A stretch of 64,000 bases of DNA, taken from Candidatus Accumulibacter sp. ACC003. Its GTDB lineage: Bacteria; Pseudomonadota; Gammaproteobacteria; Burkholderiales; Rhodocyclaceae. The number at the start of each line of letters is the position of its first letter. Within the stretch, counting starts at the first letter, position 1. Shown in pieces: positions 1 to 64,000 of this stretch. A program made the position numbers and the translations under genes. The DNA is taken from positions 1 to 64,000 of the forward strand of contig NZ_CAJQTX010000007.1 of NCBI RefSeq assembly GCF_907163085.1, read 5' to 3'. The notes below the pieces were generated by a model. That model was not told the DNA's origin and made no database searches. It saw only the letters and a program-made list of their open reading frames with translations.

Positions 1-1262
<1,262 letters not shown>

Positions 1263-1680
1263 TGCTGTTCCTTTCGCTTGCGTGAGGGCGACTGCCGCAC
1301 GAGCCTGACAGCCGTGTTTCGGGAAAAGTGATGGTGTGCTGCAGCAGGCGGCCTGCTTCAAGAACTCTGGTGCACCCACGCGCGCCGTATCTGCCCGCGA
1401 CTTCGTTGGCGGCCGCAAAGATCCCATAAGCGGCAACACCGCCGTCGGATCTTGCCGGAGTCGTGATTTCTGCCTGCAGCCGCTGCGCCGATTCTAGCCG
1501 ATGGTGCCGACAGTGACTGAAGTTTAAACGCGCGCCCGGCGGCGATGCTCGACCAACTGCCGCGCAGCCTGGTGATCAGCGGAACGGGTTTGCCAGCAGC
1601 CGGTGAGCACCGTGCAACCCACAATCATCGCGTCGTTGCTCGCCGGTCGGCACGCTTCGGCGCGCGAGTTGTCGTCAGGG
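1263..1680. other. Intergenic region upstream of aspA
   Basis: About 420 bases lie between the aspA start and the cbbO stop. Only the aspA ribosome-binding site next to 1262 is clear. No convincing gene, RNA or promoter hexamers were recognised. Short open frames here have no start signal and resemble nothing known. Confidence 0.6.
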
Positions 1681-3969
1681 CTAGCGAGTCAGCGCCATGA
1701 ACAGCTCCGGCAGCCGCTCCGGCAGGCGCTCGATGTTGTCGATCACCGTATAGCGCCGACCGAAAATGTCGCCGACGTAGTCGTCGGCCTGGCGGTCGAG
1801 GTTGATGCAATAGGTGAAGATGCCTTGCTGGTCGAGTTCCTCGACGGCTTTGCGGGCGTCCTCGATCAACAAGCGTTCGTCATGGACATCGACGTCGGCG
1901 GGCTGGCCGTCGGTGAGCAGCAGCAGCAGCTTCTTGTCGGCCTTCTGCGCCGCCAGGTAGTGTGCGGCGTGGCGCATGGCCGCTCCCATGCGCGTTGAAT
2001 AGCCGGCCTGCATCGCCGCCAGGCGGCTTTTGACGGCGTCGCCCCAGCGCTCGCTGTAGCCCTTGAGGTGCAGGTAGCGAACATCATGGCGGCTGTCGGA
2101 GTGGAAGCCGGCGATGGCGAAGGGATCGCCGAGTTGTTCGATCGACCAGGCGAGCAGCGACACCGCTTCCTGGCTCAATTCGAGGATGCTTTGCTCGCCA
2201 CCGCCGGTGCCAACCTTGACCTTGTCGGCCAGCGACTGCGAGAGGTCGAGCAGGACCAGAACCGCCAGGTTGCGACCGTTGGTACGGTGACTCATGTTGA
2301 TCCGCGGGTCGGGGTTGGCGCCGCCCTTGAAGTCGATCAGCGAGCGAATGGCGACGTCGAGGTCGAGTTCGCTGCCGTCTTCCCGATAGCGAATGCGTAC
2401 CTTGTCCTGCGGTTTCAGGATGTCGAGCAGGCGCTTGAGACGGCGGGCCAGCGCGGCGTGTTTTTCGAGCAGGCGGTCGATATCGCCGGCGTCGCCGGCC
2501 GGGTGCAGCGATTCGTAGAGGCTGACCCAGTCCGGCCGATAGCTCTGGCTCTGGTAATCCCACTCGCGGTAGTGGCGCGGCAGCAGGCGGTCGACGTCGG
2601 TAGCAGCTGTCGTTGGGCGCGGCTCGTCGAACATCTCCTCGTCGTCGCTGAGTTCGTGGAATCGCCACAGGTGGCGGTTGTCGTCGCGATAGCCGACGTC
2701 GGTATCGGCGAAATGGACGCTGGCCAACTGGTCGCTCTGACGGCGGGTACGGGCGATGTAGGCGAGCGCCAGGTCGGCGATTTCTTCGCTGCTCGAATCA
2801 CCCTGCGCCATCGTCTCGTGGAAGTGGCCAACGAACTTCAACAATTCGGCGTCGTGGTAGCCGTGTTCGGAATCGAGCAGCGCGCGCGAGAACATGCTCA
2901 GGCGATGACGCAGGCACGAAGTGCTTGCCGGGTCGCAGGCGTCGGCGCGCGGTGCCGGGTGCAGCGCCAGGAAGGTCCGGCGCAGGCCGGGATAGACGCG
3001 CATCAGCAGCGTCTCGATGCGGCTGTCTTCGAAGACCTCAATCGCCAGGCGCTGCATCGGGCTACAGTTGTCGGCAAACATCGGCGTGCTCCAGCGCCGG
3101 TGGCCGGCGATATGCGCCAGCGTCGCGCGGTAGCGGTCGATGCCGGAAACGCCGTGCGCATCGTCGAGGACGTCCGGCAGGCGAATACCGTCGGCATCGT
3201 AGTAGGGCGCTGGCCGGGCGGCCTGATCGGCGTCGCTCGGATAGGGCACGAGCAGCGCGCTGTCGCCCCATAGGCCGCGCAGATAGAGATCGAGCAAGCG
3301 CTGGTGGTCGACCAGCAGCGTGCCGTGGCGCTCGCGCTGCAGCACGGCGCGGCTGTCCGCCGATTTGAGGCTGAAGTAATCGCGCTGCCGTTCGGGATGA
3401 TTGGCGTAGTTGCGGATGCCGTAGTCGACCCACTTGCGCAGCCCGCCGATCGACAGTTTGTCGAGCAGCGTCGGCGCCTGCGCGAAGAAGTCGGGCAAGC
3501 CGGGGCTGGCGAAGGTCTGATGAATGCCGTGGATCGAACCCGTCGTGCGCTCGGTAAACTCCTGCGTCAGGTCCAGGTAGCGCTGCATTTGCCGCGCTGC
3601 AGGCAGTCGGCGAGCGACTGCGGCCAGCGTCTGCAGGAAGGGTGTGATCGCCCTGGCGTTCGGCGATTTGCCGAGCGCCTGCATGCTGGCGTTGATTGCC
3701 GGCAGGGCGTCTTCGCCCAGTGTCCTGGCGATCGCCGGCCATTCTTCGAGGAAGAGCAGTGGCGGCTCGACGCCGCGGCCCATGCCGCCGAGGAAGCGCG
3801 CCGTATCGAGATAGGCGTCAAGGCCGCTGGCGGAAAGTACGACGAGCGCCTCGCGCAGGCATTCTTCGAAGACCTCGGCGACCTGCGGAAAGCCGCAGGC
3901 GAGTTGCTCGCGGTAGCCGTGCAGGCGCTCTTCCCAGGAGGGGGCGGCGGGATTGTCGGGAGCGGCCAT
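1681..3969 (-). CDS. cbbO: CbbO, von Willebrand A domain RubisCO activase subunit
   Basis: CbbO works with the AAA+ protein CbbQ to remove inhibitory sugar phosphates from RubisCO. The chosen ATG at 3969 gives 762 residues (MAAPDNPAAPSWEERL), in line with family length. The open frame continues to 4023, but that would overlap the end of cbbQ. The last ~195 residues form a VWA domain, with the MIDAS motif DLSQS inside VLVLLDLSQSLAD and a later LLLLLTDGQPAD strand. The long N-terminal part matches the CbbO/NorD type. It lies 28 bases downstream of cbbQ on the same strand, so co-transcription with cbbQ and cbbM is likely. NorD-like proteins share this architecture; the neighbouring cbbM and cbbQ decide for CbbO. 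Confidence 0.93.
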   Translation of the reverse strand: MAAPDNPAAPSWEERLHGYREQLACGFPQVAEVFEECLREALVVLSASGLDAYLDTARFLGGMGRGVEPPLLFLEEWPAIARTLGEDALPAINASMQALGKSPNARAITPFLQTLAAVARRLPAARQMQRYLDLTQEFTERTTGSIHGIHQTFASPGLPDFFAQAPTLLDKLSIGGLRKWVDYGIRNYANHPERQRDYFSLKSADSRAVLQRERHGTLLVDHQRLLDLYLRGLWGDSALLVPYPSDADQAARPAPYYDADGIRLPDVLDDAHGVSGIDRYRATLAHIAGHRRWSTPMFADNCSPMQRLAIEVFEDSRIETLLMRVYPGLRRTFLALHPAPRADACDPASTSCLRHRLSMFSRALLDSEHGYHDAELLKFVGHFHETMAQGDSSSEEIADLALAYIARTRRQSDQLASVHFADTDVGYRDDNRHLWRFHELSDDEEMFDEPRPTTAATDVDRLLPRHYREWDYQSQSYRPDWVSLYESLHPAGDAGDIDRLLEKHAALARRLKRLLDILKPQDKVRIRYREDGSELDLDVAIRSLIDFKGGANPDPRINMSHRTNGRNLAVLVLLDLSQSLADKVKVGTGGGEQSILELSQEAVSLLAWSIEQLGDPFAIAGFHSDSRHDVRYLHLKGYSERWGDAVKSRLAAMQAGYSTRMGAAMRHAAHYLAAQKADKKLLLLLTDGQPADVDVHDERLLIEDARKAVEELDQQGIFTYCINLDRQADDYVGDIFGRRYTVIDNIERLPERLPELFMALTR

Positions 3970-3997
3970 GGCCTGAATCTGTACTCGGCGACCGCGC

Positions 3998-4801
3998 TCA
4001 GGCGAAGACCGCGTCGATCGCATGATCCAGCGTGTCGCGGATATCGCGGTCGTCGGTGATCGGTCGCACCAGCGCCATGCGGCAGGCGTCGGCGGGCGCG
4101 ACGCCGCCCTTGATCAGCGTCGCCGCATAGACCAGCAGACGCGTCGAGATGCCCTCGTCGAGGCCATGCCCCTTGAGCCGCCGGGCAGCGGCGCCGATGC
4201 TCACCAGTTGGCCGGCGGTGGCTTCATCAATGCCGCTTTCGCTGGCCAGAATGGCGACCTCCAGCGCCGCATCGGGATAGTCGAACTCGAAAGCCGTGAA
4301 GCGCTGCTTGGTCGATTGCTTGAGGTCCTTCATCAGGCTCTGGTAGCCGGGGTTGTACGAGATCACCAGCTGGAAATCGGCGTGCGCGCGGATCACTTCG
4401 CCCTTCTTGTCGAGCGGCAGCGTGCGCCGGTGGTCGGTCAGCGGGTGGATGACGACCGTCGTGTCCTGACGCGCCTCGACGATTTCGTCGAGGTAACAGA
4501 TCGCGCCGATGCGCGCGGCGGTGGTCAGCGGGCCGTCGAGCCAGCGCGTGCCGTTGGCTTCGAGCAGGTAGCGCCCGACCAGGTCGGAGGCGGTCATGTC
4601 TTCGTTACAGGCGACGGTGATCAACGGCCGCGCCAGCTTCCAGGCCATGTATTCGATGAAGCGCGACTTGCCGCAACCGGTCGGCCCCTTGACCATCACC
4701 GGCAGACGCGCCGCGTACGCCGCCTCGTAGAGCGCGACTTCCTTGCCCTGCGGCTGATAGAAAGGTTCTTCGCGAACCTTGAACTGCTCCTTGTCGGTCA
4801 T
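3998..4801 (-). CDS. cbbQ: CbbQ, MoxR-type AAA+ ATPase, RubisCO activase motor
   Basis: This is a 267-residue AAA+ ATPase that forms the motor of the CbbQO RubisCO activase. Walker A is GPTGCGKS (residues 39-46) and Walker B is ICYLDE (about 101-106), both canonical. The sequence is typical of the CbbQ/NirQ/NorQ group. It follows cbbM by 103 bases and precedes cbbO by 28 bases on the same strand, the usual cbbMQO order. NorQ would look similar, but no nitric oxide reductase genes are here. The role as motor and remodeller is established for the family; operation on this CbbM is inferred from linkage. Confidence 0.95.
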   Translation of the reverse strand: MTDKEQFKVREEPFYQPQGKEVALYEAAYAARLPVMVKGPTGCGKSRFIEYMAWKLARPLITVACNEDMTASDLVGRYLLEANGTRWLDGPLTTAARIGAICYLDEIVEARQDTTVVIHPLTDHRRTLPLDKKGEVIRAHADFQLVISYNPGYQSLMKDLKQSTKQRFTAFEFDYPDAALEVAILASESGIDEATAGQLVSIGAAARRLKGHGLDEGISTRLLVYAATLIKGGVAPADACRMALVRPITDDRDIRDTLDHAIDAVFA

Positions 4802-4904
4802 TGCCTGTCCCTGTTCTGCGCTACGTCGATCTGCGGCGGGGTCAGTGACCCGGGGCGCCGGCCGCCATGCGACCCTTGCCCCGCTGTCCCGACCGCCCGG
4901 GCTG

Positions 4905-6284
4905 CTAGCGATGCGCGCCGAGTTTATCGCGCCAGCCGGGATAGAGCGTATCGGCGTCGCCCGGGAACGACTCGAAAGCGCGCGCGAATTCGCGGTGCTC
5001 CCTGGCCCACTCGATCGGGTCGGCGCCGGCTTGCCAGCATTCGTAGGCCTGGCGCAGCGAAATGGCTCCGGCGGCCGGGCTGTCGATGTGGCCGTACGAG
5101 CCGCCTCCCGAGGTGTTGATGACGTTGCCGTGGCCGAGGTTGGCGAAGAAGCCCGGCAGGCGCAGCGCGTTCATGCCGCCCGAGATGATCGGCGTCGTCG
5201 GCTTCATGCCGTACCATTTCTGCAAGTAGGCCGGCCCTTGATACTCGTCGCGCTCGATGATGTAGGCGATGGCCCGGTCGTCGGCGGTGCCTTCCATCTT
5301 GCCGTAGCCCATGGTGCCGACGTGAATTCCCGAGGCGCCCTGCAGGCGCGCCATCTTGGCCAGCACGTAGGCGTCGTAACCGCGCTTCGAACTCGGCGAG
5401 GTGACCGCGCCGTGACCGGCACGATGGTAGTGCAGGTACTGGTTGGGGTACTGCCGGCGCGCGGTGGTGACCATGCCCGGGCCGCCGACGTAGCCGTCGA
5501 CCAGAAATGCGACCTTGTCGGCGTCGGCTCCGAAGGCTTCGAGGATGTAGTCGGCACGCGCGCACATCTCGTAGTGATCGTCGGCGGTAATGTTGGCCGA
5601 GAACAGCTTGGCCTGGCCGGTTTCGTCCTGCGCGCGCTTCATCGCGTCGACCACCAGCGGCATCACCTTCTTCATCGGCGCGAACACCTGGTTGCCCTGC
5701 GGCTCGTCGTTCTTGATGAAGTCGCCGCCGAGCCAGAACTGGTAGGCGGCCTTGGCAAAAGGCTCTGGACGCAGGCCGAGCTTGGGCTTGATGATCGTGC
5801 CGGCAATGTAGCCGCCGTCCTTGACCGGCCGGCCGAGAATCCGCCACATGTCGGAGATGTCCTTGGCCGGGCCGTCGAACAGCTGCAGCGCGCGTTCGGG
5901 CATGTAGAAGTCATAGATCTTGGCGTGCTCGATGTCGCCCATGCCCTGGTTGTTGCCGATCACCAGCGTCAGGAACGAGACGATCATCATCCGTCCATCG
6001 GTGACGTTGCGGTCAAAGAGGTCGAGCGGATAGGCGATGCGCATTTCCTCGCTGGCCTCGTCGATCAGATACACCAGCGCGTCGACGCCGCGCGTGAAGT
6101 CGTCGGTGGTGCACACCTCGACGTTGGTGCCGGTCGACGACTCGGCAGCGAAGTGCGCTGCCGCCTGCAGATAGTCGTAGCCGGCCTTGGGCTTCATCTT
6201 GTAAGCCACCAGGATGTGTTTGCCAGCGCTGATCAGCTCGTCTTCCTTGAGGCTGAGGTCGGCGTAACGATTCGATTGGTCCAT
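4905..6284 (-). CDS. cbbM: Ribulose-1,5-bisphosphate carboxylase/oxygenase, form II
   Basis: Form II RubisCO fixes CO2 onto ribulose-1,5-bisphosphate to give two 3-phosphoglycerates, working as a large-subunit oligomer without small subunits. The protein is 459 residues, normal for form II. The active-site lysine motif KPKLGLRPE is present, followed by the carbamylated-lysine segment [11 protein letters not shown], and loop 6 appears as [10 protein letters not shown]. No cbbS is nearby, as expected for form II. ATG at 6284 has GGAG nine bases upstream. It lies between cbbY and cbbQ in a minus-strand operon read from the 7194-7440 control region. No phosphoribulokinase gene lies in the window. 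Confidence 0.98.
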
Positions 6285-6332
6285 GATTCTGTCTCCGTGT
6301 CGATAAGAGTGATGAGGGCGTTGCGTGTTCGT

Positions 6333-7193
6333 TCAGTGTGCCGCCAGGACGCTTGTCGGCGAGCGCTGTGCCTCACTGGCTGCTGTTCGATGCCAGCGGC
6401 GCAGCTGCGCGAGATCGACGTAGCCGTCGTCGTTGAGCGGCTGGCCGCCAAGGCAGCGCGCCGGTACGCCGGGCTCACCGAGGTCGCTGACGACGCTCAG
6501 CGCGCCGCTGCAGTCTGTGTCTGCGCTATAGGCGTTGATGGTAATCAACGTCGGCACGCCGGCCGCGTGCGCCGCGAGAAATCCTGGCCGCGAATCCTCG
6601 ACCGCCAGACAAGCCACCGGCGGTAGTCGCAGCCGCTGCAGTACCCAGTGATAGATAGCCGGCGCCGGCTTCTTGTCGGTGACGACGTCGCCAGCGCCGA
6701 TGACTTCGAACAGCGTACGCGAGTCGTCGCCGAAGCTGCTCAGCAGCAGGCTGTCGAGGTTCGAACGCGTCGTCGTCGTGGCGATTGCCAGACGCACGCC
6801 AGCGCCACGCAAGTCGCCGAGCAAGCGCGCCACGCCGGGCCGCAGGCCGATCGTGCCAGCGCCCAGCAGCTGCCGGTAGATTTCATTCTTGCGTTGGTGC
6901 AGGTCGGCCAGCCAGGCGTCGCCGCCCCGCCGGCGCAGCAGTTCGGTTGCGTGCCTGGTGGCAAAGTGACGAAGCCGTTCCTTGCCGCCGGTCACCGCCA
7001 GCAGTTCGCCGTAGGCGCTGACCGACCAGTGCCAGTCCACACCGCACTGCGCAAAAGCCTGATTGAACGCCCGGCGGTGGCCGTCGCGCTCGGTATCGGC
7101 CAGCGTCCCGTCAACGTCGAAAATGACGGCCTGCAGCGCTGCTCCGGCGGCTGCGGCCAGCGGCAGGGCGCTGGCGATAGGGTCTGTGGTCAT
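6333..7193 (-). CDS. cbbY: CbbY-type HAD phosphatase (xylulose-1,5-bisphosphate phosphatase)
   Basis: This HAD-superfamily hydrolase is of the CbbY type. Characterised CbbY proteins dephosphorylate xylulose-1,5-bisphosphate, a RubisCO misfire inhibitor. HAD motif I is FDVDGTLADTERDGHR, where the TERDGHR continuation is typical of CbbY. Motif II is IATTTTRSN, motif III includes KKPAPAIYHWVL, and motif IV is VEDSRPG. ATG at 7193 is preferred (286 residues); an in-frame GTG at 7202 is possible and neither has a strong ribosome site. It is the first gene of the cbb operon, 48 bases before cbbM. Phosphoglycolate phosphatase (CbbZ) is the main alternative, but the motif I context favours CbbY. Confidence 0.88.
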   Translation of the reverse strand: MTTDPIASALPLAAAAGAALQAVIFDVDGTLADTERDGHRRAFNQAFAQCGVDWHWSVSAYGELLAVTGGKERLRHFATRHATELLRRRGGDAWLADLHQRKNEIYRQLLGAGTIGLRPGVARLLGDLRGAGVRLAIATTTTRSNLDSLLLSSFGDDSRTLFEVIGAGDVVTDKKPAPAIYHWVLQRLRLPPVACLAVEDSRPGFLAAHAAGVPTLITINAYSADTDCSGALSVVSDLGEPGVPARCLGGQPLNDDGYVDLAQLRRWHRTAASEAQRSPTSVLAAH

Positions 7194-7440
7194 GGTGCGC
7201 ACGCGGCAAGTCCAGGTGCAGCCAGTGTAGGCGGCGCAATAGATAATTAAAAGTTAAACTTTATTCTGATTATGATTAAGTTTTATTACTTAATAAATGC
7301 CCCTGCGGGCGCTTGTTGCATCGGCCGACGGCTTTGGTAGCCACTTTTACTGGTTGACCAGCGGAGGTGGCAATGCCTGCTGTTTTGGCGGATAATTTGC
7401 CCATGCGCTCCAACCCTCTCCTCCGGATCAGCCAATCATC
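7194..7440. promoter_or_regulatory. Divergent cbb/tkt control region with two palindromes, candidate CbbR operator
   Basis: This 247-bp interval separates the minus-strand cbbYMQO operon from plus-strand tkt-gap. A strongly AT-rich patch (about 7241-7297) contains two perfect inverted repeats: AAAGTT-A-AACTTT (7250-7262) and TTAAGT-N6-ACTTAA (7276-7293). LysR-type CbbR proteins bind TNA-N7/8-TNA style sites in intergenic regions like this one, so both repeats are candidate operators. That assignment is inference, and no cbbR gene is in the window. A short GCCC-CTGC-GGGC hairpin follows at about 7299-7310. Confidence 0.55.
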
Positions 7441-10448
<3,008 letters not shown>

Positions 10449-10458
10449 GCAGCTACCG

Positions 10459-10480
10459 AGAGGTGCCTTCGGGCACCTCT
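10459..10480 (+). terminator. Hairpin terminator after gap
   Basis: A perfect 9-bp stem (AGAGGTGCC / GGCACCTCT) with a TTCG tetraloop begins 10 bases after the gap stop codon. A modest T-rich stretch follows (CATTCTCGTATTT). The very stable loop and position support an intrinsic terminator of the tkt-gap transcript, though the U-tract is weak. Confidence 0.75.
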
Positions 10481-10987
10481 CATTCTCGTATTTCCCCCCC
10501 TTACGCCCATTTCACTCCTGGCAGAATCTTTCTGCTTGGTCCCTCCTGCTTGCCAGCTTCTTGCCGCCCTTGTCCGGCGGATTAACGCTGTCCGCAGCAG
10601 TCGATCTTGCGCTCCTGCCGTCGGAGCACTGGCGCCGGTGCTCCACCCCGTGCTGCCGGTCGAGTGTGCACTTCTTCCCTGCATTTCTTCCCGTTCGTGC
10701 CAGGAAAGCCTTGACCACGGTCACCGCTTTCGCCAAAGTGCGCGTCGGACGCGTATCCCCGATCACCCAGAGTTTGTTGGTCCCGCTGTGGCGTGCGTCC
10801 GAGCGCCACTGCCGTCATCCTCGCTCGCCTGCAGGATGCGAAACCGCGGTTGAACGCGGCGACGCCCGAAGCTGTCCGAGACAACGGCGGGCACGCGGCC
10901 TGACGTGCCTGGTTCGCATTCAGCATTCAGTGTCGGGAAAGCGCACTTGCTACCACACCCCAAAGAAAAAAAAGATAGGAACCCCCC
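10481..10987. other. Long non-coding gap between gap and pyk
   Basis: Roughly 500 bases follow the terminator before pyk. Open frames here have no ribosome sites and resemble nothing known. No pgk remnant was recognised. The pyk ribosome site (AGGAA, preceded by an A-rich run) lies just before 10988; any pyk promoter must be in this interval. Confidence 0.55.
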
Positions 10988-12409
10988 ATGCCCCGAGATA
11001 CCAAAATCGTCGCCACCCTCGGTCCGGCGTCTTCTGACGCCGATGTGCTCGAACGCATGATCCACGCCGGCGTCGATGTCGTTCGTCTCAACTTCTCGCA
11101 TGGCAAACCGCAGGATCACATCGACCGCGCTCAACTGGTCCGCGAGGCGGCGGCTCGCGTCGGACGCCCGGTCGGCATTCTCGCCGACTTGCAGGGTCCG
11201 AAGATCCGTATCGGAAAATTTGCCGACCGCAAGATCTGGCTGGAAAAAGGCCAGCCCTTCATTCTTGACGCCAAATGCGAAATGGGTCATGCCGAACGCG
11301 TTGGCCTTGACTACAAGGACCTGCCCCGCGACGTGTCGGCAGGCAGCGTTCTTCTGCTCGATGACGGGCGAATTGTTCTCGACGTGCAGCGGGTGCTCGG
11401 TTCGGAGATCTTCACGGTCGTTCGTCACGGTGGCGAGCTGTCTGACAACAAGGGCATCAATCGGCAGGGAGGCGGTCTGTCGGCGCACGCGCTGACCGCC
11501 AAGGACATGGACGATATCCGTACCGCGGCGAGCATCGACGTCGATTTCGTTGCCGTCTCGTTCCCCAAGAGCGCGGCCGACATGTATATGGCCAAGCAAC
11601 TGATGCACGCCGCCGGCGGGCACGCGCTGACCATTGCCAAGATCGAGCGCGTCGAAGCCGTGGCGGCGCTCGACGAGATCGTCTGCGCGTCCGATGGCAT
11701 CATGGTCGCCCGTGGCGATCTCGCCGTCGAAGTCGGCGACGCCGCCGTGCCGGCGTTGCAGAAGCGGATGATTCGCCTGGCCCGCGAGAAGAACAAGCTG
11801 GCGATCACGGCGACGCAAATGATGGAGTCGATGATTCTCTCGCCGACGCCAACGCGTGCCGAGGTCTCCGACGTCGCCAACGCGGTTCTCGACGGCACCG
11901 ACGCGGTGATGCTTTCGGCCGAAACCGCAGCCGGCAAGTTCCCGGTCGAAACGGTCGAAGCGATGGCCCGGATCTGTCTCGAGGCGGAGAAGTCTGCCGA
12001 AGTGACGCTCGAGCGCGAATTCCTCAACCAGGTCTTTACCCGCATCGATCAGACGATTTCTCTGGCGGCGATCTGGACCGCGCACCACCTCAAGGTCAAA
12101 GCGATCGCAGCGCTCACCGAGTCGGGATCGACGGCGCTGTGGATGAGCCGCTTGAACTGTGGCGTACCGGTTTATGCCTTGACCCCGCGCCGCGAAGCAC
12201 TGACCAAGATGAGTCTTTACCGGGCGGTATTTCCGATGTTCATGGACCAGCAGCCGAATAGCCGCGATCAACTGCTGCGCGACGCCGAACAGCTGCTGAT
12301 GAGCCAGGGCATCGTCGTCAAGGGCGACTTCATCGTGTTGACCGCCGGCGAACCCTTGGGCAACAGCGGTGGCACCAATACGCTGAAGATCGTTCGTGTC
12401 GGCGAGTAG
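10988..12409 (+). CDS. pyk: Pyruvate kinase
   Basis: Pyruvate kinase converts phosphoenolpyruvate and ADP to pyruvate and ATP. The 473-residue protein starts MPRDTKIVATLGPAS at ATG 10988 with AGGAA upstream. It carries RLNFSHG, the active-site lysine segment TIAKIER, the motif MVARGDLAVEVG, and the TQMMESM helix, all canonical. Length suits a bacterial enzyme with a C-terminal allosteric domain. It sits in the common betaproteobacterial neighbourhood tkt-gap-(pgk)-pyk-(fba)-purC, from which pgk and fba are missing here. Confidence 0.97.
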   Translation: MPRDTKIVATLGPASSDADVLERMIHAGVDVVRLNFSHGKPQDHIDRAQLVREAAARVGRPVGILADLQGPKIRIGKFADRKIWLEKGQPFILDAKCEMGHAERVGLDYKDLPRDVSAGSVLLLDDGRIVLDVQRVLGSEIFTVVRHGGELSDNKGINRQGGGLSAHALTAKDMDDIRTAASIDVDFVAVSFPKSAADMYMAKQLMHAAGGHALTIAKIERVEAVAALDEIVCASDGIMVARGDLAVEVGDAAVPALQKRMIRLAREKNKLAITATQMMESMILSPTPTRAEVSDVANAVLDGTDAVMLSAETAAGKFPVETVEAMARICLEAEKSAEVTLEREFLNQVFTRIDQTISLAAIWTAHHLKVKAIAALTESGSTALWMSRLNCGVPVYALTPRREALTKMSLYRAVFPMFMDQQPNSRDQLLRDAEQLLMSQGIVVKGDFIVLTAGEPLGNSGGTNTLKIVRVGE

Positions 12410-12700
12410 GCGGCGCGCGCGAGCCGCCGGCAGCAGCGCGCTGCGCGTTCGCTGGCCGGCCAGCGCTTGAGCGGCACCGGCGGCTTGCCTGGCGGCGAGT
12501 CGCCAAGAGCCGTTCGCTGCGCCGTCGATTTGTGGCGGCTGCGGGCGCCGAATAAGGTCGTCACGCCGCTCCCCATCGAGCATTTGCGCTGCCGAAGGCA
12601 CGCTGGCGCCGACGGGGGACACTGAGCCGGCAACGATCTGTCCTATAATCGCCGAGCTCGACTTCCTTTCGATCACCTCTTTGCCGGACCGGATGAACAC
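12410..12700 (+). promoter_or_regulatory. pyk-purC intergenic region with a -10 like hexamer
   Basis: The 291-bp gap before purC contains a perfect TATAAT at 12644-12649, about 52 bases before the purC start. No good -35 hexamer is visible 16-18 bases upstream. This is a candidate purC promoter on weak evidence. No gene is seen in the interval. Confidence 0.4.
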
Positions 12701-13639
12701 GTGACCGACGCTCTCTTCGAATCGACCATCACCAGCCTGCCGCTGCTCGGCCGCGGCAAGGTGCGTGACATCTACGCCGTTGACGCCGACAAACTACTGA
12801 TCGTCACCAGCGATCGCCTGTCGGCTTTCGACGTAATCCTGCCGGACCCGATTCCCGGCAAGGGCCGGATACTCACTCGGCTGGCCAGCTTCTGGTTCGA
12901 CAAGCTCGCCGAAATAATCCCCAATCAGCTGACCGGGATCGACCCGGAAAGCGTTGTTGCGGCCAGTGAGCGCGCGCAGGTGCGCGGCCGCGCGCTGGTC
13001 GTCAAGCGCTTGCGTCCGCTACCCATCGAAGCCGTCGTGCGCGGCTACCTGATCGGCTCGGGATGGCTTGATTACCAGGCCAGTGGCTGCGTTTGCGGGA
13101 TCCAGTTACCGGCCGGGCTACTGCTCGCCAGCCGCTTGCCGCAAGCGCTATTCACGCCAGCGACCAAAGCGGCGATTGGCGATCACGACGAAAACGTTTC
13201 TTTCGAGCGTGCGCAAGCCGAGTGCGCGGCCGCGCTCGCCGACCTGCTGGCCAGCGTCGGCAAGAGCGGCGCCGAGATTGCCGCGCAGGCGCGCGACGCG
13301 GCCATCGCGCTGTACACTACGGCCGCCGAATTTGCCGCAACGCGCGGGATCATCATTGCTGACACCAAGTTCGAGTTCGGTCTCGATAGCGCCGGTACGC
13401 TGCATCTGATCGACGAAGTGCTGACGCCGGACTCGTCGCGCTTCTGGCCTGCTGACGGCTACCGTGCCGGCAGCAATCCACCGTCTTTCGACAAGCAGTA
13501 TGTGCGCGACTATCTGGCGGCTCTGGACTGGAACAAACAGGCGCCGGGGCCGCGCCTGCCAGCGGCGCTGATTGCCGGCACGCGGGCCAGGTATGCCGAG
13601 GCCGGCGAGCGCCTGATCGGCGAGAAGTTTGGTGAATGA
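12701..13639 (+). CDS. purC: Phosphoribosylaminoimidazole-succinocarboxamide synthase (SAICAR synthetase)
   Basis: PurC ligates aspartate to CAIR in purine synthesis using ATP. The 312-residue protein begins at GTG 12701 ([14 protein letters not shown]); the ATG at 12693 is out of frame. Family motifs include [33 protein letters not shown], and the C-terminal [15 protein letters not shown] followed by [10 protein letters not shown]. Its length is that of the long bacterial/yeast-type PurC (~300 residues). A TATAAT hexamer lies about 50 bases upstream. Confidence 0.97.
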
Positions 13640-13696
13640 TCGCCGTCCGGGGGTGACGCACGAGCGCGCGTCGACGCCCTTGAGCAAGGAGAATGC

Positions 13697-14476
13697 ATGC
13701 CTCTAGAAGCTACGCCAGGCGAGCGCTGCGAGAAGATCTCGCCGCCAAAAGTGCGCAGCGTCTTCCTCGGGCAGCCCTTTTACTGGCTGTCCGCCGGCTG
13801 GCGCGATTTACGCACCAGCCCGATTGCCAGCATCGCCTTCGGCCTGCTGTTCGCCGCCGTCGGCGACGTGATCACCGTTTTCGCCTGGCGCAGCGGCCAT
13901 CTTTTCATCGCCGCCACTTCCGGATTCTTCCTGGTCGCGCCACTGCTCGCCGGCGGCCTCTACGAGATCAGCCGGCGACGCGAGAGCGGCCGGTCGACGG
14001 CTTTCTTCGAATCGCTGGCGGCCGGTCGGCGGAACCGCGCCGAGCTGGCCAAGCTGGGATTGCTGCTGGCACTAATCGGCCTGAGCTGGGAGCGCGTTTC
14101 GACGCTGCTCTTCGTGCTGCTGGCGCCGCACCTGGCGCCCGATCTGCTGGTCCTGATCGCCGCCGTGCCGACCAACCCCGAGTATCGCCCACTGTTGTTC
14201 ATCTGGTTGGTCAGCGGCGGCACGCTGGCGCTGCTCGTTTTTGCGATTACCGTCGTTTCGGTGCCGATGTTGCTTGATCGCCAGATCGATTGCGTCACCG
14301 CCATGCGCACCAGTCTGCGCGCCGTAAAAGCCAATTTGCGGGTGATGACCCTGTGGGCGTTCATCGTCCTGACGCTGACCGTCCTCAGCTTCGCCACGCT
14401 GTTTTTCGGATTGATCATCTTCATGCCGCTGATCGGCCACGCCTCGTGGCACGCTTATCGTGACCTTGTAGAATAA
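13697..14476 (+). CDS. DUF2189-family integral membrane protein
   Basis: This 259-residue protein of unknown function matches the DUF2189 type: an N-terminal segment VFLGQPFYWLSAGWRDL leads into several hydrophobic helices. At least six membrane spans can be read (around residues 45-65, 70-90, 115-150, 170-195 and 215-250). AAGGAG precedes ATG 13697. It lies 57 bases after purC and 57 bases before prlC. The family is often seen with respiratory or membrane proteins, but nothing here fixes a function. Confidence 0.8.
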   Translation: MPLEATPGERCEKISPPKVRSVFLGQPFYWLSAGWRDLRTSPIASIAFGLLFAAVGDVITVFAWRSGHLFIAATSGFFLVAPLLAGGLYEISRRRESGRSTAFFESLAAGRRNRAELAKLGLLLALIGLSWERVSTLLFVLLAPHLAPDLLVLIAAVPTNPEYRPLLFIWLVSGGTLALLVFAITVVSVPMLLDRQIDCVTAMRTSLRAVKANLRVMTLWAFIVLTLTVLSFATLFFGLIIFMPLIGHASWHAYRDLVE

Positions 14477-14533
14477 GTGACGCAGCGCCGAGCTGGGCTC
14501 GGCGACTGCTTTTCGCGAACCACGGAACCTCTG

Positions 14534-16618
14534 ATGACTGCCACCCCCCCGAACGACAACCCACTGCTCGACTTTTCTGGTCTGCCCCGCTTCGACGTCA
14601 TTGTGCCGTCCGACGTGCAGCCGGCAATCAGCAAGCTGCTCGGCGAGGGCCGCGCGCTGATCGAGCGCCTGACCATGGACGACGTCGCCGCGACCTGGAC
14701 CGATTTCGCCGCGCCGCTGACCGACGGTCTCGAGCCGCTGTCGCGCGCCTGGGGAATCGTCGGTCACCTGCACGCGGTCAATGACGTTCCCGATTGGCGC
14801 GACGCCTATAACCGGATGCTACCCGAGGTCTCGCGTTTTTACGCCGAAGTCGGTCAGAACCTGCGGCTGTTCGCCAAGTACAAGGCGATCGCCGAGAGCA
14901 GCGAATACGCCGGCTTGTCGGCCGCGCAGCGGCGGATTGTCGACCACGAGGTACGCGACTTCCGGCTCGCCGGCGCCGAGTTGCCCGAAGATCAGAAGCC
15001 GCGCTTCCAGGCCGTCGCCGAGGAGCTGTCGCAGCTTGCGGCCAGGTTTTCGGAGAACCTGCTCGACGCGACCAACGCATTCGCCGAGACAGTGAGCGAC
15101 GAAGGCGAACTGGCCGGCCTGCCCGACGACGCCCGCCAGGCCGCCCGCGAGGCGGCCGAGAAGGCTGGCGAGGGCGGCTGGCGGTTCACCCTGCACATGC
15201 CGTCCTACCTGCCGGTGCTGCAGTACGCCGATAGCCGTCGCCTGCGGGCGTCGATGTATCGGGCCTACGCCACGCGCGCCGCGGAATTTGGCGCCGCCGA
15301 ACTCGACAACACGGCGCTGATTCGCCAGATTCTGCTGCTCCGCCGGGAAGAAGCGCAGATGCTCGGCTACGCCAACTTCGCCGAGGTTTCGCTGGTGCCA
15401 AAAATGGCCGAATCGATACCGCAGGTGCTCGGCTTCCTGCACGACCTGGCGGTCAAGGCGCGGCCCTTTGCCGAACAGGATGTCGCCGACCTGCGAGCTT
15501 TCGCGCGTCGCGAACTGCAACTCGAGACGATGGAGGCGTGGGACGTCGGCTACGTTTCAGAAAAGTTGCTGCAGCAGCGCTACGCGTTCTCCGAGCACGA
15601 GGTGAAGCAGTATTTCACCGAGGACAAAGTCCTGGCCGGCTTGTTCACGGTCATCGAAAGGCTGTTCGGCGTTCGCCTCAAGTGCGACACGGCGCCGCTC
15701 TGGCATCCGGACGTCCGTTTCTTTCGCATCGAGACGCCGGCTGGCGAACTGCTTGGCCAGTTCTACCTTGACCTCTACGCCCGCGAAACGAAGCGCGGTG
15801 GCGCCTGGATGGACGAAGCCGTCTCGCGCCGTCGGCGCGCGCCGACGGCAGGCGGCGACGCAATCCAGAAGCCGGTCGCCTACCTCAACTGCAATTTCTC
15901 ACGGCCGGTTGGCGAGAAGGATGGCCAGCCCCGGCCGGCGACTTTCACCCACGACGAGGTGATCACGCTTTTCCACGAAACCGGTCATGGCCTGCATCAC
16001 TTGCTGACACGGGTCGATGAACTGGCTGTCTCGGGAATCCACGGCGTCGAATGGGATGCCGTCGAACTGCCGTCGCAGTTCATGGAGAACTACTGCTGGG
16101 AGTGGAGCGTGCTGCAGGCGATGAGCGCCCACGTCGATAGCGGCGAGCCGCTGCCGCGCGCCCTGTTCGACAAGATGCTGGCGGCGAAGAATTTCCTCAG
16201 CGGCATGCAGACGCTGCGGCAGGTCGAGTTCTCGCTGTTCGACCTACTGCTGCACAGCGACTTCGACCCGGCCGGCGAGCGCAGCGTGCTCGACCTGCTC
16301 GGCGACGTGCGCCGCGACGTGGCGGTCCTGGTGTCGCCCGAGTGGCATCGCTTTCCGAACAGCTTTGCGCACATCTTCGCTGGCGGTTACGGCGCTGGCT
16401 ACTACAGCTACAAGTGGGCCGAGGTTCTTTCGGCCGACTGCTACGGTGCTTTCGAAGAGGCCGGCAATCCCTTTGACCCGAGCACCGGCGAGCGTTTCCT
16501 GAGCAGCATCCTGTCGGTTGGCGGCAGTCGCGCAGCGATCGACAACTTCCGTGCCTTCCGCGGTCGCGAACCGCAGGTGGACGCGCTGCTCAGGCACAGT
16601 GGCATGATTCCCGCCTGA
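14534..16618 (+). CDS. prlC: Oligopeptidase A (M3 family zinc metallopeptidase)
   Basis: This cytoplasmic peptidase degrades short peptides and cleaved signal peptides. The chosen ATG 14534 gives 694 residues (MTATPPNDNPLLDFSG), matching the usual ~680; the open frame from 14477 only adds unsupported sequence. The zinc motif HETGH is at 481-485, followed by the third-ligand region IHGVEWDAVELPSQFMENY, diagnostic of M3A enzymes. The segment GAGYYSYKWAEVLSAD near the end is also conserved. A 14-base gap separates it from the next gene, suggesting co-transcription. Confidence 0.95.
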   Translation: MTATPPNDNPLLDFSGLPRFDVIVPSDVQPAISKLLGEGRALIERLTMDDVAATWTDFAAPLTDGLEPLSRAWGIVGHLHAVNDVPDWRDAYNRMLPEVSRFYAEVGQNLRLFAKYKAIAESSEYAGLSAAQRRIVDHEVRDFRLAGAELPEDQKPRFQAVAEELSQLAARFSENLLDATNAFAETVSDEGELAGLPDDARQAAREAAEKAGEGGWRFTLHMPSYLPVLQYADSRRLRASMYRAYATRAAEFGAAELDNTALIRQILLLRREEAQMLGYANFAEVSLVPKMAESIPQVLGFLHDLAVKARPFAEQDVADLRAFARRELQLETMEAWDVGYVSEKLLQQRYAFSEHEVKQYFTEDKVLAGLFTVIERLFGVRLKCDTAPLWHPDVRFFRIETPAGELLGQFYLDLYARETKRGGAWMDEAVSRRRRAPTAGGDAIQKPVAYLNCNFSRPVGEKDGQPRPATFTHDEVITLFHETGHGLHHLLTRVDELAVSGIHGVEWDAVELPSQFMENYCWEWSVLQAMSAHVDSGEPLPRALFDKMLAAKNFLSGMQTLRQVEFSLFDLLLHSDFDPAGERSVLDLLGDVRRDVAVLVSPEWHRFPNSFAHIFAGGYGAGYYSYKWAEVLSADCYGAFEEAGNPFDPSTGERFLSSILSVGGSRAAIDNFRAFRGREPQVDALLRHSGMIPA

Positions 16619-16631
16619 AAGGAGATCGCCC

Positions 16632-17156
16632 ATGCGCACTGCTCTGCGCATCGCCCGCGTCGTCAACATCGCTGCCGCGCTACTGGCGACGAACGTCGTC
16701 AGCGCCCAGACGACGTACCGCTGGTCAGACCCGAAGACCGGCGTTCCCGTAATCTCCGATCGGCCGCCGCCGCCAGGAACGGCGCGCGTGGTGATCAACG
16801 AGGGCCCCAGTATCGCCGACTCGCAGCGGCTTCCCTACGCCACCCGCCGGGCCAGCGAGAAGTTCCCGGTGGTCTTGTATACCAGTGCCGGCTGTGGCGC
16901 CTGTCAGCAGGCGCGCGAGCTGCTCAATCGTCGTGGCGTGCCCTTCTCGGAAAGTGTGATCACCAGCCAGGACGAGCTCAGCGAACTTGGCCGGCAACTC
17001 GGCGGTAACGCCGTCCTGCCGAGTGTCAGCGTCGGCCACCAGAATGCCACGGGTTTTGTCGCCGGCAGCTGGAACGAACTGCTCGACTTTGCCGGCTATC
17101 CGTCGAGCGCCCCGTACGGTTTCAAGCCCTCCGGTTCTGCAGCCGAAGAGCGTTAG
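16632..17156 (+). CDS. Secreted DUF4124 plus glutaredoxin-like protein
   Basis: This 174-residue protein has a signal peptide (residues 1-25, ending near VVSAQ), a DUF4124-like segment (TTYRWSDPKTGVPVISDRPP), and a thioredoxin-fold glutaredoxin domain with a CGAC active site at residues 88-91 in YTSAGCGACQQARELL. The exported location and CxxC motif point to periplasmic thiol chemistry, but the substrate is unknown. It follows prlC by 14 bases with AAAGGAG ahead of the start. Confidence 0.82.
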   Translation: MRTALRIARVVNIAAALLATNVVSAQTTYRWSDPKTGVPVISDRPPPPGTARVVINEGPSIADSQRLPYATRRASEKFPVVLYTSAGCGACQQARELLNRRGVPFSESVITSQDELSELGRQLGGNAVLPSVSVGHQNATGFVAGSWNELLDFAGYPSSAPYGFKPSGSAAEER

Positions 17157-17277
17157 CCAGCGGGCCGAGCGCCGTGGCGTGAGCGGCATCGTCGCCCTGG
17201 CGCTTGCGCAGCCGGCTGGAGAATTGCTCGTGTCGGCGCTATAGTCTGAATCTCGGCCACTGGCCATCGAGGTTCCG

Positions 17278-17922
17278 GTGATCAACAGCGTTGCCCCTTT
17301 GCATGCTTTCGCTTTCTCGCCGCCGCCGCCAGCACGCGACGCGGCGCCCGGTCGCTCGGTCGACGGCGAGAACGACAGCCAGGTGCCAGCGCTCCGGCAG
17401 AGCGAGACGGCGGCCGACCCGGCGGCCACGGGAGGCGGCTCGGAGAGCGAGTTTTCCGTTGCCGATTTGCGCCAGATCGCTGCCTTGCAGGCGACCGATC
17501 GCCAGGTACGCACGCACGAGCTGGCGCACATGGCGGCCGGCTCCGGCCTCACGGGTGGCGCGTCTTTCACCTATCAGGTCGGTCCTGACCGTCAGCGCTA
17601 CGCCGTCGGCGGCGAAGTCAGTATTGACATTTCCCCGGCCGACGACCCCAAGGCAACGATCGCCAAGGCGCTGCAGATTCGCGCTGCTGCTCTGGCCCCC
17701 GCCGATCCATCGCCCCAGGACCAGAAAGTCGCCGCGCTGGCCGCTCAGATGGCAAGCGTGGCGCGCCTGGAACTCGCCACCCGCGAGCGCGCCGCGAGTA
17801 GCGCTGAAGGCAGCGCCGACAGCCGCCAGGCGATCGCTCGGCGTCCTGGCGTAGCGGCCGCTGCCGCCTACCAGTCCGTTGCCGACGGCGAACGCGCCAC
17901 GGGATTCCGCGCACTCGCCTGA
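17278..17922 (+). CDS. SprA-like putative metallopeptidase
   Basis: This 214-residue protein starts at GTG 17278. It contains HELAHMAAG, an HExxH zinc motif at residues 80-84, followed by ASFTYQVGPDRQRYAVGGEVSIDISP. This arrangement is characteristic of the SprA-related putative metalloprotease family. No signal peptide is obvious and the N-terminus is low-complexity. Catalytic activity is an inference from HExxH. Confidence 0.75.
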   Translation: MINSVAPLHAFAFSPPPPARDAAPGRSVDGENDSQVPALRQSETAADPAATGGGSESEFSVADLRQIAALQATDRQVRTHELAHMAAGSGLTGGASFTYQVGPDRQRYAVGGEVSIDISPADDPKATIAKALQIRAAALAPADPSPQDQKVAALAAQMASVARLELATRERAASSAEGSADSRQAIARRPGVAAAAAYQSVADGERATGFRALA

Positions 17923-18154
17923 CACGCCCGCTCGGGCAAGGCCGATGGCGACACGCCAGGGCTGGCTCCTTGTGCCGACCAGAGCGCGCCGCTGTTTTCT
18001 CGTTGACGGTGTGCATTAATTCCTATCCGTTGCGTCGCCTCTGCGGCGACACTGCTGCTGACGGTCGCAGGCGCGGCCGCGACACGGAGATCGCCCGCCC
18101 GCCATGGCGAGTAGCTGCACTGGCGGCAGCGAGAGCGACGCAGGGTGAAAACGC

Positions 18155-19138
18155 ATGTTCCTAAGGATATTGTGGCGGCTACTGTCGGCGGCTTTTCTTG
18201 CCGCGCCGGCGTACGCCGACAGCGACCGCCAGGCGCCACGAGTGCTGGCCGCGCTGGAGCAAGGGCGAGCGGCGGAATTGGGCATCGGGATCAGCAAGAA
18301 TCCGCTACTGGCCATGGCGCTCTATTGCGATGCCGGGATGTTGGCCAGTGGCGACGGATTCTTCCACCTCGGACGACTGCTGGCCAGCGCACCGCCGGCT
18401 GCGCGCCAGCAAGGTCTGGCCAACACCTATCTGGCGCTGGCGGCGCGTCTCGGCCGGCAAGACGCGCTCAAGTACTACGATGCACGCGTCGACAGCGCGC
18501 TCCTCGACGCACCCTGCGGCGCTTTTTCAGCAGCCACCAAGACCGCGGCTTTTGACCTCGATGCGTATCTGGCGCATCAATCAGCAGACAAGCAGAAACT
18601 CGCCGTGCTGATCCGCGGTCTGGCCAACGAATACGGCGTCGATGCGCGTCTGGCGCTGGCCATCGCCCTCGCCGAGTCGAACCTCGACGCCAACGCCGTG
18701 TCGCCGAACAAGGCGCAGGGCGTGATGCAACTGGACCCGGAAACGCAGCGGCGTTTCGGCGTCACCAGGCCCTTCGATGCCGAGCAGAACGTCAGGGCCG
18801 CGCTGGCCTACCTGGCGTCGCTGGACAAGCGCTTTCTCGGCGACCGGGGTCTGATTATCGCTGCCTACCATGCCGCGGACAAAGAAAGCGCCGAGCTTTG
18901 TGGTGACGCGTCGTCGTGCTTCGAAACACGGCAATACGTCCGCCACGTCCTGCTCTTCGCCGGCTTGGCGGCGGCGGCGCCAGCCGATCGCCGCCGCCAG
19001 ACGCCTGCTCTGGTGCCGCTGGCGATACCGCTGCCAGACCTTGCCAGCGAGCAGGCGCCCTTTGTGGCGGTGAGTGGTACGGCACCCGCCAGACGGCGCC
19101 CGGCCAAGAGCGTGCCGGGCCGTCGCCTTGCCGATTGA
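18155..19138 (+). CDS. Lytic transglycosylase, SLT-like domain
   Basis: This 327-residue exported protein has a signal peptide (MFLRILWRLLSAAFLAAPAYA). The SLT domain begins near residue 150: ALAIALAESNLDANAVSPNKAQG carries the catalytic Glu (about 174), and GVMQLDPETQRRFGV follows. Soluble lytic transglycosylases cleave peptidoglycan to anhydromuropeptides. Residues ~30-115 look like Sel1/TPR-type helical repeats. A basic, proline-rich tail ends the protein. An IS lies only 60 bases downstream but does not interrupt it. Confidence 0.83.
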   Translation: MFLRILWRLLSAAFLAAPAYADSDRQAPRVLAALEQGRAAELGIGISKNPLLAMALYCDAGMLASGDGFFHLGRLLASAPPAARQQGLANTYLALAARLGRQDALKYYDARVDSALLDAPCGAFSAATKTAAFDLDAYLAHQSADKQKLAVLIRGLANEYGVDARLALAIALAESNLDANAVSPNKAQGVMQLDPETQRRFGVTRPFDAEQNVRAALAYLASLDKRFLGDRGLIIAAYHAADKESAELCGDASSCFETRQYVRHVLLFAGLAAAAPADRRRQTPALVPLAIPLPDLASEQAPFVAVSGTAPARRRPAKSVPGRRLAD

Positions 19139-19224
19139 CGGCGGCCAGCACCGCCAGACATACTCGCGGAGCGGCGTCCGTGCAGCCACCTCGCTGGCAC
19201 GGTAAATTTGTTCTCGTGCCGGGA

Positions 19225-19974
19225 TCAAGGTGATACGTGGCCTGTAGAATTTTTGGTCATGCGCAGGTAGTCGAAGACCAATCGGATGTTGCGGTTGAGG
19301 TGGCGCATTTTTTCGGAAATGCTGGTTTTGCCGTCGGAGAAGTGGTGCAGGATTCCGACGGCAAAGCGGCGCAGGCGTGACATGTTCTCGGGTCCGTAAC
19401 CAGTCCGAATACGGCTACGGTCCTCGTCGTAGTTCCAGTCGATGACGTAGTGACAGCGGTTCTCTATCGACCAATGGCCGCGATTGATGGCGAGGATTTG
19501 CTGTGGGCTGGCCTGTTCTGGAGGGCGACTGGTGATCCCGAGAGCGATTTCGTGCGTCCGCTTGCCGCTCTTCTTGTGCAGCACTTCGCGCTCGATCAAG
19601 AACACCTGGCCGACATGCGGGAAGTCGAGATAGGCGTTGAGGGCATTGCTGCACCAAATACGCCGAGTCTCGATCCGACCATGGTCAGGTGGCGAAACCG
19701 CCATGAAGTCTGCCCCCTTCCGATCCTGGAAGAGGAGCGCGATATCGGCTTGCAGTGTTGGCTGATTGCCTTTGACCGTGAAGTGATAGTGCGCCTTGCG
19801 CTCCACCAGGTAGGTCGCCAGCTTGCGCTGTGTCAGTAGCGCGTCGGCGGTGATGTCCTTGCCCTGAATATCGATCGCATCGAGCAGGGGTATGAACATC
19901 CCGATTTCATTGGTCTGCTTGAGCTCGTCCCCGCCATTTACGGGCAAGGTGCCGACTTTTTTTGGGTGTGGCAC
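19225..19974 (-). CDS. ISAs1-type transposase, downstream frame: C-terminal DDE domain
   Basis: This frame overlaps the upstream one and is most simply read as its -1 frameshift extension (about 243 residues after the slip, giving a ~595-residue fusion). It holds the second catalytic Asp (DITADALLTQR) and the Glu-bearing C-terminal region (NRGHWSIENRCHYVIDWNYDEDRSRIR), both typical of ISAs1. An independent start at 19974 is possible but has no ribosome site. Confidence 0.88.
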   Translation of the reverse strand: MPHPKKVGTLPVNGGDELKQTNEIGMFIPLLDAIDIQGKDITADALLTQRKLATYLVERKAHYHFTVKGNQPTLQADIALLFQDRKGADFMAVSPPDHGRIETRRIWCSNALNAYLDFPHVGQVFLIEREVLHKKSGKRTHEIALGITSRPPEQASPQQILAINRGHWSIENRCHYVIDWNYDEDRSRIRTGYGPENMSRLRRFAVGILHHFSDGKTSISEKMRHLNRNIRLVFDYLRMTKNSTGHVSP

Positions 19975-21011
19975 ACGCCGGTCTGATGCCCGACCACACT
20001 CATGATGTGCGTTTGCTGACCGTGCTCGTCATGGGCATTGCGCATGGTCTTGCCGTCGACCGCCAGACTGGGGTCGTCTTGAGCATAGGCCTTGTTCCAC
20101 TGCTGACACGCTTGGTCGAGTGCCGTGGGATCGACGCGGATCAGGACGTCACGAATGATGAACTCGCTGGGTACGCGGTAAACGCCCTTCTCGCGACGAC
20201 AGCGGAAACGCTCGCGTGCTTTCGGTGTGAGGTCTTTGGCCCACCCGGCGATGGCTTTGTAGCCCTGCATTCCGCACAACGCCGCCGCCGTGGCGATGGC
20301 CAGCACGGCCGGCAGGGGATGGCGTCTTCCTTGCGCGCGCCGCGGGTCGGCGATGCCGGTAAAGAAATCGGGAAGCGTGCGCATCTGTTCGGCGGTGAGC
20401 ATCATCCTGGGCGCTCCTGTGCGATAGCGGGGGTTGAGTATCGAGCGGGAAAGTTGGCCGCGAGCGTCCGCCTGCAAGGGGCGAACAAAGACAACTTTGG
20501 GCGACGTCGGGTGGGCGCTGTAGCCTTCTCGGGTGCGGCGAAAGCCTTGCGTCAGCCCCAGAGGCGTCCAGTTCGCGGCGCGATAGACGGTCCCCTGGAA
20601 GCGCGAGGGGTCCACAAAGGTCTCCAGCAGTAACAGCGGCTTCCCGAAATGCGCCTGCCAATCCTCGGCGACCCGTCGCTCGCACAGCGAGAGCACCTTG
20701 GAGCCGAGATTGGGGTAATGCCAATCGGGAAGGATCAGAAAGCGACTGTTGTTGGCGACCAGGCCCAAGCGATCGTACTGATGCCGATAGTCCCAGCCGA
20801 TCCAGCGGTCACGAACGCCGCATTTCCAGGCCGCCGCAGAGAAACTCAGCAGGGCCGTCCACTTTTCGCCGTAGGTGGCCACGTACCAAAGCGTGTGCCC
20901 GATCTTCGCCAGGTCGCCCAGGTAGTGATGCTCTGCCATCAACTCCCGATAGCGAGCCTCTTCGCTCTTGCCCACCAAGCGAACACGCAATGCACCAAGA
21001 ACGCTTTCCAT
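19938..21011 (-). CDS. ISAs1-type transposase, upstream frame: DruA-like (DUF4338) domain plus N-terminal DDE part
   Basis: This 357-residue frame starts MESVLGALRVRLVGKSEE. Residues ~15-190 match DUF4338/DruA features: ARYRELMAEHHYLGD, RDRWIGWD, NNSRFLILP, LLETFVD and YRAANW. Residues ~215-310 are the ISAs1 N-terminal assisting region (LPDFFTGIADPRRAQGRRHP). The first catalytic Asp lies in LAVDGKTMRNA near 330. The frame ends soon after an A AAA AAG heptamer at 19962-19956, where ribosomes can slip into the downstream frame. Without frameshifting this product lacks the rest of the DDE core. Its own function, perhaps regulatory, is unknown. Confidence 0.88.
   Translation of the reverse strand: MESVLGALRVRLVGKSEEARYRELMAEHHYLGDLAKIGHTLWYVATYGEKWTALLSFSAAAWKCGVRDRWIGWDYRHQYDRLGLVANNSRFLILPDWHYPNLGSKVLSLCERRVAEDWQAHFGKPLLLLETFVDPSRFQGTVYRAANWTPLGLTQGFRRTREGYSAHPTSPKVVFVRPLQADARGQLSRSILNPRYRTGAPRMMLTAEQMRTLPDFFTGIADPRRAQGRRHPLPAVLAIATAAALCGMQGYKAIAGWAKDLTPKARERFRCRREKGVYRVPSEFIIRDVLIRVDPTALDQACQQWNKAYAQDDPSLAVDGKTMRNAHDEHGQQTHIMSVVGHQTGVCHTQKKSAPCP
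19956..19962 (-). other. Slippery heptamer A AAA AAG for -1 frameshifting
   Basis: In the transposase reading frame the codons are CAA AAA AAG TCG. A one-base slip on A AAA AAG continues as GTC GGC ACC TTG in the downstream frame. The same seven-A run followed by G occurs in copy 2, although the copies differ elsewhere. A AAA AAG is a well-known efficient bacterial -1 frameshift site. No strong downstream stem was found by eye. Confidence 0.75.
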
Positions 21012-21114
21012 GCGCCATTTATACGGACTTCCGGCGCAGATGTCCAGGGGGAAGAACTAACTGCTTGATTGCCCGTGCGTTGCCTGAGAGGACAAATCCA
21101 CCCTGCCTCGCTGG

Positions 21115-21464
21115 CGCAGGCGGTTGACATTCAGGCGCAAACGGTCATGACATGTTGAGATACCCCAGATCATGAAAGTCATGACCGTTCCCCTCCACTT
21201 GCAGTGCGCATTCCGGCTTGCGCGCCGGAATCGTTCGCCGGGCAGGGAGCAGGCTCCCTGAATTCCCCGCCTCACCCCCTGGCCCTTCTCCCGCGAGGGG
21301 AGAAGGGAGCTTCGTGAGTCGCTTGCGCGACTTTCACATTAATGTTCACCGCGCGGTGATCCTTTCATGAGGACTCGGGGACGCGCGCTTCCTATCATCG
21401 TTCGTGCGGGCTCGAGGTTTCGGGCTCGATTTCCCATCTGACTCTTTCCTCGAGGAGAACCGCG
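21115..21464. repeat. Intergenic region with four inverted repeats
   Basis: No gene is seen. Perfect inverted repeats are AACGGTCATGAC...GTCATGACCGTT (21140-21151 and 21178-21189, 26-base spacer), ATTCCGGC-N6-GCCGGAAT (21210-21231), CAGGGAGC-AG-GCTCCCTG (21243-21260), and CCCTTCTCCC-N5-GGGAGAAGGG (21283-21307). The last resembles dispersed REP-like hairpins of GC-rich proteobacteria. They could be terminators, REP elements, or an operator for the PEP-CTERM gene at 21465, whose start follows CGAGGAGAAC. Confidence 0.7.
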
Positions 21465-22280
21465 ATGCACGAACGTCTTGCCATTCCTTTCCGCCTGGTT
21501 GCCGGTGTTGCCGCGCTGGCCTTCTGTGCCACCGCCGGCGCGGCACAGATCCAGGTCAGCATCACCAACCTCGCGCCTAGCCACAGTATCAGCTTCACGC
21601 CATTGCAACTGGGCTTCGGCAACGGCAGTTTCGATCCCTTCAACAGCGGTGATCCTGCCAGCGCCGCGCTGACCCCCCTCGCCGAACTCGGCAATGGCAG
21701 CGCATGGCAGGCGGCGTTTGCCGCCGCCGATGCCAATTCGACACGTGCCGCGATCGTCGCGCCGGTCGTCGGTGTCTTGCTGCCTGGTGCCAGTACCAGT
21801 AGCATCTTCACGGTCGACTCGGCAATCAACCGCTACTTCACTTTCGCGGCGATGGTGCTGCCGAGCAACGACTCGTTCATCGGTAACGAGTCGCCGATGC
21901 AATACCAATTGTTCGACGTCGCCGGCAAGCTGGCGATCACGTCGATCGTCCAGACGGCGAACGACATCTGGGACGCCGGCTCCGAAGCCTTCGATATAGC
22001 GAGTGCTGCGTTCGTCGGCGACGCGGGGCTGCACGCCGACGAGGGAGGGGTAATCAGCAAGAACTTCACGCAACTCGCCGGCTTCGACACGCTGACCACC
22101 GGTGCCAACTATGTCTTCGCCAGCCAGCTCGACAGCGCTACGCCGATTTATCGCATCAGCTTTCAGGCGGTGCCCGAGCCCGAAAGCCTGGCGCTGATGC
22201 TGCCCGGCCTGCTTGCCGTTGGCTGGGTCGGCCGCCGGCGCAACAAGCGAAGCGCCACGTCGACTGTCGTGCCGGTGTGA
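21465..22280 (+). CDS. PEP-CTERM sorted protein with spondin-like domain
   Basis: This 271-residue secreted protein has a signal peptide (LVAGVAALAFCATAGAAQ), a spondin-type domain (QIQVSITNLAPSHSISFTPL and LGFGNGSFDPFNSGDPAS), and a C-terminal sorting signal: VPEPE, a hydrophobic stretch LALMLPGLLAVGWVG, then RRRNKR. PEP-CTERM proteins are processed by exosortase and usually linked to exopolysaccharide and floc formation. No exosortase is in the window. GAGGAG precedes ATG 21465. Confidence 0.88.
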   Translation: MHERLAIPFRLVAGVAALAFCATAGAAQIQVSITNLAPSHSISFTPLQLGFGNGSFDPFNSGDPASAALTPLAELGNGSAWQAAFAAADANSTRAAIVAPVVGVLLPGASTSSIFTVDSAINRYFTFAAMVLPSNDSFIGNESPMQYQLFDVAGKLAITSIVQTANDIWDAGSEAFDIASAAFVGDAGLHADEGGVISKNFTQLAGFDTLTTGANYVFASQLDSATPIYRISFQAVPEPESLALMLPGLLAVGWVGRRRNKRSATSTVVPV

Positions 22281-22356
22281 ACGGCAGCGCCGGCTTTGTT
22301 CGCTTCGTGACATGCTGTCGGCGCCGGCGCCGACAGCGCGCCGCGTTGGTCGTCGC

Positions 22357-23058
22357 ATGAACGAGCAACTGTTGCTTGTCGAGGACGACGATGCGATCGC
22401 CGGCGCCTTGCGCCTGCACCTTGAAGAAGCCGGCTACCGGCTGCATCGCGAGTCCGACGGACTGCGCGCGATGGCGGCCATCGACCGCCAGCGTTGGGAT
22501 ATGGTGCTGCTCGACCTGATGCTCCCCGGCGCCGACGGCTGGGACGTCTGCCGCCATCTGCGCGCGCGCCACGCCGACGTGCCGGTGATCATGCTCAGCG
22601 CGCGTTCGGCCGAGGCGCACCGCGTCCTCGGCCTCGAACTTGGCGCCGACGACTACCTCGCCAAGCCGTTTTCGATGCTTGAACTGGTCGCCCGCGTGCG
22701 CGCCCTGCTGCGCCGCATCGAGCAGTTGCGCGCCTCGCCGGCGGTGGCGTCGGAGTTGCGCTTTGGCCCCTTCCGCCTCGATACCGTGCGCCGCGAACTG
22801 CTGCGCGCCGACAGCGCCGTGCCGCTGACGCTGCGCGAATTCGACCTGTTGCACTTCCTGGCGCGTCACCCGGGCCGCGCCTTCAGCCGCGGCGAACTGT
22901 TGGCCCGCGTCTGGGGCGCCGGTTTCGACGGCTACGAGCACACTGTCAACTCGCATATCAACCGCCTGCGCACCAAGATCGAGGACGACCCGCGCGAGCC
23001 GCGCCGCATCGTTACCGTCTGGGGTGTTGGCTATCGTTTTGAAGAGACTTCGCCATGA
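22357..23058 (+). CDS. OmpR/PhoB-family response regulator
   Basis: This 233-residue transcription factor starts at ATG 22357 (MNEQLLLVEDDDAIAG); the open frame from 22213 is longer than the family. The receiver domain has the acidic pocket EDDD, phosphoacceptor Asp about 53 in LLDLMLPG, and Lys in DDYLAKPFSM. The C-terminal winged helix contains LTLREFDLLHFLARHPGRAFSR and VNSHINRLRTKIE. It overlaps the histidine kinase start by ATGA, indicating translational coupling. The signal and targets are not shown by the sequence. Confidence 0.95.
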   Translation: MNEQLLLVEDDDAIAGALRLHLEEAGYRLHRESDGLRAMAAIDRQRWDMVLLDLMLPGADGWDVCRHLRARHADVPVIMLSARSAEAHRVLGLELGADDYLAKPFSMLELVARVRALLRRIEQLRASPAVASELRFGPFRLDTVRRELLRADSAVPLTLREFDLLHFLARHPGRAFSRGELLARVWGAGFDGYEHTVNSHINRLRTKIEDDPREPRRIVTVWGVGYRFEETSP

Positions 23059-24611
23059 GTACGGTGAGCCGTGACGTGGCGTGCTCGGCGCGGCGTGCGC
23101 CGCGCCCGGGGCGTTTGCGGCGTTCGTTTTCCTCGCGGCTGACGATGACCATGGCCTTGCTGTTGCTCGCCTACGGGGCGCTGGTCGGCGTCCTCGGCTG
23201 GCACGTCGCCGCCGAGGACGAGCAGGAGTCGCTGCAGCGCCTGTCGCACGGGCTCGCCCGGCACATCGTCGAACACTGGCCCGAGATCACCGTCCGCGAG
23301 CACGACCGCGACCAGGCCGACCGCGCCGCGCGCGACGAGCTGCTGTCGATGCTGATGGTCGTCAACCCCGGCATTCAGGTTTACGTGCTCGACGCCGACG
23401 GCCGCGTGCAGGCCTACATCGGCGACCCCGGCATGGTGCAGCAGGAGCAGGTCGACCTGCGGCCGCTGCGTGCCTTCCTCGGCGGCGCCGTCTTGCCGCT
23501 GCGCGGCAGCGACCCGATGGGCTCGGGCATTCCGCGCATCTTCAGCGCCGCGATGTTCCCGCCGCGGGCCGGCGACAGCCGCCCGCCGGGCTACCTCTAC
23601 ATCGTCCTCGACGGGCCGGCGCGCGAAGCCGTCGCCGGGCAACTGAGCCAGCGTCGCGTCTGGCAGAGCACCGCGCTGGTCGCCGGCCTGGGGCTGCTGG
23701 TGACGCTGGCGGTCGGCGCCTTCACGCTGCGCCGGCTGACGCAGCCGCTGCACCGTCTCGCGCGTCGCCTGCGCGACTACAGCTTGCATACCCTGCACGC
23801 CGCCGAAGCCGACCGCCGCTCGTTGCCGAGCGCTGGCGATGAAGTGCAGGCGATTGGCGCCGCTTTCGACGAAATGACCGAACGTATCGAGTCGCAGGCC
23901 GCGCGCGAGCAGCAACAGGCGAGCGCGCATCGCGAGACCATGGCCAGCGTCGCGCACGATCTGCGCACGCCGCTGACGGCGCTGCACGGCCACCTTGAAG
24001 CGCTTGCCGGCAAGGCGTTCGCCGAGCCCGGGCAGCGCCAGCGCGTGCTCGCCGCGGCGCTGGCGCAGAGCGACAAGGTGCGTCGCCTGTCGCAGCAGCT
24101 CTTCGAATTGGCGGCGCTGCAATCGACCGACCAGTTGCTGCACTGCGAGCGTTTTCGCCTCGACGAGCTGGTCGCCGACGCGGTGCAGAAATTCGAAGTC
24201 AACGGCGACCCGCCGCCGGTGACCCTGCACGGCGAGCCGCCCGGGAGACTTGAGCTCGATGGCGACCTGCAGCTCATCGAGCGCGCGTTGACCAACCTGA
24301 TCGATAACGCCTTGCGCCATGCCCCTGGCGCCGCGCCGGTGCGTGTCAGCGTCAGCCAGGACGGGCGACAGGCGCGGATCACCGTCGAGGACGCCGGCGG
24401 CGGCCTGCCCGAAGAAGTGCGGCATCGCCTCGAACACGGCCAGTCGCTGCGCGACCCACCGCTCAGGCGCAGCAGCGGCGGCATCGGCGGCCTCGGGCTG
24501 GCAATTGCCCAACGCGTCGCCGCACTGCACGGCGGCAGCCTGCGACCCTTGCCGTCGCCGAACGGCGGCACGCGTCTTTGCCTGGCGCTGCCGCTGGCAC
24601 AGGCGATGTAG
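23055..24611 (+). CDS. Membrane sensor histidine kinase
   Basis: This 518-residue partner of the upstream response regulator has two membrane helices (about 30-52 and 205-228) flanking a periplasmic sensor region of about 150 residues. A HAMP-like linker (TLRRLTQPLHRLARRLRDY) leads to HisKA with phospho-His about 301 in SVAHDLRTPLTALHG. The ATPase part has N-box NLIDNALRHAPG, G1 VEDAGGGLP and G2 GGLGLAIAQRV. The start overlaps the regulator stop (ATGA). No homologue with a known ligand was recognised. Confidence 0.95.
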   Translation: MSTVSRDVACSARRAPRPGRLRRSFSSRLTMTMALLLLAYGALVGVLGWHVAAEDEQESLQRLSHGLARHIVEHWPEITVREHDRDQADRAARDELLSMLMVVNPGIQVYVLDADGRVQAYIGDPGMVQQEQVDLRPLRAFLGGAVLPLRGSDPMGSGIPRIFSAAMFPPRAGDSRPPGYLYIVLDGPAREAVAGQLSQRRVWQSTALVAGLGLLVTLAVGAFTLRRLTQPLHRLARRLRDYSLHTLHAAEADRRSLPSAGDEVQAIGAAFDEMTERIESQAAREQQQASAHRETMASVAHDLRTPLTALHGHLEALAGKAFAEPGQRQRVLAAALAQSDKVRRLSQQLFELAALQSTDQLLHCERFRLDELVADAVQKFEVNGDPPPVTLHGEPPGRLELDGDLQLIERALTNLIDNALRHAPGAAPVRVSVSQDGRQARITVEDAGGGLPEEVRHRLEHGQSLRDPPLRRSSGGIGGLGLAIAQRVAALHGGSLRPLPSPNGGTRLCLALPLAQAM

Positions 24612-24729
24612 GGGGCTGGCTGGCCCGTGCTGGTCGCTGCTTCGGGGTGATCAAACTCATCAGCTTGGCCGACCCTGCCGGCGTCACATACAATCGGGCA
24701 CCCCCCAAACCCGCAACGAGGAGCCCGCG

Positions 24730-24933
24730 ATGCCCACCACCACCCTCAAGATCACCGGCATGAAATCCGACGACTGCCTGCGCCTCGTCATGAACGCCAT
24801 TCAGGACCTGCCTTGTATCGGCTCGGTCGACGTCTCGCTGGCAAGCGGCGAGGCGACGATCGAGCACACGACGATGGTCAGCGAGAGCGACATTCGCGAG
24901 ATCATCGAGGACGCGGGCTATCCGACGGAATAG
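24730..24933 (+). CDS. Heavy-metal-associated (HMA) domain-like protein lacking the full CxxC
   Basis: This 67-residue protein starts at ATG 24730 with GAGGAG nearby. It has the HMA fold pattern: TTTLKITGMKSDDCLRLVMNAI, SVDVSLASGEATIEH, then DIREIIEDAGYPTE. Copper chaperones have GMxCxxC; here the first Cys is Ser (GMKSDDC), while another Cys lies in DLPCIGSV. Metal binding through the usual pair is therefore doubtful. It follows the two-component genes by 118 bases, but shared function is only a guess. Confidence 0.75.
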   Translation: MPTTTLKITGMKSDDCLRLVMNAIQDLPCIGSVDVSLASGEATIEHTTMVSESDIREIIEDAGYPTE

Positions 24934-25178
24934 CGAAGGCGGGAAAGCGGCTCGTTGACAATCGCGACCTGGCTCCTCAGGCGGTCGCGACGAGGAGCGC
25001 AGCGACGCGACAGTCCAGCAGCTTGCCGCGCCTGCCGGCGATTTATCCGGCCGCTGACCGTTTTCGCCTCGTTGTCGACCGCCTCTCAGCTGCGCCGGAT
25101 CGTTCCAACACACTGGCTTGGTTTGCCTGCCGGCCGGACACCAGTCTTCGAGTCGCGCTTCCAATTCGCCCTCTGGCA
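24934..25178. other. Non-coding stretch after the HMA-like gene
   Basis: Nothing recognisable. Open frames are short and lack start signals. Confidence 0.4.
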
Positions 25179-25733
25179 TCAGCCGAAGCAGAGCTTTGAT
25201 GCGCTGCGGATCGTCATGCAGCTGCTGCCGGTCTTCGCGCCGTTGCTGCTCGGCCCCTCCGTCGTTCCTTCGCCGTGTTGCCAGCCCTGCGCTGTCGTAC
25301 CTTCCCACCAGCGCTCGTCGTTGTAGGCTCCAGCAGCGATACCCACCTGGCGCGGCAGCAGGTAGTCGCCGTGTGCGCCGCGACACCGTTTGCAGCGCGG
25401 GTCGCCGAGTTCACCAAGCCCGCTGCCTGGGATCGCTCTGCCTTGGCCGTCGAGTTCGTCAATCAGTCTCTGGAAGATGTCCTGCAGCTGGTCGCTGGCG
25501 TCGGCGCGCACGGCGTCTAGAAGCCGCGACAGCGCGTGTGGTTCGCCGACGCAGCCACGATCCAGCCAACCGCTCACGCCGCGCACCGTGAGGTCGCTCG
25601 TCGCGCCGCGTTGGTCGGTCGAATCGTAAATGTCGCGATGTTGGTCGTGAACGGCGAGGCTTAGCCCGGTGTCACGGCGGCTCGCGTCCATCAGGGGTCG
25701 TAGCAGTGCGCTTCCTTGCTGGCGTTTATTCAT
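25179..25733 (-). CDS. Possible hypothetical protein, 184 residues
   Basis: A minus-strand frame with high G/C third positions could start at ATG 25733 (MNKRQQGSALLRPLMDASRR). It contains LLDAVRADASDQLQDIFQRLIDELDGQG and a possible CxxC in DPRCKRCRGAHGD. No ribosome site, no recognised family and no signal peptide were found, and the frame stays open upstream. It may be a real orphan gene or a decayed one; codon pattern alone supports it. Confidence 0.35.
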   Translation of the reverse strand: MNKRQQGSALLRPLMDASRRDTGLSLAVHDQHRDIYDSTDQRGATSDLTVRGVSGWLDRGCVGEPHALSRLLDAVRADASDQLQDIFQRLIDELDGQGRAIPGSGLGELGDPRCKRCRGAHGDYLLPRQVGIAAGAYNDERWWEGTTAQGWQHGEGTTEGPSSNGAKTGSSCMTIRSASKLCFG

Positions 25734-25908
25734 GGCTGGTGACGAGAGAGGGGCAAGGTCTGGCGCTCGCTTGTTCTTGTCGGCGGCGGGCCAAGCGAGC
25801 CGGCGCATTGCTGCCCATTGCGGTGCGCTGTGCGAGAATGAACGCCGAAGTGAACGTCAACGCGCATTCGCACGACCAACGATCTGCAACCCGGAGGCCA
25901 TCGACGCA

Positions 25909-26982
25909 ATGCCTGCCGACTCGCCACCGCCCGCTGCCGCGACCTACGACTCGGGCTACAAGCTGCTCTTTTCGCACGCCCAGGTCGTCGAGGACCTGTT
26001 GCGCGGTTTCGTTGCCGAGGACTGGGTCGCCGAGCTTGATTTCGCAACGCTCGAAAAGGTCGCCTCCAGCTACGTCAGCGACGATCTGCGCGAGCGCGAG
26101 GACGACATCGTCTGGCGCCTGCGCCACCGCGGCGATTGGCTCTACGTGTACCTGCTGCTCGAATTCCAGAGCAGCGTCGATCCATGGATGGCCTTGCGGG
26201 TCATGGTCTATACCGGCTTGCTGTATCAGGATTTGATCAAGAGTGGCGAGATCGGCAGCCAGCAAAAGCTGCCGGCGGTTTTTCCGCTGGTTCTTTACAA
26301 CGGGCGCCGTCGCTGGACCGCGGCCCGCGAAGTCAGCGAACTGATTGAGCCCTTGCCGGCCAGCTTGCGGCCCTATCATCCGGCGCAGCGCTATTTTCTG
26401 CTCGAGGAGGCGGCGCTCGGTGACGCCGAACTGAGCGACACGGCGAACACGGTCGCCGGTATCATTCGTCTCGAAGGCAGCCGTGCGCCGGCGGACGTGC
26501 GGCGAGCGGTGTCACTGCTGCAGAAGCGTTTGCAGGGACCGGAATATGCGAGCCTGCGCCGCGCCTTCGTCGTCTGGATCAACCGCGTCGTGCTGCGCCG
26601 GCTGATGCCCGGGCAGGAAATGCCCGAAGTCAACGAACTACAGGAGATCGACACCATGCTGGCAGAAACCGTCGACGAATGGACCAAACAGTGGAAAGAG
26701 GATGGCCTGCGCGAGGGGCGGCAGCAGGGCTTGCAAGAGGGGCGGCAAGAGGGGCGGCAAGAGGGGCGGCAAGAGGGGCGGCAAGAGGGCCTGCAGCAGG
26801 GCGAGGCGGCCTTGCTGCAGAAGCAGCTTGCGCGCCGTTTTGGCACGCTGCCGGCATGGGTGGCGGAACGGCTGGCGGGCGCCAGCTCGGCGCAAGTCGA
26901 GAGTTGGGGTCTGCAGTTGCTCGACGCGGCGACGCTCGACGACGTTTTCGCAGGCGACTCCCAAGCGGCAGCGGTCGACTGA
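25909..26982 (+). CDS. Rpn-family recombination-promoting nuclease/putative transposase-like protein
   Basis: This 357-residue protein starts MPADSPPPAAATYDSGYK, with GGAGG about 12 bases upstream of ATG 25909; the frame from 25669 is too long. The N-terminal YDSGYKLLFSHAQVVEDLLRGF and later LYVYLLLEFQSSVDPWMALRV are hallmarks of the Rpn/YhgA-like PD-(D/E)XK nuclease family, where EFQS contributes the active site. A coiled, charged stretch of QEGR repeats (about 276-296) separates a C-terminal DUF4351-like region (KQLARRFGTLPAWVAERLAGAS). Characterised Rpn proteins stimulate RecA-independent recombination and can be toxic or defensive; the role here is not established. Confidence 0.85.
   Translation: MPADSPPPAAATYDSGYKLLFSHAQVVEDLLRGFVAEDWVAELDFATLEKVASSYVSDDLREREDDIVWRLRHRGDWLYVYLLLEFQSSVDPWMALRVMVYTGLLYQDLIKSGEIGSQQKLPAVFPLVLYNGRRRWTAAREVSELIEPLPASLRPYHPAQRYFLLEEAALGDAELSDTANTVAGIIRLEGSRAPADVRRAVSLLQKRLQGPEYASLRRAFVVWINRVVLRRLMPGQEMPEVNELQEIDTMLAETVDEWTKQWKEDGLREGRQQGLQEGRQEGRQEGRQEGRQEGLQQGEAALLQKQLARRFGTLPAWVAERLAGASSAQVESWGLQLLDAATLDDVFAGDSQAAAVD
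26734..26781 (+). repeat. In-frame 12-bp tandem repeat in the Rpn gene
   Basis: Four perfect copies of CAAGAGGGGCGG, then a partial fifth, encode repeated Gln-Glu-Gly-Arg. Because the unit is a multiple of three, copy-number change alters linker length without breaking the frame. Confidence 0.9.
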
Positions 26983-27264
26983 TCACGTCCGTCGCGCTCA
27001 GACCTGACGATAGCCGCCGGCAGGAACGAAGCACCCCCGTGCGTCGCTGCGAACGCACGTGCCGCCGTTGCCGGACGCGGTCGGCAGAGGTTTTTGGCGA
27101 TTGTCGGAAAAGGAGCTGCCAGATGGCGCCCGATTATCGGTCGCGTTCAAGGCGCGACAACGGGCGAATGCGCGAAGCATGTTTGCCTGCCGCCAAATCT
27201 CGTATTCAATGCGCATGAAAACGACTGCAGGCCCAATTCGTCACAGCCTGCCAGGTTTGATTTG
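26983..27264. other. Spacer between the Rpn gene and the metal permease region
   Basis: No convincing gene. Base composition becomes less GC-rich toward the permease genes, which may have arrived separately. No ArsR-type regulator, common beside such permeases, was found. Confidence 0.4.
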
Positions 27265-27372
27265 ATGAAGCGGGGAACGTCTGTTTCTTCATGCCACGAG
27301 CAACACTCGAGCAGTGATTCTTGTTGTTCGTGCATCCTTGGCGCAGACTCTTCGTCTTCCGCAGTAAGGTGA
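27265..27372 (+). CDS. Possible Cys/His-rich 35-residue leader peptide
   Basis: A short frame beginning MKRGTSVSSCHEQHSSSD contains four Cys and two His in 35 residues (CHEQH, then CCSC) and ends 20 bases before the permease start. A small metal-binding leader upstream of a metal permease is an attractive idea, but there is no clear ribosome site and no family. This is speculative. Confidence 0.25.
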   Translation: MKRGTSVSSCHEQHSSSDSCCSCILGADSSSSAVR

Positions 27373-27392
27373 GCTCAAAAGCGAAAGTCGTC

Positions 27393-28457
27393 ATGCAAAT
27401 CGATACCTCCCAAGCGTCCCATGAACAGAATCGCACGCTCCGTTGGCTTGCTGGTGTTACTGTAGCCGCTCTTTTTTGCTTGGCTGCCTACACCCATCTG
27501 ACAGAGTTCGCCGATGGCGTTTTGCGCCTGCTGGGTTTGCGCCGAGAAACCGCATTTGGTGAGGCACTCCATTTTTTCTTCTATGACACGCCGAAGGTGC
27601 TGTTGCTACTGACGGGAATCGTGTTCGTGATGGGCGTCATTCAAACGTTCTTTGCGCCGGAACGTACGCGAGCACTGCTTTCGGGGAAAAGGGTAGGCGT
27701 TGGTAACCTTCTGGCCGCTACGCTGGGTATCGTGACGCCCTTCTGTTCGTGCTCGGCCGTCCCTTTGTTCATCGGTTTTCTGTCTGCCGGCATCCCTTTG
27801 GGTGTGACCTTCTCGTTCCTGATTTCGGCGCCCATGGTCAACGAAGTGGCTCTGGCGCTCTTGTTTGCCATGTTCGGTTGGAAGGTTGCCTCCCTGTATC
27901 TCGGCCTCGGACTCCTGGTCGCCATCGTCTCTGGTCTGGTCATCGGTCAAATGAAGATGGAGCGTCATCTGGAGGATTGGGTACAGGCCATGCAAGCGGG
28001 AACAGACCGGGGGCCGGGGGGCTGCGAGCGGGAATCCCTGACCTGGGTAGCACGCTGTGAGGCGGGCCTTGCGCACATCCGGGAAATCGTCGGCAAGGTA
28101 TGGCCTTACATCGTTGCCGGGATAGCCCTCGGCGCTGGCATTCATGGCTACGTGCCGGAGGACTTCATGGCCTCCTTCATGGGTAAGGACGTGTGGTGGG
28201 CCGTTCCGGCCGCCGTTTTGCTCGGCGTGCCCATGTACACCAACGCGGCGGGCATCATCCCCATTGTTGAGGCTCTGATCGGCAAGGGCGCTGCGCTCGG
28301 TACCGTATTGGCTTTCATGATGAGCGTCATCGCCTTGTCGGCCCCCGAGATCATTATTCTGCGTAAAGCATTGAAGCCGCGCCTAATCGCGACATTTGTC
28401 GGCGTTGTGGCTTGCGGAATCCTGTTGGTGGGTTACGTATTCAATGCCGTTCTATAG
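27393..28457 (+). CDS. YraQ/ArsP-type permease (SO_0444-like metal efflux)
   Basis: This 354-residue polytopic membrane protein starts at ATG 27393 (MQIDTSQASHEQN). It carries the family motif TPFCSCSAVPLFIGFLSAG, with the CxC typical of the group, and repeats the fold in the second half (VPMYTNAAGIIPIVEAL). About eight to ten membrane helices are visible. Relatives export organoarsenicals or Cu/Zn, but substrate cannot be read from sequence. A thioredoxin-like partner gene follows 10 bases later, a common pairing. Confidence 0.85.
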   Translation: MQIDTSQASHEQNRTLRWLAGVTVAALFCLAAYTHLTEFADGVLRLLGLRRETAFGEALHFFFYDTPKVLLLLTGIVFVMGVIQTFFAPERTRALLSGKRVGVGNLLAATLGIVTPFCSCSAVPLFIGFLSAGIPLGVTFSFLISAPMVNEVALALLFAMFGWKVASLYLGLGLLVAIVSGLVIGQMKMERHLEDWVQAMQAGTDRGPGGCERESLTWVARCEAGLAHIREIVGKVWPYIVAGIALGAGIHGYVPEDFMASFMGKDVWWAVPAAVLLGVPMYTNAAGIIPIVEALIGKGAALGTVLAFMMSVIALSAPEIIILRKALKPRLIATFVGVVACGILLVGYVFNAVL

Positions 28458-28467
28458 GGAGAGCATC

Positions 28468-28710
28468 ATGAAAGAAGTCAAGGTTCTGGGTCCCGGCTGT
28501 GCGCGATGCAAAGCCGTCAGCGAGATGGTGAAACAGGTGGCCGAACAGACGGGAGTTGCCATCAACCTGGAGAAGGTTGAGGACATGGCAAGGATCGTCG
28601 GCTATGGCGTTATGAGTACGCCTGGACTGGTCATTGATGGCCAACTGGTGCACTCGGGCGGTCTGCCTGATCCAAAGAAAGTGGCGGCCTGGCTGCAGAA
28701 GAGCGGATAA
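28468..28710 (+). CDS. Small thioredoxin-family redox-active disulfide protein
   Basis: This 80-residue protein has a thioredoxin-like fold with active site GPGCARCKAVSEMV (CxxC near residues 11-14) and the cis-Pro region VMSTPGLVIDGQLVHSG. It matches the TM0996/MTH895 type that accompanies YraQ/ArsP permeases. GGGAG lies seven to eleven bases before ATG 28468. It probably shares the permease transcript and may present or reduce the transported metal(loid); that is inference. Confidence 0.88.
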   Translation: MKEVKVLGPGCARCKAVSEMVKQVAEQTGVAINLEKVEDMARIVGYGVMSTPGLVIDGQLVHSGGLPDPKKVAAWLQKSG

Positions 28711-29085
28711 GCGGCCAACTGTCACTGCTGTGATTTGATTGTCATGCTTGACGCGGACGGCAATGAGCCATATTGGCAACGCCAGGCAGTCAATTCAGGG
28801 CGGCTTTGGAATAGCTTGCGGCCACCGGCTTACCGTCAACGCCACTGGCCGCAGGCGGTCGTGAGCTGAAATTCGAGCGGCCACGAAACACGCCGCGAAA
28901 CCGCCGGCAACCCTACGATGCGGCCAACGACCGTTCTCGCCCGCGACGATAGCCGTCGCCGGCAAGCGGCACGCCCACCAGCGCCACACGGCTTTACAGC
29001 GCTCGTCGCGGGCGCGTAGTATCGCCCGGCTGCAGGCGGCTGCTGGGCCAGCCATTTTGGCAACTTGTTGAAGAGGCAGCGAACG
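28711..29085. other. Intergenic region before the rhomboid gene
   Basis: About 375 bases with no recognised gene. A long minus-strand frame crosses it but continues as a shadow inside the rhomboid gene and has no start signal or family. Confidence 0.5.
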
Positions 29086-30687
29086 ATGTCTGACCATAGC
29101 TGGGCGTGCCCGGTCTGTCACAGCAAAAACCTTACGGACGCCGAAGTTTGCGGCGAGTGCGGTGCGCTGGTACCGCTTCGGTCTGGATCGGATTCCCGAC
29201 TGTCGGCGACCGCGACGACGGACAAAGCGCCTGATGGCTACGCGGCAAAGCGTAATCAGGGTCTCGATTCGCGGTTGGCGGGCGATTCGCCCGTAGCCGT
29301 CGGTGCCAAGGCGGCCTCGGTGTCTGCCGCCGGTGGCGAGCCGCCGGTCGCAGAATTGTCGCCGGCCGGGCTCGGCACCGAGCAAGCGAGCGAAGGCTTC
29401 TTCGCGTCCCGCGACAGCACTTTGGCGAGAGCCAGGATCTGCGCGCTGGCCGGGTTGCTGGTGGCACTTGTCGTGGCGGTCCTGAAACACGGCGGCTTGT
29501 CGTCTGACGCGCTTATTACCGTGGCCATCCTGCTCCTCTTCGCGCTACCCATAGCGCGCTATTTCCGCGAGCAACTGCGATTTGGCGAGGCGCTGGTGAT
29601 TCTCGGCGACGAAGCCATCACGGCGCCTATTCTTGTCGGCAAGGAAAAGGCGCTGCGCTGGACAGAGATCGAGACGATCACCGTCGACGCCAAGTACGGC
29701 AGCCGCCTGCTGACATTTCACCTCAAGGCGGTCGACGGCTTGCGCGACGAGCGGCGGTCGTGGACGGGGGGCAATCCGGCGCGGCCGACATTGGGATTGC
29801 TGGCCTTCGCGGCTGCTGATCAGGAACAACTCCTCGACGCCGTCAGGCGCCACCACCGCCTGGCGCTGAGCGCGCTCGCTGGCGAGAGCGCAACGACGAC
29901 CAGCGAGCCACAGGAAGTTAACGAACTCCGCGAGAGCCGACAGTGTCAGGAGCGAATCAAGGCGCTGCAGCCACACACCTGGGCGACCTGGGTGCTGATC
30001 GGCGTCAACGTCGTGATCTGGCTGGCGACGCTACTCTTTGGCGCCGAGTTCTGGCGAACGCCCGCGGCAAACCTCGTCGCCTGGGGCGGCGTCGCGGCCT
30101 TCGAGGTGCAGCAGGGCGAATGGTGGCGGCTGCTGACCGGCACCTTCCTGCACGGCGGCTTGGTGCACCTGGCGATCAACATGCTCGGGCTGTACGCCGT
30201 CGGCCAGATCATCGAGCGGATTTACGGCGCCCGCCTTTTGGTCATTATCTATGTGGGTTGCGGGCTGCTCGGCAGCGCCTTGAATCTCTCTTTTGCCGCC
30301 CAGTACGCGGTATCCGTCGGCGCCTCGAGCGCTGTTTTCGGCGTCGTTGGCGCGCTGCTGGTGACGGTCTTCCGGCATCGCGACAAATTGCTCAAGTCCT
30401 TTGGCAAACCGACGCTGCTCGGGGTCGGATTTTTTGTTTTCTATGCGCTCTCGATGGGCTTTGCGAACGGTGGCGTAGGCAACGCGGCGCACGTCGGCGG
30501 CCTGCTCGGAGGCTGCCTGGCGGCCTTCATTCTGCCGACGCGTTTCGATCCCGATCACTACCGGACGAGCGTTGCCACACGGACGCTTGCCACGCTGGCA
30601 CTGTTTGCCCTGGCGACTGCCAGCCTGGTGGCCATGGCGCCATTGGCAACGGTTGCCAGCGCGCCGCTTCCGGAGCGGGTGCAGTAA
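29086..30687 (+). CDS. Zinc-ribbon rhomboid intramembrane serine protease
   Basis: This 533-residue protein starts at ATG 29086. An N-terminal zinc ribbon (CPVCHSKN...CGECG, residues 8-25) and a polar linker are followed by a two-helix membrane region (about 115-165) with a PH-like soluble segment. The C-terminal rhomboid domain (about 310-520) has HGGLVHLAINMLGLY, catalytic Ser about 414 in VGASSAVFG, and catalytic His about 469 in NAAHVGGLLGG. Rhomboids cleave membrane substrates within the bilayer. The substrate is unknown and the zinc-ribbon extension is unusual in length. Confidence 0.88.
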   Translation: MSDHSWACPVCHSKNLTDAEVCGECGALVPLRSGSDSRLSATATTDKAPDGYAAKRNQGLDSRLAGDSPVAVGAKAASVSAAGGEPPVAELSPAGLGTEQASEGFFASRDSTLARARICALAGLLVALVVAVLKHGGLSSDALITVAILLLFALPIARYFREQLRFGEALVILGDEAITAPILVGKEKALRWTEIETITVDAKYGSRLLTFHLKAVDGLRDERRSWTGGNPARPTLGLLAFAAADQEQLLDAVRRHHRLALSALAGESATTTSEPQEVNELRESRQCQERIKALQPHTWATWVLIGVNVVIWLATLLFGAEFWRTPAANLVAWGGVAAFEVQQGEWWRLLTGTFLHGGLVHLAINMLGLYAVGQIIERIYGARLLVIIYVGCGLLGSALNLSFAAQYAVSVGASSAVFGVVGALLVTVFRHRDKLLKSFGKPTLLGVGFFVFYALSMGFANGGVGNAAHVGGLLGGCLAAFILPTRFDPDHYRTSVATRTLATLALFALATASLVAMAPLATVASAPLPERVQ

Positions 30688-30747
30688 ACGACCCGCCATA
30701 GCCGCCGCCGCGGCTTCGATCATTCCTTACCACTGGCTGGAGCTGCA

Positions 30748-31611
30748 ATGGATCCCTTGACGCATGCACTGCTCGGCGCCAGCGCCGCACAGGTCGCCCT
30801 CGGCCCGCGCCTCGGCCGGCAGGCGTGGCTGCTTGGCGCCGTCGGCGGTGTTCTGCCCGACGCCGACATCCTGATCAGGAGTTCGGCGGACCCCTTGCTG
30901 GCGATTCAGTATCACCGCCACTTCACGCACGCGCTGGCCTTCATCCCGGTCGGTGGCCTGGTCGCCGCGTCGCCGTGGTTGGCGCAGCAGCGCTATCGCC
31001 CGAACTGGCGAGCGATCGTCGCGGCGACCACCATCGGCTACGCAACGCACGCGCTGCTTGACGCCTGCACCAATTACGGTACGCACCTGCTGTGGCCGTT
31101 TTCGCCCTTGCGCGTGGCCTGGAACTGGATTACCACCATCGGTCCGCTGCTGACGCTGATCCTGCTGATTGGGCTGGTCTTCGCGGTGCGCCGGCGCGCG
31201 CGCTGGCCAGCGGCGCTGGCGCTGTTCCTGAGTTTGGCGTACATCGGCGGCGCCGCCTGGCAGCGCGAGCGCGCGCTGGCGGTACAAGAGCGAATCGCGG
31301 CCGCGCGTGGCCATCCGCTGGATCGTGCCGAGATGTTCCCGACGGTCGGCAATCAGCTGCTCTGGCGATCGGTCTACCAATCGGGCGAGACCTTGTATAC
31401 CGACCGCTTGCGAGTCGTCGGTGCCGACGCGACGCGCTGGCAGGAGGGCAGCAAGGTCGATCTGCTGCTGGCCAGTGATCTGCCGCCGTCGGCGCTTGCC
31501 GACGAACGCGTGCGTCGCGACTTCGCTCGCTTCAGCTACTTCTCGGCCGGTTGGGTGGCGCGCGCCAGCGCTGACCCGAGCGTCATCGGCGACGCCCGCT
31601 ACTCGCTTACC
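30748..31611 (+). pseudogene. YdjM-like metal-dependent hydrolase, 5' fragment (split by IS110)
   Basis: This is the N-terminal ~288 residues of a DUF457/YdjM-type membrane protein annotated in many genomes as a metal-dependent hydrolase. It begins MDPLTHALLGASAAQVALG and has PDADILIR, HRHFTHAL and ATHALLDACTNYGT, the conserved His/Asp positions. At 31607-31611 the host sequence meets the IS110 end; read-through adds only a foreign 15-residue tail (VKEHPPEGERISGT). Joining codon ACC here with 38870 restores the frame: GDARYSL-TDHFEPIWGVRF. Function is lost unless the IS excises. Confidence 0.92.
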
Positions 31612-31688
31612 GTGAAAGAACACCCTCCTGAAGGCGAGCGAATCTCTGGCACTTGATGCCATTGAGAGCAACAGGCGGGAAGAGTAGC

Positions 31689-32116
31689 TCAGGCGGCAGC
31701 GGGGATAAAACCGTGCTTCTTGAGCATCTTCAACCAGCGAGGGGCGTTGCGTGCAACAGATAGGGCTTCGAAGTCGGTTGCCGAGTCCCGGTAGTGCGTC
31801 TGTCGGCTGATCAACAGGAAGACCGTTTTGAGAATCTTGTGGGCGATGGCGACGATGGCGCGCTTATGCCCTCGTCGCAAGCGAAGCGCCTCGAACTTGG
31901 ACTTGAAAGCACATCGCGTCCGACTGGCCGCGTGGGCGAACTGGCAAAGCAGGCGTCGGACCCAGGGGTTGCCTTTTCGTATTCGTCCGGTCTTGCGCTT
32001 GCCGGCGGACTCGTTGTTGCCAGGACAAATGCCCACCCATGAGGCCAGTCGATCAACCGAGCCGAAGGCGCTCATGTCATTACCGATCTCGACCAGCAGC
32101 AAGGCGGCACCGACGG
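31689..32116 (-). pseudogene. IS110 transposase, C-terminal fragment
   Basis: This encodes the C-terminal third of the IS110 transposase, from LLLVEIGNDMSAF through the conserved serine region LASWVGICPGNNESAGK to the stop at 31689. The break lies in the GIDAVGAALL region, where the transposon end TGTTACGTCC begins. Copy B at 45777-46997 gives the intact version. Confidence 0.93.
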
Positions 32117-32127
32117 TGTTACGTCCG
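32117..32127 (+). repeat. Left terminal inverted repeat of the transposon
   Basis: TGTTACGTCCG is exactly complementary to CGGACGTAACA at 37806-37816. Flanking GACGG duplications confirm the boundary. Confidence 0.93.
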
Positions 32128-32292
32128 CCGCTCTCCAGGAACTGACGGCGTGAGATATCCCGTGGACGGCGAGGGCGAAAGAAGGCGGCCTGCCTGAAGG
32201 ATGTTGGGACGAAGTGAACGAAAGAAGGGCCGGGACAACTCTGCTATCGTGGGAAGTTATCAAGACAAACCACACAGCAAAGCGCCCAGCCC

Positions 32293-32826
32293 ATGCAGCG
32301 AATTGTAGCCGGCATCGAGACGATCGAGCAGCATCTTGAGGCCATCAAGCAAACCCCCGAAGCGTATCGACCGCCGTGCTGCCCGCATTGCGGCCTGAAG
32401 ATTCTCTGGCAGCACGGGCACTACGAGCGCAAGGCCGACCGGCGAGCCGGGCAGGATTCACTCAATCCGGTGCCGATCTGCCGCTACTGTTGCTCTGGAT
32501 GTCGGCGGACGTGTTCGCGTCTGCCGGCGTGCATCGCGCCGCGCCGCTGGTATGACTGGTCAGTGCAGCAAGCGGTCCTGGCACAGCGGCTGAGCGGTGC
32601 GCCCGATCGCCCCGGCGCACCCGGCGCGGCGCCCGAGCGGCGCACCGCCGGTCGCTGGTGGGCCTGGCTCCAGGAGCGCCGCCTGCTGTTCGAGTTTCAC
32701 CTGCGTGCTCGCTTTGCCGACCTCGGGCGGACGGTCGACGGCAGCGCTTTCTGGCGCCGGGTGTTCGAATCGATCGGCCTGGCACAGGCCATGACCTGGC
32801 TTGATCGGGAGATCAGCGTCCCGTGA
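32293..32826 (+). CDS. Transposon zinc-ribbon protein (DUF6431-like)
   Basis: This 177-residue protein is the first gene of the transposon. Cysteine clusters CCPHCGLK (about 29-36) and CRYCCSGCRRTC (about 63-74) suggest a zinc ribbon like those preceding some transposases; GHYERKADRR is typical of that fold. The rest is helical and basic, with a WVxV-poor HTH-like part (YDWSVQQAVLAQRL). It resembles DUF6431 proteins that accompany such elements. A DNA-binding or target-choice role is inferred. Confidence 0.65.
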   Translation: MQRIVAGIETIEQHLEAIKQTPEAYRPPCCPHCGLKILWQHGHYERKADRRAGQDSLNPVPICRYCCSGCRRTCSRLPACIAPRRWYDWSVQQAVLAQRLSGAPDRPGAPGAAPERRTAGRWWAWLQERRLLFEFHLRARFADLGRTVDGSAFWRRVFESIGLAQAMTWLDREISVP

Positions 32827-32955
32827 TGAACTGATTCCGAACGAGCGGCAGACGGTGAGGTCCCCGCCCGGGCGGGGACCCCACACAGTTTGCTCCTGTC
32901 ATTAGAACGGCCGTTCTGGTTTGATCACCGCTCCGATTTATCACCAGGAGTGGTT

Positions 32956-34207
32956 ATGAACCCGATTGATCCGAAAGCCCTGTTTCGCCTGTCCGTTCTC
33001 GGTCCCCTGATCAGCCGCGAGCGGCTGGAACGTGGCGAACTGCAACAGCTCCTCCGGGAGCTGGCCAGCCGCGAGTACGCCATCCCCGGCAGCCGTCGGC
33101 GCTATCTGAGCGAGAAGACGATTCAGGCGTGGTACTACGCCTGGCGCCTCCGCCAGCTTGACGGCCTGACGCCCAAGCCGCGCGCCGACCGCGGGCAATC
33201 GAAGCTCCCGGCCGCCACCCAGGCGGCCATTCTCGCCGCCAAGCGCGACAACCCGCGGCGCTCGCTGTGCCAGATTCGACAATTGCTCGAAGCCACCGGC
33301 ACCGTCGCCCGTGGCCGCCTGGCCCGGTCGACCATTCACCGTCTGCTGCAGCAGCACGGCCTGTCACGAATCAGCGGCTCGGCCAGCCTGCCCGAGGAGA
33401 AACGCAGCTTCGTCGCCGCGACAGCGGGGGCGATCTGGTATGGCGACGTGATGCACGGCCCACGCGTGCCGATCGACGGCAAACTCGCCAAGAGCTATCT
33501 CGTGTCGCTCTTCGACGACGCCTCCCGGCTACTCACGCACAGCGCCTTCTGCCCCGGAGAAACCGCCCTGGATATCGAAGGCGTGCTCAAGCAGGCGGTG
33601 CTCAAACGCGGCATTCCGCTCAAGCTGGTGGTCGATAACGGCGCCGCCTACCGCGCCGAGACGCTGCAAGGGATCTGCGCCCGGCTGGGCATCCACCTGA
33701 TTCACTGTCGGCCGTACGCGCCCGAGGGCAAAGGGAAGTTGGAGCGCTGGCACCGCCGCTGCCGCGATCAGTTTCTCAGCGAACTCGATGAGCGCCATAT
33801 CGCCAGCCTGGACGATCTCAATGCCCGCCTCTGGGCGTGGCTTGAACAGGTCTATCACCGCAGCCCGCACGCCGGTCTCGCCGGCATGACGCCGTTGGCG
33901 CGTTACCAGCAGGACCTGTCCAGGATTCGTCCGTTGGGGCCGTTGGCGGCAAGCCTCGATGCCCTGTTCCAGCATCGCGTCACGCGACTGGTCAGGAAGG
34001 ATGGCACGGTATCGTATCAGGGACAACGCTTCGAGGTGCCCTTTGAACTGTCGGGCAAAACGGTGTCTCTGGTGGTCGATCCGCATACCGAGACGGTGAT
34101 CGGCGTCGAGGACGAGCAAGGGGAACCGATCGGTGCGGCGACGCCACTCGATGCGCTGGCCAATGCCACGCGCCAACGACGCCAGTCTGACCCAGCGGAC
34201 GCTAGTC
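32956..34207 (+). pseudogene. TnsB/TniA-like D,D35E transposase, 5' fragment (split by IS)
   Basis: ATG 32956 follows CCAGGAG. The protein has an N-terminal HTH region (YLSEKTIQAWYYAWRLRQL), an rve/DDE core with Asp in WYGDVMHGP, Asp in VVDNGAAY and Glu in GKGKLERWH spaced D35E, and a Mu-type beta-barrel tail (QGQRFEVPFELSGKTVSLV). The real frame stops at 34207, where an IS4-type element begins; read-through to 34506 is antisense to that IS. Joining to 36630 restores about 445 residues ending LIEQIYQQYYDPEGE. Confidence 0.9.
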
Positions 34208-36621
34208 CTGCCCTTGCCCCACATCTTCAGCTAGCACGAGTTTTTCGTGTTGAGACAAAAGCCTTCGCACAGAGTCTGAAGCTGGGCATAGCCATGCCAC
34301 ATGATTTGATGTCCCGGGGGCGGATCGGTGGCACGGCCGAGGTAGCCACCCAGGCGAGCGACGAGAAGCACGGCATCACCCAGCTGTCTGGGCTGAGGCA
34401 GTCTTTTTTTTTGCATAGGCCTCGAGCACCTCGATTTCGAGGTCCGAGAATAGAACGTCAGCGGGAAGCCCGGGACATTCTCTGCCGAGCAGGGTCATCA
34501 ACATGATCCGCCAGGCAATCACCAGATGGATGGCGATGGCGCGTTGCAATCGCTCGGCGCTTCGATGCGCCAAGGCTTCGACGCGGCAACCGCTCTTCAG
34601 GACGCGATGCCAGTCTTCAATGCGCCAGCGCAGGCAGTACCAGCGCAGACACTCCTGTGCCTGCTCGACGGTCGTGATTTCGCGCGTCGTCAGCAGAAAC
34701 CACTCAAGCGCCTTGGCATCCTCTGGCGGAGCGGTTTCCCGCACGTGCACGACCCACAGCGTGATCGGCGCCTTCCCCTTGTGTGCGAGTGGTGGCGGTA
34801 GATCGACGCGCCGATAGCGCAAGGCGACCGCCGCACAGCGCTGCTTTCGCGGCGCACGGGCCTTCTGCTTGCTTTTCTTCGCTCGGGCACTTTGCCGAGG
34901 CACCGTGATATTCAAGCGGCCCTGCACCGGGCTTTGTCTGGCCGACTCGAAGAGACGCAGGGCCTCGCCGGTACAGCGGTCATGCTGGGCTCGGATCAAG
35001 AGATCGACGCGGGCGCGTTGGCGCTGCTCATCGAAGAGTTCAAAGAAATCGGCCTCGCGATCCATGACACAGATCTGGCGTGTCGTGGGGAGCTCTTTGG
35101 CCAGTTGGCTGCACGTGCGCAAGCCCTCAATCCAGGCGAAGGTCTTCTTCTCTTCAATCGGCACCGGCGTCGCCCCCGGCGGCTCGTTCTTCGCCGTGGC
35201 GATCGGCGCCGAGCACTGCGCCGCCAGAACGCCGAGCGGCAGGCCCTCGGTGCTCACGATCAGCGTCGAATGCAGGTGCAGCCCCCGACTCTGGGCACCC
35301 GTCTGATTGCTCCCGATCACCCCCAAGCCCTCGCATTGCGCGAGTCCGGAATAATTGAGGTCGCTGCCATCCTGGATGCACAGGACCGTCGCCTGCGCTT
35401 TCATCCGCTGCAGGGTCCGTTGGCGGTGCGGTGCCAGGATCGCTTCAAGGGTGACGGCCGAGTCAGCGGCCTGGTCGATCAGCCGGTAGTGCCCCTTGAC
35501 CGCGGCGCGGTCGCCTTGTGCCGCGCCGGAGAACGCGCGTCCGGGCATCGCCGCCAGCGTGCAGGCACTATCGACCAGGCGTTGGCTGAGCCGCTCATCC
35601 CCCAGTGCGGCCCCGGCAAACTCCTGCGCCGCCCACGCGTTGCCCTCCAGGCCCTCGGCGATCGTCAGCGCCGGTAGGCCGATCGGTTCGGGAAGCCCCA
35701 GTCGGCTGCGCCAGTCCGACGCCAAGGGATAGGCGTAGATCGCTTTGACCGTCTTGTTCTTCTGATGCGCGCGGTCTTGGCGGCCTCGACCTCGGGTTTG
35801 CCCGATGGCCTCCCAGTTCGCCGCCCGGTAACAGGTTCCGGCAAAATGCGCGCTGTCGACGAAGCTTTCGACCAGCCAGGGCTGATACCCGTACTGCGTT
35901 TGGAAATCCCCGCCCAGGCGACGAAGAACCATGCCCAGCACACGCGAGGCCAGGTTGTGACAAGCGACTGACGGCCGAATCAGAAAGCGGCTCATGCCCA
36001 CGACCCGGTGCAACTGTTGCCGGCGCGTCGTCGCGTCCCAGCCCATCCAGCGGTCCCGATCCGCCAGTTGCAGGGCGGCGGCGCCGAATCCCAGACCGCC
36101 CAGCCAACCATGCGCCGAGCCGATCAGGTAACGCATCTGTGCGCCCACCAGCGGCCCGGCCCCCTGTGGGTGTTCGCTCAGCATCAGTTCATTCCACAGC
36201 CGCATCTGATCGACCGTTTCAACCTGGAGTAGTGACAGTTCCTGAACCGCCTCCGCTTGCGCCGGTACACCGCTCGGCGCCTCGACCGGCTGTCCCAGGC
36301 GCCGTGGTCGGCGGCCTTCGACCGACACCCGCGGCCGTGCGCTGGGAAGGACAAAGTGACCGCCACGTTCCAACTCCCGCAGCGCCTTTATACAGCCACT
36401 GGTTTGTGCTTTCCCGCGCGCGTCGACAAAACCGAAGTGCCCGCACACCGCGCCAACAAACGCCGAACGCGTAGAATGACCAGAGCTACCCAGAAGGTTG
36501 CAGATCGTTTCGATCGAATCCGTTTGGGCTAGCGTTCGTTTAATCTGATGTTGTTTTTCCATCCCGTCAGGATGGCCGACCCGCCTTGAAAAGTCCAGCA
36601 CTTATTGTGGGGCAAGGGCAG
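34208..36621 (-). mobile_element. IS4/IS50-type insertion sequence with DruA-like domain
   Basis: This 2414-bp element has perfect 16-bp terminal inverted repeats CTGCCCTTGCCCCACA (34208-34223) and TGTGGGGCAAGGGCAG (36606-36621). Flanks CGCTAGTC (34200-34207) and CGCTAGCC (36622-36629) look like an 8-bp target duplication with one mismatch. Deleting 34208-36629 restores the interrupted DDE transposase reading frame exactly. It encodes one large transposase and is the innermost insertion of the nest. Confidence 0.92.
34376..36562 (-). CDS. IS4/IS50-type transposase fused to a full DruA-like (DUF4338) N-terminus
   Basis: From ATG 36562 the protein is 728 residues; the frame opens at ATG 36601 (741). 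Residues ~1-75 resemble the helical N-terminus of DruA proteins (SGCIKALRELERGGHFVLP). Residues ~130-280 are DUF4338-like: RDRWMGWD, MSRFLIRPSV, NLASRVLG, LVESFVDSAHF, GTCYRAANWEAIGQTRGRGR. The rest is an IS50/Tn5-type transposase: DNA-binding AAQEFAGAALGDERLSQRLV, first Asp in VLCIQDGSDLNYS, second Asp in ICVMDREADF, and the YREK-like Glu region RWRIEDWHRVLKSGCRVEAL. The frame is intact, so the element may be active. Confidence 0.92.
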   Translation of the reverse strand: MEKQHQIKRTLAQTDSIETICNLLGSSGHSTRSAFVGAVCGHFGFVDARGKAQTSGCIKALRELERGGHFVLPSARPRVSVEGRRPRRLGQPVEAPSGVPAQAEAVQELSLLQVETVDQMRLWNELMLSEHPQGAGPLVGAQMRYLIGSAHGWLGGLGFGAAALQLADRDRWMGWDATTRRQQLHRVVGMSRFLIRPSVACHNLASRVLGMVLRRLGGDFQTQYGYQPWLVESFVDSAHFAGTCYRAANWEAIGQTRGRGRQDRAHQKNKTVKAIYAYPLASDWRSRLGLPEPIGLPALTIAEGLEGNAWAAQEFAGAALGDERLSQRLVDSACTLAAMPGRAFSGAAQGDRAAVKGHYRLIDQAADSAVTLEAILAPHRQRTLQRMKAQATVLCIQDGSDLNYSGLAQCEGLGVIGSNQTGAQSRGLHLHSTLIVSTEGLPLGVLAAQCSAPIATAKNEPPGATPVPIEEKKTFAWIEGLRTCSQLAKELPTTRQICVMDREADFFELFDEQRQRARVDLLIRAQHDRCTGEALRLFESARQSPVQGRLNITVPRQSARAKKSKQKARAPRKQRCAAVALRYRRVDLPPPLAHKGKAPITLWVVHVRETAPPEDAKALEWFLLTTREITTVEQAQECLRWYCLRWRIEDWHRVLKSGCRVEALAHRSAERLQRAIAIHLVIAWRIMLMTLLGRECPGLPADVLFSDLEIEVLEAYAKKKTASAQTAG

Positions 36622-36629
36622 CGCTAGCC

Positions 36630-36706
36630 CGCCCCAGAAAGGGGCGAGCGGCCCGAATCTGATCGAGCAGATCTATCAGCAGTACTACGACCCCGAAGGA
36701 GAGTGA
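36630..36706 (+). pseudogene. TnsB/TniA-like transposase, 3' fragment
   Basis: After excision of the IS the frame continues with PPQKGASGPN and LIEQIYQQYYDPEGE, then TGA at 36704-36706. The stop lies one base before the ATPase start codon, the tight spacing expected for the TnsB/TnsC-like pair. Confidence 0.88.
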
Positions 36707-36707
36707 G

Positions 36708-37502
36708 GTGGACCTTCAGCACTTTGGTTTGCGGCATCCGCCGCTGGGCAAGCAAGCGGCCGAGCTGTGGGATGACGGTACGCTGGGACAGTTGGCCGAG
36801 CGCTTTGCGTGGTTGTTGCACTCACCGGGCGTCGGCCTGATCACCGGCGAACCCGGGGTGGGCAAGACGGCGGCCTTGCGCCAATTGACCCGTGGCCTGA
36901 ATCCGCATCGTTATCAGGTGATCTATCAGGCGGAGACCGACTTTGGTCGGCTGGATATCTATCGCGGTCTGGCACGGGCGCTGGGTGTCGAGCCGGGGTA
37001 TCGGCGGGCGCAGCTGTGGCGCGATCTGAAGGAGCGGATTCTGCAGTTGGTCGATAGCCGTCAGCTGATGCCGGTGTGGATCATCGATGAGGCGCAGAAT
37101 CTGCCGCCGGAGTTCTTTCGGGATTTGCCGGCCTTCCTCAACTTCGCCTTCGATACGCGCGATGTGATGGCGGTCTGGTTGATCGGTCATCCAACACTGG
37201 CGCAAACGCTGGAGCGGGCGCCTTATGCGGCGCTGGCGGGGCGGATTCAGGTGCGCGTGCAGCTCAAGCCGGTGCTCGAACGCGAGCGCTTCGCGCTGCT
37301 GATCCAGCACAGCCTGAAGAGTGCCGGTTGTACCAGTACGCTGCTCAGCGATTCAGGCCTGGAGATCTTGCGCCAAGCGAGCAAGGGCTTGCCGCGGCAT
37401 GCCGGGCGAATTCTGCGCACGGCGATGCGCCTGGCGGTGCCGCGTGGTTTGAATCATTTGCCGGACGATCTGTTGCAGTTGGCGATCGAGGAATTGCGAT
37501 GA
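36708..37502 (+). CDS. TnsC/TniB/ExeA-like AAA+ transposition ATPase
   Basis: This 264-residue ATPase starts at GTG 36708 with GAGTGAGG just upstream. Walker A is GEPGVGKT (about residues 46-53) and Walker B with Asp-Glu is PVWIIDEAQNLP; sensor-like WLIGHPTLAQTL follows. Such ATPases select the target and activate a TnsB-like transposase. Its length is close to the Tn552 ATPase type. It is intact although its transposase partner is split. Its last codons overlap the next small gene (ATGA). Confidence 0.9.
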   Translation: MDLQHFGLRHPPLGKQAAELWDDGTLGQLAERFAWLLHSPGVGLITGEPGVGKTAALRQLTRGLNPHRYQVIYQAETDFGRLDIYRGLARALGVEPGYRRAQLWRDLKERILQLVDSRQLMPVWIIDEAQNLPPEFFRDLPAFLNFAFDTRDVMAVWLIGHPTLAQTLERAPYAALAGRIQVRVQLKPVLERERFALLIQHSLKSAGCTSTLLSDSGLEILRQASKGLPRHAGRILRTAMRLAVPRGLNHLPDDLLQLAIEELR

Positions 37503-37699
37503 AGCGCCGCTCTGCCGAGCCGCTATTCCCCGACGGCCTCTCCGATGAAAGCGTTGCCGCGCTCAGTCAGTTCCTTCACCAGCTCGCCGTCGCTTGTGAA
37601 AGCCGTTATGCCGTACAGCTACGCCGCTACCACCAGCGGCAGATGAATCTGTACGATCCCGAAGAGTCTTGGCGGTTGCCGCTGCTGCCGCCTCGGTAG
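37499..37699 (+). CDS. Small transposon protein, 66 residues
   Basis: The start ATG overlaps the ATPase stop (ATGA). The product begins MKRRSAEPLFPDGLSDESVA and has a central helix (ALSQFLHQLAVACESRY), then LRRYHQRQMNLYDPEESWR. No family was recognised. Its YDPEE tail loosely echoes YYDPEGE at the end of the transposase. Translational coupling suggests a transposition accessory factor; function is unknown. Confidence 0.65.
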   Translation: MKRRSAEPLFPDGLSDESVAALSQFLHQLAVACESRYAVQLRRYHQRQMNLYDPEESWRLPLLPPR

Positions 37700-37805
37700 G
37701 GCCTTCATCCCACGTTGCCGCCGGGATCACTCTTCCGGTTGCAGCATGGGACTCGGCCATCGTTTCAACCTCGAAAAGCTTGGGCCGAGGAGTCTGGATT
37801 AGGGC

Positions 37806-37816
37806 CGGACGTAACA
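37806..37816 (-). repeat. Right terminal inverted repeat of the transposon
   Basis: CGGACGTAACA is the exact complement of the left end, directly followed by the GACGG target duplication and IS110 sequence. Confidence 0.93.
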
Positions 37817-38614
37817 GACGGCGTCGATGCCGGGGATGGTCTGCATCAATGCCAGCGTGCTTCGGTAGGGTGTCAGTTGATCGAGCAGATACTGGTCGAA
37901 ACGATCGATACGGCGTTCGAGCTCCTCGACGTGCGCGATCAATTCATGCAGCACGAAGCGGTGGTCGGCGGTGAGTTCGCCGTCGAGCGCGTCGAGCAGT
38001 TCCGTACGGTCGGCCTTGAGACGGTTGCCGGCGAGCATCAACACCTCGGCGGGAGAGTGCTCGGCGATCAGCGCCTTGACCATCGCCCGCCCGGCGACGC
38101 CGTGGATGTCGCTCACCACCACCGACAAACGAATGCCGCCGTCGGAGAGGATCTTGTGCACGCGGTTCTTCTCGCTCGAAAGGATGCCGACCAGCTGCTG
38201 GCGTTGTCGCCCGACGTGGCGCAAAGCCCGAAACTGTGCCGGCGGCACAAAGGACGCGCGTAGCATGCCGGCTCGCGCCAGCATCGCCAGCCACTGCGCA
38301 TCCGCCCAGTCCGTCTTGCGGCCAGGTACGGTCTTCACGTGCCGCGCATTGACGACCGTCGCGACGATGCCGACCTGTTCCAGCGCCGCATGCGGACTCT
38401 TCCAGTAGATGCCGGTGCTCTCCATGACGACCATCTCGGCGCCGTGAGCGGCCACCCATTGCGCCATCGCCTGGCGGTCACGCTTGAAACCACCAAACTC
38501 GGCCAACTCGACACTCGTCTGGCCGGCCTCATCTTCCGTGATCGCACAGGCCGTGATCTTCGCCTGATGAACGTCCAGCCCGACGACACGCTTGTACAGT
38601 TTCGCCAGTTCCAT
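37817..38614 (-). pseudogene. IS110 transposase, N-terminal fragment
   Basis: This encodes the first ~266 residues: MELAKLYKRVVGLDVHQAK with the first catalytic Asp, VVMESTGIYWKS with Glu, and GRKTDWADAQWLAML with the DxxD pair of the DEDD/RuvC-like domain. It stops matching at IPGIDAV, where the transposon intervenes. The sequence agrees with copy B over this stretch. Confidence 0.93.
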
Positions 38615-38869
38615 CCGTTACTCCTTTCCCGTAAAGTCACGAACGGGTGGGAACGGCGCTTGACCGAAACAACCTGCAGGGTTGCCCCTGCGGCCTTTTT
38701 ACCGTGCGCTCTCTACGAGGCAATCCGGGGTACGAGTCGGTTCAGCGGGTCACGTTAGGCATCGGGGTCCAACCACCATCTCATTGCTCGACCTCTGCCG
38801 TTTCCACCCACTCGTATTTTCTTTCATCATCCGGGGTGGCGCGAGCCGCCTCACGCAATGACCGTTAGT

Positions 38870-39031
38870 ACCGATCACTTCGAGCCGATCTGGGGTGTTC
38901 GTTTTCATCCCGGTGCCGCGGTGCCTACCGAGTGGGTCGATCACACCGCCCGCAACCGGGTTCCGATCAGCGAGCTGTGGCGCGAGATCAGCGGTACGGC
39001 GGCGGGTTACCGGCGCGTTCCCGAACGCTGA
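38870..39031 (+). pseudogene. YdjM-like metal-dependent hydrolase, 3' fragment
   Basis: This 53-codon remainder continues the gene cut at 31611: TDHFEPIWGVRFHPG, then EWVDHTARNRVP and ELWREISGTAAGYRR, stop at 39029. The IWGVRF...LWREI pattern is the usual C-terminus of this family. It lies 7.3 kb away from the 5' part. Confidence 0.9.
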
Positions 39032-39133
39032 CGACGGCGGCTCCGATAGGGGCCTTCGTGTCGGGGGCTTTGGTGTCGGCTGCTAGCGGCCGACCGAGCA
39101 GCGCTGCGGGCAGGCAGGGCAGCGCCAGGCGTG

Positions 39134-40036
39134 TCAGCGTTCCATGCGCATCGAGTGTTCGGGCTGACGAATAGCCAGGCGGGAACGACGCGCCTGCTGA
39201 TCATCCGGGGCACGCCAAGCGCTGGTGTTGTGCCTCTCTGGCAAGCACGTGCCGTCTGTCGGTGATCGCCGGCAAACGGCCCGTCTGTGCTGGCTGACGA
39301 TTCCCAGAAGGGCCAGGCTCAAGCCGATCAGCGCCAGACTTGTCGGTTCGGGCACTTCGATTCTGAGACTATTCCAGGCATTCCAAGCAGGACCCATGCC
39401 AGTCGGGTTGATGGGGAACGGCTGGCTGAACATCCCGGATTCGTCAAAGCGGACGGCAACCACCTGCGTGATGTCGAACAGCGGGTCGCTCCAGTAGAAC
39501 GAGAACGGGTTCTGCAAGCCCAAGTTCGGGCTGATCCAGAAGGTGTCCCACACGTTGGCGGGTCCAAACCGGAACCACCCCCGGGAACGGCCATTGCCAT
39601 CAATCAGTTCGAGTGACAAGTCCCAGACGCCGGGCGGTGGATAGACGGAGAAATGGATCATGCTGCTGCCGGTCTGCATGTTAACCGGCGTGCCGAACCG
39701 GTAGTCCCACCAGGCAATGGCAAGGGCATTGCTCGTTGGCAGGTCCCATGACATCGCTAGCGTGTTGTCAATCGTCGTCTGGCCGTCACTTATCTGCACA
39801 TCCGGCGCTAGCGTCGCTCCGACAACGGCCAGGGGAACGTTTTGGGGAACGTAGAATTCCAGAGCCGCCTGCGTCAGGTTGTCGCCGTTCGCCGAAGGGA
39901 CGATGTTGCCGGCGCTGATGGCCTGCTGCCAGGAGGTGCTGGCGGGGATGTCAACGACCACTGTGGCGACAGCCGTTGCTGACGATAGCATGGCCACGGC
40001 AGCGATGAGAAAGTCAAGGCCTCTCTTGGTGTACGT
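39134..40036 (-). pseudogene. PEP-CTERM protein, main fragment (start cut off by IS)
   Basis: This frame reads TYTKRGLDFLIAAVAMLSS, a signal peptide, then a secreted domain rich in Trp and aromatic residues (WDLPTSNALAIAWWDYR, FSFYWSDPLFDITQVV). A PEP-CTERM signal follows: VPEPT, hydrophobic SLALIGLSLALLG, then QHRR. It is followed by an odd 46-residue tail. The start codon is missing because the ISAs1 copy 2 inserted after codon 5; the original ATG is at 41969. Reconstructed length is 305 residues. The secreted domain has no recognised family. Confidence 0.87.
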
Positions 40037-40130
40037 CAGGGTGGATTTGTCCTCTCAGGCAACGCACGGGCAATCAAGCAGTTAGTTCTTCCCCCTGGAC
40101 ATCTGCGCCGGAAGTCCGTATAAATGGCGC

Positions 40131-41204
40131 ATGGAAAGCGTTCTTGGTGCATTGCGTGTTCGCTTGGTGGGCAAGAGCGAAGAGGCTCGCTATCGGGAGT
40201 TGATGGCAGAGCATCACTACCTGGGCGACCTGGCGAAGATCGGGCACACGCTTTGGTACGTGGCCACCTACGGCGAAAAGTGGACGGCCCTGCTGAGTTT
40301 CTCTGCGGCGGCCTGGAAATGCGGCGTTCGTGACCGCTGGATCGGCTGGGACTATCGGCATCAGTACGATCGCTTGGGCCTGGTCGCCAACAACAGTCGC
40401 TTTCTGATCCTTCCCGATTGGCATTACCCCAATCTCGGCTCCAAGGTGCTCTCGCTGTGCGAGCGACGGGTCGCCGAGGATTGGCAGGCGCATTTCGGGA
40501 AGCCGCTGTTACTGCTGGAGACCTTTGTGGACCCCTCGCGCTTCCAGGGGACCGTCTATCGCGCCGCGAACTGGACGCCTCTGGGGCTGACGCAAGGCTT
40601 TCGCCGCACCCGAGAAGGCTACAGCGCCCACCCGACGTCGCCCAAAGTTGTCTTTGTTCGCCCCTTGCAGGCGGACGCTCGCGGCCAACTTTCCCGCTCG
40701 ATACTCAACCCCCGCTATCGCACAGGAGCGCCCAGGATGATGCTCACCGCCGAACAGATGCGCACGCTTCCCGATTTCTTTGCCGGCATCGCCGACCCGC
40801 GGCGCGCGCAAGGAAGGCGTCACCCCCTTCCTGCCGTTCTGGCCATCGCCACGGCGGCGGTCTTGTGCGGAATGCGGGGCTACAAAGCCATCGCCGGGTG
40901 GGCCAAAGACCTCACACCGAAAGCACGCGAGCGTTTCCGCTGTCGTCGCGAGAAGGGCGTTTACCGCGTACCCAGCGAGTTCATCATTCGTGACGTCCTG
41001 ATCCGTGTCGATCCCATGGCGCTCGATCAAGCGTGTCAGCAGTGGAACAAGGCCTATGCTCAAGACGACCCCAGTCTGGCGGTCGACGGCAAGACCATGC
41101 GCAATGCCCATGACGAGCACGGTCAGCAAGCACACATCATGAGCGTGGTCGGGCATCAGACCGGCGTGTGTCACACCCAAAAAAAGTCGGCACCTTGCCC
41201 GTAA
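40131..41204 (+). CDS. ISAs1-type transposase copy 2, upstream frame with DruA-like domain
   Basis: This 357-residue frame has the same layout as copy 1: DUF4338-like residues ~15-190, ISAs1 N-terminal region, first catalytic Asp in LAVDGKTMRNA, and the slippery heptamer at 41180-41186. Replacements relative to copy 1 include T to A in DFFAGIADP, A to V and Q to R in VLCGMRGYK, T to M in VDPMALD, and T to A in GQQAHIM. The DruA-like part is unchanged. Confidence 0.88.
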   Translation: MESVLGALRVRLVGKSEEARYRELMAEHHYLGDLAKIGHTLWYVATYGEKWTALLSFSAAAWKCGVRDRWIGWDYRHQYDRLGLVANNSRFLILPDWHYPNLGSKVLSLCERRVAEDWQAHFGKPLLLLETFVDPSRFQGTVYRAANWTPLGLTQGFRRTREGYSAHPTSPKVVFVRPLQADARGQLSRSILNPRYRTGAPRMMLTAEQMRTLPDFFAGIADPRRAQGRRHPLPAVLAIATAAVLCGMRGYKAIAGWAKDLTPKARERFRCRREKGVYRVPSEFIIRDVLIRVDPMALDQACQQWNKAYAQDDPSLAVDGKTMRNAHDEHGQQAHIMSVVGHQTGVCHTQKKSAPCP

Positions 41205-41917
41205 ATGGCGGGGACGAGCTCAAGCAGACCAATGAAATCGGGATGTTCATACCCCTGCTCGATGCGATCGATATTCAGGGCAAGGACATCACCGCCGACG
41301 CGCTACTGACACAGCGCAAGCTGGCGACCTACCTGGTGGAGCGCAAGGCGCACTATCACTTCACGGTCAAAGGCAATCAGCCAACACTGCAAGCCGATAT
41401 CGCGCTCCTCTTCCAGGATCGGAAGGGGGCAGACTTCGTGGCGGTTTCGCCACCTGACCATGGTCGGATCGAGACTCGGCGTATTTGGTGCAGCAATGCC
41501 CTCAACGCCTATCTCGACTTCCCGCATGTCGGCCAGGTGTTCTTGATCGAGCGCGAAGTGCTGCACAAGAAGAGCGGCAAGCGGACGCACGAAATCGCTC
41601 TCGGGATCACCAGTCGCCCTCCAGAACAGGCCAGCCCACAGCAAATCCTCGCCATCAATCGCGGCCATTGGTCGATAGAGAACCGCTGTCACTACGTCAT
41701 CGACTGGAACTACGACGAGGACCGTAGCCGTATTCGGACTGGTTACGGACCCGAGAACATGTCACGCCTGCGCCGCTTTGCCGTCGGAATCCTGCACCAC
41801 TTCTCCGACGGCAAAACCAGCATTTCCGAAAAAATGCGCCACCTCAACCGCAACATCCGATTGGTCTTCGACTACCTGCGCATGACCAAAAATTCTACAG
41901 GCCACGTATCACCTTGA
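41168..41917 (+). CDS. ISAs1-type transposase copy 2, downstream frame
   Basis: This encodes the C-terminal DDE part, reached by -1 frameshifting from the preceding frame to give a ~595-residue fusion. It carries DITADALLTQR (second Asp) and ENRCHYVIDWNYDEDRSRIR (Glu region). It is almost identical to copy 1 (M to V in KGADFVAVS). GTG 41168 is available as an independent start but has no clear ribosome site. Confidence 0.88.
   Translation: MSHPKKVGTLPVNGGDELKQTNEIGMFIPLLDAIDIQGKDITADALLTQRKLATYLVERKAHYHFTVKGNQPTLQADIALLFQDRKGADFVAVSPPDHGRIETRRIWCSNALNAYLDFPHVGQVFLIEREVLHKKSGKRTHEIALGITSRPPEQASPQQILAINRGHWSIENRCHYVIDWNYDEDRSRIRTGYGPENMSRLRRFAVGILHHFSDGKTSISEKMRHLNRNIRLVFDYLRMTKNSTGHVSP
41180..41186 (+). 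other. Slippery heptamer A AAA AAG, copy 2
   Basis: The zero frame reads CAA AAA AAG TCG and stops 24 bases later (TGC CCG TAA). The -1 frame continues as GTC GGC ACC through the DDE domain. It is identical to the site in copy 1. Confidence 0.75.
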
Positions 41918-41954
41918 TCCCGGCACGAGAACAAATTTACCGTGTGGTGTACGT

Positions 41955-41969
41955 CTGCTGATGAGTCAT
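41955..41969 (-). pseudogene. PEP-CTERM gene, five-codon 5' fragment with its ribosome site
   Basis: On the minus strand the sequence is GGAGGCGAACCA then ATG ACT CAT CAG CAG, followed by the target duplication ACGTACACCA. Joined to 40036 it gives MTHQQTYTKRGLDF and an open frame of 305 residues. The strong ribosome site at the right distance supports this reconstruction. Confidence 0.85.
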
Positions 41970-42367
41970 TGGTTCGCCTCCATTGAGTTGGTCACTAACG
42001 CATTTGACGGATTGGCTTGCCAAGCGATGAGAAATGAGGCAGTCAGGTTTACCAATCAAGACATTCCGCCAATCCAACGTTGCCCGCGCGCTCGCAGGCG
42101 GGTCAGCGGGTTGGCGCCGTTTCGTGGCGCCGTGCTCGAAATGCTGACCGTGGTTTCATAAAGCAGGAATTGCGCCCGCTAAGTGAAATGGTTGACGAAA
42201 CAATGGCGTGGCGATTTTTGGGCGAAGCTGACCGCCGTCGCGTTCGGGCAAGTGTAAAAAATTCCGACAGTTTTTCACGGAAAATTCAAGTTATATCAGC
42301 ATTTATGGAGGGGTTTCACGCGGGCGTTGCGAGCGTGTCGGCAACACTCGGGCGGTGTCGTTGCGGC
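41970..42367. other. Former promoter region of the split PEP-CTERM gene and dinB downstream flank
   Basis: About 400 bases without a supported gene. The segment near 42180-42310 is distinctly AT-richer than the surroundings. Next to 41969 are the ribosome site and presumably the promoter of the PEP-CTERM gene. No sigma-54 type site was convincingly seen. Confidence 0.45.
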
Positions 42368-43540
42368 TCAGCCGCCGTACTCCTCAAGCGGCCCGCTCAG
42401 CGCCAGCTCGCCCTGCCGTGGCGACGTCAAATCTTCCGCCGTCCGCCGGCGCGCCAGCGCGCTGACGCGTACGCCGAGCAGTCGCAGCTTGCGGTCGAGT
42501 GGGATCCGGCGCAGGCATTCGCCGGCGGCGCGGCGGATGGCTTGCGGATCGGCGGTGGCGGCGGCCAGCGTCAGGTCGCGGGTGACGGTTTGAAAGTCGG
42601 CAAAGCGCAGCTTGATGCCGACCGTTCGGCCGAGCAGGTCTTTGCGTCGCAGGTCTTCGGCGACGCGCGTGCACAGCGCCGTAAAAATTTCGCCGAGTGT
42701 CGCCCGGTCGTGGCGCGGATGCAGGTCACGGTCGAAGGTCGTCTCGCGGCTGATCGATTTCGGTTCCGACGAGGTGATCAGCGGTCGCTCGTCGATGCCA
42801 TGCGCCGCCGCGTGCAGCCAGCTGCTGTAGCCGTCGGCGAAGTGCTGGCGCAGGGTGCTCGCTTCGGCGTGCGCCAGTTCGCCGATCGTGTGGATGGCCA
42901 GCGTCGCCAGGCGGTCGCTCGCCTTGGGGCCGATACCGTTGATCTTGCGCACCGGCAGCGGCCAGATCCGCTGCGCGACGTCGGCCGGCTCGATGATCGT
43001 CAGGCCGTCGGGTTTGTCGAGGTCGGAGGCGATTTTGGCGAGCAGCTTGTTGGCCGCGACGCCGATCGAGCACGACAGGCCGGTGGCGGCGCGGACGGCG
43101 TCCTTGATCTGTTGGGCGAGCGGCCGGGTGGCGCCGGCGAGGGTGCTCAGGTCGACGTAGATCTCATCGATGCCACGGTCTTCGATCTCTGGCGCGAGCT
43201 GCGCGACGGCGGCCTTGAAAACGCGCGAGTAGTGGCGATAGGCGGCGAAGTCGACCGGCAGCAGAATCGCCTCCGGCGCCAGTCTGGCGGCTTTCATGAT
43301 CCCCATCGCGGAAAATACGCCGAGTGCGCGCGCTTCGTAGGTCGCCGTGGTGATCACCCCGCGCCCGGCGTAATCGCGCAGGCGAGTAAAGCGACGGTGG
43401 CCGTCGGCGAGCTGCAGTGCTTGTTGGTCGCGGCTGCCGCCAATGACCACAGGCTGGCCGCGCAGTTCCGGGTAGCGCAGCAGTTCGACAGACGCGTAGA
43501 AGGCGTCCATGTCGAGATGGGCGATACGCCGCGCTGGCAT
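42368..43540 (-). CDS. dinB: DNA polymerase IV (Y family)
   Basis: Pol IV performs translesion synthesis. ATG 43540 gives 390 residues starting MPARRIAHLDMDAFYASVE; the frame to 44149 is a shadow of the next gene. Catalytic motifs: DMDAFYASVE, then IDEIYVDLS with the paired acidic residues. A HhH segment follows (KINGIGPKASDRL), with the little finger domain after it. A ~20-residue insertion after VVIGG (SRDQQALQLADGHRR) is present, probably a lineage variant. It overlaps nothing and lies 35 bases after the NamZ-like gene. Confidence 0.95.
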   Translation of the reverse strand: MPARRIAHLDMDAFYASVELLRYPELRGQPVVIGGSRDQQALQLADGHRRFTRLRDYAGRGVITTATYEARALGVFSAMGIMKAARLAPEAILLPVDFAAYRHYSRVFKAAVAQLAPEIEDRGIDEIYVDLSTLAGATRPLAQQIKDAVRAATGLSCSIGVAANKLLAKIASDLDKPDGLTIIEPADVAQRIWPLPVRKINGIGPKASDRLATLAIHTIGELAHAEASTLRQHFADGYSSWLHAAAHGIDERPLITSSEPKSISRETTFDRDLHPRHDRATLGEIFTALCTRVAEDLRRKDLLGRTVGIKLRFADFQTVTRDLTLAAATADPQAIRRAAGECLRRIPLDRKLRLLGVRVSALARRRTAEDLTSPRQGELALSGPLEEYGG

Positions 43541-43575
43541 CCCGGGCGGCAGCGCTGAAACGCCGTCGGCCGGGG

Positions 43576-44787
43576 TCAATAGCGGAGGAACTTCTGCCGC
43601 GTCAGCTGCCAGGCGTCTTCGTCGGCGCGGCTCAAGGCGTCGAGGTCGGCCGGCGTCGCCGCCGGGTCGTCGACCCATTCGCGCAGTAGCGGCGAGCCGT
43701 TGATCAGGTCGATCGCCAGTCGCTCGTGTTCGTACTCGTAGGCGAAGTCGCGCCACAGCGGGTAGTCGGGTTGCAGTTGCCGCAGCGCTTTGAAGGCCAG
43801 ACTCTGCAGTCGCCACGGTCGAAAGCCGGCGTGCTGGTAGGAGCCATCGTCGACGTGAATCTGGACGCCGTGGCAGAGCTTGGCGGCGTGCTTGTGGAAG
43901 GTTGGCTCGAAGCAGCATGCACGCAAGCGGCAGCCGCGCAGCCAGTCGGGGGCGAGCGCGTACATCGTCGCGATCAGCCGGCCGGCGTCGATGTCGGGTG
44001 CGCCGAAGAGCTCCAGCGGCCGAGTCGTACCGCGCCCCTCGGAAAGCGTGCTGCCTTCGAGCATTACCGTGCCGGCGTAGCAGCGCGCCATCGAGACGTT
44101 CGGCGCGTTCGGGCTGGGATTGACCCAGCTCCGCTCGCCAAGCGGCCAACCGTAACCGGGCGCCGCTTCAGGATCCCAGCCGTGCATGTCGATCACCGTG
44201 CACTCGACGTCGAGGGCGAGCGTGCTGACGAACCAGCACGCCAGTTCGCCCATGCTCAGGCCGTGCCGCATCGGCAGCACGCCGGCGCCGACAAAGCTTT
44301 CCCAGCCTGGGCGCAGGAGCAATCCCTCGAGCGGGCGTCCGACCGGGTTTGGGCGGTCGAGTATCCAGACCGCCTTGCCGTGCGCGGCGGCGGCTTCGAG
44401 CAGGTAGCGCAGCGTGGTGATGAAGGTATAGATGCGGCAGCCGAGATCCTGCAGGTCGATCAGCAGCACGTCGAAGCTGTCCATCATCGCTGGCGTCGGC
44501 CGACGGACGGCGCCGTACAGGCTGAAGACCGGGATGTGGTGCGTCGGGTCGACGAAGTCGGCTGACTCGACCATGTTGTCCTGCTTGTCGCCGCGCAAGC
44601 CGTGCTGCGGTCCGAAGGCCGCCGTCAAGTGCAGATCGGGCAGCGCGGCCAGCGCGTCGACGGCGTGCGTCAGGTCAGCGGTCAGCGAAGCGGGGTGGGC
44701 GACCAGTGCCAGACGGCGGCCATGCAGCGGCCTGCGCAGCTGCGGGTCCTTGAGCAGGCGGTCGAGTCCGAAGTCGATCGGGGGCAT
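43576..44787 (-). CDS. DUF1343 / NamZ-type exo-beta-N-acetylmuramidase
   Basis: This 403-residue protein starts at ATG 44787 (MPPIDFGLDRLLKDP), preceded by AAGGAAA. Signature segments are LVAHPASLT, AAFGPQHGLRGDKQDNM, PVFSLYG, DVLLIDLQDLGCRIYTFITT, DRPNPVGR and LSEGRGTTRPLELFGAP, diagnostic of DUF1343. Characterised NamZ releases N-acetylmuramic acid from peptidoglycan fragments. No signal peptide is evident, so a cytoplasmic recycling role is possible. It lies 23 bases after the DOMON-like gene on the same strand. Confidence 0.9.
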   Translation of the reverse strand: MPPIDFGLDRLLKDPQLRRPLHGRRLALVAHPASLTADLTHAVDALAALPDLHLTAAFGPQHGLRGDKQDNMVESADFVDPTHHIPVFSLYGAVRRPTPAMMDSFDVLLIDLQDLGCRIYTFITTLRYLLEAAAAHGKAVWILDRPNPVGRPLEGLLLRPGWESFVGAGVLPMRHGLSMGELACWFVSTLALDVECTVIDMHGWDPEAAPGYGWPLGERSWVNPSPNAPNVSMARCYAGTVMLEGSTLSEGRGTTRPLELFGAPDIDAGRLIATMYALAPDWLRGCRLRACCFEPTFHKHAAKLCHGVQIHVDDGSYQHAGFRPWRLQSLAFKALRQLQPDYPLWRDFAYEYEHERLAIDLINGSPLLREWVDDPAATPADLDALSRADEDAWQLTRQKFLRY

Positions 44788-44810
44788 CGGTGTTTCCTTC
44801 AGGCGGCGTC

Positions 44811-45380
44811 TTACGGCGCCGCCAGTGCAATGGCGAAACCATCGCGATGGTGAAAATCGGGGTGCGCCGCCGGATGGCGCAGAGCCCAATAGCTATGGCT
44901 GCCGTCAACCGTGTCGCTGGCTTCGACCACCGCCGCCAGAGCAAGCTGCAGCCTGCTTCCGGCTGGCGTCGCCGGCAGCATCGCCGGCGCCATGCTCGCC
45001 TCGAATTCGAGGCGGCCGGCAAACAGCCGGGCGGTGATCTGTGGCGGCGTCAGCAGCGCCACCGTTTCGTCGCGTTGCCGATAGCCGGCGAACGCGTAGG
45101 CTGCCCACTGACCCGACGGCGAGAAGTTGAATTCGCGGTAGGCCGCGTCGCCGGTGACGCCGACGAAGGCCTCGAAACACGTGTGTTGCCAAAGCTCGTC
45201 GGCGCAGCCCGGCGTCGCCGGCGCCGGGATCGACAAGCGCGCCATGTCGCCGCGCAGACACCAGGCCAGATCGAGACCTCCGTCGGCGCGGCGTTCGGCG
45301 TGAACTTCGAGCCTGCGGATCACCGCTGCCGGAGTGGCGGGATGCGGGCAAAGGGTCAGGGTGAATTCGGTCGGGAACAT
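44811..45380 (-). CDS. DOMON-like domain protein
   Basis: This 189-residue protein begins MFPTEFTLTLCPHP. It matches the DOMON-like family: WCLRGDMARLSIP, ELWQHTCFEAFVG, YREFNFSPSGQWAAYAFAGYR and SHSYWALRHPAAHPDFHHRDGF are conserved family segments. Function is unknown; the fold suggests ligand or sugar binding. It is probably in one operon with the NamZ-like muramidase, hinting at cell-wall sugar handling, but that is inference. Confidence 0.85.
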   Translation of the reverse strand: MFPTEFTLTLCPHPATPAAVIRRLEVHAERRADGGLDLAWCLRGDMARLSIPAPATPGCADELWQHTCFEAFVGVTGDAAYREFNFSPSGQWAAYAFAGYRQRDETVALLTPPQITARLFAGRLEFEASMAPAMLPATPAGSRLQLALAAVVEASDTVDGSHSYWALRHPAAHPDFHHRDGFAIALAAP

Positions 45381-45694
45381 CGGTCGCTTGTCGAGGAAGC
45401 AGGTCAGTAGTGGATTCTAGCCGTTTCAGCGGTGTTTCTTCCGGGCTTCGCCGCTTTCTTGCTCAGTCCGGAGCGCCCCGGAGTGGAACGTCTACCGGGC
45501 GTTTCCAGGCATGCAAGAAGGCGCTTGATCCGCGGTCCTCGACGGCTACAATCAAGAGTGACTTCCGGGGCCTCCGTGCTTGATGGCAACGCCACCTGCC
45601 GGCCGTGATTGGTGGACCGTGATGCCGGATGCGGGGCATTGGAGTTGCGCCACGCTCGGGGACCACTTGATCCGGGCTCATCACCTGAAAGGAG
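45381..45694. other. Intergenic region holding the displaced 5' signals of the 47254 gene
   Basis: No gene is supported. At its right end lies GAAAGGAGTT, a strong Shine-Dalgarno sequence now separated from its ATG (47254) by an IS110 copy. The promoter for that gene should be in this interval, and the DOMON-like operon promoter too. Confidence 0.5.
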
Positions 45695-45776
45695 TTACCG
45701 TGAAAGAACACCCTCCTGAAGGCGAGCGAATCTCTGGCACTTGATGCCATTGAGAGCAACAGGCGGGAAGAGTAGC

Positions 45777-46997
45777 TCAGGCGGCAGCGGGGATAAAACC
45801 GTGCTTCTTGAGCATCTTCAACCAGCGAGGGGCGTTGCGTGCAACAGATAGGGCTTCGAAGTCGGTTGCCGAGTCCCGGTAGTGCGTCTGTCGGCTGATC
45901 AACAGGAAGACCGTTTTGAGAATCTTGTGGGCGATGGCGACGATGGCGCGCTTATGCCCTCGTCGCAAGCGAAGCGCCTCGAACTTGGACTTGAAAGCAC
46001 ATCGCGTCCGACTGGCCGCGTGCGCGAACTGGCAAAGCAGGCGTCGGACCCAGGGGTTACCTTTTCGTATCCGTCCGGTCTTTCGCTTGCCGGCGGACTC
46101 GTTGTTGCCAGGACAAATGCCCACCCATGAGGCCAGTCGATCAACCGAGCCGAAGGCGCTCATGTCATTACCGATCTCGACCAGCAGCAAGGCGGCACCG
46201 ACGGCGTCGATGCCGGGGATGGTCTGCATCAATGCCAGCGTGCTTCGGTAGGGTGTCAGTTGATCGAGCAGATACTGGTCGAAACGATCGATACGGCGTT
46301 CGAGCTCCTCGACGTGCGCGATCAATTCATGCAGCACGAAGCGGTGGTCGGCGGTGAGTTCGCCGTCGAGCGCGTCGAGCAGTTCCGTACGGTCGGCCTT
46401 GAGACGGTTGCCGGCGAGCATCAACACCTCGGCGGGAGAGTGCTCGGCGATCAGCGCCTTGACCATCGCCCGCCCGGCGACGCCGTGGATGTCGCTCACC
46501 ACCACCGACAAACGAATGCCGCCGTCGGAGAGGATCTTGTGCACGCGGTTCTTCTCGCTCGAAAGGATGCCGACCAGCTGCTGGCGTTGTCGCCCGACGT
46601 GGCGCAAAGCCCGAAACTGTGCCGGCGGCACAAAGGACGCGCGTAGCATGCCGGCTCGCGCCAGCATCGCCAGCCACTGCGCATCCGCCCAGTCCGTCTT
46701 GCGGCCAGGTACGGTCTTCACGTGCCGCGCATTGACGACCGTCGCGACGATGCCGACCTGTTCCAGCGCCGCATGCGGACTCTTCCAGTAGATGCCGGTG
46801 CTCTCCATGACGACCATCTCGGCGCCGTGAGCGGCCACCCATTGCGCCATCGCCTGGCGGTCACGCTTGAAACCACCAAACTCGGCCAACTCGACACTCG
46901 TCTGGCCGGCCTCATCTTCCGTGATCGCACAGGCCGTGATCTTCGCCTGATGAACGTCCAGCCCGACGACACGCTTGTACAGTTTCGCCAGTTCCAT
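45777..46997 (-). CDS. IS110-family transposase (DEDD recombinase)
   Basis: This intact 406-residue transposase starts MELAKLYKRVVGLDVHQAK at ATG 46997. The RuvC-like domain has Asp in GLDVHQAK, Glu in VMESTGIYWKS and the DxxD pair in KTDWADAQW. The C-terminal Tnp domain has IPGIDAVGAALLLVEIG and the catalytic-serine region LASWVGICPGNNESAGK. IS110 enzymes use RNA-guided recombination with a bridge RNA from the element's non-coding end. The gene may drive movement of copy A as well. Confidence 0.95.
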   Translation of the reverse strand: MELAKLYKRVVGLDVHQAKITACAITEDEAGQTSVELAEFGGFKRDRQAMAQWVAAHGAEMVVMESTGIYWKSPHAALEQVGIVATVVNARHVKTVPGRKTDWADAQWLAMLARAGMLRASFVPPAQFRALRHVGRQRQQLVGILSSEKNRVHKILSDGGIRLSVVVSDIHGVAGRAMVKALIAEHSPAEVLMLAGNRLKADRTELLDALDGELTADHRFVLHELIAHVEELERRIDRFDQYLLDQLTPYRSTLALMQTIPGIDAVGAALLLVEIGNDMSAFGSVDRLASWVGICPGNNESAGKRKTGRIRKGNPWVRRLLCQFAHAASRTRCAFKSKFEALRLRRGHKRAIVAIAHKILKTVFLLISRQTHYRDSATDFEALSVARNAPRWLKMLKKHGFIPAAA

Positions 46998-47252
46998 CCG
47001 TTACTCCTTTCCCGTAAAGTCACGAACGGGTGGGAACGGCGCTTGACCGAAACAACCTGCAGGGTTGCCCCTGCGGCCTTTTTACCGTGCGCTCTCTACG
47101 AGGCAATCCGGGGTACGAGTCGGTTCAGCGGGTCACGTTAGGCATCGGGGTCCAACCACCATCTCATTGCTCGACCTCTGCCGTTTCCACCCACTCGTAT
47201 TTTCTTTCATCATCCGGGGTGGCGCGAGCCGCCTCACGCAATGACCGTTAGT
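46998..47252 (-). ncRNA. Candidate IS110 bridge RNA region
   Basis: This 255-bp non-coding end lies upstream of the transposase on its own strand, where IS110 elements are known to encode the bridge RNA that pairs with target and donor DNA. The same region sits at 38615-38869 in copy A. It is otherwise empty of genes. A short GC hairpin is visible (AGGGTTGCCCCTGCGGCCTT area). No structure was computed, so the RNA is predicted by position only. Confidence 0.45.
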
Positions 47253-47253
47253 C

Positions 47254-47694
47254 ATGAGAACAGTCCTCGCCGCCATTCTCCTGGTTTGCGCTTCAAGCCA
47301 GGTTCTCGGGCAGCAATCGAGCGCCTTGCGACTGAGCGATCTCCACGCCGGAGGTGCGACGCAGCTATCGAAGGATGAGCTGCACGCACTTCTTCCGGGG
47401 GCAAAGGTGGAAAGCCGAACCGTGCAGGGTTCCACCCGGCTTTGGGAGAACGTTGCCGACGGTAGTCTGCTCGCGTCCTCGGACAATCGTGGCGATCCGA
47501 GCACCACACGAAATGCCACTGCCCGTGGAACTTGGCAACTGGCTGACAATGGCACGTATTGCGTCCTTCTGGAATGGAAGAGGAAAACAGAGCAATGGTG
47601 TCGATTCATTTTCAAGTCCGGGGACAAATACTTCGCCGTGAAGTCAACGTCCGATCAATCCAGCGTGGCCCATGAACTCGTGTTTTCTCGCTGA
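47254..47694 (+). CDS. Secreted hypothetical protein, separated from its ribosome site by IS110
   Basis: This 146-residue protein begins MRTVLAAILLVCASSQVLGQ, a clear signal peptide. The mature part has GARGTWQLADNGT-like context (ATARGTWQLADNGTYCVLLEW) and two Cys near WCRFIF, resembling small exported beta-rich proteins of the DUF995 type; this is a weak resemblance. The IS110 copy B ends one base before its ATG and offers no ribosome site, so translation should be poor. The coding frame itself is intact. Confidence 0.75.
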   Translation: MRTVLAAILLVCASSQVLGQQSSALRLSDLHAGGATQLSKDELHALLPGAKVESRTVQGSTRLWENVADGSLLASSDNRGDPSTTRNATARGTWQLADNGTYCVLLEWKRKTEQWCRFIFKSGDKYFAVKSTSDQSSVAHELVFSR

Positions 47695-47789
47695 CACGGT
47701 CAGCTATTGCGGTGGCTTTTCTGGCGGGGCGCGTGGCCCTCGTCGGGTGACGATGGAGGTGCATGGCGGATCGCCGCGAACGGTCTTTA

Positions 47790-48095
47790 TCAGCAGCCCA
47801 CCAATCCGTGCGACTCGCAAAGCACGCGCTTGACCCAGGCGAGGACGATCCACAGCCAGAAAGTCACGAAGAACGCCAGCCAGGGCAGGTGTCGGTCGAC
47901 AATCAGCTTCGGCGCCAGCCAACGCGTCACGCGGATCACCGGCCGGGTGACGGTGGTGAACAGCAGATAGATCGGATTGCTCGCCCGCCTGGCACCGGCC
48001 AGCAGCGCGACCGCCCCCTGACCGAGCAGCGCGAAAAGCGCAACTTCGATCAGCGCGCGCAAAATGCTGACGATGAACACGTCGGGATGGCTCAT
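47790..48095 (-). CDS. Small YggT-like membrane protein
   Basis: This 101-residue protein (MSHPDVFIVSILRALIEVAL) has two hydrophobic helices, about residues 8-32 and 70-88. Between them NPIYLLFTTVTRPVIRVTRWLAPKLI recalls the NPI...TxPVxxP segment of YggT-type proteins. Function unknown. It is divergent from the TPR gene, with 45 bases between start codons. Confidence 0.6.
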   Translation of the reverse strand: MSHPDVFIVSILRALIEVALFALLGQGAVALLAGARRASNPIYLLFTTVTRPVIRVTRWLAPKLIVDRHLPWLAFFVTFWLWIVLAWVKRVLCESHGLVGC

Positions 48096-48140
48096 GGTAT
48101 CTTGACGCTACTTTTTTCTACGGAAGCGGCGGGCTTGCTG

Positions 48141-48734
48141 ATGGATTTCGAGTATTGGCGACATTATGCCCGTGCCTCGCTTTGGCAATTCCTCGAGCGC
48201 GAGGAAAAGGCTTTCGCCGAGTATCTGATTGCTGTTCGCCGCCAGCCCGATGATCTGCGGTCGGCACGGCATCTGGCGTGTATCGCTGCCGGCCAGCAGC
48301 GCCATGCGCTCGCCGAGAAGTGGTTCAGCGAATGTCTGCGGCTGGCCCCGGACGACGCCGACACGCACTACAACCACGGCTTCGTTCTCGAGCAGGCGGG
48401 TCGCTCGCTGGCGGCGATCGACGCCTTTTCGGAAGCGCTTCGGCGCAAGCCGGCGCTCGATTGCGCGTGGTACGGCATGGGTCTGGCGCACGCCCGTCTG
48501 GGCCAGCATGCGGCCGCCGCCGAGGCCTTCGCCCGTGCTGTCGAACTGCAACCGCTGCACGGCGAGGCCTGCTATCTGTGGGGCATGGCTTGTCACCGTG
48601 CGCAGCGTCATCCGGACTTCGAGCGTGTCGTCGAGCGGCTGGCCGGCTTCGATCCGCGGCTGGCGGCCAGGCTGGTGCGCGAGGCTGGCCGCCAGGATGA
48701 TCTCGGGCCGCTGCTCCCCGAGATGCCCTTTTGA
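48141..48734 (+). CDS. Tetratricopeptide repeat protein
   Basis: This 197-residue protein starts MDFEYWRHYARASLWQFLER at ATG 48141. It contains consecutive TPR-like helices: RSARHLACIAAGQQRHALAEKWF, ADTHYNHGFVLEQAGRSLAAIDAF, DCAWYGMGLAHARLGQHAAAAEAF and GEACYLWGMACHRAQ. No signal peptide or enzyme domain is present. Likely a protein-interaction scaffold; partner unknown. Confidence 0.82.
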   Translation: MDFEYWRHYARASLWQFLEREEKAFAEYLIAVRRQPDDLRSARHLACIAAGQQRHALAEKWFSECLRLAPDDADTHYNHGFVLEQAGRSLAAIDAFSEALRRKPALDCAWYGMGLAHARLGQHAAAAEAFARAVELQPLHGEACYLWGMACHRAQRHPDFERVVERLAGFDPRLAARLVREAGRQDDLGPLLPEMPF

Positions 48735-49038
48735 ACGAGTGGCCGGCGGTCCGCTGACCTGGCTGCCTCGACGATGCGGCGAAGCGGCATCCCGGCTCTG
48801 ATTTTCCCGAGGCCCTGCGGTCGCCAGACGGCGCCGCCGCTGCGGCTTGCGAGCACCGCGCCTGTCATATCTTTTTTGCATCATCTTTGCCTGGCGAGCG
48901 ACCTGTGGTCGGGAAGCGGCGAGGCGCATGGAATTCCGGGGGTTTCATGCCGGCAGCCTTGCCGTAGGGAGCGATCTGCGGCATGATTTGGCTTCCTGCC
49001 GACGACGGCTATCCTTCGACTGACCTTTTAAAGAGCCG
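48735..49038. other. Intergenic region before the DUF1538 gene
   Basis: No gene recognised. Short frames lack ribosome sites. Confidence 0.45.
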
Positions 49039-49107
49039 ATGACCCAGCCGCGCCAGACCCCGCCACTACTGCTCAATCCCGCCTTGCGGGAAGCGATCGC
49101 GATCTAG
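49039..49107 (+). CDS. Possible 22-residue leader peptide
   Basis: A short frame MTQPRQTPPLLLNPALREAI ends at 49107, eight bases before the DUF1538 ATG, which itself lacks a good ribosome site. AAAGAG lies upstream at a suitable distance. The frame covers a small perfect hairpin TCCCGC-CTT-GCGGGA (49077-49091). Translational coupling or attenuation is possible; it may also be chance. Confidence 0.3.
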   Translation: MTQPRQTPPLLLNPALREAIAI

Positions 49108-49114
49108 GGCGCGC

Positions 49115-50617
49115 ATGGGTTCGCTGCTGCGCCTGATCCGGGAACTCCTGCAAGATGCGGCGCGGGACCTGGCGCCGACGCTGATCGTCGTCGCCATTTT
49201 CCAGGGATTTTTCATCCAGCGCATGCCCGATAACCCGGGCGCGCTGATCGGCGGCTTTGCCGCCGTTCTGATTGGCCTGGCATTGTTCGTCAAAGGGCTG
49301 GACGCGGCGATCTTTCCGGCCGGCGAGACGATGGCTTTCGATTTTGCTCGTCGTGGCTCGTTTCTGTGGCTGATGGCTTTCGCTTTCTGCATCAGCTTCG
49401 CCTCGGTGGCCGCCGAACCGGCGCTGATGGCCGTCGCCTACAAAGCCGAGGTGGTTTCGGGCGGTAGTATGGGCGCAATGACCTTGCGCATGGTCGCCGC
49501 CCTGGCTGTCGGCCTGGCGATAATGGTCGGCGTCTGGCGTATCGTCCTCGGGCATCCGATCGCGCTATACCTGATTCCCGGCTACCTGATCGTCGTCGGC
49601 CTGACAGCCTTGTCGCCGCCCGAACTCGTTGGCCTGGCTTTCGATTCGGGTGGCGTCGTCGCTTCGACGGTGACGGCGCCGCTGCTGACAGCGATGGGCG
49701 TTGGCCTGGCAGCGACCATCCGTGGCCGCAATCCGATGCTCGACGGCTTCGGTCTGATCGCTTTCGGCGCGCTGGCGCCGATGATCGTCATCCAGCTCTA
49801 TGGCATCGTGTTCTTTGTCCCGGCCGACCATGGTACCGCTGTGCTGCTGATGCCCACCGACGACGAGCATCAGTTGACGGCCTGGGCGCTGCTCGGCAAC
49901 TTCCTGGGGATGGTCAAGAATCTGTTGCCGATCATCGCCGTCGTCCTGTTTTCGAGTTTCGTGATCCTGCGGCGGCCGCTCGCCGACCCCAAGGGCCTGG
50001 CGGTCGGCATGCTCTTCGTGGCGGTCGGCCTGTACCTGTTTGACGAAGGACTGCAGGTCGGACTGTTCCCGCTCGGCGACGAAATGACCAGCGGCCTGAT
50101 GCAGGACGGCGCGGCGATGTGGGTGCTCTACCTTTATGGCTTCCTGATCGGTTTCGCCACCACCATGGCCGAACCGGCGCTGATTGCCCTGTCGATCAAG
50201 GCCGACGAAGTGAGCCTGGGTCAGCTCAAGGGCTTCTGGCTGCGGACCCTGGTTTCGATCGGCGTCGGCGTTGGCCTGGTCATCGGCTGTGCGCGCATCG
50301 TCGACGGCACGCCTATCGCCTACTGGCTGATCCCGGGTTACCTGCTGGTGATCGCCATGACCAGGCTGGCGCCGCGCTTCATCATCCCGATCGCTTTCGA
50401 CTGCGGTGGCGTGACGACCTCGACGGTGACCGTGCCGCTGGTGACGGCACTCGGCGTTGGCCTCGCCGAACGGACGCCGGGCCGCGATCCGATGATCGAC
50501 GGTTTTGGCCTGATTGCCTTCGCCTCATTGCTACCAATGATTATCGTCATGTCCTACGGCATCATCGCTACCTTGCTGCTGACGCCAAGGAAACAGGCCA
50601 AGGAGAGAACACCATGA
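49115..50617 (+). CDS. DUF1538 membrane transporter with internal duplication
   Basis: This 500-residue polytopic protein consists of two DUF1538 halves. Matching motifs occur twice: AAEPALMAVAYKAEVV and MAEPALIALSIKADEV; FDSGGVVASTVTAPLLTAMG and FDCGGVTTSTVTVPLVTALG. Roughly a dozen membrane helices are visible. It is a predicted transporter of unknown substrate. The stop overlaps the start of a PII-like gene (ATGA), so the two are translationally coupled, suggesting PII-like control of transport as in other transporter-PII pairs. Confidence 0.88.
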   Translation: MGSLLRLIRELLQDAARDLAPTLIVVAIFQGFFIQRMPDNPGALIGGFAAVLIGLALFVKGLDAAIFPAGETMAFDFARRGSFLWLMAFAFCISFASVAAEPALMAVAYKAEVVSGGSMGAMTLRMVAALAVGLAIMVGVWRIVLGHPIALYLIPGYLIVVGLTALSPPELVGLAFDSGGVVASTVTAPLLTAMGVGLAATIRGRNPMLDGFGLIAFGALAPMIVIQLYGIVFFVPADHGTAVLLMPTDDEHQLTAWALLGNFLGMVKNLLPIIAVVLFSSFVILRRPLADPKGLAVGMLFVAVGLYLFDEGLQVGLFPLGDEMTSGLMQDGAAMWVLYLYGFLIGFATTMAEPALIALSIKADEVSLGQLKGFWLRTLVSIGVGVGLVIGCARIVDGTPIAYWLIPGYLLVIAMTRLAPRFIIPIAFDCGGVTTSTVTVPLVTALGVGLAERTPGRDPMIDGFGLIAFASLLPMIIVMSYGIIATLLLTPRKQAKERTP

Positions 50618-50961
50618 AATTTTCTGCTGTTGTGCTGATCGTCCCGGACGAGGACGAGAATCGTGCGGTCGAGGTGCTCAAGCTAGCCGGCGCGGCCGGT
50701 ATCACCATCCTCAAGGGCAAGGGCTTGCGACACAACGAGCGCAAGACCTTTCTCGGCCTTGGCCTCGAGCGCAAGGAGTCGCTGCTGCTCTGCGTGACCG
50801 AACAACAAATGGCGATGCGCATCCTCAAGGCGGTCAAGCTACAGATGAAGCTCGAACTTCCCGGCGGCGGACTGGCGTTTTCGATCGCGCTGGGCAGCGT
50901 CGTTGGCATTGGCCTGGAGCAAATGAAGCTCTTCCGCCGTGAAGTCGAGGAGGGCATGTGA
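50614..50961 (+). CDS. PII-like (GlnB-fold) regulatory protein
   Basis: This 115-residue protein reads MKFSAVVLIVPDEDENRAVEVLKLAGAAG, with a ferredoxin-like PII pattern; GLRHNERKTFLGLGLERKES occupies the T-loop area and LELPGGGLAFSIALGSVVGI the C-terminal strand. The T-loop Tyr of canonical GlnB is absent, so classical uridylylation is unlikely. AAGGAGAG precedes the start, which overlaps the DUF1538 stop. It probably binds a nucleotide and gates the transporter; this is inferred from linkage. Confidence 0.8.
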   Translation: MKFSAVVLIVPDEDENRAVEVLKLAGAAGITILKGKGLRHNERKTFLGLGLERKESLLLCVTEQQMAMRILKAVKLQMKLELPGGGLAFSIALGSVVGIGLEQMKLFRREVEEGM

Positions 50962-51032
50962 GCCGGTTCGAGCCGTCACCCGGCTGCCGTGTCGATTACC
51001 GAGTATGATCATTGGATGAAGGAGCTGTAGTC

Positions 51033-51428
51033 ATGTTGGTTGCCGGAATCATGAAGAAGGACGTCATCACCATCAGCCCGCTGGCGACCGTGCGCGAAGC
51101 CTTGATGATGATGAAGGCGCGCGGCGTCAAATCGCTGGTTGTCGAAAAGCGCCATTCTGGCGATGCGCACGGCCTTATCGCCTATCGCGACGTCGCCAGG
51201 GCGGTCATCGCCGACGATGGCGACATCGACCTGCTCAATGTCTATGACATCGCGCAGAAGCCGGCGCTGCAGGTCTCGCAGCATCTCGAGGTCCGTTATC
51301 TGGCGCGCTTGATGATCCAGTATGCGGTGAAGAGCGTGCTGGTGATCGACAACAACGATCTGCAGGGCTTCGTTTCAGATACCGATGTGGTGGCCAGTCT
51401 GATCGACCGGGCAACGCAGGAAAAATAG
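51033..51428 (+). CDS. CBS-domain protein
   Basis: This 131-residue protein consists of a CBS pair: MKKDVITISPLATVREALMMMKARGVKSLVV and LEVRYLARLMIQYAVKSVLVIDNNDLQGFVSDTDVV. CBS pairs bind adenosine nucleotides and sense energy state. AAGGAG precedes ATG 51033. It follows the PII-like gene by 71 bases on the same strand, so it may add a second nucleotide signal to the transporter cluster. Confidence 0.9.
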   Translation: MLVAGIMKKDVITISPLATVREALMMMKARGVKSLVVEKRHSGDAHGLIAYRDVARAVIADDGDIDLLNVYDIAQKPALQVSQHLEVRYLARLMIQYAVKSVLVIDNNDLQGFVSDTDVVASLIDRATQEK

Positions 51429-51440
51429 AACGGCCCGGCC

Positions 51441-51878
51441 ATGGAAAAGAACATTCGACGCTATTCAGCCTACATTCCCCGCTGGTGCCAGGCTTTCGGC
51501 GAGCACGCCCCCGACCCTGGTGGTGAAGGTCGTGCGGTCGAGTGGTTGGTCGGCGCCGACGCCGTCGGCGTCGTCGTCCTGCCCGACATTCGGCGCCTGC
51601 TGACGCACGAACTGCTCGGTGCCAACAAACCCGAGCTCGAGTTTCGCACGCGATCGGTGCGTCTCAACCAGCGAACCTTCGACCAGAAGAACATTCTCGG
51701 GCATCCCGGTTACGCGGCCTTGCGCGAACTGCTCCTCGGCGACAGCGACGCGCACATGTATCTGACTTATCACCTGATTCACCCGCCAGGGACGCGGATC
51801 ATCACGATTTCGCGCAAGGCACCGCTGCCGCTGCTGTACAAGGAGATGACGCCGCTGCGGGTGAGCGTCTGCGACTGA
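51441..51878 (+). CDS. Hypothetical protein in the DUF1538-PII-CBS cluster
   Basis: This 145-residue soluble protein begins MEKNIRRYSAYIPRWCQAFG and lies 12 bases after the CBS gene. No family was recognised. Visible features are WLVGADAVGVVVLPDIRRLL, HPGYAALRELLLGDSDAHMY, and a final basic strand TRIITISRKAPLPLLYKEM. Spacing suggests it belongs to the same operon. Function unknown. Confidence 0.7.
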   Translation: MEKNIRRYSAYIPRWCQAFGEHAPDPGGEGRAVEWLVGADAVGVVVLPDIRRLLTHELLGANKPELEFRTRSVRLNQRTFDQKNILGHPGYAALRELLLGDSDAHMYLTYHLIHPPGTRIITISRKAPLPLLYKEMTPLRVSVCD

Positions 51879-51989
51879 GCCGAGCGTCGGTTTTGTTGGC
51901 GTCGGTCGGGCGCGCGGGCAGCGCTCGGTGGCGCGCTTCGGCCAGCTGCAGGCGCGTCTCGAGGGCCAGGAAGCGATGATTGCCGGTGC

Positions 51990-51995
51990 TATAAT
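51990..51995 (+). promoter_or_regulatory. -10 like hexamer before queD
   Basis: A perfect TATAAT lies 28 bases before the queD start. No recognisable -35 sits at 16-18 bases upstream, so this is only a candidate promoter. Confidence 0.35.
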
Positions 51996-52022
51996 TGCCG
52001 CTCATTTCATTGCCTTTTCCCG

Positions 52023-52466
52023 ATGCTTATCACCCGCCGTCTAGAATTCGATGCAGGCCACCGTATCCCCGACCACAAGAGTCAGTGTCGCCATCTGCAC
52101 GGCCATCGCTACGCGATCGAGATCACGCTCGGCGGCGAGATTATCCAGCAGGCGGGTGACCCGGCCAACGGCATGGTGATGGACTTCTCCGAGATCAAGG
52201 ATCTCGCCCGGCAGCATCTGGTCGACGCCTGGGATCACGCCTTCCTGGCCTGGGCCGGTGACCAGCCGATCGTCGACTTTCTGCAGTCGCTGCCGGAACA
52301 CAAGACGGTATTGCTCGACTGCGTACCGACCGCCGAAAATCTCGCCCAACGGGCGTTTGCGATTCTCGACGCCGTCTATCGCGATACCTACGGTAATCAT
52401 CTGCGCCTTGAGCGCCTGCGTCTCTACGAAACGCCCAATTGCTGGGCCGAAGCGATTCGCGCCTAA
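52023..52466 (+). CDS. queD: 6-carboxytetrahydropterin synthase / 6-pyruvoyl-tetrahydropterin synthase family
   Basis: This 147-residue enzyme begins MLITRRLEFDAGHRIP. The zinc-binding His (DAGHR and HLHGHRY), the catalytic Cys in SQCRHLHGHRY, and the C-terminal YETPNCWAEA Glu are all present. QueD makes 6-carboxytetrahydropterin for queuosine synthesis. Other queuosine genes are not nearby, so a PTPS-type specificity cannot be excluded. Confidence 0.9.
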   Translation: MLITRRLEFDAGHRIPDHKSQCRHLHGHRYAIEITLGGEIIQQAGDPANGMVMDFSEIKDLARQHLVDAWDHAFLAWAGDQPIVDFLQSLPEHKTVLLDCVPTAENLAQRAFAILDAVYRDTYGNHLRLERLRLYETPNCWAEAIRA

Positions 52467-52667
52467 ACTGAGAGTCTTTGCTCGCGCTGGGCAAGCTCGC
52501 CGATTCTTGTACGATGGGCACGTGCGGACGAATCGCAAGGCCTTGACGATGACAGCTGAACAGTTTGTAGGCATCCACGAGCATACACGGTGGTGCGTAG
52601 CGGCGCCGACGACCGGCGGCCGTCACCGCGATCATCGTCCACCAGCCGGTCTTGAAGCGAGCGGCGC

Positions 52668-53435
52668 ATGAGCGTTCGCATTCTCGATTGTGGCGACACG
52701 GCGCTGACCGTCGAGTTTGGCGACGGCGTCGACCGGCGCCTGCTGGCGGCGGTAGCCGCGCTTGATCAAGCGCTGGCGGGGTTGGTCGCCCGCGGCGAGC
52801 TGTGCGGCGTCGTCGAAACGGTGCCGACGTTTCGTTCGCTGACGGTCATTTACGATCCCTTGCGCACCACCCGTGGCGAAATCGAACCGACGATCCGGGC
52901 CGCCATCGGGCCGCCCGCTGCGGCGTCGGTAGCACACGGCCGTCGCTGGCAATTGCCGGTCTGCTACGGCGATCAGAGCGCCGCTTGCGGGCCCGATCTT
53001 GATGACCTGGCGGCGGCCTGCGGCCTGACGCCGGCCGAGGTGGTCGGGCTGCACTCGAAGGCGACCTACGACGTGTATATGCTCGGTTTCCTGCCTGGTT
53101 TCCCGTTCATGGGTGACCTGCCGGCCGTACTCTCCAGGCCCCGTCGCAGCGAACCGCGCTTGCGCGTGCCGGCCGGCAGCGTGGCGACGGCCGGCACGCT
53201 GACGGCGATCTACCCGTCCGCGAGCCCGGGCGGCTGGCACCTGATCGGCGCCTGCCCGGTGCCGCTGTTTTCTGCCACCTGGCCGCAGGCGGCGCTGTTG
53301 TTGCCCGGTGACCGGGTAAGCTTCCGCGCCGTCGAGCACGCCGAGTACCGGGCGCTGCTCGGCGAACTGGCGGCGGCGCGCACTTCGCCGCGGCCGCCGG
53401 AGTGGCTGTTGCTCGACGGCGCTGCCGAGCGATGA
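52668..53435 (+). CDS. pxpB: 5-oxoprolinase subunit PxpB
   Basis: PxpABC hydrolyses 5-oxoproline to glutamate with ATP. This 255-residue subunit begins MSVRILDCGDTALTVEFGD and has the family segments YDVYMLGFLPGFPFMGDL, RVPAGSVATAG, IYPSASPGGWHLIG and LLLPGDRVSFR. It overlaps pxpC by ATGA. Formerly called KipI, or allophanate hydrolase subunit 1. Confidence 0.95.
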   Translation: MSVRILDCGDTALTVEFGDGVDRRLLAAVAALDQALAGLVARGELCGVVETVPTFRSLTVIYDPLRTTRGEIEPTIRAAIGPPAAASVAHGRRWQLPVCYGDQSAACGPDLDDLAAACGLTPAEVVGLHSKATYDVYMLGFLPGFPFMGDLPAVLSRPRRSEPRLRVPAGSVATAGTLTAIYPSASPGGWHLIGACPVPLFSATWPQAALLLPGDRVSFRAVEHAEYRALLGELAAARTSPRPPEWLLLDGAAER

Positions 53436-54460
53436 GCGCCGTCCTTGAAATCGTCAGCCCGGGGGCGATGGCGTCGATCCAGGACCTCGGTCGTAATGGT
53501 CTGCGCAAGGTCGGCGTGCCACGCGCCGGGGCGCTGGCAGCGGGCTGGCTGCGTCTGGCCAACGCCCTGCTCGGCAACGAAGAAGATGCGCCGGCGATCG
53601 AGTTCTTCGCTGGTGGCCTGCTGGTGCGCGCGCTGGAAGCACCGTTACGGCTCGCGCTGGCCGGTCATTTTTCCGCCGAACTGCGCACCGCCGACGAGTA
53701 TCGGCGCGTCGATTCCTGGCGCAGCGTCACTCTCGCGCCTGGCGATACCTTGCGTTGCACAGCGCTGGCCGATGGTCGGCTGGGCTACCTGGCGCTGGCC
53801 GGGATCCGCGTTGCGCAGCAGCTCGGAAGCGCTTCGACCGACGCCCGCGCCGCTCTCGGCGGCCTTGACGGGCGCTTGCTCGCGCCGGGAGCGCGCCTCA
53901 CCGCGGCCGCGTGCAGCGGCGACGAGATGATGCTGAAGGCGTCGCCAGCCGCCGACGCGTCGCCGATTCGCGTTGTTCTCGGTCCGCAGGATGACTATTT
54001 TGACGAGGCGTCGATTGCGCGCTTGCTGAGCGAGGCTTACCAGGTTTCGAGCGCTGCCGACCGCATGGGTGTTCGCCTCGAGGGCCGGCCGCTCCGGCAT
54101 CGGCCGGAGAAAGGCGTTGAAATCACCTCGGACGCGACCGTACCGGGCTCGATTCAGGTACCCGGCCAGGGGCAGCCGATCGTCCTGCTCGCCGACGGCC
54201 AGACCGCCGGCGGCTATCCGAAGATCGCCACCGTGATCTCGGCCGATCTGCCGCGCCTGGCGGTGATGGCGCCGGGGCAGACGCTGCACTTTGCCGCGGT
54301 TTCGGTCGCCGCCGCCGAGTTGGCGGCGCGTGCACACGAGGCGGCGCTGCGCGCGCTGATCGCCGGCATCGGGCCGCTCGCCGAGCCCGGAGCGATCGAT
54401 CTGAAAGCCATCTACGACGCCAATCTGGTCAGCGGTGTGGTCGATGCGCAAGTCCGTTGA
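53432..54460 (+). CDS. pxpC: 5-oxoprolinase subunit PxpC
   Basis: This 342-residue subunit starts at ATG 53432, overlapping the pxpB stop. It carries VSPGAMASIQDLGRNGLRKVGVP, a typical PxpC/KipA N-terminus, then VVLGPQDDYFD, SSAADRMGVRLEG, and SIQVPGQGQPIVLLADGQTAGGYPKIA. Length and order pxpB-pxpC-pxpA are as expected. Confidence 0.95.
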   Translation: MSAVLEIVSPGAMASIQDLGRNGLRKVGVPRAGALAAGWLRLANALLGNEEDAPAIEFFAGGLLVRALEAPLRLALAGHFSAELRTADEYRRVDSWRSVTLAPGDTLRCTALADGRLGYLALAGIRVAQQLGSASTDARAALGGLDGRLLAPGARLTAAACSGDEMMLKASPAADASPIRVVLGPQDDYFDEASIARLLSEAYQVSSAADRMGVRLEGRPLRHRPEKGVEITSDATVPGSIQVPGQGQPIVLLADGQTAGGYPKIATVISADLPRLAVMAPGQTLHFAAVSVAAAELAARAHEAALRALIAGIGPLAEPGAIDLKAIYDANLVSGVVDAQVR

Positions 54461-54496
54461 TGGCGCCCGATCGCTGACCGCCATGAGGAGTGAGCA

Positions 54497-55270
54497 ATGA
54501 GCAGCGCAACGATCAATCTCAACGCCGACCTCGGCGAAAGCTTTGGCGCCTGGCAAATGGGCAACGATGCCGAACTGCTGCGGATCGTCGGCACCGCCAA
54601 CATCGCTTGCGGCTTCCACGCCGGCGATCCGCTGGTCATGCGTCGTACCGTGCGGCGGGCGCTGGCGGCCGGCGTCAGCCTTGGCGCGCACCCGTCTTTT
54701 CCCGACCTGCAGGGTTTCGGGCGGCGCGCGATGCAACTCCCGGCAGCCGAGCTGGAAGCGATGCTGATCTACCAGATCGGCGCCTTGAGCGGCATCGCCA
54801 AGGCCGAAGGAGGGCGGCTGACGCACGTCAAGCCGCACGGCGCGCTGAACAACATGGCCTGTGAGGATACGGCGCTGGCGACCAGCGTGGTGTCGGCAAT
54901 TCGCAGTCATGATCCATCGCTGATCCTCCTGGCGCCGGCCTTGTCGAAGCTGGCGTTCGCCGGCGAGGCGCTCGGTTTGCGCGTTGCTGCCGAGATCTTT
55001 GCCGACCGAACCTACGGCGAAAGCGGCAACCTGGTGCCGCGCAGCCAGGTCGGAGCGCTTCTGCATAGCGCCGACGAGTGTGTCGCGCACGTTTTGCGGA
55101 TGCTCGATGCGGGAGGCATCGTGACCGTTGCTGGGCAGCTGATTCGCACCGAATTCCACAGTATCTGCGTGCACGGCGACGGCCCGCAGGCGGTCGCCGC
55201 AGCGAGCGCGATTCGCGCCTCGCTGCTCGCCGCCGGCATTCGCCTGCTGCCGCTTCCGGAAGTGCTCTAG
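54497..55270 (+). CDS. pxpA: 5-oxoprolinase subunit PxpA (LamB/YcsF family)
   Basis: This 257-residue subunit begins MSSATINLNADLGESFGAWQ, the LamB/YcsF signature, and has IACGFHAGDPLVMRRTV, GAHPSFPDLQGFGRR, THVKPHGALNNMA and EIFADRTYGESGNLVPR. GAGGAG lies upstream of ATG 54497. It completes the pxpBCA operon. Confidence 0.96.
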   Translation: MSSATINLNADLGESFGAWQMGNDAELLRIVGTANIACGFHAGDPLVMRRTVRRALAAGVSLGAHPSFPDLQGFGRRAMQLPAAELEAMLIYQIGALSGIAKAEGGRLTHVKPHGALNNMACEDTALATSVVSAIRSHDPSLILLAPALSKLAFAGEALGLRVAAEIFADRTYGESGNLVPRSQVGALLHSADECVAHVLRMLDAGGIVTVAGQLIRTEFHSICVHGDGPQAVAAASAIRASLLAAGIRLLPLPEVL

Positions 55271-55441
55271 CGGTCGGCCGAAGCTGCCATTTGCCCGGCG
55301 ATGGTTTAGAATATCGGCATCGCCGCAGCGAGCGGCGAGCGGCGCGAGGCGCGGCAGAACCGGCGATCACGACGGGCTGCCGGCCGCACCGTCCAACAAG
55401 TCAGGGGCGAGGAGTTGTCTCCGCGCACCGGAAAGACGCCG

Positions 55442-56554
55442 ATGCCTCACCGAATTCTCAGAGTCCCCGAGCGCGGCATGCTCGACGCCTACGAGCAGGT
55501 GCTCGCGTCGCGCGGTTTCGCCGCCGACAGCGCACAGCGCGCGGCCGCTGAGCGCTTGCAGCGCCTGTACTACGACTTGCTGTCGTTCAAGGTCGGGCGC
55601 GGCAGCACGCTGCGGCGCTTCTTCTCACCGCCCGCGGTGCCGCGCGGCGTCTATTTCTGGGGTGGCGTCGGGCGTGGCAAGAGCTTCCTGATGGACTGTT
55701 TCTTCGACGCCGTGCCGTATCGGCGCAAGCGGCGGGTGCACTTCCACGCCTTCATGCATGGCGTCCATCGCCAGCTGAACCAGCTCAAGGGCGAGAGCGA
55801 TCCGCTGCTGCGCGTTGCCGAGAGCATCGCCAGCGAGGTTCGCTTGCTGTGTTTCGACGAGTTCCACGTCTCCGATATCGCCGATGCGATGATCCTTGGC
55901 CGGCTGCTCGAAGCGCTGTTCGAGAAAGGCGTGGTGTTCGTGATGACTTCCAACTACCCGCCCGACCGGCTCTATCCAAACGGCTTGCAGCGCGAGAATT
56001 TTCTGCCGACGATCGCCTCGATCAAGTCGCGCATGGACGTGCTGGAGATCGATTCCGGCGTCGACTACCGGCTGCGGACGCTCGAGCAGGTCGAGATTTT
56101 CCACTTTCCCGCGGATGCCGCGGCCGAACTGAAGATGGCCGATTACTTCAGCGCGATGGCCGGTGGCGAGGGCGCGGCTGGCGGCAGCGTCGAGATTCTC
56201 GGACGGCAGATCCCGACCAGGCGTCGCGGTAACGGGGTCATCTGGTTCGACTTCAAGTCGCTCTGCGGCGGGCCTCGTTCGCAGAACGACTATCTCGAAC
56301 TGGCTCGTGGCTACCATACGGTGCTGATGTCGGCGATTCCCCGGATGTCGGTCAGCATGGCCTCGGAGGCCAGGCGTTTCACCTGGTTGGTCGATATTTT
56401 CTACGATCACAAGGTCAAGCTGATTGCTACTGCCGACTGCGGCCCCGATCAGCTCTACACCGAAGGCACCCAGGCCAGCGAGTTCTTCCGCACCGCCAGT
56501 CGTCTCACCGAGATGCGCTCGCGCGAGTATCTGGGGCTGCCGCATCTGTCGTGA
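55442..56554 (+). CDS. zapE: Cell division protein ZapE (AFG1-like ATPase)
   Basis: This 370-residue P-loop ATPase starts MPHRILRVPERGMLDAYEQV at ATG 55442. Walker A is GGVGRGKS (about 74-81) and Walker B is LLCFDEFHVSDIADAM. MTSNYPPDRLYPNGLQRENFLP and WFDFKSLCGGPRSQNDY are family-specific. ZapE binds FtsZ and destabilises Z-ring polymers under low-oxygen or heat conditions in E. coli. The DNA upstream (55271-55441) has no recognised gene. Confidence 0.94.
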   Translation: MPHRILRVPERGMLDAYEQVLASRGFAADSAQRAAAERLQRLYYDLLSFKVGRGSTLRRFFSPPAVPRGVYFWGGVGRGKSFLMDCFFDAVPYRRKRRVHFHAFMHGVHRQLNQLKGESDPLLRVAESIASEVRLLCFDEFHVSDIADAMILGRLLEALFEKGVVFVMTSNYPPDRLYPNGLQRENFLPTIASIKSRMDVLEIDSGVDYRLRTLEQVEIFHFPADAAAELKMADYFSAMAGGEGAAGGSVEILGRQIPTRRRGNGVIWFDFKSLCGGPRSQNDYLELARGYHTVLMSAIPRMSVSMASEARRFTWLVDIFYDHKVKLIATADCGPDQLYTEGTQASEFFRTASRLTEMRSREYLGLPHLS

Positions 56555-56578
56555 GTGCGCCGTAGGGGCGCCCTGCGA

Positions 56579-57490
56579 CTAGAAGAAGTCGAGATTCACG
56601 CACAGCCGGTTGCACCCCGATTCGCGCGCTGCGGCAAGCAGCGAGCGGACGCTGTCGATCAGCGCCGCGCTATCGGCGCCGGTGAATTCGCTGACGCCGC
56701 CGCTGATCGTCAGCGGCCCCAGCGGGTCGCTGACGTGCGTCGTTTCGACCACCTCGCGCAGGCGTTCGAGACCGGTAAGCGCGTCATTGACGCGGACGTT
56801 GGGCAGAATCAGCAGGAATTGGTCGCCGTCGAAACGACCGATCATGTCGAATTCGCGCAGGCTCGTGCCGAGCAGCCGGGCCAGGTCGACCAGCGCGCTT
56901 TCGCCGGCCTGCGCACCGCGCGCCAGGCAGAACTCCTGGAAGTCGTCGATGGCAACCAGCGCCAGCGCGAAGGGCGTCCCGTAGCGACGAGCGCGCCGTC
57001 CCTCGTCGTCGAGCAGCAGCGCGATATAGCGCTCGCTGAAAACGCCGGTCAGCGGATCGTGCGTCGGTAGTTCGCGGGTCTCGTTGGCCAGCCAGTTGTG
57101 CCGGCTCAGGTCGGCCAGCGTCAGCAACACGCGCCGCAGGCTGCCGTCGGCAGCGAACACCGGGAAAGCGCTGGCGGAACACCAGATCGGTGGTGCTCCC
57201 TCGCCGCGACGAATGCCGATCGGCCGCTGCAGGAGGGTTTGCCGAGTCTGCCGTACCTGCGCTTCCAGGCGATCATCGGCGGCCAGTGGCTGGCCGTTTT
57301 CTTCTTCCCAGATGGCCGTCGCGTTGCCCAGCAGGACTTCGGCCCGAGCGTTGCGCTGCAGTAAAGAATCGTCAGCCGCGAAGACCAGCAAGCCGATGCC
57401 CAGGCTATCGAGCAGCAGCGCATAACGTCCAATCTCGTCGTCATCGGCACGAAAATCGACGAGCGGCAGGTGGTCCGGGCTATCGGTCAT
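56579..57490 (-). CDS. PAS-like plus degenerate GGDEF domain protein
   Basis: This 303-residue protein starts MTDSPDHLPLVDFRADDDE. An N-terminal PAS-like sensor (GIGLLVFAADDSLLQRNARAEVLLG, about 20-145) is followed by a GGDEF-type domain (TRELPTHDPLTGVFSERYIALLL). The signature is FDGDQF instead of GGDEF, so the catalytic signature is degenerate, while the inhibitory-site pattern RxxD (REFD) sits five residues before it as in active enzymes. It may be a c-di-GMP receptor rather than a cyclase. The frame can be extended to GTG 57505. Confidence 0.85.
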   Translation of the reverse strand: MTDSPDHLPLVDFRADDDEIGRYALLLDSLGIGLLVFAADDSLLQRNARAEVLLGNATAIWEEENGQPLAADDRLEAQVRQTRQTLLQRPIGIRRGEGAPPIWCSASAFPVFAADGSLRRVLLTLADLSRHNWLANETRELPTHDPLTGVFSERYIALLLDDEGRRARRYGTPFALALVAIDDFQEFCLARGAQAGESALVDLARLLGTSLREFDMIGRFDGDQFLLILPNVRVNDALTGLERLREVVETTHVSDPLGPLTISGGVSEFTGADSAALIDSVRSLLAAARESGCNRLCVNLDFF

Positions 57491-57613
57491 CGACGGGCTG
57501 GGCACTCACGGGGCGACGTTTGCATCCTACCCCAAAATTGCGCCAGTCGCCCGCCGGCCCGCGTGCCGGAATCGGCCGCTGCCGGTGGCGCCGTCCGGCA
57601 GCGAGCCCGGTCG

Positions 57614-58897
<1,284 letters not shown>

Positions 58898-59411
58898 GCA
58901 GTGTCTCCCTGAGTGGTTTGCGCAGTGCTTATGCTGGCCAGCATCTTAGCACTACAGAATGCCGCTGGCGGAGCCCAGCAATCGCCTCGTCGAGCGCCGT
59001 CTAGTGTCGGAAAATTTTACAGTCGCATCCTGGCCGGAATGGGAAGCGGCAATAAAGCAGATGCTTGCGTCGACGGTATGAATATTGCTTAAACCCCGCC
59101 AGTCACCCGTTTCGCGTCGGAACAAAAATAGCGAACGGGATGGCCGTTGGCCATCAGGCGCGTCGGGCGCTCCTGCCGATGCCAGTCAACAGCAAAGGAG
59201 GAGGATGGAGGAGGGCTGGGCGCCGCACCGGAACGTGCCTGTTGTTCCGGTCGCTGGCACCGGGCTTGCCGGTGCTGCATTCAGGGCACCGGCAAGTCGC
59301 TTTTCCTGCCGGCCCTTCGGCGCTCGGGAGGCAAGACTCGGTGCTTTCCCATCCCGCCACTTCTGCTTTCATGGCCACTGGATCAAGGTCGATAGCCGCT
59401 GGCGGCCGCCG
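58898..59411. promoter_or_regulatory. metY upstream region with a 14-bp palindrome; no gene seen
   Basis: About 510 bases without a supported gene. A perfect palindrome ATGCTGGCCAGCAT (58931-58944) lies 34 bases ahead of the metY start and could be an operator. Overlapping open frames near 59065-59400 have no ribosome sites or known relatives. Confidence 0.45.
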
Positions 59412-60464
59412 TCACCGTGCCGCACGCCACTGCGTCGGACTGGCGTGTGCCCAGTTCCTGAACGCCCGCGAAAAGGCGTTCGGATCGTCATAGCCCAGAA
59501 CGGTGGCGATCGCCGACACGGCCAGCTCGGTATTCTGCAGGAGCTGCTTTGCCAGCTCGAAGCGGGTCTGCTTGATGAGCTGCTGCAGGTTCGTTCCATC
59601 GTCCTCCAGGCGCCGCCGAAGAGTCCGCTCGTGCACCGCGAATGTGCTGGCGACCGCCTCGCCCGATACCATGCCGCTCAGCACCATTTGCGGCAGAGCA
59701 CGTTCCACCTGCGCGGCGAAGCTCGCCGGACCCCTGGCTTCGGCGGCGCGAATCGCCTCGGTCAAGCGGTCGTGGATCGTCGCGTCGGCGCCTTCGATGG
59801 TTCTGTCGAGCCACGACGACGCGAAGACCAGCCCCGATATTTTGGCGTCGAAGCTGACCGGTGCGTGGAATGTCTGGTGATACGGTGCGCTGTCACCCGC
59901 CTGACTGCGTGAAAACTGGACGCGCAACGGCTTCCAGGTCGGCCCGCACAAAGTGGCCAGGATGCGGTAGCCAATGCTGATCGCGGCGTCCTGAATCTGC
60001 GCGAGCCCGGGCAGACCGTGGTGGAATACCGAATAGCCGAGAATCACGCACGAGGGGTCGGCAGCAAGCAGCAGCGGCGCCGCGCCGCGGTCGTGGACGT
60101 GGAAGAACCGCAGCAGGCCACGAAGTGCCTCGCCAACGGTCGGCGAATGACGCAGCAGACCACCGAGCGGCCCCAGTTCCGGTAGCTCGAAGCGTTCGCC
60201 GACGAGCAGTCCGAAGTGATCGCAGCCGCTGAGCGCCGCGCAGCCAGCCAGGAGGCCTCCGAGAGCTTCGATGCCGATACGATTGTCAGGATCGTCGAAC
60301 AGCGTTGGATCGACGCCGGCCCACGCAAACGCATCGTTCGGACTGACACCCAACTCGGCGAGGACGGCCGGGATCGCCAGTGTCGGGCCGACACGAATCT
60401 CGCCTGGCCCGCTGGTCGACAGCGAAGCGGACGGCGGCGCCTCTGACCCGGGGTGGTTCTTCAT
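59412..60464 (-). CDS. AraC-family transcriptional regulator (arabinose-binding-domain type)
   Basis: This 350-residue regulator starts at ATG 60464 (MKNHPGSEAPPSASL), with GGAAGAA upstream; the longer frame to 60803 overlaps the divergent sulfatase. The N-terminal ligand domain of the OruR/ArgR-like type has LGVSPNDAFAWAGVDPTLF and LPELGPLGGLLRHSPTVGEAL. The C-terminal double HTH is AVHERTLRRRLEDDGTNLQQL and AVSAIATVLGYDDPNAFSRAF. It is divergent from the sulfatase and likely controls it. Confidence 0.92.
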   Translation of the reverse strand: MKNHPGSEAPPSASLSTSGPGEIRVGPTLAIPAVLAELGVSPNDAFAWAGVDPTLFDDPDNRIGIEALGGLLAGCAALSGCDHFGLLVGERFELPELGPLGGLLRHSPTVGEALRGLLRFFHVHDRGAAPLLLAADPSCVILGYSVFHHGLPGLAQIQDAAISIGYRILATLCGPTWKPLRVQFSRSQAGDSAPYHQTFHAPVSFDAKISGLVFASSWLDRTIEGADATIHDRLTEAIRAAEARGPASFAAQVERALPQMVLSGMVSGEAVASTFAVHERTLRRRLEDDGTNLQQLIKQTRFELAKQLLQNTELAVSAIATVLGYDDPNAFSRAFRNWAHASPTQWRAAR

Positions 60465-60627
60465 TGGCGAGTTCTTCCGATAAGTACACTTTGGTGCACC
60501 GCTCTGGTGCGCCGCGGCCGGTGTTGGCGCGGCGCACCAGTATGGGCAAAAAATGTCCGGAACTGCAAGCCGCCATGGCGTGCAAAGTTGGTATATTCCA
60601 TACCGTATAGCTACTCGGGAGAAAATC
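60465..60627. promoter_or_regulatory. Divergent araC/sulfatase control region with repeated GGTGCRCC sites
   Basis: This 163-bp interval contains a perfect 13-bp inverted repeat CTGGTGCGCCGCG (60504-60516) / CGCGGCGCACCAG (60528-60540) with an 11-base spacer. A related palindrome TTGGTGCACC lies at 60491-60500, and a GGTAT-N5-ATACC repeat at 60590-60604 near the start of the sulfatase gene. Three TGGTGCRCC half-sites suggest an operator for the adjacent AraC-type regulator; a structured leader is the alternative. Confidence 0.55.
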
Positions 60628-63207
60628 ATGTCCAGGATTCGTCGCTTGACCAAGGCACTATGCCTCTTATTCGCAACTCTGCCGGTCGCCGTTCCGGCGT
60701 CGGCGCAGCAGGTCACCGGAACGCTGGGATCGCCCAGCGCCACGACCACCATTAGCGGCACACAACTTCCAGCGCCACAGCCGAAATTCGGCGGTGTGAT
60801 CAAGGACGACGCGCTTCAATCCAAGCAGTGGTGGGCACCACGCATCGTGCCGCCCAAGAGTGCGCCCAACATCCTGCTGATCCTCACCGACGACGCCGGC
60901 TTTGCCGTTCCGAGCACCTTCGGCGGCGTTATCCCGACGCCGACAATGGACAGTATCGCGGCGAATGGTCTGCGCTACAGCCGCATGTTCTCCACCGCGC
61001 TGTGCTCGCCGACGCGTGCCGCCCTGATCACCGGGCGTAACCATCACTCGGTGGGCTTCGGCGTGATCGCCGAGCAGGCCACCGGATTCCCCGGTTACAA
61101 CAGCGTCATCGGGGCGGACAATGCGACGATCGGCCGCATCCTGCGCGACAACGGCTACGCGACGTCGTGGTTCGGCAAGGACCACAACACGCCGACTTAC
61201 GAAGCCAGCCAGGCCGGGCCATTCAACCAGTGGCCGACCGGCATGGGTTTCGACTACTTCTACGGCTTCGTCGGCGGCGACGCCAACCAGTGGGGTCCGA
61301 ACCTGTTCCGCAACACCACGCAGATCTATCCGTGGATCGGTCACGAGGGCACTCTGAAGATGGATCGATCCGATCCGAAAGCGAAGGTCTGGCCGGTCAC
61401 CGGAAAGGAGAGCTCCTGGAACCTGATCACCGCGATGGCTGATGACGCCATTGCCTGGATGGACCGGATCCACCAGACTGATCCCGGCCAGCCAATCTTC
61501 ATCAAGTACGCACCTGGGGCCAATCACGCGCCGCACCACCCGACCAAGGAATGGGTCGACAAGATCCACGCCATGCACCTCTTCGACGATGGCTACGAGA
61601 AGTTGCGCGAGCGTATCTTCGAGAATCAGCAGAAGCTCGGCGTGATTCCCAAGGGTTTGAAGCTCACACCCTGGCCCAGCGACGTCCTGACGCCTTGGGA
61701 CAAGCTGAGCGACGAGGCGAAGAAGCTCTACATCCGCCAGGTTGAGGTCTTCGCCGCCTATGTTGCCTACAGCGACCACGAGATCGGTCGCGTGATCCAG
61801 CACTTCGAGGATCTCGGCAAGCTCGACAACACGCTGATCATCTACCAGAACGGCGACAACGGCACCAGCGCCGAAGGCGGGCCGGAAGGCACGTTCAGCG
61901 AGGTCGCTTTCTTCAACGGGGTGAAACCGCCCGTAGAAGTGCAGATGAAGTTCTACGAGGCGTGGGGCACCGAACTGGCCTACAACCATATGTCGGCCGG
62001 TTGGTCCTGGGCCTTCGACACGCCCTTCGACTGGTTCAAGCAGAATGCGTCACGGTTCGGCGGCACCAACCAGAACATGGTGGTGTCGTGGCCGGCGCGC
62101 ATCAAGGACAAGGGCGGTCTGCGTGATCAGTTCATGCATGTGATCGACCATGTGCCCACGATCCTGGAGGTCACCGGCATCAAGGCACCCGAAGTCGTGG
62201 ACGGCATCAAGCAAAAGCCGATCGAGGGCACGAGCTACGCGTACACCTTCGACAAGGCAAATGCCAAGGCGCCTTCCAGGCATACCGTCCAGTACTTCGA
62301 GATGATGGGCCAGTGGGCGATCTACAAAGACGGATGGTTGCTCAGCACCAAGGTTGACCGTGCGCCGTGGGATGCTTTCTCCGCAGCCAACCCGGACCCG
62401 CTGAACAATCAGGTCTTCCAGCTCTACGACCTGAGCACCAGCTGGAACCAGTCCGAAGACATCGCCGCGCAGCACCCGGACAAGGTCAAGGAAATGCGAG
62501 CCCTGTTCCTGGAGGAAGCGAAGAAGTATCAGGTCTTGCCACTGGATGCGTCGGTCGGCGCCCGTGTTGCAGCCGCACGTCCGAGCCTCACCGCCGGCCG
62601 CAACGAGTACGTCTACACGCAACCCATGACCGGTCTGCCGCAGGGCGATGCGCCCTACCTGCTCGATACCTCCTACACGATCACGGCGGACATCACAGTT
62701 CCCAAAGGCGGTGCCGAGGGAATGATCGTGACTTCCGGCGGGCGCTTTGCCGGCTTCGGCATGTACCTGCTCAAGGGCAAGCCGGTGTTCTTGTGGAACC
62801 TGCTCGATCTGGAGCGCGTCAAGTGGGAGGGTCCGACAGCGCTCACGCCCGGTCAGCACACCATTGAGTTCGAATCCAAGTATGACGGGCTCGGTGTGGG
62901 CACGATGGCGTACAACAACTTCTCGGGAATCGGCCGACCCGCGGATACCACCTTCAAGGTAGATGGCAAGGTGGTCGCGACCAAGAGGATGGAAAAGACG
63001 ATTCCCATCATTCTGCAATGGGACGAGAGCTTCGACATCGGCTCCGACACCATCACCGGCGTGAGCGACGCGGACTACAAGCCGCCGTTCCCGCTGACCG
63101 CCAAGCTCAACAAGCTGACGATCAAGGTGGACCGTCCGCAGTTGTCTCCCGAGGACATCAAGAAGTTCGAGGAAGCCCTGAAGAAAGTGGAATCCGCCCG
63201 CGAGTGA
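60628..63207 (+). CDS. Periplasmic arylsulfatase (FGly-type)
   Basis: This 859-residue sulfatase starts at ATG 60628 with GGGAGAAAA upstream and a signal peptide (LCLLFATLPVAVPASAQ). Metal-binding NILLILTDDAGF is followed by the FGly motif LCSPTRAALITGR with Cys about 126 converted to formylglycine, then KDHNTPTYE and NGDNGTSAEGG. The C-terminal ~190 residues form a beta-rich domain (ITADITVPKGGAEGMIV). It hydrolyses sulfate esters; the substrate is unknown. No FGly-generating enzyme is in the window. Confidence 0.95.
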   Translation: MSRIRRLTKALCLLFATLPVAVPASAQQVTGTLGSPSATTTISGTQLPAPQPKFGGVIKDDALQSKQWWAPRIVPPKSAPNILLILTDDAGFAVPSTFGGVIPTPTMDSIAANGLRYSRMFSTALCSPTRAALITGRNHHSVGFGVIAEQATGFPGYNSVIGADNATIGRILRDNGYATSWFGKDHNTPTYEASQAGPFNQWPTGMGFDYFYGFVGGDANQWGPNLFRNTTQIYPWIGHEGTLKMDRSDPKAKVWPVTGKESSWNLITAMADDAIAWMDRIHQTDPGQPIFIKYAPGANHAPHHPTKEWVDKIHAMHLFDDGYEKLRERIFENQQKLGVIPKGLKLTPWPSDVLTPWDKLSDEAKKLYIRQVEVFAAYVAYSDHEIGRVIQHFEDLGKLDNTLIIYQNGDNGTSAEGGPEGTFSEVAFFNGVKPPVEVQMKFYEAWGTELAYNHMSAGWSWAFDTPFDWFKQNASRFGGTNQNMVVSWPARIKDKGGLRDQFMHVIDHVPTILEVTGIKAPEVVDGIKQKPIEGTSYAYTFDKANAKAPSRHTVQYFEMMGQWAIYKDGWLLSTKVDRAPWDAFSAANPDPLNNQVFQLYDLSTSWNQSEDIAAQHPDKVKEMRALFLEEAKKYQVLPLDASVGARVAAARPSLTAGRNEYVYTQPMTGLPQGDAPYLLDTSYTITADITVPKGGAEGMIVTSGGRFAGFGMYLLKGKPVFLWNLLDLERVKWEGPTALTPGQHTIEFESKYDGLGVGTMAYNNFSGIGRPADTTFKVDGKVVATKRMEKTIPIILQWDESFDIGSDTITGVSDADYKPPFPLTAKLNKLTIKVDRPQLSPEDIKKFEEALKKVESARE

Positions 63208-63492
63208 GCCGTCGCGATTGCCGGCGCCGTGCGGCGTCGGCGGTTGCCGCTACCAGCATTCGCGCTGACCGGCAAGCCGCCATGACGCGGCTGCCGGCCG
63301 GACCTCGGTAGACCCGCGTAGCAGAGGGAACGGCCGACTCGTTTCGCTGGTGCAAAACACGAGTGCCATTCCGCCAGGGGGGCACTCGGCAGTTCTTGAT
63401 GCCCCGACGGCCACCGTAGGGACAAGGAGCGCCATGCAACGCCAAGCGCTGCCCCGCGTTTATCCAATCTCTATTCAGCAATGGAGTCACCC
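63208..63492. other. Spacer between the sulfatase and the DUF1254 gene
   Basis: No gene seen. The short distance and same strand allow a shared transcript. Confidence 0.4.
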
Positions 63493-64000
63493 ATGAACCA
63501 ACGCAGGTACCAAGCGCAGCGACTTGCCCTGATATTCGCAGCCGGCCTGGCGATAGTCGCACCGCAGGTGACGCTGGCGCAGGCGCTCACCGGTGCGCCG
63601 GCCGATCCGCAACTGAAGTTCTCGACGCCGATGCCGCCGGGCGTCGCCTCTCCCGACAAGGTGGAAACCCGCTTGGGCACCTTGAATTTCTTCGACGGCT
63701 TCCCCGACCAGGCGTCGGCCGAGAAGCTGTTCGACAACCTGGACTTCCAGCGCGCCGTACAGGCTTACCTGCTGGCGCTGCCGGCGGTCAACCAGGCGGC
63801 CAACCGCGCTGCCATCGTGTCGATGGGCCCGGTGAACAAGACCGTGCCGATCTGGGAGCAGTTGGTCGATCCGCGGACGGTCGAACTCACCGCCAACGAC
63901 AACACGCCCTACACCTGGTTCTGGCTCGACCTGAAGGGTGGCCCGCTGGTCGTCGAGGTGCCGCCCAAGGTGCTGGGTCTGGTCGACGACATGTGGTACC
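63493..64000 (+). CDS. DUF1254 domain protein, cut by the window end
   Basis: The first 169 residues start MNQRRYQAQRLALIFAAG with a signal peptide (LAIVAPQVTLAQ). The DUF1254 pattern follows: LNFFDGFPDQASAEKLFDNLDFQRAVQAYLLALPAVNQ, NKTVPIWEQLVDPRTVELTANDNTPYTWFWLDLKGGPLVVEVPP, and LGLVDDMWY at the edge. These exported proteins usually pair DUF1254 with DUF1214 and have no firm function. It may be co-regulated with the sulfatase. Confidence 0.88.
   Translation, partial: MNQRRYQAQRLALIFAAGLAIVAPQVTLAQALTGAPADPQLKFSTPMPPGVASPDKVETRLGTLNFFDGFPDQASAEKLFDNLDFQRAVQAYLLALPAVNQAANRAAIVSMGPVNKTVPIWEQLVDPRTVELTANDNTPYTWFWLDLKGGPLVVEVPPKVLGLVDDMWY

Follow-up and report, generated by a model that had tools for sequence, protein, structure and literature searches.

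DruA-superfamily domains with a predicted Mom-like GNAT fold as exchangeable modules of bacterial insertion sequences

Described relatives of the domain considered here belong to defence systems. DruA of Druantia (PADLOC models PDLC00001 and PDLC00002) carries the Pfam domain PF14236 (DUF4338), and its function is listed as unknown in the survey PMC7251935. The same Pfam domain, there called GNAT, is fused to DndF, the NTPase of a defence system, rather than to a transposase (PMC10853773). In structural terms, the nearest described protein is Mom of phage Mu (PDB 8bv8, PF25680), a DNA-modifying methylcarbamoylase encoded in a late phage operon. Among transposases, the families to be compared are ISAs1 and the IS50/Tn5 subgroup of IS4; the latter comprises elements of 1350–1550 bp with target duplications of 8–9 bp, according to PMC2266710, which also gives the name YREK for the IS4 signature.

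The window, i.e., the whole stretch of 64,000 nucleotides analysed from Candidatus Accumulibacter sp. ACC003, contains DruA domains within one IS4/IS50-type and two ISAs1-type insertion sequences (ISs; Table 1). No description of DruA-bearing transposons was found in the literature searched, the coverage of which was incomplete.

Table 1. Positions of the DruA-bearing insertion sequences and their parts in the window.
Feature	Position	Strand	Remarks
IS4/IS50-type insertion sequence with fused DruA-transposase gene	34208..36621	-	2414 bp; 16-bp terminal repeats; missing from sister host-element copies
Terminal inverted repeat CTGCCCTTGCCCCACA, IS4 type	34208..34223	+	16 bp, perfect
Terminal inverted repeat TGTGGGGCAAGGGCAG, IS4 type	36606..36621	+	16 bp, perfect
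Left target duplication CGCTAGTC, IS4 type	34200..34207	.	CGCTAGtC, one mismatch; empty site GGACGCTAGCCCGCCCC in 7 sister copies
Right target duplication CGCTAGCC, IS4 type	36622..36629	.	8 bp
Fused DruA-IS4 transposase	34376..36601	-	741 aa from GTG at 36601; 728 aa from in-frame ATG at 36562
N-terminal helical region, winged-helix-like (weak)	36365..36562	-	IS4-type fusion
DruA (predicted GNAT/Mom-like) domain, IS4 type	35753..36247	-	PF14236, residues 119-283, E 1.2e-33, 117 bits
Tnp_DNA_bind (Tn5-type)	35468..35638	-	PF14706, residues 322-378, E 2.2e-11
DDE_Tnp_1 catalytic domain	34517..35107	-	PF01609, residues 499-695, E 8e-07
ISAs1-DruA element, copy A	19198..21105	-	1908 bp; 99.0% identity with copy B
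ISAs1-DruA element, copy B	40037..41944	+	1908 bp; inverted relative to copy A
DruA domain, ISAs1 copy A	20541..20990	-	PF14236, E 2.7e-25
DruA domain, ISAs1 copy B	40152..40601	+	PF14236, E 2.7e-25
Frame junction, copy A	19931..19970	-	A AAA AAG, -1 slippery heptamer in phase
Frame junction, copy B	41172..41211	+	A AAA AAG, -1 slippery heptamer in phase
Target duplication CCTCGCTGG, ISAs1 copy A	19189..19197	.	again at 21106-21114; exact length +/- a base
Target duplication TGGTGTACGT, ISAs1 copy B	40027..40036	.	again at 41945-41954; exact length +/- a base

The fused product of the IS4-type element is matched by NCBIfam IS4_3 with 293 bits. Its reading frame is the one given in the original prediction (34376–36562), where the upper limit corresponds to the internal ATG instead of the GTG start. 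The IS4 signature is spaced Y-x2-R-x3-E-x6-K and is intact in the translation (read by eye). With its Tnp_DNA_bind and DDE domains, its signature and its 8-bp target duplication, the element agrees with the IS50 subgroup, from which it differs by the extra N-terminal DruA and helical region and by its length (2414 bp versus 1350–1550 bp); the DruA part is roughly as long as this excess.

Both the IS4-type and the ISAs1-type elements of the window are complete and have been mobile recently, as seen from target duplications and empty sister sites. The left flank of the element that hosts the IS4-DruA insertion occurs at 12 places in the genome, and the empty site GGACGCTAGCCCGCCCC is uninterrupted in seven of the 10 host-element loci compared; the window copy carries the IS4-DruA element, L308 carries an end of this IS at the same site, and the tenth locus (L311), where the site was not readable by the anchor, was left unscored. 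A second full IS4-type copy (L032) is flanked by a perfect 8-bp duplication, CCCTAGCC. The host is itself a multi-copy element (32293–34506 and 36708–37502) with a DUF6431 gene, an rve/Mu-C-like transposase and an AAA ATPase; profile matches to the last two are located at 32890–34506 and 36708–37502. As regards the druB–E genes, said in the original prediction to be absent nearby, the neighbours scanned were transposase genes and the AAA ATPase.

In both ISAs1-type ORFs, PF14236 covers residues 8–157 (89.6 bits) and is followed by DDE_Tnp_1_assoc and then, in a second frame, by DDE_Tnp_1 (scanned in copy A). The transposase, originally described as a single ORF, consists in each copy of two overlapping frames (357 and 249 aa). 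Membership in the ISAs1 family follows from the NCBIfam profile, which scores the second frame with 137.8 bits, the first frame giving 51.2 bits, below the cut-off of 70. The copies share DDE_Tnp_1_assoc and DDE with this family and differ from it in the N-terminal DruA and in the split of the transposase at A AAA AAG. The A7 run, retained in 23 of the 24 readable ISAs1-type copies (25 in total), suggests that the transposase may be produced by programmed -1 frameshifting. In split-frame DruA-bearing ISAs1-type elements elsewhere, the overlap contains a homopolymer run in three of six cases, i.e., an A run with a -1 shift (L298) and a C6 run with a +1 shift (L231, L236), where assembly errors are possible.

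All these domains belong to the DruA/DUF4338 superfamily (cut-off 27 bits), as originally predicted; the motifs quoted in that prediction are present and align between the domains, and the five other DruA types of the genome are 33–42% identical to the IS66-type row. A chance match or unrelated domains are thus ruled out by the PF14236 scores and the alignment. The catalytic parts are indeed different, with Tn5-type Tnp_DNA_bind, DDE_Tnp_1 and IS4_3 in one case and DDE_Tnp_1_assoc, DDE_Tnp_1 and ISAs1 in the other. The further claim that the domain is a component of Druantia stands at the superfamily level, whereas Druantia DruA proper is ruled out by the PADLOC DruA models, which match the IS4 type marginally (E 0.021), the IS66 type with 2.8e-4 and the ISAs1 type not at all. 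Four defence-type DruA proteins match the same models at 1e-110 to 1e-178 (368–592 bits).

Defence-type copies were also met among the loci. At L282 (8713–12851) and L259 (7681–11772), in two genomes, a defence-type DruA is followed by a gene of 409–418 aa that no PADLOC model matches and by a HerA-type ATPase, a gene set that could be regarded as a candidate defence cassette. Long DruA proteins (702–1297 aa) at L269 (6304–10194), L270 (3–3233) and L271 (8483–10588) are of the defence rather than the transposon type; L269 and L270 have weak NTPase-type matches too.

In the source genome (5.4 Mb), PF14236 has 83 matches, every one above the cut-off, while 14 control genomes gave 0 matches. One match is degenerate and 82 were assigned to five IS types, namely 32 to IS66-type, 25 to ISAs1, 21 to a second ISAs1-like type, three to the window IS4 type and one to a second IS4 type, sample loci being read for each type and the other members placed by match span and open-frame size. 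For ISAs1, a count of exact element ends likewise gives 25. In the IS66-type element druA is a gene of its own after the transposase, and in the second ISAs1-like type DruA and the transposase lie in overlapping frames. Since the DNA shared with the IS66 locus L001 stops about 50 bp past druA at 29 of the 29 other loci of L001–L030, druA is located within the mobile IS66 unit. The module is optional, because the genome contains 40 IS66 transposase matches against 32 IS66-linked druA, the best-scoring ones being of another subtype.

A full open frame of IS66-borne druA is present at 29 of 30 loci, open frames of at least 200 aa having been chosen beforehand, so that the absence of stops is partly by construction. 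The dN/dS of this gene is low, about 0.033/0.20 between its two subgroups, with 0.22–0.26 for the transposase (pairwise Nei-Gojobori count only). Among the near genomes, 20 of 61 (own included) have a PF14236 match, all of the same genus. The other 19 have one to five matches each versus 83 in the source genome, a difference part of which may be explained by repeat collapse, since many assemblies of the genus are more fragmented; the two single-contig genomes of the genus in the set (G388 and G393), however, have 1 and 0 matches.

Across the genome contigs, at least 544 pattern matches were obtained, at least 530 of which encode relatives, and the best 80 were analysed; all transposase counts use transposase profiles with DruA cut out or masked. 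A transposase accompanies 65 of these 80 relatives, fused in six and otherwise within 1 kb, and 71 of 71 separate transposase neighbours have the same direction as druA (best 80 of at least 530). No transposase was found in 15 of the best 80, several of which are at contig ends; at two of these 15 (L087, 3548–7005; L118, 3345–6969), the adjacent protein matches radical SAM below the cut-off. According to the record titles, the 65 loci belong to more than six phyla, with Pseudomonadota, Planctomycetota, Acidobacteria, Bacillota, Verrucomicrobia, Gemmatimonadota and Chloroflexi among them. The presence of isolate genomes, for example Lentibacillus kapialis with an adjacent transposase (L081), makes transposon DruA more than a MAG artefact.

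The two transposase types of the original prediction are real, and the range of partners is wider. According to Pfam and NCBIfam profiles on representatives, druA precedes or follows an IS66 transposase, is fused to IS4_3 and to IS4_1 transposases (the latter with 155.5 and 167.6 bits, cut-off 115), and is adjacent to IS4_2 (139.1 bits, below the cut-off of 152) and, at one locus, to ISKra4 (328.7 bits, cut-off 205). ISAs1 and ISAs1-like partners are also represented, and IS1182-like matches are weak, far below the cut-off.

Two even genome draws were added, since the best-80 sample favours close IS66-type relatives. In the Pseudomonadota draw DruA occurs in 10 of 150 genomes (own included), the 12 other loci comprising three transposase fusions, three long defence-type proteins and six fragments or copies without assignment. 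In the draw from the phylum of G252 (Acidobacteria) it occurs in 12 of 119 genomes, centre genome included; a transposase is present at six of six loci of the centre genome and at 13 of the 19 outside loci, the rest being one defence-type copy, two without assignment and three fragments. One chromosome of Arenicellales has 52 matches, and two of 72,556 plasmid records match the window domain. Standalone DruA is also encoded by phages, beside the terminase large subunit in L128 (5965–8247) and beside a family B DNA polymerase in L136 (5956–9328), the two phage contexts scanned.

An unrooted tree was built from 97 DruA domains, two long phage rows being left out. It needs 13 changes among seven labels, against a minimum of 6 and a mean of 45.2 after shuffling. 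From its starred branches, no fewer than three changes follow for IS66, three for IS4, two for ISAs1 and two for IS1182-like. The starred set that holds the window IS4 domain comprises 11 IS4 rows, and that of the window ISAs1 domain nine ISAs1 rows; a single clade for the 14 IS4_3 and 11 ISAs1 rows is rejected (p-AU 0.0168), in a test that ran after the quick tree was seen and whose question stems from the original prediction. The two defence rows form one separate branch, which is very long in the quick tree (with phage rows). The 13 changes and the rejection of one IS4/ISAs1 clade indicate that the module has been exchanged between IS families, in agreement with the repeated acquisition or swapping proposed originally. 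In transposons, members of the DruA superfamily form a real and widespread module that can be exchanged between elements.

A confident structure model of DruA has the GNAT fold, and its best structural match (VIA) is phage Mu Mom, so that the predicted fold is that of a Mom-like GNAT. Both proteins have, in the same order, the motifs HY, R, S, G.(V/C)Y.A.N and G. The serine mutated in 8bv8, which is titled inactive, is matched by S or T in each of the 76 DruA rows with a letter at this position, S206 being paired with it in a weak alignment. By fold and serine DruA sides with the Mom family, whereas PF25680 gives the window domain 13.2–15.4 bits, below its cut-off of 27.1, and identity is about 18%. 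The hhalign comparison links the two weakly (probability 15.6%, E 0.0017; a smaller alignment gave 4.6%, E 0.0087), and Mu Mom alone against the DruA profile (0.38) is barely better than shuffles (0.52). With 12 of 56 candidates scored, the source genome yielded nothing for the Mom profile at E 0.001, and the DruA profile, run against PDB sequences, retrieved a single hit at chance level (E 0.35). Close to the FAD aspartate of Mom, the DruA rows are not uniform, with E in 32, D in 27, Q in 8 and K in 4 of 76. P132, which replaces the Y of the other 72 of 76 rows in the window IS4 copy and three further rows, counts against activity.

There is about an even chance that DruA is a Mom-like DNA-modifying accessory module serving its own transposon. 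Such an interchangeable GNAT, fused to the transposase or encoded by an adjacent gene in the same direction, would most likely add an acyl-type group to bases of transposase-bound DNA; to judge from Mu Mom, these would be adenines within the element or at its ends. So modified, the element would be protected from host nucleases once excised or while replicating; alternatively, it would be marked for transposition control. The protective role suggested in the original prediction is compatible with the predicted fold. Its other suggestion, a DNA-targeting module, leads to an explanation without catalysis, in which DruA would bind DNA and aid end binding by the transposase or the choice of target. 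This is unlikely, since the active-site-like residues are invariant, the ISAs1 type is devoid of the N-terminal part, and the winged-helix match of that part in the IS4-type fusion is weak, with no confident fold and no Foldseek E below 1. The flanks, too, speak against targeting. Among 28 IS66-type flanks (of 30; L007 and L028 were dropped as repeats of L006 and L009) and 23 ISAs1-type flanks (of 25, two repeats dropped), CTAG occurs in none and a strong or common motif is absent, although two of 12 IS66 columns (0.33 and 0.36 bits) and one of 10 ISAs1 columns (0.25) exceed the random 95% level, and none the 99.5% level. DruA therefore brings no common target, and no strong target preference common to DruA-bearing ISs was found.

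Other GNATs score structurally close to Mom, and many protein N-acetyltransferases lie within 2–3 Z units of it, so DruA could also be a GNAT of the ordinary kind with a protein as its acetylation target, i.e., the transposase itself, a host nuclease or a nucleoid protein. This is improbable, as Mom is the one GNAT family to which sequence profiles connect DruA at E 0.05, and both scanned phage copies stand beside DNA replication or packaging genes. That DruA is a defence gene of the host which transposons have picked up several times, and which they carry as a mere passenger that takes no part in transposition, appears very doubtful. The family does occur in defence contexts (PADLOC DruA of 410–420 bits beside HerA-type ATPases), many ISs do without the domain, and some of the 40 IS66 transposase matches lack druA; in-frame fusion within transposases of the IS4 and ISAs1 families, the uniform direction of the separate neighbours noted above and the position of these domains outside Druantia according to PADLOC argue against it.

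Under the DNA-modifying reading, the data suggest that DNA modification belongs to the way in which these transposons move or survive. In its broadest form, held tentatively and at somewhat less than even probability, the proposal is that IS families (three firm, up to five) exchange a Mom-like DNA-modification enzyme that would protect or license their own DNA, and that DruA of Druantia would be a DNA-modifying enzyme derived from, or shared with, mobile elements. PF14236 alone does not mean Druantia, and defence surveys that take this domain to indicate Druantia would include jumping genes in their counts, because 82 of the 83 matches here are of transposon types. If the proposal is true, simple insertion sequences that modify bases would represent a strategy new for transposons, and DruA of Druantia would gain a concrete chemistry.
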